Part shown: positions 1 through 64,000 of the stretch, in pieces
How the letters are laid out: each line of letters opens with the position of its first letter
Position numbering within the stretch: position 1 is the first letter of the stretch
Assembly: GCF_000165425.1 (NCBI RefSeq)
Contig: NW_001799178.1
Span: forward strand, 372,001 to 436,000
DNA: 64,000 nt
DNA from: Paramecium tetraurelia
Lineage: Eukaryota; Ciliophora; Oligohymenophorea; Peniculida; Parameciidae
Reading direction: 5' to 3'
Position numbers and translations under genes: made by a program
The notes under the pieces: model-generated
What the model saw: the letters and a program-made list of their open reading frames with translations, nothing else
What the model was told of the DNA's origin: nothing
Database searches by the model: none

Positions 1-384
1 TTAATAATTAATAATAGCAATAATAAATAAGTTACACAATTCCGTTACAATAAAATATCTAACAGAATACTTATTAACAATAATAGACTTAATAACAACC
101 AATTAATTAGTAAAATTATTAATAATAATTAAACCCTCAATAATATTAATAATTACTAGAATAGTAGAATTTTCTCTAGTAATAATTGATAAGGGCATAA
201 TAATAGATATAATAGATGCAGTAATAAACACAACAAACAACATAAACTACTAATTAGCAATAGGGAGATTTTCCTCAATTTCCTTCTTATGTATTACATT
301 AAGATCATTAGTCCTTTGTGTAAACATTCTCAAACGGAATACCTTAATAGTAATAGCATTAGTAATAGTAATAATAATAAACAT
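1..384 (-). CDS. Partial multi-pass membrane protein, N-terminal part
   Basis: With code 6 the minus strand is open from an ATG at 384 to the window edge (128 codons, no TGA). The product is hydrophobic, with likely membrane segments around residues 49-68, 77-95 and 112-128, and a polar N-terminal tail rich in Lys, Glu and Asn. It diverges from the helicase gene at 534, leaving about 150 bp as a shared upstream region. I do not recognise the family; an ion channel or transporter is possible, but no pore or selectivity motif is visible in the part present. The plus strand is also open here, but it lacks a suitable start and its composition is less convincing. Confidence 0.45.
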
Positions 385-533
385 TTAATTCTAAACCGAG
401 GAATGTTATTTCAAGTGAAAATCAAAGCGTTTCAATAGTTTCATCATAATAGAACGATAAATATACTTTTGATCTAGATTTTGGAGTTCAAAAAAATCCC
501 CAAAATACTTACACTCAATAAGCCTTAAAGAAA

Positions 534-3500
534 ATGACTCAGAAGCAATCTTCAGTTAAATCAAATATTCCAATAGAGGAAGAAGAAGAGCCAGAGGAAG
601 GTAAAATAGAAGTTAGAAAAGATTTAAGAAATCTACTTTTTGATTGAAATGCATAATTAGTAAATAAAATATCTTTATTATAATTATTTAATGAATAATA
701 CTCTCATCAACCTATCTGCAGAAATATTGCAAGCCTTAGACATTAAGAAATATTAATAAAAAGATGTAATTTGAGTTCTAAAATTACTTAGTTGAATCGA
801 ACCACTTAGAGGCTGAGATAAAGCGAGCTAGGATATAATGATGGAAGGCCTATTTGTTTAAATAAAATCTACTAAGAGAGAGAGGACGAGGAAGTTTACA
901 ATGAAATACGAATGAGGAAGGCAAAGCCCATGTATAAATTAATGTTTGGCACAGAATTTCATATCAAAGACTTATCAAACAGATTGAAAGTGTTGCTAAA
1001 AGAGTTGGGTGTTCATGTTGCAGCTGAAGATACAAGGGGATTGAGTAGTCAAATAACATTGGCATTTGTGGATATTTTAGAAGAAATATACATTATATAT
1101 AAGCAAACTGCAATGCAAGGAGAAGATGGCTAATAGTACTTCATGAAAAGTGTGATGAATGTATTGACTACATATAGAGGATATGACTTCATAATTATAG
1201 AACCCAATTATAATGAAGTTTAGCTTTCAGTACTTTACTCAACAATGTATGAGGTGGATAGTCAAATAGACAGGATAATGGCCTAGACTCTACATTAGGA
1301 AAATGATTAAAGTAAACAAATTATTGAGTATGGAACATTTAATGAGGACTTTAAAAATTATTAAGATGCTGTGAATATGGAACCATTAAATTTTGAATAC
1401 AATTGGGAAATCGAATATAAAGAAGAAGAGCAATAAGAAATGGAATAAATTGAAGTAATTGAAGATGCAGGGATTATCAATTATTTACCAGAATTTGATA
1501 AGCAATTTCATATATATATAGTGGAAGCATAGCCAGAAAAAAATTGGTAATAATTGATATATGAATTATTAAAAGACTTATGTGATAAGAATTTGTCAAA
1601 TTTAGTTTTGGAATAGAAATTTTATGGAATATTAAAAAATATATATGCTGCATAATATTTATTGATTCATAGAAAGGATATAGTTAAATTTTTGAGTAAT
1701 AAGAAATTCTTGGAATAATACAATTATTAATAGAAACAAAACATGAAAAATAAAGAGACAGCTTCTTCAAATTATCAATTACTTGCTAAAATTGGGATAG
1801 ATATTGATTAGGAAGAATTGTTGGTACTAAGAAAATTAGAACTTAAAAGTCTACAAAAAATATCGAGTACATTGTAAGAAGGTTTAATAGAATTTGATCC
1901 AGAATAATATACAAGAATGGAACAATAAACTTTGCTTAGATATTTTCCTACCTCTACAAGAACAGATAAATTAGAATATCTATATATACGAATTGATCCC
2001 TTGCCAAAGAAGCCAATTAAGGAAGATTCATTGATTCCTATATATGATCTTCCAGAATGGGCAAGGAAAGCATTTGAAGGGACAAAACGTCTTAATGTGA
2101 TTCAATCATAAATATATCCAAAAGCATTTTTGACTGAAGAAAATCTATTAGTATGTGCACCTACCGGAGCAGGTAAAACTAATATAGCATTGTTGGCCAT
2201 TCTGCAAGAATTATCTAAGAGAGTAGATCAAAAAGAGAAAAGATTGAAAGATTAAGATTTTAAGATTGTCTATATATCACCAATGAAAGCATTGGCTAGT
2301 GAAATTGTTGAAAAATTCTAAACAAAACTTAGGTATTTGGGAGTAAAAGTGAAAGAGTTTACAGGAGATATGTAATTATCGAAGAAAGAATTGTAAGAAA
2401 CACATATTATATTGACAACACCAGAAAAATGGGATGTTATTACTAGAAAAACAAATTAAATTAGTGAGCAATTAAAACTATTAATTATTGATGAAGTTCA
2501 TTTACTTAATGATGATAGAGGTCCAATATTAGAATGTGTTGTTGCTCGTACACTCTAATAAGTTTAAAGAGCTCAAAGTTATATCAGATTAGTAGGTTTA
2601 TCTGCGACACTTCCAAATTATTGGGACGTTGCTATATTTTTGGAATGTCATAAAGATAGTGTGTTCTTTTTTGATCATACATTCAGACCAGTACCATTAT
2701 GTCAAAAATTCATAGGATGTAAAGAACCTGTCTAAGCACCTGCTAAGGGATAAAGAAGAAGAACTAAAAGAGATATCCAAAACGAATAAGCTTATGAATT
2801 AATGAAAGAAGTGGTGAAGCATAACAAGCAAGTTCTCATCTTTGTGCATTCTCGTAAAGAGACTGTTAATTATGCTAAATGGATAGTGGAAAGGGCCACT
2901 CGTTTAGGTGATAAGTATGTTATTGGAACAACTAAAATCAATTGTACTAAGGTAAATGATAATGAATTAAAAAAATTATTGCCTTATGGATTGGCATTCC
3001 ATCATGCTGGTATGTTAAGGGCAGATCGTAATTCAGTTGAAAGGTTTTTTTTAAGTGGAGATGCAAGAGTATTGATAGCCACAGCCACTTTAGCTTGGGG
3101 TGTTAACTTGCCTGCTTTTGCTGTTATTATTAAAGGAACAGACATCTTTGATGTTACTCGAGCAGACATGTAGAATTTATGTGTTTTGGACGTGTAATAA
3201 ATGTTTGGTAGAGCTGGTAGACCTTAGTTTGATGATAAGGGAGAAGCTACCTTGATAACTGATTTCGATAATGTAGGCCATTATATGGGCATGTTAAACA
3301 ACGCCAGCTATATTGAAAGCAAATTATTAACATTCCTAAGGGAAGCCTTAAATGCAGAAATAGTATTAGGAAATATCACTAATTATAATGAAGCATATAA
3401 TTGGATGTGTCATACATTCTTAAGTATCAGATTAAGAAGAAATCCTATGTATTATGGTGTTGAAAGGGCATATCATGATTTGGAATTAGATTGTGATGCT

Positions 3501-6500
3501 TTAGTGTAAGAAAAGATTAATGAGGCTTTGAAATAGTTGGATACATTAAAATTGGTGAGGTTTGACTCTAGGAATCATCTAGTTACATCGACAGACTTAG
3601 GTAGAATTGCTTCTCATTATTATATCAAATGTGAAACCATGAAGGTTCTATGTGATGAAATGGGTTTGTCCTTTGATTCATAGGAGAACTAAAAATTCCA
3701 CTTTTAAACTTAATATTAATTGCTTAAGATTGTGGCTAAAGCCAAAGAATTTGAGATGATTCGAGTCAGACCTGAAGAAACCAAAGAATTGTAGAAGATT
3801 TATGATGAAGCTTGGGTTTTTGAAGATGAGCCTGACATTAGAGGGGAATCTAGCGATAGTATTATAGAAACTTAAGAGAAAGTCATTGCACTTATTAGTG
3901 CATATCTTATTAAAATGAATTTTGAAAATTATGCATTAACAATGGATACTAATATTATTATTTAAAATGCTATAAGATTATTGAGATGTATGTTGGATAT
4001 GGCAATCAAGAAAAATCAAGCATGTATGGCACTTGAATTACTGAAACTGTGTAAGATGATTGAAAATAGAATTTGTCCTCAATAGAACCCACTCTTTTAA
4101 TTTAGTAAGGATAACTTTTAAGGGTTTAATACTCGAAAAATAGCGAAATCTTAAGATGCATATATGCCTAGAGCCTGGTTAGGTGCTGTGGCTGAATGCG
4201 AATTAGATGCTTATTAGATGAAGTTAGAAAATGATGCTGTTTTGGCAAATTTGTTATCAATTCCTGAGAACTTGATTTCTTAATTTAAAGCCTACTTAAA
4301 TATGATACCTGATTTTGAAATTGAATATACAGTTAAACCAATCTCTCAAACTATTTTGTAATTGATAGTTTTCATTACCCCTTATTTTACATTCAGTAAT
4401 AAATGGCACTTAAAGAATGAGCCATTTTGGATATTTGTTGATGACTCTGAAGAACTACTGCATTCTGAAGAGTTTTTAATGGATATGGATACTATTATTC
4501 ATCAAAAAACTATGTAAGTATCCTTTTATGTGCCATTTAATTCAAAAGGAAAGAAATACCATTTGACAATTCAAAGTGATAGATGGATAATGTTAAATGA
4601 TGATTAAACTAGTATGTAGATTGAACTATAAAATGTTTTATAGGATAACGATGAGATGGATTTTACAGAGTTATTTGATTTGCAACCTTTACCAATTAAA
4701 GTATTAAACAATATTGAATTTGAACAATTATATGAGTAGTATAAATACTTTAATCCTATTTAAACTTAAGTGTTTTTTGGGCTCTACAACACTGATGACA
4801 ATATCCTGATTGGAGCGCCTACAGGATCAGGTAAAACAATAATGGCTGAGTTCGCAATGTTACGAGTGTTCAAATAATCCCCTTAATTCAAAATTGTTTA
4901 TATAGCACCATTGAAAGCCATTGCTAAAGAGAGACTATTAGACTGGACTAAGAGATTGAAGAATATCAATAAAAATGTACTTGAATTAACAGGAGATTAC
5001 ACCCCTGATTTATAAGCACTGTTAAAGGCTCATGTGTTAATAACAACACCAGAGAAATGGGATGGTATTAGTAGAAGTTGGAATAATAGAGAATATGTGA
5101 AATAGACATGTCTATTAATTTTTGATGAAATTCATCTTCTTGGATAAGAGAGAGGTTAAGTCTTAGAAGTAATAGTAAGTAGAATGAACTCATTAAGTTA
5201 TGATACAAATAAAAAAACCAGAATGATTGGGTTGTCAACAGCAATGGCAAATGGATTGGATGTGAGTAACTGGTTTGGAGTCAAGAAAGGAAGATTCTAT
5301 AATTTTAAACCATCTTGTCGACCTGTCCCTGTCACTATTCACTTTAATGGATTTCCAGAAAGAGCCTATTGTCCTAGAATGGCTACTATGAATAAACCAG
5401 CTTATCAAGATATTAAGAGATATAGTGATGGTAAACCAACCATCATTTTTGTATCTTCTCGTAGACAAACTCGTTTAACAGCTTTGGATATTATAGCTTT
5501 GGCTATGTAAGAAGGCAATGAAAAACAATATATATAAACAACTGAGTAAGAATTAGCTTAAGTGTGTAACAAAGTTGATGATGCATAATTAAAATAAGTC
5601 TTGTTATATGGAGTTGGAATTCATCATTCAGGACTTGATAAAAATGATAGAAATATAGTCGAAAATCTATTCGTTTAAGGAAAGATTCAATTATTGATAG
5701 CTACATCTACCTTAGCTTGGGGAGTGAACTTCCCTGCTAGATTGGTTATAGTTAAAGGTACTGAATTTTTTGATCCAAAATTAAAGAAATATGTAGATTT
5801 TCCTGTTACAGATCTATTATAAATGATAGGAAGAGCTGGTAGACCTTAATATGATACTTTTGCTACTGCTTGTGTCTATGTGGAATAAAGCAAGAAGAAT
5901 TTCTATCGTAAATATCTAAACTCTCCTTTCCCTATTGAATCAAGTTTACTCTAAGGCATTTCAGATCATATTAATGCTGAAATCTCATCTGGAGTGGTTA
6001 AAAACAACTAAACATTTATAGATTGGATTACTTGGACATACTTCTTCAGAAGATTAATCAAAAATCCCACTTTCTATGATTGTCCTACCACAAATACTAA
6101 AGAGATCTAATTATATTTGAATAAACTAATTGCTAATACTATCAGTGAATTAGTTTCATCAAATTGTATTACTTAACAAGATGGATAATATGAATCAACA
6201 TTCTTGGGTAATCTAGCTGCATTTTATTATCTTAAACACACTACTTTAAAGCATTTTGATGATAGAATTTAAAAACAGAGCAATTTTGAAGATTTATTAC
6301 ATACTTTAGCATATTCTAGTGAATTCAATGAAGTACCTGTTAGACATAATGAAGAACATTTAAATGAAGCCTTATCCAAATTATGCAAGTTGAAATATGA
6401 CAAACACAAAATGAACCATCCTAATGAAAAAGCTTACCTATTGCTTTAAGCTCACATTTTCAGATTAAAATGTCCTCTTAAAGATTTTGAGACAGATCAA

Positions 6501-7130
6501 AAACTTATTTTAGATTAATGTATTAGAATCATAGGCTGTATGATTGAAGTATCTGCCAGTAAAGGATATCTTCAAACTACACTTAATATTATATATATGT
6601 TATAAACGATTGTTTAAGGTTTTGTCAAAAACGAAGAGTAGATTCTAATGAATTTACCTCATTTGCACAAACTTAAACATGAGTAATGCATAAATAGAGT
6701 TAGGAATATCAAAGACTTATTGTAGTTTTATAATGTAATTATATAATCGTAATTTTAGCTGAGGGAATTTGATAGTTTCCTATAAAATAATGTTCATCAT
6801 AAAGAAGGCATTTCTGAAATTATGAAAGCTATAAATGCATTACCTGATATTTAATTAGCTTTCACTAAAACTGAAAACTAACTAAAAGTCAATCTCAAAA
6901 ATGAAAGCACACCTGACAACAAAGTTTATATTTAGAAGCTTAATAAACAAAGAGAAGCTTCCTGGTGGCTAATCCTTGGAGAAGATGATCGAATTGTTTA
7001 AATGAAAAAGGTTTACTTAAAGAGTACTGCTAGCAAAGACCTTGATGTTGAGGGTTGGACTAGACATTACAAATTGTACTTGATGTCAGATTCGTATTTG
7101 GGGTTGGATTAGATTATTGATATTAAATGA
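534..7130 (+). CDS. ASCC3: Tandem-cassette Ski2-like RNA helicase, ASCC3/Slh1 type
   Basis: Introns at 601-628 and 766-791 are removed, giving about 2,180 residues, the usual size for ASCC3/Slh1. Cassette 1 has the P-loop PTGAGKT near residue 525 and the box DEVH near 634; cassette 2 has PTGSGKT near 1412 and DEIH near 1512. Both have the TLAWGVN motif, and both show GRAGRPQ. Each cassette is followed by a Sec63-like region. It resembles ASCC3 more than the spliceosomal homologue Brr2 in the second cassette (the [10 protein letters not shown] and [12 protein letters not shown] stretches) and in the VRHNEEH segment. Known role of the family: the cytosolic ASC-1/RQT complex, which pulls apart collided ribosomes, and in animals alkylation repair. 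That role here is inference from family. The second cassette keeps all visible catalytic motifs. Confidence 0.9.
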
Positions 7131-7229
7131 TAAACTGATCTGTGATTTTCATAGATCATCATTATTATAAATATAGTTGTAAGAGATTATTCATGCCCAA
7201 TAATAAACTATAATTAATATGATTAATCA

Positions 7230-7920
7230 TCAGGTTTGCTTGGTCTTTAATATTTTAACTGTTAGCTTTTGCTCAGTCAATACGTACACAACTCCTCCCC
7301 ATCCAGATAAGGAATCCCTATCACAACCACTCACTAAACTTTGGCCAATGACTTCCTCCAATTCTTCTGGACTCAAGTCAGGTTTGAAGAATGCTTCACA
7401 TGCACCATAGATACTAAATGTGATTAATAATATTTATACTAATTTCCTCCAGTTCCTCCAACCTAAAAGTCATCCAAATCTGATTTGCAGCCAATCGAAT
7501 CGTATGTTGCTAAAATGGGTTTACCATTTTCAAGACCAGCCACTATTGGAGTGACAAAGAATGGACCGAATCTTAAATTTTAATTGAGTATTGATACCTT
7601 CTCTCATATAATGCAGATGCAACTAAATTTGCAAAAGTTGTTGGTTTCATTTTTCTATTTTCTTTTAAATTGTATAAGTTGATCTCCTTCTCCATCAATG
7701 CGTAACTAATTTAAATACACTAAATTTACAATGTGTGAATATCTGAATTTAGACCTGATAATGCTAATAAAATGTTGTCCTGAATCTTAAACACTTTTTG
7801 GTAATTAGTTGTGATTGTAGACATTTATTGACCGAATCTTCTATCGCAAGCCATAGCAATACAGTTTTTTCCTTTCATACCAACTATGGATCCACCATTA
7901 TATTCAAAAATTCCAGACAT
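7230..7920 (-). CDS. PSMB3: 20S proteasome subunit beta type-3
   Basis: Splicing three introns of 24, 26 and 26 nt gives 204 residues, the length of beta-3 subunits. The N-terminus has the family signature: Asn-Gly-Gly near residue 7, MKGKNC near 14 and a CDRRFG block near 24. Like other beta-3 subunits it has no N-terminal catalytic threonine, so it is a structural, non-proteolytic member of the inner beta ring. The first intron (24 nt) is a multiple of three and holds no TGA, so retention would only insert eight residues; it is called an intron because its removal restores the spacing seen in other beta-3 proteins. The gene converges on the ASCC3-like gene with about 100 bp between stops. 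Confidence 0.93.
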
Positions 7921-8219
7921 TAGGATAATTAATTATATATATTATATAAATTTTAATTTAAAAACTTATGCTATAAAACAATTGAAATTATAATACTTAA
8001 TCACAATCAGACATTCAAATCAATAATTTCAATATTGATACATTCCAATCAGTCTTTAGAAGTTTAAAAATTAGAAATTACAAAAATTCGACTCTTTATT
8101 TTATGTTTAATTAGATTGGATAAATAAAGCTTTATGTTTTGATTCTGATGGATTAACTTTATTTTTTATGATATTAAAATTTTTATATAAAGCCTTAATT
8201 ATTTTAAGAAAAAAGAAAA

Positions 8220-8947
8220 ATGTTTGCTCGACAGATGGGTGCAAATAATGATTATATCAATTAAGAATAGATCATTCCTATAAATATCAGAATGATGAAA
8301 TAAATCAAGGTTTCGCCTTGTGAAAAAAAGGCTATGTTAAACAAAACTAATATTACCTACTTAAATGTAATAGGTAGAAAACAAAATTGCTTTCAATAAT
8401 TAAATAAGGGGATAATTACCATCAACGATGATACAGAGTGTATTAATCTTGTCATAAATCTCATATCGGAATTCGATCAAAATTTATTTAATAAAATCAA
8501 TTAAGACTGTCCCAAACTATATTACTATAATTTTATTTTGAGAGCTAGAGTATACAAACGAGAAATTATCTTTGATATTTAGACTATTCAACAAGTAAAT
8601 TAATCAGCAATGATAATTTACTAAATGATAAAGATCTTAACTTGGGCAAGATTACATGAAGGTTAGAAATAGTAGACTTAATCGAGAATAGAGAACGAAG
8701 AAGATCAATAGATTCTCATTGAAGTCAGTAATTTGAATGAAGATGTAAAAATCAATAATATTTATTATAGATCTTGACATACCTGGGTTAAAATTCAAGA
8801 CAAGGAAAGACCTTAAATGAAATAATAGAGTATTTTAGAATTCTGAATAATATTGAACCATAGGATATCAAGTATTAATTATATATATATAAATAGAAAA
8901 TCTATTGCATTTCTATTAAAAGATGGAAAAATAGAAAATTAATTTGA
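8220..8947 (+). CDS. RPA32-like single-stranded DNA-binding protein
   Basis: One 26-nt intron (8745-8770) holding an in-frame TGA is removed, giving 232-233 residues. Residues about 18-140 fit the single OB fold of replication protein A subunit 2: an IIP(I/V) strand at the start, an NITYLNVIGR strand near 47, and a long C-terminal helix ending the fold. After the intron, residues about 176-232 look like the small winged-helix domain that ends RPA32. The family is the middle subunit of the heterotrimer that coats ssDNA during replication and repair, in the nucleus. Similarity is remote and judged by pattern only; a telomere-binding Stn1-type OB protein is the main alternative. Confidence 0.55.
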
Positions 8948-9163
8948 TGTATTCAGCCTAGTTATTCATAGATGAATTACACTATATGTATTTTTAGATT
9001 ATAGTTATATATAATTAAATTGTTAATCTCAATAATTTTGGATTTGATCTTTTATTAATTAAAACGTAAAACTATATTCGCAAATATAACATGATTCAAA
9101 TTTAAATATAATAGATTGAGACAATAGTTATTATAAAAATTGCAATAATATAGCTATAGATAA

Positions 9164-11083
9164 TCACATCTTCCCAAAAGAACCTTCATCCTTTTTCTTT
9201 GGCTTTTTGATCTATTTGGCCTCATCGATTAGTTAATTAAAATGATTTTTTTCACTATTTTCATCAATTGTATTGCCATCTGATTCAGATTCATAAAATG
9301 ATTACTCAGGACTAGACTCACTTGATTAACCAAATTGACTATAACTTCTGTTACTTAAATCAGCTTTAGAATCCATAGACTTAGTTTTTTTTAGATTTTC
9401 TCTCTATGTTGGTTTTTTGTATTTGACTCTAACATTCTTTTTTAGATATTCTTCATTTAAAGTATCATTTCTAATTTAAGATCTATTAACTTCTCCCAAA
9501 ATTTACAATATTTCCTATTAAATAGAATTAACATATAACTTCTGGTTAAGTGGAATCGATATCTTCAGTTATTATTTTTTGTAAATGTTGAAATAACTCT
9601 ACATCTTTGCCCCTTGGATATATGGTGTGTAAATTGATTCTATCGTCTTCATATGATAGCTTTGATTTTTCCAATTTGGATAACATCTTGATACTCCAAG
9701 TGTAGAGTTTCTATTTCATGATTTCTGCTTTTTTGGCTTTCTCATCAACACTATAAAATTATTTGTAAAACTCAGAATCTACTCCCTTTTTAGAGGGTTT
9801 AGCATTCATTTCCATATCTTAGACTTCATCCTTTAATTATTGCAATTTAGTTCTAAAGTGGGATATAAAAATACTTCAAATCTTCGTTCGTCTACTTCAA
9901 TTTATCAATCTTTTGTTCACTTCCAGCAATAGTACCTAATAATTAACTTGAATAGCCTAACCTAATAATGAACCATAAGTTGATTCTTTAGTCAAAAACT
10001 TTTGAACTATTTCTTATGCTTCCTAGATTCCAGTGGCTGTTTTTATTTCTTGGAATGCTCCTTCAACAATTAAAAATTTTTTCATTTCTTTTTCCATCTT
10101 ATTCTTGAGAAGGGAATGTACAACTTTGTGAGTCAACAACAGTTTTCTCCATTTTTTCTAAAATACATTGTGTATATAAAATTAACCTCATTTGCACCCT
10201 TGTCATTGCTTGCATGTTCAGCAATCTCTTTTTATTTCATCATTCTTTCATTTCTTTTCTCCTTAGCAGCCAATTGTACTTTTATTTATTAATTATATTA
10301 AGCGATTTATCGTTTCCTATTATTTTTCTCGATTTCGATATTCTAATACTAAGTTAATACAAAATACATTCATCATTTCATCACATAACTTCCTTGTCAT
10401 TTAATTAAGTTAGATAGACTCCCATTATTTAGCATCAGCTTATGAGGCCTCAGCCTTGATTCTGTGAAACATCTCTGCCATTTCATTTAGTTTTTTCTTG
10501 AAACATAGAATGTCATGTTTTAATCTACTTATTACGTGATTATAAGATTTCTCATTCATCTAACTATCTTCAAATCTTTATTTCGACAGTATGTAATCAC
10601 ATTTTGAAGACTCCAATTCCTTGTTTAACTCAGTTGCATTGGTGATCAGCTCCGCTTCCTCCAAACTTAACTATTATATTAAATCCTAAATGTAAGTGAT
10701 AGTAATTCACTTTGAATTGTTAAATTTCTTTATCAGTTCTTAATGATTGCGTATGATATGCATCATATTCTCTCCTTAATTCGCCTAATTTCGAATGGAC
10801 TTCTCGCTCTTCCATCTAAAACAGTTAAAACTAGGTTTTGTTATAGAATTTTACACTTTCTTTTTATTGTTATGGTGATCCATTATAATTATTCAGAGAA
10901 CCTAAAATCACACTCAAGTCCTATTTTCTGTAATTCTAATTATCTCATACTTAATAGCTTTTTATATTGATCTCAAAGCGACAACTTATGAGCTAGCTAA
11001 TCTTTCTGTTTTGTTCCTCGGGGATGCACTAAATATCTAAGACTCCTTTAAGTAAAATTTATGTTTACTTCCTTCGAATACAT
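9164..11083 (-). CDS. Outer dynein arm docking complex protein, ODA1/CCDC114-CCDC63 type
   Basis: Eight or nine tiny introns (22-29 nt) give 565-573 residues of almost continuous coiled coil. The middle holds the family hallmark, a short non-coil turn reading FQEIKTATG, followed by a run typical of CCDC114 (ODAD1), CCDC63 and Chlamydomonas DC2/ODA1. The C-terminus is low-complexity, acidic and Lys-rich. The family anchors outer dynein arms to axonemal doublet microtubules, so it should act in the cilium. One optional intron (24 nt, in frame, no TGA) near the N-terminus is uncertain. The gene diverges from the hypothetical gene at 11,374 across about 290 bp. Confidence 0.75.
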
Positions 11084-11373
11084 AAGATTTCAATTATAAT
11101 AAAAATATTATCACATTTATTTGGAGGAAAATTGAGCAAAATTAAACATATGAGTTCCTTAAAAGAATATAAATATAAAATTAACAGATTTATAATTTCT
11201 CATTTTTCGGTTGATTAATATAACAATAAATATTTTAGTGAATACATACAGATTTTTAATTTTAATTTCTACTAGGGTAACCACATCTTAAAATTGAGTG
11301 CTAAGTAAAATAATTATTAATCACAACTTCTTCAAAATAAAATATATAATTTAATGATATTTTTAACTGATTA

Positions 11374-12369
11374 ATGCTTTATTAAGATTCTAGAAGGGGG
11401 ATTTATTAAAATTACTAAGACCAAGCTAAATTGAATCGACCTAGATCCATTTCAAATAATGCCATTTCATATAGTATCCAAAACCAATAGCAGAAATATA
11501 AGACTGATATTGCTTCCAATTATCAAACATCAATCAGTGAGGTTAGACAAGTTAATCAGAATCAAAGAAATCACTCTCTCATTTAAGGAGGAGAAAACAA
11601 TCCCAAAATACTTAATCAACAACAACCCTGCGATTATAACAATTTTCATGCTATTAAATACACAAATGAAATATTGAAGGAAAGATTGAAAACTGCAACT
11701 TAATGCAGAAATAATCATATAGATTAAATTAAAGAGGCAAGGTCTTAGGAAAAATAATAAAAAATTGCAAATAGTTCCCAAACTAGATAAATAAAATAAA
11801 GTGACAATGATTTGTAAAATCTTTTGAGATTAACTAAAACTGAAGCCGTCAATCATAATAAGACTGATCATAGTAAAGTTACTAGTTCAGATATCAGATA
11901 GAGAATGAAGAATTACCCTTAAAAGTCATCGAGTCCTTCGAGAAAAACACACACTAGACCAAGATCATCGATGGAGGACAAGAGTGTGACCATCATGTCA
12001 TTTTAGTTAAAGGATATGAAAGAAAATATACAGTCAAAAGATTTGTAAAAGATCTGTTACGATATGGGTTATCATGTGGTAAAATTTGATAGGGATTACG
12101 ATAAAATAAACAACAGACTCAATGGTCAAGGGTAGTTGTAAATAAGAGGAACTAGCAATGATAGTAAATTTCAGAATTTATAAGCGAATCTAAACAAAAA
12201 GGGAATCTACTTGGGGGATTAAAATTTGAACCTAAAAGATATTATTTCAAATAAATATTTACTAAAGAAATAGGAGCACTCGTAAGTTGAACCAAATTTA
12301 AATTAGGATGAAAAATTGTTCAATAATTTTTTGAAATTTTAGAGAAGGCAGAGAGGATAATTTATTTGA
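11374..12369 (+). CDS. Hypothetical Gln/Asn/Ser-rich protein, 331 aa
   Basis: An uninterrupted code-6 frame of 332 codons from an ATG to a TGA. Other frames in the same stretch are broken by TGA. The product is basic and low in hydrophobic residues, with Gln, Asn, Ser and Lys dominant, a Ser/Pro/Arg-rich patch near residues 185-205, and no membrane segment or recognisable domain. It is the first of three tandem genes with similar composition (followed by 12,584 and 13,168), spaced by about 215 and 30 bp. I do not recognise the family; composition suggests a cytoskeletal or scaffold protein, but that is only a guess. Confidence 0.6.
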
Positions 12370-12583
12370 TCATTACTTTTTATATATAAAATATCTTCAT
12401 TATATAATTGATTTTGACTTTTGAGTAATCGCGTTGATGGAATGACAATGGGGTGAGGGTGAAATTTGAATTAGTAAGGATATGGGGTTTGAATTATTTT
12501 CTATTACATAGAGTAGTTAAAGGATTTTGGTGTGAATATTAAATTTATCAAATATGCAATTTTTTCATTTATAGAGGACAGGA

Positions 12584-13138
12584 ATGTTTAAGGAATTGAT
12601 AGCGAAGCAAAAATGTGAAGGTTAGCAAACGTAAAAGATGGATCATTAAAAGTTCGATATATTGGAGCAGTTAAAAGCATTTAAAAGCAATGATTCAAAT
12701 AATTAGTAAAAATAACTCCTATATTTTAGATAGAACAAATAGATTAAGATTAAGCAATTGGATTTGCCAAAGTTAATGAAAAGAATATATTCGGAGAAAA
12801 AACTCAAAGTTAACAGTTAGTAAGAGGGAAAACAATGTGAGAAGGCTGAAAGCAGTCTGAGTAAATCTAAGTTGCCCCCGAGGCTTTTGACGAGTGACAG
12901 GATTCCTCTTGGCAAGCCTAAATTGACCAATGTAGCTTCAACGGATAGGATTTCAACAGAATGCAAAGAAAGAAAGGATTACCTGAATTATACTTTCGGA
13001 ACTTAATTCAGACTTCGCACAACAAATATATCTCATTCAAATAGTAAAAGCATGATGGGTTAAAAAAGATCCACATCTCAAACAAGTAGAATAATGACAA
13101 CCTCATAATAAAGAGTGATTAACAAAATTTTTTAATGA
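12584..13138 (+). CDS. Hypothetical basic Ser/Lys-rich protein, 184 aa
   Basis: A 185-codon code-6 frame with no intron. The product is strongly basic, with a helical Lys/Gln-rich N-terminal half and a Ser/Thr/Arg-rich C-terminal half, and has no membrane segment. It sits between two other Gln/Lys-rich genes on the same strand and starts about 215 bp after the previous stop; that gap is unusually G-rich for the window, so a missed short 5' exon is possible. No family recognised. Confidence 0.5.
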
Positions 13139-13167
13139 AAACTAATTTATTTATTTTATAATTTATA

Positions 13168-14156
13168 ATGAATTAATAAAGTTTCGTGTAAGTAAATTAA
13201 GAACATGATTAAATAAAAAAAAGAGTCAACTCGCTTAAATTTTAATTAAAGGACATTGATTAGAAGAACTTCATACTCCATAATAAATTGAAAGACTTGA
13301 GACAATTATCACCCAATGGTAGAAAATCACCAATTGCATAATTACAAGAATAATTGGGCTTGGATAGGAAACTAATTAGGGAGTAATTTAAACCCATAAT
13401 TGAGAGGGAAGGAATTTATGTAAGAAATGAGAGACTGAAAACTGAATCCTAATTACAAAACTCAAGAAACATAGAAATTTAACAGAAAAAAAAAAGGGTC
13501 AAATAAATTGAAGATTAGGATTCAGAAGTAATAAGAAGGAAGGCTGAGTACTATGAAAAAAAGATCAATGAAGTTAGACAACGACAATTGCAAGAAATGG
13601 AAATGAATAAATTAATAGTTCATAAGAAAATAGTTGAAATAAATAATCTTAAGAAACAAGAATAATAATTATTAGGAGAAATCTCTCTGTATTATATAGA
13701 TCCTAATTTAGGGCAAAATAAAAGGAGTAATCATTAAATGGCAGGTTCTGTAATGTTGTTCTTTCTACTGATAATAGCATTATGTTGCCAACAATCTAGA
13801 AGACAAACAGCAGAATGAGCTAACAATCTCATCACAAATAAAGACTTGTGTTGGGTAGTCATTCTGTTCAAAGATCTGATAAATTTGTAGAAAGATTATA
13901 ACGAAATGATACAAAAAATAACCATAGTTCTTTTGTCGACTACGATGAAAATAGGAGATTAAGAATAGAATAAAGAAAATGCTCTTAATCAATAGATTAA
14001 TTAAATATAGGTTGTCAGACAAGTTTTATAATGTCAGATAAAATCTATGAGAGTGTTCAATACTCAGAAAACTTTGATTCTTATTGTAGTAACAATTAGG
14101 AAGATTCTTCTGAGATTGTTTAAACCTAATAATCAAAATAAAAAAGTAAAAAATGA
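13168..14156 (+). CDS. Hypothetical coiled-coil, Gln-rich protein, 321 aa
   Basis: Starts 29 bp after the previous stop. One 23-nt intron (13689-13711) restores a single frame to the TGA at 14154-14156; without it the downstream frame is closed. Residues about 90-175 are predicted coiled coil with many Glu, Lys, Arg and Gln. The C-terminal half is polar and Ser/Asn/Asp-rich. No membrane segment and no recognised domain. The three tandem genes 11,374-14,156 share composition and strand and may belong to one structural family, but I see no clear internal duplication between them. Confidence 0.55.
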
Positions 14157-14361
14157 ACTTATTATTATAAAACTAATATGCACCCTTTCTTTTTCACAAT
14201 ATTCTTTAGTCTTTCCTGCAAACTTGAATTGATTATGAAGTTTTACCTGTCATCTGTGATCAAACCTATTCGAAAAATGCTCAGAGTTGTTAATTTCTAT
14301 GTTGTTATTATCTTATTGATTCGGAATTTGAAAAAAAAATTAAATTAATTAAAAGGATTCA

Positions 14362-14973
14362 ATGGGCAAACAATATGCTAGAGAACCAGCAGTTGCTAAA
14401 AATTCAGCCAAGGCTAAAGCCAGTGATTTGAGAACACACTTTAAGAATACCTATGAAGTAGCTAGAGCACTGAAGGGATAAACTGTTGCTTAAGCACTCA
14501 AATATTTACAAGATGTCTTATAACATAAGAGATGTGTTCCATTCACCAGATTTAATGGAGGTGTTGGTAGAACAAGTCAAGCCAAAGAATTCGGCAGATC
14601 TTAAGGTAAATTAATAAAACAATTAATATTATAGGTAGATGGCCAGAAAAGAGTGTCAGAATTGTATTGTCACTTTTACAAAATTTGGCAGCTAATGCTT
14701 AAGTCAAGAATTTGAGCAATGAGAAACTTATCATCAATCATGTCTAAGTTAACAGAGCCTAAAAGGGTAGACGTAGAACATACAGAGCTCACGGAAGAAT
14801 TAATCGTAAATAAATTTAATTAATAATATATAGCATTCCTTTCATCCAATGCACACATTGAAATATGGGCTGCTCAAAAAGATGAGAATGTCAAGAAAGA
14901 AGCAAATAATAAGGTTGTTGCTCGTTAATCAAGAAAATAAGTAGCTAAGAACAGATTGGCAATTGGTGCATGA
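14362..14973 (+). CDS. RPL17: 60S ribosomal protein uL22 (RPL17)
   Basis: Two introns (14606-14634 and 14806-14833) give 184 residues, full length for eukaryotic uL22. Diagnostic stretches include the N-terminal MGKQYAREP start, the [12 protein letters not shown] helix, the RFNGGVGR turn, and the C-terminal RAHGRIN-PF block that lines the peptide exit tunnel; the second intron falls inside that block (between RIN and PF). A ribosomal assembly protein of the large subunit. The short gap upstream and high codon bias (many AGA and GCT/GCC codons) agree with strong expression. Confidence 0.96.
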
Positions 14974-15255
14974 GAATACATTAATATTAGTATAATATCT
15001 AAGTTAATATGTTTTTCAATATTCTTGTCATTTATTAAAACATAGTTTTTGAAGTAGTATATTCGTATTTGTCTGTTGCCGTGTTAATTAGGGAAATAAT
15101 GAGGATGACTACTTAAATTATATTATTTTAAGTATTCAACAAAAGAGGGTGATTAATCATTAGATTTTACTGATATTAGTAGGATAGATTAGATATTAAT
15201 AACAATAGAGAAGTTTAATGTTTAAATAATTCTATAGAGCTATTACTCGTATAAC

Positions 15256-16450
15256 TCAACTCTTTTATTCAGAATCTAGGGCAGGGAAATCGTGAGCATT
15301 CAATGTGTTTGGCTTGATGTTTTATTTTGGAGTCTTTTATAATACTGCTTTAGGAATCAATTGATATTGTTATTGTTACTGTGTCTATTATTATTGTTAT
15401 TGATGAACATCACTTTTTTAGACATATTACTAAAATAATAATTAAAAACTAATAATACATTATTTCTATCTCTCTATCCTCCTCTTCTATCATGAGTTCT
15501 TCCTCCTCTATCGTTTCTATCTCCTCTGTCTGGCCTATCATTTCTATCTGACTTATCCTTATTCTGATACTTCTCTTCATGTCTATCATCATCTTTGTCA
15601 TTTCTATAATATCCATAATTTCCTCTTCCTCTATTACCTCTAGCTCTAGACTTTTAGTAATGATGATCTTTTTCTTATTCATCATGTTAATCATTTCGTT
15701 TATATTCTTGTGGATCATATTCTTATTATTCTATTTTCTTAGTCATCATTTGACATTTTTTTGAATTAATTTATTTATGAAATTCATCCAAATAATCAAC
15801 ATTTTACATAATTACCGAGTCAATTTGAAGTTCTACCTTCTTAGACATTAGAAAATCAAATATTTCGACTGCATAACCTTCAGTTTGAGATGTCAATATT
15901 AATTTAACAAAACTCTTGTCAGCTTAATATATTTCTTCTTCATAAACTAATTCTTCTTTAACGAATCCAGACTTTTACAATGTGTCTTTAATTATTGACA
16001 CTTAAATGGCTGGTATTTTAATTTAGATCCTCTTTCTCTCTGTTGGGAAATACGGACGTATGATTAACATTTGATGATCGAAATTCCACAATTATTTGTT
16101 GTATTTGTTCAGAATCTAAAATGTTGAATATATTCTGTACATCAGTTAAGATCAAATGATATTTTTTACGAGTGTTTAATTCGTTTTAGACATATTAGCT
16201 TTTTATCGAATTTTCTCTCTGCACCACAACATATTGTAGCAAATACCACTCTGGCTTCATTATATCAGTCTCGAATTTTCTGACTAAGTACTCATTATTT
16301 AGTAAGTTATCGTATTTGAACAATTCGATCATCTAATATATTATACATCAATTAAATTTACAGCTTTCTCCAATCTTTAATATTAGTCTTCTGGCTAAGA
16401 TGATATAACATATTTAATACCTTATCAGATAAAATTTCAGTAGCAATCAT
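15256..16450 (-). CDS. La-motif-like RNA-binding protein with RG/RD-rich tail
   Basis: Four introns (26, 29, 25 and 29 nt) give 361 residues. Residues about 15-110 resemble a divergent La-motif winged helix: a basic helix, then a LLNNEYLVRKF stretch comparable to the ENLPNDKFLRK region of LARP proteins. A second alpha/beta domain (about 110-190) could be an RRM. Residues about 215-290 are rich in Arg, Gly and Asp in RGG- and RND-type repeats, followed by a Gln tract and a C-terminal HDFPAL motif. Expected role: mRNA or small-RNA binding in the cytoplasm. La-motif assignment is by pattern only and remote; RGG content is seen directly. Confidence 0.5.
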
Positions 16451-16700
16451 TAGTATACAACTATTGATGCAAATTATTTATCTAATTAATTTTCATCACA
16501 AAATAAGAAACTCAAATCAAATTAACATATAATAATTTACAGAAAATAACTAAATGGCTTCTACAATCCTTATCAATCTCAAGGCCACCAAGATTAAGTA
16601 AGAAATTGTAATTAATCTCAAGACAGACTCTCAAAAAAGTCATCCTTTTAATTTTAATTGATATAATTAATAAATTTAGATAAATTAATATGTTCCTCTA

Positions 16701-19700
16701 TCAAAAGTTCTACTAACAAATTTTACATTAAAAGGTATCACCATATAGTCCTTATTATTAATAGGCTTAAAAAACCCAACATTAAACATAAATCTAATGG
16801 CCACAAGATAAGGTCCAAAGGATAACTTGTTAACAGGCAGTACATTACTCGGAACATTAATTATAGCAAGGAAAATTATGCATGCAAGTCCTTTATCTCT
16901 GACAAGGCATTGTACATTCAAAATTTGTAGAAAAGCATTTCATTTCCTTAAAATGTCCGCATACTAACAGCCAATTAACTATTTCTTAGCAAGGAGAACA
17001 CTCATAACCACACTTATTAAGGCAAGGATCTTAATGCCCACAATTTCTTCTTCTAGTACACTTTTTTTTGCATATGTAATTGTTAAAGCATTATGTTCTT
17101 ATTGAATGCCCACAATTTGAATGTTTTAAAACTAATTCTTGACATGGAGTACATTATTCAAAACATAACTATTTACATTTTTATTGATGTCCACATGCGT
17201 ACTGTCTTGTGCACTATTTTTTACATTAGAAATTATTTAAGAAAGCATCCTTATTTTTGCAAAAAATTTAGTATTAATGACCACATTCTAAAGTTACAGG
17301 AATCTATAATCCACATGGAGTGCAAACTTCAGTGCATAAATTTTTGCATTAAAAAATGTGCCCACATTCTCTTGGTTTTTAACAAGGGGCTCTACATTCA
17401 AACTCTGCTTTATTGTTAAATATTTAAAGAGCATCTCTCTGACCTATAGCCAATCTTTAAAATAAATCTTTTAAGTATTTTTATCCAATTTAAGATCTAA
17501 AAAATTAAGGAGAGAGGTTTAGATTTATCATTAAGAGATTTTACATTTAAAAACATGATTTTTTAATAATATGTCTCCCACAATCAAGTTTTATACAAAT
17601 TTCTTAATCACAACTTGAAAATGGTTATTGACACAAGCTATAACATTTATGCCCACAATATTTAACTGTTTCGCAGTAATCTTCACAAGGTTAACACTCT
17701 TGCCAGCATTTCTTCTTACAAATATGGCCACATTATAGCACTCTTTTACATTCATATTAACATTAAGGGTCAACACTTTCCTTTTCAGAGCATTTATAAT
17801 TATATATATGCGAACAATTTTATTAGGTTAATTGAAGATCCTATTAACATAGTATTTATAAAGGATCTTGACTACAACATATAAGAGCCTCATGGCTACA
17901 ATTAGGTAATTTTACAAGAATCTTTTTAGTGCAGCTACATGGTTAAATGCACTATTATTCACAGATATGGCCACATTCTAGTGATCTTCCACACTATTCT
18001 GGACATTTTTCTAATTAATGATTACTTAAATGGCATTCTTTTTTGCATCTGTGATAGCAACCTTCAAAATTATAATCACAAATCTTATCACAGCAACCTG
18101 CTTAATATTTTAACCAATCATTTGGTTAATAAACTTTTCTTAAAGTACCATGTTTCAAACATTTTAAAGTTATAAATTTACTTAAACAATTTTTAGCTTA
18201 TGCCATATCAATGATTTTTTACCATAAAGAATCGCTTTTTGCGGCTTTTTTAATAAAATCAAAGTTACCAAATATATAAAGACCTATTCTCGCTCTTGAT
18301 AAAGCAACATTAATTCTATTGTTATTCAAAATAAAGCCAAGCTTTTTTTAAGAATTATTCCTGACTAATGAAATTATTACAATATCATTTTCTTCGCCTT
18401 AATAATTGTCAACTGTCTAAACCTTCACTTTACTTAATTTATTTCTTATTAAATTCTTCTATATAAGCTAAGCTTGCCTTAAATAAAATGATAGAACAGT
18501 TATTTATTATTATTGGTATGCAACCTCCGTAAGATATTAGACCATTCCAGTTATCATTTCTGCCTCTGTAATATTTATTTTTGATTTCTTCCCTTCACCT
18601 TCTAACCAAGAATGATTAAAGAATACTAAGTCCTCATTTAAACCTACAATCTTTAAATTGTTTCTATTTAATTAAACATAACTATCATCCAAGTATTGTT
18701 CCCCATAAATAAGCCTTATAAAATCAGCAAACTTAGTTTTCATTCTCCGTTGAGTAGTTAATTTTACTGTTGGAATCTAATTATTATAAAATCTTTCGAA
18801 TAATGAGACGCTTATGTTTTATTTTTTTTTTAAATCATAACATTTTAATAAAGGACTCAATTATAAATGGTCTCCTATTAAAATTAGATGCTATAAATTC
18901 TTCATCAAAATGCATGCGGTGTGGGATTCCAACACTTCTGCAGCTTCTTCCATAACCAGCACCTTTATATTTAATTCCTATAATTTTTATATATGTCTTG
19001 CTGCAGAAGCAACAGTAACTCCAATAATCTTGTATTTGCTTAATTTTTTAATTTCTTCTTTGTCATAAAGATTTTTTAAATCTTATGACATCTCTTAAAA
19101 TTGCTAATATGTTTTTTCAAACAATATACAATCCTCGTTAGATTTAAGATACTCCAAATATTTAATTATTTTCTTTATATCATAATAGTTGAGTTCCCAA
19201 GGATTAATACTGTCATCTTATATGAGTTCTTAAATCTTTTCAATTCCTTAAAAATCATAAAATTAGTTAAATTTATTTTAGTTAACTTAAATTTCATTAT
19301 GTTTTTATTCAAATTGATAATCCAATTCATATTCATCTGAGGAGTCTAAAAATTCATCTATATCTTAATCTGATTCATTCTCGTAATAGTATTCCTTTTG
19401 ATTCCTTTCAAGAATATTATTTGTCTATTCTAAATTGGTGATCTTAGAATCTTTAAAATAATTTATCATTCCATATAGATCACTACGATATTTAAGCATT
19501 GAGACTTTTGGACATTTTCCATCAAGCCAGCTATCTAGGATTAAATTTTCTGCTTGCAAATCAATTTATTAACTATTTAAAACATTATCAGACTAAAATT
19601 CACTAATTAATTTTTGACTTAGTTCAGGCCAGTATCTATTAATATCTTTAGCACTTATAAAGTAATCATATGAACTTAATCTTTAAAAGATTGTTATTAA

Positions 19701-21385
19701 CTATTTCTTCAGATCTTTGAAATCATTCCAACTAAATTGAATATCTGATTTACATTAAAAATGGCAGTCTTTAATGGCATCAGATTTAGGAACCCCTCCA
19801 AGTTTAGCTACATTTCTGATTGAAACAAGTTTGACTAGACCTTCCAAAAAATATTCTAGAGCATGATTTGTTTAAGTAACAATCAAAATAGGACTATTAA
19901 TTTTGAAAAAATTTTCATATAAGATTTTGGTGGCTAATAAACCACAGTAAGTTTTTCCAGTCCCTGGAGGTCCTTAAATTAAAGATACTTCTTTAGTAAG
20001 AATCAACTTTATAGCATTTAATTATGATTCATCCAAGGTTGATTTCATATTATGCCACATTGACTATGATGGATCCACTTTTATTCCAGAATATACATAG
20101 TCTCCTGCTAAATCTATATCCAAACAGCAATTATTTTGAAGATATTTAGGAATAGACACTTATTTCTAATTTTTGAGAATTAAATTTTCAAAAGGCAATT
20201 TTTCAATTTTCTTTAATGCCTCCAAAAAATAAATCTAAGTTTCAATTTGAGTCTGATATTCAAATAAAATTGTTTTTTGATTTAATAAGGTCAAAAATTC
20301 CAAAATCTGAGATTTGGGATTCAAAAATCGAAATTCTAAATTAATTCTATCAAAATTTTAATATTCATCTTAATTTGTACTTCTTTAAGTGATGACACCA
20401 AAAAGTAAAGGATGACATTCAACATTAGTAATACAAATTAGAGATCCTCGACTTAACTTTTTTGATCTTCCCCAATCAATTGTTTTCAATCTTCTGCGAT
20501 CTAAATTAAATTTTTATATAGATATTTTCCATAACAAATAATAATTGTTTATTTCAAACGATTTTAAACGAATATTTTAATATAAACCTGTATTATCAGT
20601 ATATTCATCAAATCCTTTTTCAGATAAGTAACTTATTTATTACCTCATATCATAAATATAGTCTTCTCTTAAAATATTGAAGTGATAATTGAGGTATGTT
20701 TTTAGAGAGTTCTCTTTATTGCTTAATTCATAAAATTTCCCAAATATTTAGTTACTTTATCCTGAAAATTAAATAAATTCTAGGGGTTGTGGATAGGTAG
20801 GAGTATTTTAATAGGAAAACATTGTAGCACTTTTTTATAAAAATTAAAGAAAGTCATCGAATTTTTGAAAGAGCTGCGTTAGATCAAAATGAGGGTAGTG
20901 AATTTCAATAATCTTTTGCATTGTGAATATTATAGAAACATTTGATTAAATTAAGACCTCTTTATCAACATCTTTAAACAAATCAAATATTTGAATTACC
21001 AATTGTATTTTATCCTTTAAATTATCAATTGAGTCGGTTTAAGTGATAATTTGAAGGCATCTTCCTGATATTTCATTTTAAAAACTCTATGATCTTAGTA
21101 TATATGTTAAGTATAAATCGATATCATCAAATTATAGCTTGCATTAATTTAGTTGCTTTATCAAATAATAATAAGAATCAAATAATTGATGGATTGGGCT
21201 TAGATATTCCAATTTATCTTCTAATCTGGGTTCATTCTTTAGTCTATTATAAATTTTGTCTACATGATATTGATATCTAAAACAATTTGTAATCCAGTAA
21301 CAAAGCTATAAATAAATTGAATTCAAGCTACTTAATCCTCTTAATCGGACTATTCAGAATATGTTTAAGATTCACTATCGGACAT
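16701..21385 (-). CDS. ZNFX1: ZNFX1-like SF1 helicase with NF-X1 zinc fingers
   Basis: Removing one 26-nt intron near the start leaves a whole number of codons, about 1,552 residues. The N-terminal ~430 residues are helical and unassigned. The helicase core has the Walker A GPPGTGKT near residue 461 (19952-19975), a TNHALEYFLEG stretch, the Walker B-type EEAAEV near residue 803, and the motif VI-like NVALSRARIGLY. From about residue 1060 (below 18,180) to the end, Cys and His recur in CxxxC and CGH patterns typical of NF-X1 zinc fingers. Domain order matches animal ZNFX1, an RNA helicase of antiviral defence in mammals and of small-RNA inheritance in nematodes. Its role in a ciliate is unknown. 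Further in-frame introns cannot be excluded. Confidence 0.85.
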
Positions 21386-21566
21386 TTTATATAATAGCAA
21401 TATAAATTATTAAATAGAAAATTAATTTCGTAGAAAATACTCCAGATTCTAGTATGATACATTCAATAAATTGAAAATAAATTGCGACATGTATATTTTA
21501 TAAGAAGAGGAATTCAGAACAATTTCTAATTAAATATACTCACAAATAATTAAATAAAATATAATT

Positions 21567-23044
21567 ATGATTATTAGGAAGGTGTTATAAAAGGGCTTTA
21601 GTACTCTTTATAATCTGAAATAATTTAGACATTAAGAAATCCCACAAAATGTAAGTGTAGATAGAGAATTTGGAGACACAATTCTACCAAATGGAATTCG
21701 AGTCTGCACAGAATTTTGGCCATCTGAATTAGCACAGTAATTATAATCATTAAGATTAAAGTATTACAATATACATCAAATGCGGAAGCAGAAATGAAAC
21801 AGAGGCAACAAGCGGTACAGCACATTTTTTAGAGCATTTGCATTTCAAGGTATGTTATGGATTCATAATATTTTAGGGAACAGGTAGAAGAAGTAGAGAT
21901 CGATTGGAATGCGATGTTGAAAATTTTGGTGGTCAATTAAATGCTTATACTTCAAGAGAAAATACATCTTATACGATAAATGCATAAAAAAATAAGGCTG
22001 AGAATGCTGTTGAAATCTTGGGAGACATGCTCACAAATTCAATTTATGCAAAATCTGATGTAGAAAGAGAGAGACACACAATTTATAGGGAATTATTTGA
22101 AACTAGGAAAATGTAATTTGAAACTTTGATTGAAATATCCCATCGTTCAGTAATGAAATATTATATATAAGGCATACAAAAATCATTAAATGTCATTACC
22201 AATCTTAGGAAAAATTTAAAATATGTATTCAATTACAAGGGACATGATTGCTGAATATCACTAAAATAATTATTACGGAGAAAATCTTATTATTTGTGGA
22301 GTTGGTAATATATAATAAGAACAGTTATGTGAGTATGTGACTAAGCATTTTAGTAAGATTCATAAGAAAAAGTAATAGCTCAAAAAGGAAATACCAGTCA
22401 ACTTCTAAAGCGAAGTGTTTCTAATGTAGAGTGAATTGACAGAAGATATTAATGTAGGTTTGTTTTATTAAGGACCAGAGTGGACTGATCCTCATTATTA
22501 TCACTTTTTAATTTTGTAAAGACTTTTAGGGGATAAGCCATCGAACTTTTTAGAGGCAGCCATATTTGAGTAATCAACTTTAAACTCATTTTAAAAGCTC
22601 TTATTAGATTATCCAGAAATTACAACTCAAAAGGCAGTATATACTCCATATAAAGATACGGCTTTGTTTGGAAATTACTTTGTAGTGAATCCCAATTAAT
22701 TGGACTCTTGTATTGAGATTTCAAAGAAAATATTTGAGGAATATGGAAATAAAGTATCAGCTGAGGAATTGTAAAGATCAAAGCGAAGACTGTTCATTGA
22801 GTTGTGTTAACACGAAACAGGAAATGATATATCATAAGCTATAGCAAATTAAATACTTTATTTTGATAGAAGAGTTTACAGATAAGAAATTGCATAAAAT
22901 TTAGCAAATGTGACAGAAGTGGATATTCAAAATTGTGTTAAGAATTGGATTTTAGGTAAGTAGCCATCATTAACAATATGGGGTAACATTGATCCAGTTT
23001 TGAAAAAATATAAATTCGATGCAAGTTAAGTTGGAACACACTGA
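21567..23044 (+). CDS. PMPCB: Mitochondrial processing peptidase beta-type subunit (M16 protease)
   Basis: Introns at 21737-21761, 21850-21876 and 22150-22171 give 467 residues, the family length. A short basic presequence precedes LPNGIRV near residue 40. The inverted zinc motif HFLEH lies near residue 78, and the downstream metal-ligand glutamate lies in the SDVERERHTIYRE region. That glutamate and HxxEH are both present, so the subunit should be catalytic, unlike alpha subunits. The family cleaves targeting peptides from imported proteins in the mitochondrial matrix. The gene starts 182 bp from the divergent ZNFX1-like gene. Confidence 0.9.
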
Positions 23045-23107
23045 TATCTGTAAAAATAATTTTAAATATACATATTTTGATATTTTTTATATAATACTAT
23101 TATTGAA

Positions 23108-24394
23108 TCATCTTTTCCTTGAAACTTCTTTCCCTTTCAACTGTTAATGTAACAGGTTTTAATTAAACAGCCCTAGCAATCACTTTCTATTCACTTTGTT
23201 CTATGATTGTAGGTTTAATTTCAGCTGGTTTTATCTATTTTACTTGAACCTAAGGAACAGTAATTTATCTTGAGATGTAATAATAAAACATTACATAGCA
23301 CAAATTGTTGGTTACAGAATTGTAGGCTTGATTTTGGGTTATTCGATTTCCTTCACGACAAGAGGAAGTACCTTAGGTGGACTTAAAGGCATTCCTATCT
23401 TTTACTCTAATTGTGATCTTGGGTTGTATGATTCTTCTTCTAAAAATGCCTTGATCTTCTCTTTAGCAGATTTCTTTTTAGCCTTGATTGTAATGTGAAG
23501 GTCATTGTATTTTTTGTTTTAGAAATAACTTATTATTAATATGATCGCCATTAATACCTAATTATTTTCCTCTTGATGTTTCCAGCAATCTCATAATCAG
23601 AGGTCTTGAAAATCCCGTACTTTAATCCTTAATCTACACATTTTATATTAATTAATACATATAAACAACTCTTCAATTCTGATGTTTTATAAGGCCTCCA
23701 ACTTGTCACTATTAAAATTCTCCGGCAAGAATCTCATAACCACAGTGATCTCATTTTTATTGGCCTGTTTATCTATTTATTTGAGTTAAGCAAACTAATT
23801 AATAATGAGATAAACTAATACCTCTATATTATCTCCTAATGCTTTTCTGTATTTGTGAGATGAAGTCACTAGATTGTAATACACATACTAAGCTCCTTTG
23901 TCATCCTTCATTCGTATTATGATTGATAGCTTGCCTGCATAGCTGCCAAGCTAAACTCGTTTAAACTATATGAAGTGCTTATCCTTAAACCGCAATTCAT
24001 AAAATTGTATACTATTCATCAAAAAAGTCATTTAAGTCTAGATTGTCCACGGCTTCCTCATCGACATCCAAAATTATTATTGTTTTTTATGATTCCCACT
24101 CTTGATCTACTCTATTGCTATTTATTGTTTTCAATCTTACTTTTTCTAAAATGGTTTTGGCTCCAGCTTAATGATTTAATTGCATTCGGAATCAATTACC
24201 ATCGAGAGAACATCCTCAACTCTTAATCGTTTTTAACGAATCTATTCACACATGACACTGGATTCCCCCGAACTCTCATCATAAGACGAATCAGGTCTTG
24301 AATAACGCTGTTTCTCAATGTTGTTTAGACTTTTTAATTGTGATCCCACACTCACTAATTTATTTCTACACATTTAAATAATATCGATACGCAT
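23108..24394 (-). CDS. Hypothetical protein, frame interrupted once
   Basis: Six introns (23-29 nt) can be placed and give about 375 residues, but one extra base must be present near 24,000-24,026 for a single frame; the plus strand shows runs of A4 (24001-24004) and A6 (24021-24026) there. A non-standard 28-nt intron would be an alternative explanation. The N-terminal third is Ser/Asp/Glu-rich and polar; the middle (about 120-290) is an alpha/beta domain with alternating charged and hydrophobic strands; the C-terminus is Lys/Pro/Glu-rich. The true start may lie upstream (an ATG at 24485), since the frame before 24394 also looks coding. No family recognised. Confidence 0.5.
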
Positions 24395-24499
24395 TTTCTT
24401 ATTGAATCGTGAATTCTGTCTGAAGTCCCTAGTTTAGAAATTGATTCCTGCGAAAATCGACCAATTATTTTGTAAGTTGATACATTATTATTATTTATA

Positions 24500-25868
24500 T
24501 CAAAACTATTTTTAATAAACACCCTTTTAATAATTCTAATACTTCAAATATCTTAACTTATACAACCTATAACTTCCATAAATGCAGTACACTAGAAAAT
24601 AAGCTTAAGTTACCTAAAGCCAGAACTCCAACCAAAAATAAACCAGCTCCAATCCATAACCAATGTTCATTCTTAGTAGTTAGAATTGGTTATTGGATCT
24701 GGATCTCTATCACCTTTGATACCTCATCATTCTCTAACTTATAGAAATAAGATCATTACACGTTATCTCTAATTCGTATACTCCTGACTTATGATAAACT
24801 TAAGGATAACATATTAACTCAGGGTTAAATGTTGAGTAAGAAACCTAATACAAATACTGACGAGTCAACACATAATTTTTGTTCTTCCCAATACTCATGT
24901 CGAGTATTTACCTCGGATTTGCCATTAAATTATATCTACAATCAATATCCTTAAAATTACAGCTTTATCTCATCATCTTCCTACTCAAATACGCCAAAGT
25001 TGCTGATGGCAATGACCACATCTTGCTTATTGAGATAATACAATTTTTGTGTGTTCTTAATCTCATATACAGTTTCTGAACCATCATATTTTATTAATTG
25101 GGTAAGAGTTGCTATGTAAATATCTTCATTCTCTGTCATCAAAATTGATGTTAGATTTTAGTATAATCTTTTAAGAATGACCTTCCTTTTATAAACAAAT
25201 TAATCGAGGATAAATTTATAAATATAAATAGCACTTGTTTAATTTTGTGTTGCTACGAACACTAAAGTTTTGTTATTTATTATTCTAAATACTTCAATTG
25301 AATTGATGTTTAGAGAGTCTATTACTTCTTAAAAATTAAAAAACAACTATTTTCCTTGTAGGACAATATATCTCTCCTAGATTATTTATATATCCTTTAT
25401 ATCCTGAAGTTCATATTCAGTTACATTCTCTAAGAATTAATCAATCATTACTTAAATTCTGTATTACATATAAATGCTGACTATCGAAGCAGTATACAGC
25501 AACACTTTAAGAGTTGGATAGCATTCTACAATCTTTGAATTCAAATTTAGGCAAAGTTAACAAAATATTCTACTCTTCATTTAATATCTATCCTTTGGAA
25601 TTCAATATTATAAGAGATTGATCTTCTGCCTTTGTGAAGGCAATTGCATCAGTTTAAAATTCTGTTTTGCTTAATATATTTTCTACTATTTATTGTTATT
25701 GCACATAACAAAATTGTGTGGCATCTCCTTTTAATGTAAGTTTGGTTCCTACCAATTTATGCATTCATTACCTAGTGAATATTTTTCAGAATAATATTCA
25801 AGAGTTTCTAATTCGATAGAAAAAGTATAACCAATCAAAAAAAATGGAATTGCAATTAAAAATTACAT
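24500..25868 (-). CDS. Hypothetical type I membrane protein, 416 aa
   Basis: Introns of 23, 22, 25, 26 and 22 nt give 416 residues in one frame. The N-terminus is a classic signal peptide (hydrophobic core FLIAIPFFLIGY). A long luminal or extracellular region made of short beta-strand-like segments follows, possibly a beta-propeller with poorly conserved blades. A single membrane helix near residues 365-390 is followed by a Tyr/Lys/Gln-rich cytoplasmic tail of about 25 residues. The gene ends just upstream of the next minus-strand gene and starts 59 bp from the divergent aminopeptidase gene. I do not recognise a named family. Confidence 0.6.
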
Positions 25869-25927
25869 AAAATTAATTCATGTTGTTGAGAATTGGAAAA
25901 TAATATCATTTTAGTCAAATAACAAGA

Positions 25928-26993
25928 ATGAAATAAAGAAAAAGAAGCCATATTAAGTACTTTCCCACCCCAATCATAGAGGTAAAAATTACGAATTTAT
26001 TTAGGGTCAATATGGTGTAGTTCCAGCCAGAGCAGTACCTTCACATATTCAAAGGCCAAGCTATCTAAGTATGAGAACAATTAAATCTAATAGGTGAAAC
26101 TAAGCCTATTTATGGGATATATGAAGGAGCACCTGTGGTTCATAATTACGATATGATCCAAAGTAAACTACATGATTTAAAAATAGAATTGAGGAAGGCA
26201 GCGTAAATAGCAGCGTAAACTGCCTATGTGGCATAAAAGTCGGTGAAATAGGGAATGACAACGGATGATTTGGATAAGATAGTTCACGAATTCATAATTT
26301 CCTAAAATGCATATCCTTCGCCAATAGGATTCATGGGTTTTCCTAAGAGTGTTTGCACATCAGTAAATGAAGTGTGTTGTCATGGAATACCGAATCTTAG
26401 ACCTTTGGACGGTGGGGATTCCTTAAATATCGATGTGACTATTTTCTACGATGGAGTGCATGGAGATACTAGTGTTATGGCATAGGTTCCTGATATGAAT
26501 CCAGAAATTACTAAATTAATAGATACAACTTAAAAAGTTATAAATTATTTGCACAAATAGAATAGGCCCTTTATGAAGCGATTAAAATTTGTAAGCCAGG
26601 ATAGAAGTTCAGTAAAATTGGAGATATCGTTGAAGAAGTAGCTGCAGATGAAGGATTCACAGTTTGTGAATTATTTACAGGACATGGCATTGGTGAATTG
26701 ATGCATATGCCTCCTACAATAATTCATAATTGTAATTTAATATTGAATATACATATGTAGTCAATGATTATCCAGGAGTGATGGTTCCAGGAAATGTATT
26801 TACGATAGAACCTATTCTCTTGATGCGCCATGGTTAATATTCAATGTGGAAGGATAATTTTACTGTTGTTTCTCCAGATAATCCTAGTGGTATTGTAAAC
26901 TTATCTACTGTAGCTCAATGGGAACATATGGTTTTAATAACGGAAAATGGGTATGAGGTTTTGACAAAGAGAGAGGATGAGACTGGTATATGA
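25928..26993 (+). CDS. Type I methionine aminopeptidase
   Basis: Introns of 23, 25, 29 and 29 nt give 319 residues. The pita-bread fold motifs are complete: the substrate-side His in CCHGIP, the two metal-binding aspartates in [16 protein letters not shown], the His in GHGIG, and the glutamates in TIEPIL and QWEH. The protein removes the initiator methionine from new polypeptides. The roughly 75 residues before the catalytic domain lack the N-terminal zinc fingers of cytosolic MetAP1 and are basic with an SH3-binding-like Pro content, so it may be the organelle form (MAP1D type); that is inference. It diverges from the membrane protein gene across only 59 bp. Confidence 0.93.
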
Positions 26994-27016
26994 CTTATAT
27001 TTTAATAATTATTTTA

Positions 27017-29265
27017 ATGAAAGTGTCCCTACAAGATTTCGGTTTTCATTAGCCCAATGCTCCTGAAGTTAACACCCCTAGGTCTTTGGAGGCGTGTAGA
27101 AGAGAAGGGATTAGTCCTAGTGAGATTGTTAAAGTTTCATTCGAGGAGTATCAAAAAAAGTACAGACTATCCAATTTGGATGCTAAGGGAATAGAGACTT
27201 ATTATAAACATTTTGAAGAGAAGAGGGAAGAAAAATATCGAGATCTTATCAAATAAAGACATATAGTTTTGGAGGATGAAAAGACAGGTAAAATAGTGTA
27301 ACAATTATAATTAGGATTGTGGAGTCAGGATGGATTAGGCAAGAGCAAAATGATTTCTAAATATTCCTAATAAGATGCTTCATCTTTGATTGAGAAAGAG
27401 AAGTAATAAATTGAGAAAATTAAGAAGAAATAGCAAAAAGAGATTGAAAATATGCTGGAGTTTGAATTGAAATTACAAGAGATTAAGGAATAAAATGAAA
27501 AGAAGATGCAGGATGAGAGGACGAAGTAGAAATAGAGAGAATTAGAATTGGAGAAGAAAAGAGCCTAATAGGAGGAAATCAAGAAATAAAAGGAGTTGCA
27601 GAAATAATAAAAAAAAGAACAAGAGGAATAGGCATTGAAGGATAGAATGAAATTACTTGAATCTAAGGAACAAGAACGTATTAAATAAGAGGAATTAAAA
27701 CAAAGATTAAGAGAAGAAGAAACCAAAAGAAAAGAGGATGAAAAGAAGGCATAGTAAGAAAAACTAAGAAAATTAAATGAGGAGAACATTAAATTATAAT
27801 TGGAAGCATTAGAAAAAAGAAAATAAGAAATGGATGAGAAGACTGAGTAGAGGAAGAAAATGATGGAAGAACAAAAAGAAAAGAAAAAGCAAGAGGCTGA
27901 AAAAGCAAGAATTGAAAATGAAGAAAGAATTAGATAAGCTAAAGAAAGAAATGAATAAGAAGTTCTAAGAGTTAAAGAAGATGTTGAAAAAAAATTATAA
28001 ATTAGTGAATAAAAACGATTGTAGTTTGAGGAAGAAAAGAGAAAAAAATTAGAATAGTAAAAAATTGAAGCTGAGTAACATGCAGAAATGATAAGGAAAG
28101 TCATTGAATAAAATGAATAAATGGAATTGGAGAAAAAAAAGGAGTACTTAAAAAAAATAGATGAGGCTGAAGAAAGAAGAAAATAATTAGAAAAAGAATA
28201 GGAAAGAGAGAAGGAGAAAAAGAGATAAGAAGAACATGAGAAAGAATAATAAAGACATTAAGTATTATTATAAAACGAACAAAGGTAAAAAGAGAGAATT
28301 GAAGAATTCTTGAAAAAGTTTTAAGATAAGGATGATAATTTATAAAAAATTCAATTTGAAAGATCTATTTAAATTACGGATAAAAGAAATTAAGATACAT
28401 TAAAGAGAATTGATAAAAGAGATAATGTTGAAAGAATCATGAAAAAATAAGAGTATGATAGAATGAAATTATAAGAAAAATTAAATGAGAAGATGGAAAG
28501 AGCTGATAAAATATAAGAAGATTTGGAATAATTGCTATTATAAAGATAAAATATGAGAAGGGAAATTGATAAGCAAAAAAGAGATCTTTTATTGAAATTA
28601 GAGAAAATTAGAGAAGGAAAGATTCCTCCTTCTGAAATTCAAAAGCAATTTGGTATTACAACTACTGATTTAAAGTCATAAACTTAAGAAGAATAATAAA
28701 ATTATGCCAGAAAATCATAATCTTAATCAATTAATAAAAGTAATAAAAAACTAATGACTTTAACTAAACCTTTTAGTACTGTAAGATCATCCAAAGGCTA
28801 AGATAAACTTCCTGAAATTAATTCATCATCCCCATAATTATAAGAATTATAGAATAATCAATTAAAAACTATAGAACAAGCATAATTACAATAATAACCA
28901 GATTAACAATAATGTAAATAATTTATTATAATGATTAAGAACAAAAAAAATCTCCAAAAAGAACTAAAAAATAAGAAATAGTCCAATCAAAACCAGCTGA
29001 GCCACCAAGTCCAGAAGTGTTATTTGAATTAAACTAAATAATTTAAAGATAAAATCAGGAGATAATGAGAGTCTTTATGGAGGAATAGGCAAATGAAAAT
29101 AGAAGAGATGATAAATTGAGAAATTGTAAATCTGAAAATAGGGCAAAATTAGAAAAGCTTTAAAGTTTAGAGAGATAAAAAGCCCAATAAAGGATTCAAA
29201 GGCTCTAAGAATAGCATTAATATGAATAACAGTAATTTAAATTAGCTCACAATGTAATAGACTGA
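27017..29265 (+). CDS. Long Glu/Lys/Gln coiled-coil protein, 740 aa
   Basis: One TGA-containing intron (28914-28939, 26 nt) gives 740 residues. The first ~100 residues are not coiled coil and contain a PRSLEACRREGI motif that recurs near the N-terminus of many eukaryotic coiled-coil proteins. Residues about 130-560 are an almost unbroken coiled coil of Glu, Lys, Gln and Arg; the rest is Gln/Ser-rich with a short second coil. The base composition is purine-rich on the plus strand, so the complementary strand shows a spurious Ser/Phe-rich reading frame at 27,565-28,104. A structural protein of the cytoskeleton or cilium is likely, but I see no specific marker. It follows the aminopeptidase gene by 23 bp on the same strand. 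Confidence 0.8.
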
Positions 29266-29817
29266 TTTTATTTAATATTTTAGTGGAGAAAATTAATATA
29301 TTACTTTTTAATTATTATTAAAACATATTTTCTTCATTAGCAACTAGAACTATATTTTTATGAAAGAAAACTGCCTAATAGTTTATTTGTTATTAAATTA
29401 AATGAAAAATTTAAATAGTTAAAATACTTAATCTTCTTATTAAACAGATTTTTATAAACTACAAACAAGTAAGAAGAACAAATATATTCTTTATAAATCG
29501 TTTTATATTCTATTTATGTTAAATTAAAGTTAGATATTAATAAACTAAGAAGATCTTAGTCAGAATAAGGTTATATCAATTAAATAAAAATAATAATTGG
29601 AATAACTAACGCATTCTGATTTTAATTTCTAAAGTTTTCTTTTAAAATTTGCTATCTCAAGTTTGTAAAAGATACTCTTAAATTGGGATTGGTAATATAG
29701 GTAATAAAAACTCATTTTACATTTTATTAATTTAAACTTACATTTTGTTCTTTATCCTTTTTATAAAAAATTAAATTAGAAATAAATCAGATTGGTTTAT
29801 GATATTAATTTAATTAA
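29266..29817. other. AT-rich intergenic stretch with an unsupported open frame
   Basis: About 550 bp between two plus-strand genes. A code-6 plus-strand frame from an ATG at 29360 stays open past the next gene's start, reading a Lys/Leu/Tyr/Gln-rich product of about 195 codons. At this base composition such a run is possible by chance, and its end overlaps the better-supported gene at 29,818. I see no other structure. Confidence 0.35.
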
Positions 29818-30294
29818 ATGGGGTGTGCATGTTAATGTTTATCAATTGCATCCAAACAAAAGTAAAATAATTGTGATGAAGAAAGTGAATGCAACTCAAT
29901 TAAAAAGCCAATTTTTGAACATCCAAGACCGATTTTAGATTCTGTGAGTTCGATTTCCTCGTATTCTGATGAATATTCTTCTCGCCCTTTGCAAACTGTT
30001 GGTTAAATATAAACGTAGGATTGGATTTACCTAAATCAGAGTGATAATAAATACATGGAAAGAAGAGTTAATAGGAGGTTAAATGAAAACAGCTTGAGTC
30101 CACTCTAAAAGGAACATCTAAATACTTTTTCGGATTTGTCTGTAGAATTGATTGCTGAGGATCAAGTAAAATTGATAATTCCAACCAAAATCAAAAGGTG
30201 TTTGAATAGAAGAAGGGTTACTTCAAAGGTAGATTTATTGAATAAGGTAAAATAAATGAAGTACCAAGAAAAATTTAAAAGAAGAAAGACTTGA
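29818..30294 (+). CDS. Small protein with candidate N-myristoylation/palmitoylation site, 158 aa
   Basis: A 159-codon frame with no intron. The protein starts MGCACQC, with Gly at position 2 and Cys at 3, 5 and 7, the arrangement seen in dually acylated membrane-anchored proteins; the other requirement, a small residue at position 6, is not met (Gln), so myristoylation is only possible. The rest is polar with a Ser-rich stretch near residues 45-60 and a basic C-terminus rich in Lys and Arg. No catalytic domain is seen. It could be a membrane-attached adaptor; the family is not recognised. Confidence 0.55.
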
Positions 30295-30321
30295 AGATCA
30301 TATTTTGCATTTTTTAATAAT

Positions 30322-30647
30322 TCAATCTCTCTTAATAAAATGATGTGTTATTTATTGCTACACCTTTTTTTGTCTGAGCAAACCGAAGTATAACTCTGGA
30401 TACATAATTAAACCAAATCCAAAGAAACTAATGAAGCCGGTTTGAAGGGGTCTTGATTTAATTCCTTTGACGGCTACTCCAATAGCCAAATTAACAACTG
30501 AGAGTCCAACCAAAAGATTAAATCTTGACTCAGGCTTTAAGTTGGTCACAATATCTGTCTTAAGTCCTTAGCTGGATCAATAAAAATACTTGTTAATTCC
30601 TCTCCAAATTCATTTAGTGGTTGATTAATTAAATCAAAATAACCCAT
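30322..30647 (-). CDS. Small two-helix membrane protein, 100 aa
   Basis: One 23-nt intron gives 100 residues. Residues about 34-50 and 58-78 are hydrophobic and Gly/Phe-rich, a likely helical hairpin; the ends are charged and the last ~15 residues are Gln/His/Lys. The start is set by splicing: the unspliced frame runs into TGA just before the membrane part. The size and hairpin suggest an organelle inner-membrane accessory subunit, but nothing specific identifies it. It converges on the gene at 29,818 with 27 bp between stops. Confidence 0.6.
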
Positions 30648-30843
30648 AAATAATTATAATAATGAAATATTAATTTTACAAATTATTCTTTGAGTTAAAT
30701 TCTGTTATACAATGCAGGAAAAGTAATCAAAAATAAAATTACATTCTTCTTAATATTATCCCCAGAATATTAATCATGAATTTTTGATAAAACCAATCAG
30801 AGTTATCTCGAAAAAGTTAATTATTAATTTATTAACGGAAAAT

Positions 30844-33101
30844 ATGAATAAAACAAGATCAAGTTTTGCTACTTTACGAACGAAAACTCAAATTAATATG
30901 GCTAGCCAAGGAACCCTTCCTTGTCCATCACATCCTTCATTTAACATCTCCCACGTTTGTTTATGTACGACTTGCACATAATCAATTTCATTTTGTTCTG
31001 AATGTCTCTTTGAAACCTAGCATCAACAACACTTAGCTAAACATAAAGAACATATCGTCGGATGGAATGACTTAATGATTCTTTGTAGAAGGCAAAGTGT
31101 GTCAGGCAGATTGGGAGACGAGCCTTAAAAAGAATTGAATCAAATAGTGCTTTCCACCCAGGCTCATCAAGCTAGCTTTAAAACATATATCAAAAATTAG
31201 GAATAATTGATTAACAATGATTTTGATGGATTAATTACTAAATTTACAGAAATGATTAATAAAGTTAAGGCTGAATTTATGGCTCCATATAAAAACTATT
31301 TGTAAGATCTAATGGATATGGGAACTATATTGGAAAAATTAGTATCTGATTATTATTTAGAGAAAAATAAGGATTACAATAACGATTATGATAATTTCTT
31401 AAGTGAAGTTAGCAAGTTATAAGAACAGCAATCTTCTAATAAGAAAACCGATTAAAATCAATTTAATTTGAGAAAATTAATGTAGAATATAATACCTTTG
31501 GTAAGCAAGGCAAATGGTTAGTTTTAGAGAGCACTGTAATAATAAAATTTGAATGTAGAGGAGGGAGAATCTCAAAAGTCAGGATATTCATTATTCAGTA
31601 ATATGGCATTGAAGCAAAGTGATAATTAAGTCTTAAATGATTTGGTGAATGACTATAAAGTATTGTTAAACAGTAGACCTTGTTATAAAAATTAAGGATT
31701 AGCCTAATAAACATACAATGGAATGTAGGAGTTAATAGATAAATGCTATCACTCTTTAACTTAAGTAGACTTTATGTCTCCAGGCTATAAAAGTTAAATG
31801 ATTAAAATGAACAAAGAAAATATCAGTTTAAAGCAATAACTGGCCTCTCCAAAAGGTACTAAATACTTGGAAACTATCATTAAGGAATAGAGCACTAAAA
31901 CATTAAAATAGTTAACTAAATTAGAGGAAGATGAGGACGAAGTAAGAGAAATGCAATTAAAGCATAGATTGAGATAAACAACTTAATTAATTATATCAGA
32001 TCCACTAGCATCAATCTCATTTGTGAAGACGATCAAAACAACTCATAAATAGGGTATTAATTGTATGGTCCAATTTGATGATGATTTTATTGCTACTGGT
32101 TCAAATGATAGGACAGTCAAAATATATAGATATAGAGTTTATGAACTATTTAAGGAAATACAATTTAAGAGTGATGTGACATCCTTGGCTGTTTAAGTAA
32201 GAAAGGATGGTTCTTCTTTTTTAATCGTTGGTTTATTTAAGGATATTTGCATTTTGAATCAAGGCTTCGAAGTACTTAAGTCAATTGATAGAATTCATAA
32301 TGGTTAAATAAATTCTATTGTTTGTTTAGAAGATGCAACTACAATATTCAGTTGTGCACAAGGTGATAATAGATTACTATAATGGAATACTTAGAATGAT
32401 CAATAAAAAAAATATTTTGAGCATAGAGATTCTATTACATGTATGACATTACTTGGAGATCAATATATTGCATCAGGTGGAAAGGATAGAAACATAAAAG
32501 TGTACAAATAGACATACACAAATAACGTGTTTGAAAAATTGTAATTGTCTATGAGTTTGTCAGATGCCCATCCAACTGAAGTCACTAGTTTAGCTTATGG
32601 TGGAGGAAACATTCTTTATAGTAGTAGTGCTTCAGGGGAATTAAAGGTTTGGGACTTCATGGATGGAACTATGATTAAACAAGTTAAAAACTATGCTGGA
32701 TGGTGTTTCAGAATAATCAACTTCTAATTAGAAGAGGAACAGAATCCATAATAGAAGACTTAACTGTAAACTTCAATTCCATTATGTGGATCACCAAGAA
32801 GAAAGAAGTAGCCATCAAATGAATATGAATGCATTAAAAACAGCTTCATTGGTACTGTGAGTTTTGATGGCACTTTCAAAATATTCAATGGCAAAGCTTT
32901 GTTAAATGATAAGTAATAACATTTAATTAAATTATTAGTCCATAACCTATGATCACAACTCAACTGAAATCTTTGCATGATTGTCATCCATTTGGAGGAG
33001 TGTTGGCTATTAGAGATAGTATCACTGATAAGATTGATGTATTGAGTAGTGGCAACAAGAACGATTGCAATATTTAGTTGTATAGTTTAGCATAATCATG
33101 A
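30844..33101 (+). CDS. B-box zinc finger, coiled-coil and WD40 repeat protein
   Basis: One intron (32913-32938) gives 743 residues. Near residue 25 a Cys/His cluster (CPSHP, CLCTTC, CSECLF and a later HxxxHxxxH run) fits a B-box-type zinc finger. Residues about 100-370 are helical and Gln-rich. Residues about 390-740 contain WD40 blades, seen as GSNDRTVKIYRY, GGKDRNIKVYK, SGELKVWDFM and SFDGTFKIFN. The order is like TRIM-type scaffolds without a RING finger; in ciliates such proteins are common and mostly uncharacterised. Function is not predictable beyond protein scaffolding. Confidence 0.8.
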
Positions 33102-33147
33102 GTCAGTTTATATTATATACTAAGTTTACACAATTTTAATTAAATTT

Positions 33148-35034
33148 ATGAGAAAGATATTATCCTCAGCAATTGCCATAACTCTTAGACGTACTCCATT
33201 AGTAGTTCCATAACGTACATAACGAATAGCAGCTACTTTAATCTCTCTTCCATTAATAAGATATGGCTTTTAAGTACAAGATCCAAATAGATTAGACTCT
33301 AAATCTTAATGATGCCTATGAAGTTTCAATTGAGGATAATCTCAATGAAGGTGAAATGAGAGAAGTCTAAGTGGGTCCAAAAAAGGAAGATGCTGTTTTA
33401 GTATGCAAAGTGGATGGGCAGATCTATTGTGTTTCTAATTCATGTCCACATGTAGGAGCCCCCCTTTCTGCTGGATTCTTGGTTGGTGATAAGGTCAAAT
33501 GCCCATTTCATAATGCCAGTTTTTCAGTTAAAGATGGTGTGCATGAGGAAGGACCTATGTTTAGAGGATTATAAACATTCCCTGTCAAATAAGAAAATGG
33601 ATAATTAGTTATAAGAGTAGAGAAATAATTATTAAATGCTCCAAGAACATTGAATATGGTGACAAAAGGAGATGATCCTACACATGTTGTGATTGTTGGA
33701 GGAGGGTATGATTATCGATTAAATATATCAGAGTATCTGGTTAGAGTGCAGCTGAGACACTTCGTTAGGCTGGATTCAGAGGAAAGATTACTCTTATTAC
33801 AGCTGAAGATTCATTACCTTATGATAGAACACCTATGAGCAAGATGACATTTTTTGGTTAAATAATAGGGTTTTGTAAATAAGACCCCAATAATTTTATG
33901 AATAGTATGGAATAGATGTATTGACCAATACTACAGTTGAATCAATAGATATTAATAACTAAGATGTTGTAGTAGGAAAGGAGAAAATTCATTATGATAA
34001 ATTATTGTTGGCCACAGGTGGTACTGCTCGTAGACCTCAATTAGATGGAGTCAATTTAGGAAATGTTCATACTTTGAGATAATTCAATGATTTAGAATCT
34101 ATAAGAGACAAGGCAAAGACAGCAAAAAACATAGTTGTTGTTGGTGCTTCATTTATTGGTATGGAGACAGCTTCAGCTATCAAAAAGGAATTTAAAGATC
34201 AAGTCAATATCACAGTTGTTGATAGCACTACAGTACCATTTGAAAGAGTTCTTGGTAAAGAAGTTGGAGGATCTTTATAGAAATTACATGAAGCTAATGG
34301 AGTTGAATTTGAATTGAATGCTGGAGTCAAAAGAATTGGAGGAGTAGGTTAAGTATAAAGAGTTGATTTACTTAATGGAAAATCATTATAGGCTGACTTA
34401 GTCATTTTGGGAACTGGAATTCAGCCAAATAACAAATTGGTTAAAGATCAATTAAAAATATCTCCAAATGGTGGTATTGAAACAGATGTGTTCTTGAAGG
34501 CTGCCAAGAATGTTTATGCATCAGGAGATATCTCAAGTTATCCATATTGGGCCACTGGAGAACATGTCAGAATTGAACATCAAAATGAAGCTGTAAGATA
34601 AGGGTAACATAATTGATTAATAATATTAGATATGTTGCTGCTTTGAATATTTTAGGTAAACCAACACCTTTGACAGATGTACCATTCTTTTGGACAAGAT
34701 AATGGGATAGAACATTAGCTTATAGTGGAGTTGGCTAAGGATTTGATGAAGTTATTGTGGATGGAGACTTAACTCAATAGAAGTTTGTTGCTTATTACGC
34801 TAGAAAAGGACGTGTTGTAGCTTCTGCTAGTATGAACACTCCAAATGTATTTTATATTTAAATCATTTTTAGGCTTAAATGATTATATCAGAAGCATTAA
34901 GATTGAATGTTATGCCAAGTGCTGAAGATTTGAAGGAGAAGAAAGTCAGTTTAGATGATATTAAGAAGATTGTCTTAAGCAAAGGATCATCTTGCCATTG
35001 CAAACGTGCTGGATAGTGTTAGGCATAATTGTGA
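33148..35034 (+). CDS. AIFM3: AIFM3-like Rieske/pyridine nucleotide-disulfide oxidoreductase, one frame slip
   Basis: Four introns (22, 26, 26 and 26 nt) give about 595 residues if one base is added near the T6 run at 33850-33855; without it the frame stops 25 codons later. A basic, mitochondrial-type presequence is followed by a Rieske [2Fe-2S] domain with SCPHVGAPL and CPFHNASF supplying Cys/His ligands. Two dinucleotide folds follow: VVIVGGG-SG for FAD and VVVGASFIGME for NAD(P)H, and GDISSYPYW near the FAD. The last ~55 residues end in an unusual Cys cluster, CHCKRAGQC. Family members are mitochondrial flavoproteins with a Rieske centre. The conserved sequence on both sides of the slip argues for an assembly error rather than gene decay. 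Confidence 0.88.
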
Positions 35035-35088
35035 GTATGAAGTTAATAAATAAATCGAAATTAATTAAAATAATAATAAAACGTGTTA

Positions 35089-37581
35089 ATGAGACACATT
35101 ATTCTCATGTTGATCACGCAATGTTTTGCTGCTAATATTGATGTTTAGATCTCATACATAGATGCCCCCTTGATCAACATACATTGGTGTAGTGATACAG
35201 TCTTGGCACTCACATCCAAAGGATCTGTATATAGAAGTGATGATCGCGGTAGACAATGGATTAAAATGTCAGAGATATTTCATAGAAAAGCACTCATATA
35301 ACTTGAAAATTCAGATGAGAGAATCGGAATTGTAAATAATTTGGTTGCAAGTCCTGTTGATAAATAATTAATATTATTTACAGGAACAGATCAAATAGCT
35401 TGGATTTCCCTTGATTGTGGTAAAACAATAACAGCAGTTAATGCTGGAAAATAGTTGCGAGAATATCAATTCCATCCTCTGGAAAAAGATTGGATTATTG
35501 CTTCAGCTTGGAAATAATGTGGATCAGATGAGCTGTTAGCAGGAACACCTTGTGTTTCTTATAAGGAACTTCTCCTGAGTTAAGACACTGGAATTACATG
35601 GCATTCAATTGCGACTTATGTAAATCAATTTACTTGGGGTATCAAAAACAAAGAAATGGCTAAATATACTCCTAAGGAACGAATTCTAGCATCATTCGAA
35701 CCATAAGGCAAAGGACATCAATCTATAAGCAGTTGGAATATGGATTACAATTTATATTATAGTGATGACTTTTTCCAAACTCGTACTCTGAGTGTTCCGG
35801 CAGGTTCTAGATTTATGCTCACTGAGTCTTTCTTATTTGTTGCTAAAGTCACTTCCTAAGCAACATAAGAAGTCAGTCTATATGTCAGTGGCACTGAATT
35901 AGGGTAATACAAATATAGTGTAATTGATGCAGATTCGAAACTATTAGAACATTCCTATAGCATATTGGACACTTCAGAAAATCAAGTGTTTATGGTGGTC
36001 AATCATCTCAAACCATCTTCCCCTTTGGGAGTTATTTATATTAGTGATTCCACTGGTACTAGATACTCTAGATCTTTGGAGAATGTGTCAAGATTAGAAA
36101 ACAGCGCTGAGTTTTACAGAGTGTAAGGATTGGAAGGCATTTATTTAGCTAATGTTTATGCTGAAGATCAAGCTAAGATTTACACCAATTAAGTATTTGA
36201 ATCTATGGAAGAAGGTTTTTATGCTTAACAAAATGGATTCAAAGATGAAGATCTTAAAAAATACAAACAAACCAGGATTACTTTCGATAAAGGAGGATAA
36301 TGGGTCCCTTTGAAGGTATTATATTGATTTTCTATTTTTATTAGCCTCCAACAGTTGATGCTGATGGAAAACCAATCAATTGCAATAAGTGCTAATTACA
36401 TTTGCATCTTAGTTAAGCATTTTATTAATTCGCACCTATTTACACTGAAACCAATTCCATAGGTATTATTGTCGCAACAGGTTCTATTGGAAAGTACTTA
36501 AGTTATAGATAGGATTAAGTTAATACTTATCTGAGTAGAGATGGAGGGTTGACTTGGATTGAAATCAAAAAAGGATCATACATATATGAAATTAGTAATC
36601 ATGGAGGATTGATTGTTATGGCTAAAGATCAAGAAACTACTAATCAGATTGTCTATTCTTGGAATGGTGGTATGGAATGGACTCCATTCAATATTTTGGA
36701 TTAGAAGGCAGAAATTCAAAATATCATCACTGAACCTTAAAATAAAGGATCTAGATTTATTGCTTATGGAGCTATTTAATTAGAATCTAATGGCATCAAA
36801 ACTGAGTAGGGTTTATTGGCAACTATTGATCTGGATGAATTACATCAAAGAAATTGTATTGGATAAGACAAAGCAGGGGAAATTGGAAGTGATTATGAAT
36901 TGTGGACCCCTTCTGGCCTTGTCAATCCAGAGTGTTTATTTGGTAAAAAGGTTACTTATATGAGAAAAAGAAGAGAAGCTGCTTGTTACAATCCAGAATA
37001 ATTGGAAAGAATTATGAGTGTTACTCCATGTTAATGCTCTTAAGAAGATTATGAATGCGATCTAGGATTTGTTATGACTAATTAATAATGTACTCCAATC
37101 AATGGTACTTTAAATATTGATCCACCTGCTTAATGTGACGAATATTATACAGTGTCTAGTGGATATAGAAAGATTGCAGGAGATATTTGTGAAGGGGGAG
37201 TTGAGCATATTTCGATGAGATTCACTTGTCCCAATAATAAGAATTGGATATTTGATTGGTTGGTCATCGGTGGAATCTTGTTTGGATTATATTGGCTTTA
37301 CAATAATCAAGAGAAAGTAAAGGAATTCTTTGCTAGAACAGAGATGCGTGAAATACCATAGTCCAAATAAGAAGTAATATAATATCATTTATAGTTAGAT
37401 GTTGATCCAATAGATTTAATAAAGGTAGCCAAAATAATAATAACAATAACAATAACAATAACAATATTAACCAATTGATTTAGAATAGAATGAATAATAA
37501 GATTAAAAGTTTGATGAAGATTTGATTGAAAGAGATGATGATGTATAAATAGAAGATGAAACAGCTCATGAGTTGATTTGA
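35089..37581 (+). CDS. VPS10/sortilin-type sorting receptor
   Basis: Introns at 36316-36344 (29 nt) and one 31-nt intron in the tail give 810 residues. A signal peptide (hydrophobic core ILMLITQCFA) precedes a long VPS10 beta-propeller with Asp-box-like turns (SDDRGRQW, SRDGGLTW, WNGGMEW). A Cys-rich 10CC region near residues 640-720 follows, with Asn-Pro-Glu and CDLGF elements. One membrane helix near 745-763 precedes a cytoplasmic tail with a Gln tract encoded by TAA/CAA repeats and an acidic end. The family carries cargo from the Golgi to endosomes or lysosomes; in ciliates sortilins also serve secretory granule formation (known for Tetrahymena SOR4). The tail intron boundary is less certain. 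Confidence 0.88.
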
Positions 37582-37604
37582 ATATTTGGGTATAAATTAA
37601 TTTA

Positions 37605-38136
37605 ATGACTATTAATGGATTATTGATACCTAGTAAATTTATTCTAGTTTCCTGTCATTTCATTACATCGCTAATGGCTTATTATGGAGCTGTATCCAAC
37701 TCCTCATCTATTAGAAAGAAAACATCTTGGCTAATTTTCAACTCAAAACATATGACACCAATTCCGATGCATACACTACAGCCTATAATTCCATTGTCTC
37801 GTGCATCATAATTGGAATGATTGGTCTGGGTATCGAAATGATATTCATTATAACTGGAATTACCATGTTCTATGATACCAGCAATTTTTTAAGTAAAAGT
37901 TACTTAATTTCAATAAGTTATCTGTTTACACGCAGTTGGTATCATAGTTTACAGCGAGTTTATTATAGGAGCATGGCCTTACTACGAATTATGGTATTAT
38001 TGGGCAGCATTTATGTAAACTATTCGAAATGACTTATAGTTTGTTACCAGTTTTATTAGAGATAGTGGCAACTTGTTTTGGGAACATTCTGTACGGAACA
38101 GCTTTCAAAAGAAGGCTATCAAGAAAAGGGAATTGA
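37605..38136 (+). CDS. TMEM107: TMEM107 ciliary transition-zone membrane protein
   Basis: Introns of 23, 25 and 25 nt give 152 residues, close to animal TMEM107 (about 140). Four membrane helices are visible. The N-terminal LIPSKFILVSCHF aligns with the family's LVPSRF start, and the TGITMFYDTSNFL stretch after helix 2 matches the SGVSMFNSTQSL segment. TMEM107 belongs to the MKS module that gates the ciliary base. The gene begins 23 bp after the sortilin stop on the same strand. Confidence 0.8.
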
Positions 38137-38199
38137 TCATACATGATTATTAAATATCTATGAAATGGAATCACAAATATATATCTCATAAATATTTAA

Positions 38200-41100
38200 A
38201 TGTAAAATCAGCAACATCTCATCAGAGAAATTTATCTAAAGGATAAATCAAATGCGTTCCTCAGACAATAATGGGTTTAAGTCTTCGACTCACTTTTACC
38301 ACTACCATAAACCACTCTAATTGTTGATACTCTTTAGAAGATCGATACCCTCAAACATATATAAGAATTATTGTCGAAAACTAAAGCCATCACAGTGATA
38401 TCAGACACGAGTGAAGCCAATTACAATTGGTGTAATTTGGTCAACAAAAACTTCGAAGTTATTGTTGCAGATCTACGTGCAGAAACTAAATTGAACTCGT
38501 ATTAATACATTGGCATAAAATGGGTATGTATATGTGTTATTCTTAGTTATTAACAACAAAGGCCCAATTGGTGATAATATCAAACGATATAATATGCGAA
38601 CACCTAATTAATTGTTTTAACATTGCTTATGATAACATTATTGAAATTCCTTACTTGCAAACCCAATAAGATGAATTATTTTTAAGCATACCTTACGACT
38701 AAAAACTGACATATGTGTTATAATAGATAAAAAACTCTAATTCCGAGATTGATCGGGACATATTAGTATATTGTGAATCTTTGTACCAAATGGATTAAAT
38801 ATACTAAGCAATCTACTTTCATAATTAATTATCAGAATCAGAGGAATTCGAAGTGCATCAAATCATACCATTCTAATCGTACTATGAATAATTTGGTTAA
38901 CAATTGTTGGAAATGGTATATCCATAACAGAAGGGAAAAAGAAAGGTATTTTTGACACTAAATTACCAATAACTACAAAAGTATTTGTAAAATGTTCAAC
39001 AAAAAATATCATTAATCATTCATATGGGTTATTAGACTACAGTCAAGAAATTCTTAGAAGAAATCAATGCCATAGTTTATAAATAGTACAATCTCAGTAG
39101 ACATGATATCATCATTCGTAACAGAATTAGTTATTTTCCTAAAATCATTTATTTATTTGGATTTGACGAGTTCAAAGATTTAAAGGAACATAAATTGATT
39201 TTTGATGAAGAATTCACTTTCAATCCCCAAAATATCAAATTCTATGCCTAACAATTCAATGTCTAAATTGATTAATTGTAGAATGTAGTCGAATCAGAAT
39301 ATAGTTCTTTGTAAAACTATATTCCACTGATATATTATGAACCATTATTGGAGGCAGAGAATGAGACCTTTCATTATTACAGCAGTGTTGTCTCCACTCT
39401 TTTGACAGATGGAGAAATACTATCAGAAGGCAATGTGGAAAGTAAAAAGAATCCCTTTAAGAGTTTCCAAATTCATCAACAAAGGGAATCAATAATTAGA
39501 TCAAATCATTATTGGTCAAAGATGGGAGATATTACTTCATGGATTTAATTAATAAATAAATTTATCATTTTTATTGAAGATATCAATTCCAAAGATGATG
39601 AAAAAGAATAAGAAAATTCTAAAAATGAATTAATAAAATGGTGTAGATTATAAAACATCAACATTCCTAAAATGATATTGATTCTAGCCTATAATGAATA
39701 CATAATAGATTTAACTTAAAAATATGTATTAATATCTCCTTATTTAGGTCTCCGAATACTCAGTCATTAATAAATGTTGTTCACTTGATTAATTAAAATT
39801 GAATAGAACTGTCTCTTTAAAGAAACAATAATCAATGCCAGAACATTCAGAAGACATATAAGCCTGCTTATTAAGGCTATTTTATAAAGGACTAAGCATC
39901 TTTAGTGGACATAAGAGTGCTGGTTACTATAATTATGTTGCGAATCAGAAATTTAAATTATGCTATAACAATTTGATGGCTATCATTGGAGACTTCCCTC
40001 TAACTTGTATAGTTATGGCTTTGTTGTAAAAGAATCAGTAATATGAAATTAAATATTCTACCAAAATAGATGACATTATGATACCTCAATTAGCACCTAA
40101 AGCATTTGTCAAAGAACATAAACTACAATTCATCTAGAGATAATCCTTACATTTGAATGAAATAACCTTTAATGGCATTGGTCAAGTTCTATTTAATGAA
40201 TTATGGAAACATCAATCAGGTCCACAATTATCTTAGGATTGCATTTTACAACCTAACATCGAGATGAATTGTATTACAGTGTTGTATGATCCTAATGTGG
40301 CCAAAAAGGAGATTATAGAATAGGAGTTGAATAGTAGAATTAAAGAATTGCAGAACTTTTACAGAAATTAAGTCAAAGAAATACCTTATGAGAATGATTC
40401 TAAATTTATAATGCAAGCGTATAAATATATAATAATCATAATAGTGGTGGAAGCATGAAGGATTGGATTGAAAAAAGTGCTTACAAGACTTTCTTCATAG
40501 AAGGCCTACCTTTAGATATTACTCAGGAATTGCTATAAGAGTTCTTGTAGGAAGTGATTATTTCAGAAATGAAGCTGTATAAAGAGGGCGATAAAATAAC
40601 AGCCAGAATATCTCTATAAGATCATGATGATTTACTTTTTTGTTTGGAGAATATCAAAGAATACAAGGATAATTAATTGAAGGTTTATACTCAACAAGAT
40701 CAATTTGAACATAATGAAGAAAAACTACTTTTCAATGAGCATTACAAAATAATCATAACATGGAACTTACATTTAAATAAAGGTATTGCTATTGTCAAAT
40801 TGAATTCTCCACACCTATTTAATACAGAAGAATTTGAAACAATATAACATCTGACATATAAGATGAATCTTAAAAGTGTTTACGAGGATGAGTAAACAGT
40901 ATTAGCAGATTTAAAATAACAACATAAAGATATTGATATAAAATCAGTCACAATAGATAAATAATTAAGATATGAAAATAATGGAGATCTCTAATTAGAA
41001 ATACAAAAACTATTATCTAATATTCCTCAAGACAAATATAAAATAGACTCGATTACAAAATAAAATTGTAAAAGAATTTTGACTCTCAATGTTTATGACA

Positions 41101-42489
41101 AAAATATTATGGAATAATTTATTCTCTTACATAATCAGATCAAATAATTTAGAGGGTTGAAGGTCTAATTAAATGTAAAGCCTTTGTATTACCATGATTA
41201 CGAAGGACCAATTGAAATGAAATAAATAGTAGAGGAAATATTTGATGAAAAGAAACTTAAACTTGGTTAATATACTATTACAAGTGACGATGAACTTAAA
41301 AGAGTGAAAGTTACTATTGAATGTTGGAACAAATAGGATCATGAATAATTGAACAAAGAAATATAGGATGCATTCACTCCAAAAATAATTAAGTCTTCAT
41401 AAGATTTTGACATCACAGTTATATTTAGTTAATCTGGTACAAGATTCCTTAAATTCTAAGAAGAATCTTTATAAATTCTAATTAGGTAGGATTTTATTAA
41501 TAATCAATTATTTGTAAATAGTTCTTAAATCAAATACAATCAATTAACCAAAGCAATCAAAGAATTTGTATCTGATTGTTCTAAAAGTATAATTTAGATT
41601 CCTAAGAATTGCATAAGATTAATAATGGGAAACGATTCTTAAGGACTTAACGAAATCAAGAAGAACTTCGACTTAAAGAGTGTTAAATTCAATAGTATTT
41701 CAGGTGAATTACAACTATTTGGTGATTAAAAAAATCTTGATGCAGCTATCATTTCAATTAGTGAAATTATATCTTCTCAATAACAATAAGATAAACCAAT
41801 CAATGCCTTAACTTGTAACTATTGCTTTGATAATATGAAAAATGGATATATGCTCCAGGGTTGTGGACATAAGTTTTGTCTTTAGTGTATTATGTTCAGC
41901 ATTCAAAATTCATTGGGAGATATGACTTAATTGCCTATTAAATGTCCATAATGTAATTAAGGAATACTTTTGGCTGATTTACACATTTTAATTGATGAGC
42001 CTAGTTGGGAAAAGTTAATAAAATTATCCATCAACAAATGTAATAAATTTAATATTATAATATTAGATTTATAAGATCATGCTGCATAGATAGCTTTTTG
42101 TTTGACTCCAAATTGTCCAATAATTCATTTCCAAAAGATTCCAAGATATACCTGTAAAAAGTGCTAGAAACAGTATTGTAATTCATGCAGAGTATTATTT
42201 ATCATTCATCCTTTAGACTGCCTATCATTATGGATAAACTTGTAGAGAATTCAAAGCTGGTAATGAAGATTCCATTAACATATATATGAAGAAGAATGAT
42301 GTAAGAAGATGTCCTCATTGTAAAATATTGATTCAAAGAATTGATGGTTGTTATAGAGTTACTTGTACAGGATGCAAAAAAAGTATTTGCTGGAAAAATA
42401 AAGCAGATGGTACACCATGTATGGCAATCTTTGAAACATCTTCAGAATGTTATTCACATTTAACCAAAGAACATGGTGGATATTGGTGA
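38200..42489 (+). CDS. DEAH11-like RBR E3 ubiquitin ligase with degenerate helicase part
   Basis: Introns of 23, 22, 26, 27 and 25 nt leave exactly 1,388 codons. The C-terminal quarter is a RING-IBR-RING module: RING1 near residues 1160-1210 (CNYCFDNM, CGHKFC, CPQC), IBR near 1240-1290, and RING2 with CPHCK and IDGCYRVTC, the last Cys being the expected catalytic thioester residue. The middle contains RRM-like segments. The N-terminal ~550 residues align with the second RecA and helical parts of plant DEAH11/12 helicases (ILVYCES and KRKVFLT stretches), but no Walker A, no DEAH box and no Gly-Arg-rich motif VI are present. So it should be a ligase with a pseudo-helicase. Substrate unknown. 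Confidence 0.8.
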
Positions 42490-42675
42490 TTTGAACAATA
42501 TATATATTTATAGATCAATTTATTTATTTGAGTTTCCTGTCAATTAAGTTTAATAATTAAACTATTTATTTAACTGCTAGTACTAATCATAGAGTTATTA
42601 TCAATTAAATTCTAAATTGATATTTCAATCGTAGTCTTTATTGTAAATTGGCATTTTAATAATAATCCTAACATT

Positions 42676-43017
42676 TCAAATTAGCTCAATGCTATAATAG
42701 GTGCTTAACCAGTTCTTATTAAACATGTGATATGCAAAGTAGTGTGTTTCATTTAAAATATTGTATATCAAGATTGCATAAACTAATCTAGTACTAAATT
42801 CTAGCAATAATAATTTTAAAACCTTTAAATAATCAAGAAGCCATACTGTCTTATATATACTTTCATTTATTTTCCCACTTATATTCAAAAATCTTCTCAC
42901 TTATTTTTATTCAACTTTAGAGGTGGATTCAGACAGAATTTCAATCCCAAACTCACAAATATTATAAGTATCCTTGACTTTGAATTTTTAATAAAGAAAG
43001 AAGTCCTATTTCTTCAT
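42676..43017 (-). CDS. Hypothetical helical protein, 113 aa
   Basis: A 114-codon frame without intron. After a polar N-terminal 40 residues the protein is rich in Leu, Ile and Tyr and looks like three or four amphipathic helices rather than membrane segments (LLDYLKVLKLLLLEF, then ending TYYSIELI). It lies convergent to the RBR ligase gene (186 bp apart) and divergent from the B-box gene (176 bp). No family recognised. Confidence 0.5.
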
Positions 43018-43193
43018 GATCAATATTTTTTCTTTTAAATATATTTATCAATTCTAGGCTACTAACTGCAAAATGCATTCCTTTGATTAGAATTAAAAAT
43101 CTATATACAGCGTTATAATAGTGATATCAGTTGATATAACCGCAAATATATATTGCATTATCTCTAATTGTTAAATTTATATTTCATTTATAA

Positions 43194-44492
43194 ATGTCTG
43201 AGGATATCAAGTCTAGAGTCATGAATTACTTTAATTGTCCGTTGGGAGATATACATGAAGGAGAATAACTTAACTTTGTTTGTCTTGAGGCAAATTGTAA
43301 AGAAATGGGACTCATCTGTCCTGTATGCAGAACTTAAAAACATTCCAAGCACAAAGTCATTCCATTGAAGATCTTTCTAGCAGATATCTATACTAATATA
43401 AATGCTAAGCAAAATTAAAATTCTTTGGATTCCTTACTCGTGCAATTAGATTAATCTCGCTTGAAAATGTTATCCAGTCTTAAAGACATTGTCCAAAAAA
43501 TGGTTTTGTATGACATTTATGTCTTATCAATAGACAAATAAAATTGCTTGAAGAATAAATCAACTTAAGTTATAAGAATACAAAATAGAGATTATAGGAA
43601 TAGAATCAAACATAGATGAATTTTCCTCTGTTGTTTTAATAAATCCTAAATACTCAATATAAGAATGTGGAATTATTAAAATAAGATGTACGTAAGATCA
43701 TCGACAATGTAAGTCAACTCCAACCTGGCAAAATTGAAATTGACTTTAAACCTTAAAAATTGTTTGATTCCTATTAAAAAGCTGTAAATATTCTGTAATT
43801 ATCATTCTAGTCACAAGAGGCAGTTAATCAATTATAGATGTTATTTACATCGTTTAAATAATCAACTTAAAAAATAGTGAAACCAATTGAAAAGTTTACT
43901 TTGCCAGTTGTTAGTCATAATCAAATCAATTTCATTTTTAGTTAAACATTGAAATCGGCGACAATTAATGTTCAAGATTTAAAAATAGCCACTCAATAAG
44001 TGTAATAGAATACTGAAAATCGATTTATTTTAATTGAACCATCTATTTAAGATTCATCTAAAATTGCCTTTAAAATTGTAAATTTAACTAATTTCATTGG
44101 ATTGGGAATTGGTTTGAAGAACGTTCTTCAAACAAAGAAGTAAGAATACGATTTAATCCATTAGCATGAGATTTGATTAATAGTCAATAGGACATGGTTC
44201 ATACATGGCATCATCAAACGATCTTGTATTTTCACATCACAAATAGGAGGAAAATATGATATCTAAATCTTTTCCATTTGCAACTGGAGATATTGTGATT
44301 TTAGATGTCAATTTTGAAAATTAGGTATTTTAATAGATATCTATGTATTAGATAATAAAGTTTAAGAATAAGAACTCATAGAATGAACCAATATCACTTA
44401 CATTTGACATTCCAGAAAATGATGAAATTGTTTTTTGCGTTAATATGGGTAGTGTAGGAGAAAAGGTGGAAATTTTAGACGATTGGGATTGA
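43194..44492 (+). CDS. B-box coiled-coil protein with SPRY-like C-terminus, 406 aa
   Basis: Introns of 26, 25 and 27 nt give 406 residues. The N-terminus has spaced Cys/His ligands (NCPLGDIH, CLEANC, CPVCRTQKHSKHK) fitting a B-box-like zinc finger. A coiled coil spans about 85-180. The C-terminal part has GIGLKN and GHGSYMASSND with FPFATGDIVILDV, a layout like the SPRY/concanavalin-like domain that ends many Paramecium B-box proteins. No RING finger precedes it, so ligase activity is not supported; a binding scaffold is more likely. Confidence 0.65.
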
Positions 44493-44716
44493 TTGTAATA
44501 TAAAAGCAATATTATTTAAATAAATAAAATTTTCATATTCTAAAAACAAATTATAGAATATATGTGATATGATTCTATTTAATCAATTACTTTGACTAGA
44601 AGCATCAACAACTTGAATTTTTATTTGGATTGTTTGTTGTTATGATTTCATATAAAAGTAAAATTTTATTATATATTTAACTTAAAGATGTTATTATAAG
44701 TTTTAGTAATTAATTA

Positions 44717-45695
44717 TCAGATTTACAAAGAGAGCAATGACCATCTGTATTCCATTTCATCTATGATTTAGGACGAATCAGCTTCTTCACCTTGCATCCA
44801 AGGATGAGACTGAATTTCAGGAATCTTTAATAAAATATTTATATATTAATTACTGATAATCTCCGATTTGGATTAAAGGCCAGAAGTTTGACTATAATAT
44901 CCTTTAATTCAGCTGAAAACTCAAACTAATGCTTCTCCCAAAACTTTCCGATTTATTATCTTAATAATCAATACAAATATTACCTATAGATGAACTAATA
45001 ATTTGGATCGCACTTAATGTTAGCATTATGAAAAGGACTAGATCCAGCACAAATTTAAAATAAAATAACTCCTAACTAAAACAAATCTGCCTCCACTGGG
45101 TGATATGGTTGTCTCAGGTATATCTCTGGAGCTGCAGTTTAAGGTGTCCCAACATAACTATGTTCATTAAAATAATAAATTACTCAGTCACTTTTATTCT
45201 TCTTCCCTACTCATCTAAATATTGAACAGCAAATCCAAAATCACAAATCCTCAACTTATATTAATCATCCAATAATATGTTTTCTAATTTTAAATCTCTA
45301 TGAGCAACACCCATCTTGTGAATCTTATCAATTACTATTAATAATATTTTTGCACTATTACTGAATATCATCTGTTTGAAGAAATTTCTGGCTATGTTTT
45401 CTTCCAATCTTGATTATTGTAAGTATTATAGTAAGTTTCCGTACTTAGCATAATCCATCATTATGCACCCTCTTAGTTGACTTTCTCTTATTCTAATTAC
45501 TCCAGAAATGTGACTCAACTTGTTCATTATACGAATCTCGTTCTCATATAGTTGATCTTTTTAAGCCTTGAACACTTTCAGTGCCATCAATTCTCCAGAT
45601 CTTGAAACTAATTGGACACTAATTCTCATTTAAAATTAATACTCAGCTGAAATCCCACATCCTATTTTGCTTATTACGCTGTATTCCTCTTCCAT
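44717..45695 (-). CDS. Serine/threonine protein kinase, compact
   Basis: Introns of 27, 26, 24 and 29 nt give 290 residues, barely more than a kinase domain. The catalytic loop HRDLKLEN, the DFG triplet (CDFGFA), the activation-segment end GTPQTAAPE, and the VAIK-type lysine (LMALKVF) are all present. The glycine loop is weak (IGCGISAEYQ). The C-lobe ends with HPWMQGEE. The fold fits the CAMK/AMPK-like group that is expanded in Paramecium. No regulatory domain follows, so regulation is unclear. Confidence 0.88.
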
Positions 45696-46236
45696 TGATG
45701 TTTAACACATATTGATAATAAAATTTATAATATTAGAAGATAGGAATTATAATGGCTAAATATTAATCAAATACAATAAACTCAGTAATAATTATATATT
45801 ATAAGTTTATTCGCCATCATTTCATTATCACAAAAATATTCAACACTACCAAACCAATATTTCTTATAAAAAATATCCATTATTAGATTTCCTCATAATG
45901 TGAAAATATTTATTATTAAATTTATTTGCATTAAGACTTTATCTAAATATAGTCACCACATGTTCTTATTATAATTGCTTAATAATATGTATTATAATAA
46001 TAAAAATATTTATCCATTGATTGCGGAGTGGAGGTTATTCCTCTTCCATTACAAGGAGGAGGCTGCGAGTTATATTCTGGCTTTGATTAAGTTTGTTATT
46101 TGTTAATTACTAAATAAAATATACTAATTATTCAATCATATGAAGGCTTATTAAATATCAAGATCATTTTTGACTGAATATAACTTTATTATTATTTGAA
46201 GATATCGAAAATTAAGGAATCTATGTTTTAATAACT
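45696..46236. other. AT-rich stretch with a GC-rich island and competing small frames
   Basis: Most of this 540 bp is featureless and AT-rich, but 46015-46090 is distinctly G+C-rich and can form a hairpin (CCTCTTCC against GGAGGAGG around an ATTACAA loop). Both strands can be read as protein there: minus strand, 45817 to about 46130, with a Pro/Gly/Ser segment (NSQPPPCNGRG); plus strand, from about 45990, with an AEWRLFLFHYKEEAAS stretch. Neither has a clear start and intron structure. It may be a small gene or a structured RNA. Confidence 0.35.
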
Positions 46237-46905
46237 ATGGTTATTAGTTTTTCTCATTAATATACTCCTAAAATCAAAACCCTTGATAACTTATAAATTT
46301 CTGAATTAAAAACCTTGATAACTTTTTCCGAATATAAGGAAAATAAAAACGTATCTTCTTTATTGTGCCAATTTCAGATCCATCAAGTAGTAAGGTTCAC
46401 ACGTAATGGCTTGAATTTTTTCATTAATTCATTGGATAATATTGATCCTATGAAGCAACTTGGAGCAACTGTCTCTATTGTAATTCCTGATTTTAATTAT
46501 TTTTATACTATAAATAAACTACTAGTAAATTTAAACATTCAATATAGTATTTAATATTTTGAAATAAAAAAATAAAAATTTATTTAATAATTCTCAAGTC
46601 AATTAACTTTAGGAATATAAGATCTAATCGAAAGACTCATATTTAGAATCAAATCATTTAGATTCTTAGAAGAAATTCAAAATATATGCTTTCATTTTTT
46701 AATTTAATTTTAATTAAGCTTAATCATCATGAATATAAGTCTTATAATTTTTCTTACTTTTAATCAAATAATTTATTTTTTCTATCTCTCGAAGTTAACT
46801 ATTTCTGCCTTTAAGTTATTAATCAGGAATTAATTAACTTCTAATTCTAGGAATTTTATTTTTATTATTAAAAAATTTTTAAATTTTAGTTGTTATATTA
46901 TATGA
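46237..46905 (+). pseudogene. Open frame with a carboxypeptidase propeptide-like fragment
   Basis: A code-6 frame of 222 codons. Residues about 25-105 have balanced composition and resemble the activation propeptide of M14 metallocarboxypeptidases: two beta-alpha units, with VSIVIPDFNYF and a later LVNLNIQYSI comparable to the family's ...GIxYSIMIED end. No catalytic domain (no HxxE...H zinc site) follows; the rest is Phe/Ile/Leu-rich and looks non-coding. I read it as the remnant of a truncated carboxypeptidase gene. The similarity is weak and by eye; a short genuine gene is the alternative. Confidence 0.3.
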
Positions 46906-47109
46906 GTTAAGCTATAAATATATTATTTTACTTACTAGTCACTTAAAGGAGAAGACGATAAAAGGATAAAATCTTCATCAACTTCGAAAAAATACTTGTT
47001 ATGTTCTAAAAGTTAAGAATCTTATTTAAAAATGAAAATTTATATCTGAAATTGTTTAATAAATCAATGTTTCGTATATTTGATATTGGTTAATAAATTG
47101 TAAACTAAC

Positions 47110-48110
47110 AATATTGAATAATGTTGAAACGCTTTCTTTCTGTAAATAGCCTCTGCAAACAGAGGAGCTAATATTAACTAGATAGGATATCAACAGACAA
47201 TCTGCAGATTCTTTCTCCTAAGATCTCATCTTCTTGGGGTTTGAAGGAATTATATTTATATAATAATTAAAAGGCAAGTATATTATAACTATAATCTAAT
47301 CTAAGGAAGGACTGGAAAGATTGATAAATTCTTTGCCAGAGAATAAGGCATGAGTTGCAAATGCAAAAACTCTAATAGCTCCTTGTTCCTTCAAGACTTT
47401 AGAGACTTCAGAGAGTGTGCTCTTTGTAAATATAAAACTATGTGTACTGCAGTATCAATCATGTCATCTACTATGATGCAATCCTGAAAATATATTATTA
47501 AGGATACATTTGAAATTTCAGTCATTCTTGTAAAAGTCTATTTTGGTTGTAATTATAATAACTGCTAATTTAAATTTTTAAGCAAGTTTATTTAGTCAAT
47601 AGTAATGTACCACCATTATTATTTTTCATGATGATGCTCTTCTTAAAGCAGATACTAATAATAATAATTCTATTAAATTATCATTGACAGGAGGAGAAGT
47701 GGATTGTATGATAAAAACATCTTTTCCTCTAATATTATTGAGAACCTAAGTTATGTATTATATAAACTTAAATTTGGCATTCCCGATATGCAAATTTTCA
47801 AGGGTCATACTTCTTAATTTAATATTCAAATATTCAGCAATCTTTAATAATCAATTTAATGGAATAATACCTTCTGCCAACTCTTTATTAGAATTACCGG
47901 ATAAGATAATAGTATTTTTGCTATGATAGATGTAAGGATATGCTAAAAATCATCTTCAGGTTCTAAAGTCCATTTAAATGCACAATTCAGCCTATCGCCG
48001 TATTTCTTGATGTTACGGTTGACTTGTAATCTTAGTTTCTATCTGTAGCAAATAGTTGATAGTAATCTAACTAACATCAGTTGTTTGGCATTATTTCGAA
48101 AGATATTATA
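47110..48110 (-). pseudogene. Decayed PRPP synthetase (ribose-phosphate pyrophosphokinase)
   Basis: Family blocks appear in order on the minus strand but in different frames: [32 protein letters not shown] followed by an in-frame TGA, CIIVDDMIDTA (the PRPP-binding loop), FAFATHALFSGKEF, and LAPLFAEAI near the end. Frame changes not explained by introns occur near the start, after the first block, before RICRLS and near the end. About 100 residues between LRRASS and the PRPP loop, including the flexible-loop and catalytic His regions, are missing or unrecognisable. Two ordinary introns (24 and 26 nt) around the PRPP loop are still intact, so the decay is fairly recent. Confidence 0.75.
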
Positions 48111-48331
48111 ATGTCTGAAATGAGCTGAAAATCTTTGTAAACATAAAAATAGATATTTTTATTCATCTTTAAACAATAAATAAGATTTCACTTTTATAGA
48201 TACTATTAATACACATTAGATAATAAATTTTAAGATTTAGAAGTATTATATACAATAATTACATAATTCAATTATTAGTTTGATAAAATAAAATAATATA
48301 AAAAGTCTTATTTAAATATATTGATTTTGAA

Positions 48332-49172
48332 ATGATTGATGATTTAGATAAGCAATAAGAAGATGATTGCATGAATTAATATTGTAGAAACGAATAAACA
48401 TAAGTTTGGCCAGCTAAATTCAGCAATTAAACTCTGTTTTTCTGTTAAGAATGTTTAAATTTATATAATGAAAAGAAGTGCTGTTATTTTTGTGCATAAG
48501 TATATATTTACATGAAAATTAAGGTTTATTCTGATGACAATTAAAATTTTTTGGATGGTCAGAAATGGATAGGCTGTGATCAGGATGGATGTGAAAAATG
48601 GGTATTATATTTATTTATAGTAGTTTAGACTCATTTATAATGTGAATCAAAAAATGGTATTTCCTAAATTGACACCTTGGTGGAAGATACTAAATATAAA
48701 TATATTTGTCCATGGTGTAGGATCGAGGATTAAAAACAAAGATTTTCAAAAGCCCCTTGCAGAATAATGAACAAAAAGGCTCTCAAGTATTTAGAAAAGA
48801 TGAATCGAAGACAGAATAACCCAAATGAATAGACATAACATAATATTTAAGCTAATGTGCAATAGTTTTATTATTGTCCATCTGCATCAAGTAAGCAATC
48901 TTATCTTGAGGAATTACTTAAGAAAAACGGTAGATGTTCAAAATAATATAATAGGTGGATTTTGTTAGTAGGCTACATAAGAGGAAATCTAAGTAGATCT
49001 TTAAAAAATGATGTCTTTAATGAAATAATGAATAAATATGTATATACTTTATTTTTATGTTATTACTCATATATTCAATTAGTGGATGAAGCAAGAAACT
49101 GTTAAGAATTTCCATATCTGCTCTGTTAATGAAGATGAGGTGGAATTTCAATGTACCCATCAAGTTTAGTGA
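48332..49172 (+). CDS. PHD-finger protein
   Basis: Introns of 24, 27 and an unusually long 43 nt give 248 residues. A Cys-rich N-terminal segment (CRNEQ, CQECLNLYNEKKCCYFC) precedes a PHD finger near residues 75-125: WIGCDQDGCEKW, then THLQCES across an intron, and a CPWC end. The long linker is Lys/Asn/Gln-rich. PHD fingers read histone H3 tails, so a nuclear role is likely. The last exon is uncertain: without the 43-nt intron the frame stops at 49130-49132 instead. Either way it overlaps the end of the convergent gene below. Confidence 0.7.
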
Positions 49173-50113
49173 TATTTAGAAGATGAAAGTGTCTAATATT
49201 TTGAAAATCTCCAATCGACTTAATGATAGCTGCGAACCTAAATTCACTGCCTCTTTCTAATTTCTCGATCTCTAAAGCTAAAAGAATCTTGAATCTTCAT
49301 TACATAATTCAGTAGCCACTTCACTATCAGCAGTCAATAATAAATCAGGGTGGAATTCACTTTCTGCTGGATCCATTTTCACTAAAATGTTAACAGAATG
49401 ATGAAGGAACTTCAATAAAGATTATTGATTATCCTCTACTCTGATCGCAAAACCTAACCTTAACAGAAATATTTTACCCTTCCAATCTACTATTGTTCTA
49501 TCGACGTACTTTTATTCGCAATATTATTAAAATTGGACATTTTGGAATACTTTTTGTTTTGAGCATTTCTCTAAATAATCAGTCCAAGTGTCAGCAATAG
49601 TGATATTAGGACTGTAATGTTGATGATAGTCCATCCACTATGAAGTGGGTATCTCCATTATCCTATACCATAACACCCCTAATGTTAAAATCAACAATGA
49701 AATTCCTATAACTATTCTTTTTGTTAAAATGATTCCCAACTCTCCAATTTTGAATGACATCATCTTTAATAATATGATAATACTCATACTGAGTCCTTTA
49801 CACCTAATACGTGAAAGACTTTTCCATCACCCCCTATTACTTGATGGCATGCAGAACATCTAAACTTATCCAATCAAAATACTTATGAATTAAAGTTCTT
49901 GTTATTAACATTATAATTGGAATTAATAGAATACTTGCCATAAATCCAAAAATTAGCAAAATTAAGAAACAAGCAATGTAGCTTAAATATCCATTCTTAT
50001 AAGTAATCGCTGAAACTGTTGAGTTCGAACAGAAAGGACATTTGATTTATTTAGGCCTACATCATATTTTAGATTTACTAATTTCCTAACACTAAATCAT
50101 TGCTTAGAATCAT
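49075..50113 (-). CDS. LITAF-like/wolframin-like fusion membrane protein, 313 aa
   Basis: Introns of 22, 23, 26 and 26 nt leave exactly 314 codons. Residues about 15-80 fit a LITAF domain: CPFCSNS, then TYKNGYLSYIACFLILLI as the membrane-dipping segment, then CSACHQVIGG as the second CxxC. A second membrane helix lies near residues 115-133 (IVIGISLLILTLGVLWY). The C-terminal ~140 residues resemble the C-terminal domain of wolframin (WFS1): a VDWKGKI strand, NILVKM, then LLLTADSEV and ERGSEFRFAAIIKSI. LITAF proteins sit on endosomes and wolframin in the ER. If the third intron were not used, the locus would read as two abutting genes sharing ATGA. Confidence 0.6.
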
Positions 50114-50504
50114 TTCTATATATGCTTATTTAATTTTAATAATATAATAATTTAACAAATCAATATATTACATAAATGTAATTTAAACCAAGGATAAATA
50201 GATAGAGACTTGATAATATTGATACTACTTAAATAGTTTATATAGATAAACATCCTATATAGGAATTGACCTACAGTTTTTAAATATATATCCTACAATT
50301 TAAGACTTACATCCTATAATGAATTTTCTTATAACAGGGTTAAAATTTTAAACAAAAATTGAAAGATAAATCCGAAATAATTATTCTAGTATCAAATAGC
50401 AATAGGAGTGACATGAAAAAGTAGCTAAATCATTCTAAATGATAAATAATACACTAATAATAACAATAATTCTTTTTTTGATATGAATATGGATTTATTG
50501 TAAA
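50114..50504. other. Intergenic region between two minus-strand genes
   Basis: About 390 bp of A+T-rich sequence downstream of the isomerase gene and upstream of the LITAF-like start. A short direct repeat of the type CATCCTATA occurs twice (near 50250 and 50310). I see no open frame of note, RNA gene or further structure. Confidence 0.5.
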
Positions 50505-52308
50505 TCATTACTTTCCTTAAAATGCTCTATAATGACTAATAAGGTTTTTGGTAGCACTGTTAGCATTAAATCCTGCAAAATCTAAATTCTAATGATTCTC
50601 AACATTTTTTAATAGAACTGATCTAACATTTTTAGCAAGAACCTTTCCTAATTCGACTCCCCATTAATCAAATGGATTGATTCCCCAAAGAATACTAAAA
50701 TTAAAATTATTTTATACCCTTCAACAAGAACTCTGTGTTCATAGAGAGCCAATAACTATCCAACATTATATGGATTGGCTTCATTTTGGAATAGAATCTG
50801 TAAACTGCATCTGTCTCCAGGGAATACTTTATGATGTTGTAATTCCTCTTTAACTCCTTCAGCAACGACTTCTTCCTTTGTCTTTCCTCTTGCTAAAGCA
50901 TCAACTTAAGCGAAGTAATTAGACATCAATTCATCATGTTAATCTCTTACAGCAGCTGGATTAGATGCTCCAGTTTCAGCTTAAGATTTAGCATAACCAA
51001 TAAATTCACAGGGTATTACTTATGATCCTTGATGAATCAATTAGAAGAAGGAATGTTATGAGTTTGTTCCTGGTTCACCAAAAATAAATGGACAGGCAGA
51101 TTTTAAATATTATTCATGCTTATCAGGATAAACAAGTGCTGTTTTACCATTACTTTCCATATGAACCTATTGGACATGAGCAGGGAATCTCAATAAGCAT
51201 TAAGCATAAGGAATCAAAGCCAAAGCTTGATATTTCTATAATAATCATTTATTTATTTACTTAGATGCTTGCTCTATACCATCCCAACAATCCCAAGAGA
51301 ACAGGTAGATTTCTGCTGACTTATTTCTCATTCACAAGATGTTAATCAATAGAATGAGCTCCGTTTAAGACTTGAGCAATATAATCATAACCAAATTAGA
51401 GACTCAGTGGCAAGACTCCAATAGCACTTGTGACACTGTATCTACCTCCGACCCAGTCCCAGAATCCAAAGACTCTTTATTCATTGATTCCAAATTTGCC
51501 TGTTTCTGCCAAGTTTGTGGATACAGCTGTCAAATGGGATTCCAATATTTCCTTTCATATTTAAATTTCAATTACTTTAGCATTTTCATGACCCAACAAT
51601 TTATATTATTCTAAAATCCAATTTCTGCATACTTTTGCATTCATAATTGTTTCTGCAGTTGTAAATGTCTTAGAGTTGATGACAAAAATGGTTTCCTCCA
51701 CATTCAAGCCTTGTAATGCTCTGATTGTATCAACGGGATCAACGTTTGCCAAAAATCTTAGTTATCTACCTTTAGATTTCAATTGTCCTTCATGATGTGT
51801 TCTTAAGGCTTCATAAATGAATTCAATTCCCAAATAGCTTCCTCCAATTCCAATGACAACTGTATTTAGCAATTATTTTTTGGTGTATCCTAAAAATGTT
51901 CCAGATCGAACGGATTCGGTAAATGTTTTGACTCTATTCAAAATTTAGTAGACATCTGGAATAACATTTTGTCCATCCACTATAACCTATTAAGCTTCTG
52001 GTGTTCTCAAGGCTGTATGTAATACTGCTCTATTTTCAGTGGAATTAAATTTGATCTATTTATAATAATTAATTCAATACTCCTGATTAGATATCCTTGA
52101 GAGTGGCAAAAAGATTTGTGTTGTCAGCTAATTGTTGGAATTGTGAAATCAATTCTGCATCTACTTTTTCGTGAGAATAATCCAACAAAATTCCATCGAA
52201 TTCTGTAACCAAATGCTTGTTTCTCTCATCATTATCAAGTAGGGTTCTTAGATGGGTTTTGGAAAGGACAGTCTCATAATAATGGGCAATCTTCTATTGG
52301 ATATCCAT
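50505..52308 (-). CDS. GPI: Glucose-6-phosphate isomerase
   Basis: Introns of 25, 24, 25 and 23 nt leave exactly 569 codons (568 residues), the usual eukaryotic length. Family signatures are complete: [32 protein letters not shown], the GEPGTNSQHSF stretch with the catalytic His, and INPFDQWGVELGK with the C-terminal catalytic Lys region. The enzyme converts glucose-6-phosphate and fructose-6-phosphate in glycolysis and gluconeogenesis, in the cytosol. No targeting sequence is visible. Confidence 0.96.
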
Positions 52309-52435
52309 TGGCAAATAATATTAATTTTATTTATCTAAATCATCTTAATTTAATAATAGGTACCAAAATGGTATATGTAAGATTAATATAAATATCAACT
52401 GTTTTATGAGGAATATATAAATACTGCTAAAAAAG

Positions 52436-54844
52436 TCAAACTACATATATTTTAATGATCCTGTTCGGCTTCTTCAAGCATATTTTACACAGCTCAAGTT
52501 TGTTTGAACAATCATAACAACAAAATCTATGACCACATTCCAAAAAGACCTAAAATCAATTTTCTTAAATACAGAATTAATATCTTTAGATTGACAAATT
52601 TAACATAAATTGAATTCTTATTCTTCTTTTAATCTTTACTCTAATTCAGACACCTGATTTTTAAGGATGTTGATTAAACCATTTTCTTTTGGAATTAAAT
52701 TAGATTGAATTTCTAATTGTGAAATACTAGATAAGTCACTGAATCTATGATCAAATACTTAAATTGAGTACCTTTTAATGATAAACAATATTAAAATTAC
52801 ATATCATTATTTTTTTTAGTTCCATCATTCCCCCCAATCAAATAAATTGAAGTTTCATAGGAACACAATTGATGAAACGTTCTTGCAGAAGGAGTGTTCC
52901 CTGCAGTTTCTATAAACTTCCATTCCTTTAATTCGCAATTAAACTCATAGAGATCATTGTATCGAGTCATAGCAGCATCAACTCCCCCAAAAATGTAAAT
53001 ACTATATCCTATTATTGTACTGCTATGTCTATAACGAGAAGGAGGCTTATTTCTAACCTTTTCTGAATACCAATAATTTGAAGCAAATGAATAAGTATAC
53101 TAATTTTAATAATTATAATACAAGTTCATCTAAAGTCTTAAAGCCATCCCAACCACCAAAAACATACATCTGATTTTTATATACTTCTGCTGTATGGCCA
53201 AATCTTGGGGATGGAATTTATCCATGAGTTTGCAACTTAACCCAATGATTGTTTTGGATGTCAAAGCAATGCAAATCATTAAATCTATTACTACCATCTG
53301 CCCCTCCGAAGACATACAACTTTTCATTATTTATAACCAGAGACATATCAACTCTTGGTTAAATTTCTCTGGTTGTTCTGATCTAATTCCATTAGCGCAG
53401 TTTTGTATCGAAAACATATAAATCATTAAAGTATTCTCCCCTCCTATTTGTATAGCCTCCAAAATAATAAATGTCATGTTGATGGGCCACTCCTTTACAA
53501 CCTGATCTTGGAGAGGGAAATATTCCTTTCGGTGGAATTTATTCCCATTGTTTCTTAAATAGATTATAGCAGTGCATATCATTCACTATAGTAGTGTCAT
53601 CGGATCCACAAAATAAATAGAGATTTTCTTAGCATTGCACTACTGAGTGACCAGTTCTAGGAGTGAACTTACTAATTGTCATTTATACGTTTACATCTCT
53701 TAGTTAGTTTCGATCTTCCATTCGTAATATTTTCCTAATTCCAAAAACGAAGTCCCCTCTTCTATATTTTGAACTTCAAAAGGAATGTCCTACAAAAATT
53801 CCTCTCTCTCTACTGTGTGACTACGATAACTCACTAATGATGATTGAGGTTAGAGATCGACCAAGTTGGCCATCTTAACTTAATCTAAAACTTCATATTT
53901 ACTTGAGAAAAATTAAGAATTGAGAGATCCTGGTAATTTAAACCTCCGATCACTAAAATATCCTCTCGAGATTAATTTAACAAACAGAGCATTGTATGTT
54001 GTACACGAGGGTATGGATGTCTACTTACTTTAGGTAGTTCTATCCATTTCAATGTGACTATGTTTAGAGCATAGAAATTATCATTGCATCTTTTGCCATC
54101 GAATGTACACCCTCCAAATATTATTAAATACTCTTTCATAGCCAATGCTGCTTGATGTCTGAATATTGAGAGTGGGTTTTTTATCTCCAACCTTATCCAA
54201 GTTCTCAGATCAACCAAGAGCCAAACATCATCCAATATTATTTACCCATCACTTCCTCCAGTTACAATTATAGTGTCCTCATAAACCGTGCATTAATGTC
54301 CAAACCTATGTGCAGGCTCGAATTCTATTTGATTCCATCTAATGCAATACATTTATTTTTTTTACTTATCACCTCCTATTGTGTACGTTTTACAATCATT
54401 AAAAATTTTCTTTTGAGTCCTTCCCCCAATTATTAATACCTAACCCCTATACAAGCACATGCTGTGTTCAACCCTTCCTGTCGGAGCGCTTTTTATTTAA
54501 CGGAATTTCAATTGTACAACATCAATTTCCAAAAATTCATCAAGTAAAATCGTCCCTTCGATATCTATACTTCCCCCATAACAATATATTTTTCCTTAAC
54601 TCATTACAAATTAACTATTATATCTATTGTTCATATTCAATTGTCACCTAGCCTTAAATGGAATTCCATTGCATAATTTCCGCCATTTAAAATCAATCAA
54701 GCTTAAACTATACAAATCATTCTGTTTGTAGTTATCAACTATTAAATATAAATTATCCTCATAAAATGTGCAAGGATTCGTTATTTTATTTGGTAAAGTT
54801 CCTTATAAACGTTGAATCTCCCACTTTACTGCAATTTAAGACAT
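52436..54844 (-). CDS. Kelch-repeat, coiled-coil, RING-finger protein, one frame slip
   Basis: Introns of 24, 23, 22, 29 and 23 nt place nearly all of this in one frame, about 760 residues, if one base is added near the A5 run (plus strand 53908-53912). Without it, an upstream Kelch frame (53831-54844) would stop inside the start of a downstream Kelch-RING gene (ATG at 53873). At least ten Kelch blades are seen, as repeated GG preceded by beta strands (YIFGGVD, YYFGGYT, YVFGGWD, LIGGND). A coiled coil follows, and the last 50 residues form a C3HC4 RING (CQICQSKD, CGHRFC, CKICLKKP). Kelch-RING proteins act as ubiquitin ligases or scaffolds; the substrate is unknown. Confidence 0.82.
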
Positions 54845-54948
54845 TATTTGATTATGATTTATATAATAAACATTTTCAATACATCACCCTCAACTTCACC
54901 AAAACAATCAAAATTCTTTGCTTCAAATCATCAAATTGATAACAATAT

Positions 54949-55975
54949 TCATAACTGACATATTAATGTTCCTAAAATCACACCCAAAATCAGATAGTTT
55001 TTAATATCATTTTAGTACTCCATAACACTTATTAAGTTTTTAATTCTGATTGCTTATGATTTCAAAACATTGTCTTTGAAAAATTTACAAATTATATCCT
55101 TCTATAATTTCAGTAGCACAAGTTCTTACTCATCTGGTACTTAAAATCCTCTCAATTATTTTTCAGTAATTAATTTCATTTTAACATCATTTTGTTCAAA
55201 ATTAAGATTCAAAAATTATAGTACCTCTAATTTTATTAATAAATACTATTTCATATGATGAATTTATTCTAATAGTTCTTCTAATTCTGCTGAATTTTCT
55301 ATTCAAGTTTAATCCTATTAAATATTTATTAAATGTTGCTTTTCATTTCAATAATAATGTGCAAGTCAAAATTATTTGTAGACTTAGTTTATTTAGTTTA
55401 ATTTCTACTATTGAAATTTCTGCTATTCTAATTAATTTTTATGTAGCATAAGAAATTGCTTTTTTAATATTAAAATTCTATTCAATCTTAACTATTAGTT
55501 TGATTTCTTCTTAAGTAAGTTATGCTTTTGGCCTTCACAAATTGGTTTCCTAATATTAATATTCTAAATCTATTGCTCTAGATTATTATTTATACAATTA
55601 TTAACTTAAACTTAAAAAGGATAATTGTTTCTCTTACAATTATTTTTTTACATTTCATAAATTAAATGTCACTTTTCTAAAATTTTTATGTTCATGTTGC
55701 ACTAATTTATTAATAGTTTGCTTTGTTTTCCAAATTTCAATTAAATTTTATATTTGATATTTACACTATTGCAATTTTAATCTTGTATTTTTATTAATTT
55801 AATAGAATATTAGCAATTTATTAAATAGTTCATTAATAGTTTTGTAATCTTATCTCCATAAGAGTTCATGAACTTCTATTTAAACACATGAATGAGTCTT
55901 TATTTCTATAGTAAAATTTTCTATAATGAAATTCAATATTATTTTTATAATAATATATAAATTAGTTCTCAACAT
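54949..55975 (-). CDS. Coiled-coil, probably tail-anchored membrane protein
   Basis: At least two introns are needed, one of them apparently 40 nt; exact splicing is uncertain. The N-terminal part is hydrophobic (possible signal or membrane helix at residues 5-20), the long middle is coiled coil with Gln, Lys and Leu, and the end is a membrane helix (YLILGVILGTLICQL) right before the TGA. This fits a tail-anchored protein of the SNARE or coiled-coil tether kind, but no SNARE zero-layer pattern could be confirmed. The window's low-complexity A+T content makes the exon edges here less certain than elsewhere. Confidence 0.45.
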
Positions 55976-56556
55976 TGTTAGGATAAATCTATAGTTTAGG
56001 GGATTGAAACTATATTTGCAAACAAATAACATAATAGTAACAGTCAAAAATGAAAGCTTGTGAAAAACAATAAAATTTTACTAAAAATAAAACCTAAATG
56101 ATTGGAATTTTAGAAAAAAAGTAACGAGCCCACATTTACCATTTTGCATGTTAAAGAAGATTAATTCAATAAAAAGAATAATTGTAATAAAAGTAATCAG
56201 GCATAATATGATAATTTAAATCAATTATGATAAAATAAATAATACTTATACCTATGAATGAAGCATTAACATTAAATGATTATATTGATTAGAATGGAAA
56301 AAGTGACTTGAGAATAAACTAAAAGATGAGTTAATTAACTTTGATACAATGGTAACTCAATAGATTATTAAAATCTATAAATGTTAATTCAAACTAAATA
56401 AAATACTAAAATTCAAATAAGACCAGCTATTAAATATTAAAGAGAATTTATCAATTAAATATAGAATACTATTTGTTTTTCTTATTTAAATGTCCTCTTC
56501 TATTATAGTAAACAATGGATTATATTTTTGATTATTTATAATTAATAGGTATTATT
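55976..56556. other. AT-rich stretch with a plus-strand frame broken once by TGA
   Basis: From an ATG at 56050 a plus-strand code-6 frame runs about 65 codons with balanced composition (Lys, Gln, Arg, His, Cys), meets one TGA, then stays open for over 100 more codons into the next gene. No intron with usual borders removes the TGA. It could be a small or decayed gene, or chance. Nothing else is seen. Confidence 0.3.
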
Positions 56557-57588
56557 TCATATTTTAAAATAATTATGTTTCAGTAATTCTTTAGCAGAGG
56601 GTCTTTCTTTTGGATCAGTTTTCAACATCCACCTTAATAATTCGATGAATGAAGAGTGAATATTAAGATCCTAGAGATGAGAAAATGAAATTCCTTGTCT
56701 CATAAATTGATCTGAAATTACTCTACCTTTAGTAAAAAATTTGGAATCTTTAATCATCCATTATGGAAATGGACCGTTTAGATGTTCAATCATCAGCAAA
56801 TGTTTTTAGTTATTATTTTTTAGTTTGCCAAACAATTCTTTTTAGAAAAACATTTCATGCATCAGACATCCAAGACACCAAATATCTTGTTTTGAATTCC
56901 ATTCGAGTCCCAAAATAACTTCAGGTGCTCTATATTCTTCTGTATTAACTAATCCTTTATAAAACTGTCTACCGTACACTACATTTCCAAAGTCTATTAT
57001 TTTTACATTAACTTCATCAAATTATGATTTAAAGAGAATATTTTCTAATTTAATATCAGTGTGAAGATATTAAAGCTCATGCATATAATCAATGGCATTT
57101 AACAACTGTTACATGATAGATTTGATTTATTATTATGTAAATCTTTTTTTTATTAAGGATTCATATAAAGAGGGACCCAACGCCTCCATTAGAATACATT
57201 GGCATTATTTGTGATAAAAAAAATCATACACCTTTAATATATGATGTCTACCAGGATGGTCAATTAATTTAGGGAATAAATTTAAAAATTACCCTGCTTA
57301 ATATTCCTTTTCGTAAATCGTGAAATGAGTTTTTAATGATCTACTTATAAAAAAATAACTTACTTTCAAAGCCCGTTAATTATTTGACTAAACATCTCTA
57401 ACTTTGATGACTCTTCCGAAGGTTCCTTCGTTAATTCTCTCTAAATATTTGTACTTTCCCCCTATAATATCACCTTTGTCCAATGAATAACAGGATTCTT
57501 CTAAATCTATGATTTAAGCTGGTTTCACCTGCTTTTCTTTTGAACGAGATCTTTCGCGATCATCAATAATTATATAATTTTTTCTCAT
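56557..57588 (-). CDS. LAMMER/CLK-like dual-specificity protein kinase
   Basis: A 344-codon frame read without splicing; one 23-nt GT...AG stretch near the N-lobe could be an intron but then needs another change of frame. The N-terminus has an RERSRSKEK patch. Kinase motifs: glycine loop INEGTFGRV, RALKV lysine, HTDIKLENILF (HTD instead of HRD, as in CLK kinases), IDFGNVV, and APEVILGLEWNSKQDIW. The position of the LAMMER box reads EHLNGPFPQW, a variant. CLK kinases phosphorylate SR splicing factors in the nucleus. Part of the region after the lysine is unusual and may be mis-spliced here. Confidence 0.8.
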
Positions 57589-57781
57589 GAAAAAAATTAT
57601 GTTTTCTAAAATTATTTAAATCACTAATCATGACATAAATAAAATTAAAATTTAAATTATTTATTCTGGGTATGAATTAATTGAACGACCAAAGCCACAA
57701 TCCATTTTTCTCTATATTAGGCAGTGCTATCTCCTGTATATATTTGTATCTATTATAGAATGTCCGAACTATGATTCAAAG

Positions 57782-58063
57782 ATGAATTATCTTTTGGAGT
57801 CAAGAAAAATATTTTTATTTAATTAAGTCTTACAACAACAAATAGAGTTTATCAAAGATTAGAATAGTTAATTGGATAAACAATGTATTTAGCCTCAAAA
57901 GAAATAGAGAAGAAAAGCTACACAAATTTCTAAATTATATAAATGTACTTAATGTGAAAAGTCATATGGTTCAGAAGCTTCTTTAAATCTCCACAGTAAA
58001 CTAAAACATCCAACAATTGAATCAGAGTCGAAAACATAGATTGAACAAAGTTTTTAAATTTGA
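57782..58063 (+). CDS. Small C2H2 zinc-finger protein, 93 aa
   Basis: A 94-codon frame without intron. The N-terminal half is a Gln/Lys-rich helix; near residue 55 a single C2H2 finger is seen (YKCTQCEKSYGSEASLNLHSK with a following KH). The last 15 residues are polar. A longer 5' end through an upstream ATG (57751) would need an intron that I cannot place. One finger alone is a weak DNA-binding unit, so an RNA- or protein-binding role is equally possible. Confidence 0.6.
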
Positions 58064-58335
58064 TTCATTTTAGTTTTTATTAAGTCTTTTTTTTCTTTAA
58101 CAATTTAATCAATTTTATATAATTTATTTTTAATTTATGCTGTTATTTTACATAATAAATTTAATTATATTATTTTATTAGTAGAAATTATTTTCTATTG
58201 ATTTACAACTTATCAATAGAAATTATAATATTTTAATTATTTTTCCCATTTGATGAATGCTAAAATTACTAATTGTTTATAAAATTAATATTTCTAAGAT
58301 TAATTAAATATTAAATAAAAATTAAGCTTTCCATA

Positions 58336-59570
58336 ATGGCTGATATCAATTCTTAACGAAAAAGTGTTTAAAAAGTATTCTAATTTCTTAAATTAGCAAG
58401 CGTATATTGATGATCTATTTACTAATGACAATGAAATGGAGGATGATAAAGATATAATAAAAATTTATAACACTGCCAAGAGAGAAAGGAAAACAATTGA
58501 GGCACACAAATAACTTTTGGATAATAGAGTAGCCTTGTTGAAATAGGAAGAAATACGCACTCTGAAAAAAATAGAGGAAACCAGAAAAAAAGCATTAGAA
58601 ATTTATTATTTAAAGAAAAAAAATGAAGAGAAGCTTAAAAAAGTAAATATTTCATGATTCAATTTAGAGAGAGGAAGAAAAGGAATCTCTATAAAAAAAA
58701 TAAGAATAATAACAACAAATTAGAAAATAATAAGAAAAAGAGCATAAATTATTGATTTAGAAGCACAGAAATGAAAAAGCACAAAAAGCCTTTATTATAA
58801 AAGATCAATCCAAGAAAATTGAATTGAAAAAATAAAATATTTAGAAACAATCCTTGACTTCTTTAAAGGAAAAGAATTAAATTATGAGAGAATCCAGAGA
58901 TATAAATAGAGTTATGGAAAGAATATAGATGGAAAAGAGAGAAGCAATTAAGGTTTAATTAGGAAGAAAGTTAGATTCTGAACAAAAACTTAAAGAAATT
59001 AAGCAAAAAGGTATTTGTTACAAAAATGTTAGAAATTGAGTAAATCGAAACCTATGAAATGGATTTACTTTAAAAATTGTAAAATACATAATAAATGTAA
59101 AAAACAGCCTTTGAAGAATTAGAATCAGCTTTGACTATGACAGCTAAGGAATTTGCTGAAAAATATTTGCAACCTAAATAAAAGGAGTAATAAAAAAAGT
59201 TAAAATTAGTGATTAGAATAAGGAAATCTCAAACTTTAATTCAGATGATGATGAAGCTAACAAAGATAAAGAGCGTCCTCACATTAGTGAACCTTCCTAG
59301 GACTAGTCTTCGAAAATTTCTATATAATAGATTAATGAAATTCATGATTAACATCAATAACATGATTCTAAATAAGATGAAGATAATGATTAAAATGAGA
59401 ATTAGAATTAAAATTCAAAGGAGGAGAACAATTAATAAAATCAAAATAATCTATAATTAGATGAGTAAAATAAAAGTTAAAATGGAGATCAAAATGAGAT
59501 TCCAAATCTTCTGGAATCTCCAAAAAATAAAATAGAGTAGGATTAGCAAGAAGAAATATAGAATGAATGA
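58336..59570 (+). CDS. Coiled-coil protein with acidic Asn/Gln-rich tail, 380 aa
   Basis: Introns of 22, 25, 22 and 23 nt leave exactly 381 codons. Residues about 25-250 are almost all coiled coil (Lys, Glu, Gln, Arg). The C-terminal 120 residues are acidic and rich in Asp, Gln, Asn and Ser. The 23-nt intron after residue ~265 decides the frame: without it the end would read as a Met/Ile/Lys-rich sequence unlike protein. Such Ala/Met-poor coiled-coil proteins are common in ciliary and basal-body proteomes, but I see no specific family marker. Confidence 0.65.
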
Positions 59571-59901
59571 ATGTTATTATATTCTGATAATAAATATTAC
59601 CACTAAATACTTCCATTTAAATTTCATACTTTTCATATAATTCATTATTAAATCAATTTTTATTATCAATCAATAATTATATACTTCTTAAATTGAAATC
59701 ATTCTTATTGAAATTAAATAAACTAGTCCATCTTAGGATAAAACTATTTAATTAGAATTAAAAAGAACTAATAAATTAAGTATTCAAGGTAAAATAATTA
59801 TATATTTATTATATATAAATCGAGTGTTTATTACATCTTCCATAACTAATGGAATTTAATTTATTATCCTTTTTAACCTATACTTATACATTCAATTATT
59901 T
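59571..59901. other. AT-rich intergenic stretch
   Basis: About 330 bp between convergent genes. Several frames stay open for 60-90 codons, which is expected by chance for this composition with one stop codon. I see no RNA gene, repeat or motif. Confidence 0.6.
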
Positions 59902-60218
59902 TCACCAGAGAATCGATATATCTTTTAAATAATTTCGATTTTAAATTATTTAAGTTACAAATTACATATAAACTACTAATTATTTATAAACGTTTATTTT
60001 CTTAGCCACTAAATCATTTGTGCATAATACAAATTAATCATCTATTTTTTATCTATCAATGATCTCTAAGTTTAATTGCGAAAATTATATTAAGTATTCT
60101 TGCTTTATTATTAAACCTTTAAATAATTCTTTTTCTTTACGCTTAACTATTGTAACAAATTCCAATTAACTATAATCGAATCTAGTAGATATTTGATCTA
60201 GTTTAATTGACTTTCCAT
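59902..60218 (-). CDS. Small hypothetical protein, 95 aa
   Basis: One 29-nt intron joins a short first exon (starting MESQLNQIKYLLD) to a frame that stays open to a TGA; spliced length is 96 codons. The product is helical and mixed charged, with no membrane segment. Its start lies only 46 bp from the divergent importin start. Support is the fit of intron and frame and a balanced composition; no family is recognised. Confidence 0.4.
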
Positions 60219-60264
60219 TTTCCTGTTTTTATTTTATATATTAATCTTAAAATAATACTTCTAA

Positions 60265-63263
60265 ATGAAGGATTGCTAGATACCTGACCCTGAATAACTC
60301 ATATATTCTTTTAATTTAATTCTATTTACAAAGGATGAATAGCAGCGAAAATTAAGGCAAGTGAATTTTTAAGATAACTTGAATAGAATGAACCCTAATT
60401 TTTGCTATCACTTATACACATCTATGAAAATGATAATGTACATCTTCAGAAATAATACCTAGACTGAGGTCTTGAGACTTCAATCATTATTGTTATTGAA
60501 AAATGCAATTACAAGGAATTGGATAAAAGCATCAATTATAAATGGGAAAAGGGCTAATATTTTCAAATGAACAATTAAAAACTCCATGTCAAACAATCCT
60601 TAGTAAAACTGACTTTACAAAGAATATCGAAAGAAAGGAGAGAAACATTTCTAAATCAAATTATATAAGTAATAGTTAAATATGATTTCCCGGGAAAATT
60701 TTAGGATTTGGAAAATTATTTCATATCAACTCTATAGTAAATTAGTTAATTTGATAATGTGGTTTCACATCCAATATACGATTTCGTAAGAACATTGAAG
60801 TCTGTCTAAAAAGAAGTTTCGAAAAATAGACTAAGTAAAAATTTATTTCTAGAATTTTAGTGGCCTTTAAAATCTTGTAAAAAGAGTTTAGCCAAAAGGT
60901 TTTACCCATGTTTACACATCTATGGAAATATGTAACCTAATTACAATTTTAAGATTTATCAAAAAGTTCTTAAATTACTTGTAATGTATTGCTTTAAAAG
61001 ACTTCCTAAAAATTAGATTAAATATTAAGCTATTTAGTTATGCCATTTCATTAAGAGGAAGACTTGTAAGAAAATTAATATCTTTAGACAAACTATATCA
61101 GACATTTTTAAAGTTTTACTACAGAAAGCAACAGAATTCTTAAAAGTACATCAAAATTCTGAAATTATAAAAGCTCATTTAAAAACTTTGATTTCTAGCT
61201 TAGCAAGTTTATAATAATTATATCCGATTAGCATTGGCTATTCACTTTAGGACTACTTGACAATTTTATAAATTATATTACATTAAGTTGAACCTGAAAA
61301 TCGATTGATCAACATAGGGTTGGCATCATTAACAAAGATTTTATAGACTCATTTTTATTATTGTTCAAATGAATAATTCAAAGCAACTATTCCTTAGCCA
61401 AAATCACAAGTTTATATTCAATTAAGAGAAGTATGTCATAATACCTTTTAGGTGTTTTTTAATACTCACATCATATTCTTTTTAGAAAGATTAATCGTTA
61501 TTAATTCTTCAAAGAGAAATTCTAATATCAAAGAAATCTTAGAAATTGAGCATGATTCAAAGAGCAAAACAAATGATGATAAAGATGAAGTCAGTGAATC
61601 AACCTAAATTTTATGTGCAGAATGTTAAGAATAATTGATAAGTAGATTTCCTTAATAAATATTGAGTTATATAATAGAAAATACTTAGTAATTAATATCA
61701 ACAAATTATTCAGTCATTAAAACTGAACTTTTAGATAGTTTCTTTTCACTTTTTGGAAAGGCTATAAAAATTCAAGAAAAATAGAAATTGCAAACCTTTT
61801 CTTTCATGCCCATTTTAAATTATTTATTTTAGACTGAGAATCCAAGAAATTATTATAGATATATTATGTTAGGAAAAGAGTTTATTTCAAAATTTTCGCA
61901 ATCTGAGTTTGAGTAATTTTTTGAACAAACAACATTAATAATCTTAAAATCGGATGATATAGCAATTAAAATTGCAGGATTAGATTGCATTAATTAAGCC
62001 TTCGCAATAAAAGTAAATAGAATTGATTAGACAACTTTGATAAAATTAGGACAAATTGTTTCTGTATTACCCAACGTATTGAAAGAGGATGAGATATCCC
62101 ATTATATTTAGATTATTAATGATTTTCTATATCATTTTATGTATGGTTCTTTAGTAATCTCAACAGATTTTGTAATAAATTAGTTATTATAAAATGACTG
62201 TTTAATTATTTTGTTTAACATAAAAACAAATTTATTAGTTGTAAATTTTTGTGAATTGTTTAAAAAGCTATTAATTAGTTTTCCTTTTGGAAACGTACCA
62301 GATTAACTTATTTAATTAGCAATAATATTTATTACTCAAAATATGTAAAGCAATCATCAAGACATTTTGGATTTGTATTTAAAATTACTTTATGAATACA
62401 ATAAAGGCGTTAATCATAATACCACAGGTATTTTATTACAAGAATTATTCTTGAAAAATGAAAATATGTTGTTGTAAAATCTAGAGAATTAATCAATTAA
62501 ATGCTTCATTTTATTAATGATAAACGAAATGATACTATTAGATTTATTACCCATATCCAATAATTTATATTAAATGTTGGCTTCATTAATGATCAAAGCA
62601 TAAACAATAAGTGATATTGAATAATCAGTAGAAATGAAAAATAATTGCCTTAATGTGTTGGAAACAATAATTTTATAATAAATAGGTAAAATAGATGTTA
62701 CATGCTATGGAACCTTGATTATTTATTTAATAAAAGAATTTTTAGGTTTTCAGTAAATTTAACTAAAATCATTTCAATTTGTTGAATTAAAAACTCGAGT
62801 GACTAACATTTTGAATATATTTTTCTTTAAAGAGGAAGCATATTTTTTGGAATTTATAGCATCAAATTTTCAAAATTATGATTAATATTTCATTTAATGG
62901 CAAGAAAATTCAATCAATATCATAAATAAGGGAAATAAAAAATTAAACACAATTACTACTTTATATTTTTTAAAATACATTTCTCAACCTACATTATAGA
63001 GTTTTATAGAACCTATATTAAAAGAAAGTTTAGTTGAAATTTAATATTTTATTGATTATTAGAATGAAGAATTTAGAGAATAATAAATAAAGAATCGATT
63101 ACAGTACCACAGTTTTGAGAAAGTAAGATTAAGTAAGAATAGAGAAAGCTTAAGAAAAGAGGAATTGTTTGAAAGGAACTTACATTATAATAAACTAAAT
63201 ATCCAATAATTAGTTTTAGCAACTATAAATGTAATAATTATATCTATAACTAGTAAGTTATGA
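60265..63263 (+). CDS. Importin-11-like karyopherin-beta, one frame slip near the N-terminus
   Basis: Introns of 26 and 25 nt near the start join an importin-beta N-terminal domain (SLIHIYENDN, then SLLLLKNAITRNWIK, as in importin-11 and exportins) to a long intron-free frame, about 980 residues in all. One base must be added between about 60541 and 60570 for a single frame. The main part is a chain of helical HEAT repeats, all alpha, with no membrane segment and no other domain. The ending, with a basic DYQNEEF...KNRLQY region, resembles importin-11/Kap120 rather than other members. The family carries cargo through nuclear pores with Ran. The slip lies next to GGG-AAAA-GGG and TTTT runs. Confidence 0.75.
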
Positions 63264-63387
63264 CTTAATTCAAACTGTAAGGAATGTAATAGATCATTTA
63301 AGATTAATATTTATTAGGCTAATTGAACTTATTAGTTGATGAATGCTGATATACAGATGTATTTAGTTATTAAACCAATGAAATTGA

Positions 63388-63823
63388 TCATTCCTTTTTC
63401 TCTTCAGCTCTTACTTTGCCTTTTCCATTTGTTAATCTAACATTGAGTTCAGCTGCTCTTCTAACAAGAGTTGCTCTTTTTCTGGCTGAAAGGTTGTGAG
63501 CTAATTCACCTGCAAATGTTCTATTATTTGTTAATAATAATTCAAGATCCTTTTCATTAGTTATAAGCAATTTTCTGAAACCAGTTTAATCCAAATATCT
63601 AAAATGAGCATAGAATATAATACCTAGTCTTCTTATCACCTCTATAACCAGCTTTGGGCATAGGTCTATTGCCTCTAAATCTTCTTCTGACTCTGTTATC
63701 AATACCTCTTGGTCTTCTCCAACTTGGTCTCAATTTATGAGGGTAGTCCTCTGATTCAAATCTAACAAATCTCTTTGTTCTCTTGTGCACAATTCTTTTA
63801 TGAGCAAGTGATTTGACGACCAT
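63388..63823 (-). CDS. RPL32: 60S ribosomal protein eL32 (RPL32)
   Basis: One 25-nt intron (63599-63623) gives 136 residues, complete eL32 length. Diagnostic parts: [17 protein letters not shown] at the N-terminus, [25 protein letters not shown], then after the intron TGFRKLLI and a Leu/Asn/Arg-rich end with ELNVRLTNG. Highly basic. Large-subunit ribosomal protein. It is convergent with the importin gene (124 bp apart), and its upstream side faces the partial gene at the right edge, so the 65 bp between them likely holds both promoters. Confidence 0.96.
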
Positions 63824-63888
63824 TTGTTTATAATTAAATAAAAGATTTTAATTCAAAAATTAACATTATTTTGTAAATAAGTATTCTA

Positions 63889-64000
63889 ATGGTATTTGAT
63901 CATTTTAGACTGTGTTCACTTGCAATAACTAGAGAAGAGACTGGCCATTGTCTTTACTATAGTGGAAATACAAGAAAAGTGGAAACTACTGTAAATATTA
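63889..64000 (+). CDS. Possible 5' end of a gene, cut by the window edge
   Basis: From an ATG the plus strand is open in code 6 to the last base (37 codons) with balanced composition, including Cys, His, Gly and Thr codons that are scarce in the window's non-coding DNA. The position, 65 bp upstream of the divergent eL32 start, fits a divergent gene pair. Too short to assign. Confidence 0.4.
   Translation, partial: MVFDHFRLCSLAITREETGHCLYYSGNTRKVETTVNI

Follow-up and report, generated by a model that had tools for sequence, protein, structure and literature searches.

A LITAF domain joined to a second hydrophobic helix and a conserved C-terminal domain in a five-gene family of Paramecium tetraurelia

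We describe a gene in Paramecium tetraurelia that encodes an N-terminal LITAF domain, a second hydrophobic helix, and a conserved C-terminal domain. (It lies in a stretch of 64,000 nucleotides that was analysed as a whole, which we call the window.) The gene, its coding frame, and these three parts are real. The same order of LITAF domain, second helix, and C-terminal domain is found in five genes: the one in the window (on contig C156) and one each on C157, C2, C108, and C121. The initial annotation had proposed one spliced frame in which a LITAF domain is followed by a second membrane helix and then by another domain, and the recurrence in five genes bears this out. The arrangement adds a new architecture to the LITAF family and departs from the canonical LITAF order. 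In our preferred reading, to which we give a probability of roughly 0.55, the five genes encode a family of single-pass membrane proteins, anchored by LITAF, whose luminal C-terminal domain connects a partner in the lumen with endosomal sorting. The C-terminal domain may also be very distantly related to the C-terminus of wolframin (WFS1), the human Wolfram-syndrome protein. Literature searches, including searches for Paramecium, Tetrahymena, and ciliates, found no report of LITAF combined with wolframin.

The features of the gene, in window coordinates, are:

50113 (ATG) to 49075 (end of TGA), minus strand: the whole gene, an open frame in genetic code 6, equal in length to its duplicate on C157
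50113-50079, 50056-49883, and 49859-49790, minus strand: exons 1-3 of the preferred model (305 amino acids, six exons)
49763-49478, 49453-49304, and 49277-49075, minus strand: exons 4-6 of the preferred model
50080-49832, minus strand: LITAF domain (PF10601), residues 12-79, with CPFC, a hydrophobic segment, and HKCSAC
50078-50057 and 49882-49860, minus strand: introns that interrupt the LITAF domain
49789-49764, minus strand: 26-nt intron separating the LITAF part from the rest, also 26 nt in C157 and absent from C2, C108, and C121
49715-49659, minus strand: second hydrophobic helix (residues 110-128), with a mean Kyte-Doolittle value of 2.15 and a predicted membrane crossing
49607-49605, minus strand: N-x-S/T sequon (N146), just ahead of the TW of the C-terminal domain
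49586-49162, minus strand: C-terminal domain, residues ~153-277, with a remote resemblance to the wolframin C-terminus
49477-49454, minus strand: probable 24-nt intron (GTA...TAG), kept as coding in the earlier 314-codon model, with paralogue introns at the same place
49303-49278, minus strand: 26-nt intron within the C-terminal domain, 25 nt in C157, with none there in the models of C2, C108, and C121

The first half of the protein matches the LITAF profile. PF10601 is found with E = 4.7e-16 in a 313-residue model of the protein and E = 4.5e-16 in the 305-residue model, and the window's protein scores 59.1 bits against a curated cut-off of 23.8. As the initial annotation noted, two CxxC-type pairs (Cys 18, 21, 71, and 74) flank a hydrophobic segment, which peaks at residues 39-57. 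The other four genes likewise have cysteine pairs around a hydrophobic peak, and all four match PF10601: C157 with E = 3e-15 (56.6 bits), C2 with E = 5.1e-11 (43.0 bits), and, from genome exon matches alone, C108 with 3.5e-7 and C121 with 5.0e-6.

In the canonical LITAF family, as excerpts of PMC5142333 describe it, a proline-rich N-terminus is followed by a C-terminal LITAF domain, and the family occurs in eukaryotes except apicomplexans. The Paramecium family resembles LITAF/SIMPLE and CDIP1 in its two cysteine pairs around a hydrophobic segment and in its significant match to PF10601. It differs in that its LITAF domain is N-terminal instead of C-terminal: the first cysteine pair comes after 17-22 residues, and LITAF is followed by another helix and an additional domain. 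None of the five proteins contains a PPxY or P[ST]AP motif, so we do not expect the known human partners of LITAF to bind these proteins as they bind LITAF.

This genome has a large expansion of the LITAF family, with 80 matches listed. (Some of these are exons of one gene, and several of the listed matches are clustered on C172, for example at C172:280220-295115.) From the listed matches we drew 11 distinct other loci and recorded the position of the stop codon. In 10 of the 11, a TGA lies 0-9 codons past the matched stretch, and in the remaining one it lies inside the stretch. At least among these loci, then, a C-terminal extension is not the rule.

The early stops of other LITAF genes raise another reading of the window's gene, in which it makes two products. 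One would be a short protein with LITAF alone, ending at a TGA in the 26-nt intron if that is left unspliced; the other would be a membrane protein that starts from the ATG at 49763. The intron at the fusion point (49789-49764) ends in AAG, not TAG. If it were retained, a TGA would follow residue 94 and give a LITAF-only product, and ATG ATG comes directly next. But C157 has the same 26-nt intron, and the intron is missing from C2, C108, and C121. In those three genes, a single exon spans the second cysteine pair of LITAF, the second helix, and the sequence up to the V-x-W-x-G motif, and these exons align without gaps across the window's intron. The fusion is therefore not a splicing artefact. 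Two separate genes are ruled out by the three single-exon junctions, and we consider two products from this gene to be very improbable.

The initial annotation gave the gene exactly 314 codons. We could reproduce that count (942 nt including the stop, with introns of 22, 23, 26, and 26 nt), but it missed a probable fifth intron. Judging from the paralogues, 49477-49454 is probably an in-frame intron of 24 nt. There are several reasons for preferring a model of 306 codons. First, at this site C157 has a GTA...TAG stretch of 28 nt, which is not a multiple of three, so its retention would break the frame. Second, with the introns at this site removed, the window's gene has the same length as C157 (918 nt, or 306 codons), and the two proteins form a gapless alignment of 305 residues. 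Third, the stretch is only 0.61 identical to C157, as compared to 0.82-0.86 in exons. C108 and C121 also have 25-nt introns at this site, and C2 has a 24-nt candidate; in all three, the phase is shifted by one base. The 314-codon model was replaced accordingly. We also considered whether C157 might be a frameshifted gene or pseudogene. This was ruled out by the low dN/dS and by the 28-nt stretch, which fits as an intron.

We searched the same genome (69 Mb in 231 contigs) for relatives of the C-terminal domain. With the C-terminal halves of the window's protein and of C2 as queries, the domain was found only in the five genes. (The C2 query gave one extra match at chance level, with E = 2.95.) The aligned stretch from the second helix to the C-terminus has 32 columns that are invariant in all five. 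Both duplicate pairs have low dN/dS (by NG86, dN = 0.075 and dS = 0.918 for the window and C157; dN = 0.131 and dS = 0.877 for C108 and C121), which implies that selection is maintaining the proteins. C2, C108, and C121 also have a long, polar, acidic C-terminal tail, which is missing from the window's protein and C157, and the tails of C108 and C121 have a conserved stretch in common near their end.

The window's gene and C157 are probably ohnologues, that is, duplicates from a whole-genome duplication. Positions 47111-50148 of the window match C157 collinearly in three blocks. Past the end of the gene, positions 47111-48654 are 68-73% identical to the C157 contig and collinear with it, which is a sign of a duplicated block. 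Upstream of the gene and on the same (minus) strand, 51123-52073 contains exons for phosphoglucose isomerase (PF00342, E = 4.5e-48 and 5.3e-31). In C157, the 2.3 kb on the corresponding side of the duplicate have no DNA match to the window, so this neighbor is not common to C157 within that distance. A cysteine-rich open frame with many CxxC-like pairs also adjoins the gene (48335-48940, plus strand); the raw frame has no match in Pfam at E = 0.01.

Next to consider is the topology of these proteins. The second membrane helix of the initial annotation is present as a hydrophobic helix at residues 110-128; that it crosses the membrane is a prediction. According to excerpts of PMC5095921 and PMC5142333, human LITAF and CDIP1 are monotopic and stabilised by zinc, with both ends in the cytosol. 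If this is also true here, then the second helix would run outward through the membrane, leaving the C-terminal domain in the lumen. The charges around the helix and the placement of a sequon suggest, mildly, that the C-terminus is luminal. The window's protein and C157 have at least three lysines or arginines ahead of the second helix and none in the 15 residues behind it, and C121 has positive charge before the helix and little behind. (The charges in C108 and C2 are uninformative, with 1 and 1 and with 1 and 2, respectively.) Four of the five paralogues have a sequon at the place of N146; C2 lacks it. A caveat is that sequons are weak evidence for topology, because they also occur within the LITAF part (N23 in the window's protein).

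The C-terminal domain has a series of landmarks: W-x2-Y-x3-C, V-x-W-x-G, KMDPxES, L-E-x-G, and FH.L, in that order. It would probably have an OB-like fold. The initial annotation identified this half as a wolframin-like C-terminal domain. Profile searches do not uphold that assignment: the proteins or pieces scanned from the window's gene, C157, C2, and C108 have no match to WC-rich (PF20053) or WCOB (PF19913). Our yardstick was a fragment of human WFS1, which matches WC-rich (3.4e-36) and WCOB (1.2e-33) in Pfam. Since the fragment hits both models, it is good enough for this purpose and the Pfam library works. (Wolframin is glycosylated at two asparagines that are 85 apart, which is also the distance between two sequons in the fragment.) No Pfam family at all matches the C-terminal domain at its cut-off; below threshold, there are weak hits to the unrelated families DUF4839 (0.043) and Sigma54_activ_2 (0.018). 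PF20053 had no match in the genome at E values up to 10. PF19913 gave none at 0.001, but that search was blind, as the control likewise matched nowhere. PDB sequence searches turned up nothing convincing with the window's protein (best E = 0.31) or the five-gene profile (best E = 0.053), and the WFS1 fragment had no match there up to E = 10. A pattern search of viral contigs gave 46 matches, none of them a relative.

The Pfam results fit with a domain that is unrelated to wolframin, or related only at the level of the fold, so that the resemblance is of a kind generic to small extracytosolic beta domains. We give this reading about an even chance. It agrees with the published view, as excerpted from PMC7016017, that wolframin is uniquely metazoan. 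It also agrees with a motif test, independent of hhalign, in which 5 of 10 invariant residues were in common with WFS1. This is not significant, as the score was equalled by 208 of 4,000 shuffles (about 5%) and by 3 of 68 other pieces of the window. What speaks against this reading is the comparison of profiles. When we compared the five-gene profile to WFS1 with hhalign, the alignment was weak but collinear over both parts of the wolframin C-terminus, and better than nearly all shuffles. With the preceding helix included, the score was 30.9 (probability 32%), and without the helix it was 22.98 (probability 6%). None of 150 shuffles and none of 52 pieces from other frames of the window reached 22.98, and the reversed sequence scored 12.1. 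In a second run, 2 of 1,100 shuffles did as well, for a Gumbel p of 0.002, which is optimistic: wolframin was chosen for looking alike, so the shuffle odds make the case look too strong.

In the competing reading, the domain and the wolframin C-terminus are truly homologous, and the domain comprises the WC-rich start and WCOB but not the cysteine-rich insert, which would make these proteins LITAF-wolframin fusions. Excerpts of PMC7016017 describe the wolframin C-terminus as luminal, with an OB fold, a cysteine-rich part ahead of it, and six conserved cysteines, and in excerpts of PMC7016017 and PMC10392043 the luminal domain comes after a membrane helix. Similarly, in the Paramecium family, a helix is followed by a predicted luminal domain that opens with W-x2-[YF]-x3-C (Y in the family) and V-x-W-x-G, with a sequon just ahead of the W. 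(The spacing of the W, C, and N is not identical in WFS1; the N is off by one.) Besides having no Pfam match, the family differs from wolframin in lacking the cysteine-rich insert, which the hhalign alignment leaves as a long unmatched stretch of WFS1, and most of the six cysteines. (The C-terminal domain has one invariant cysteine across the five genes and two in the window's protein and C157.) The 305-residue product also has no multi-helix membrane region, Sel1 part, or EF-hand part. Together with the ordinary motif test and the choice of wolframin for its likeness, these differences leave true homology a tentative reading, at somewhat under even odds.

Returning to the preferred reading of a LITAF-anchored family, we can outline how such a protein might work. 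The LITAF part would fold as a zinc ribbon in the cytosol. As has been measured for human LITAF and CDIP1, its hydrophobic segment would enter the cytosolic leaflet but not span the membrane, and the chain would thus exit the LITAF part on the cytosolic side. The second helix would then span the bilayer and place the C-terminal domain in the lumen of endosomes or other endomembranes, or outside the cell. There, the domain may sense a luminal partner or cargo or keep hold of it, and the LITAF base may help to sort or curve the membrane. (LITAF supports membrane curvature, according to excerpts of PMC8353527.) The most likely function of the family would be to couple a partner in the lumen with endosomal sorting.

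Should the C-terminal domain be related to that of wolframin, then the module predates animals, contrary to the published view. A fuller scenario, which we regard as more doubtful than the homology itself, is that the C-terminal module of wolframin existed before animals did and is present here without the multi-helix core, joined by one helix to a LITAF anchor. Wolframin might then have arisen by adding the cysteine-rich insert and other parts to a cassette of a helix plus a luminal domain. Given that relationship, Paramecium would be a simple system for asking what the module does. For the LITAF family, a conserved branch that reaches across the membrane would let LITAF couple to luminal cargo.
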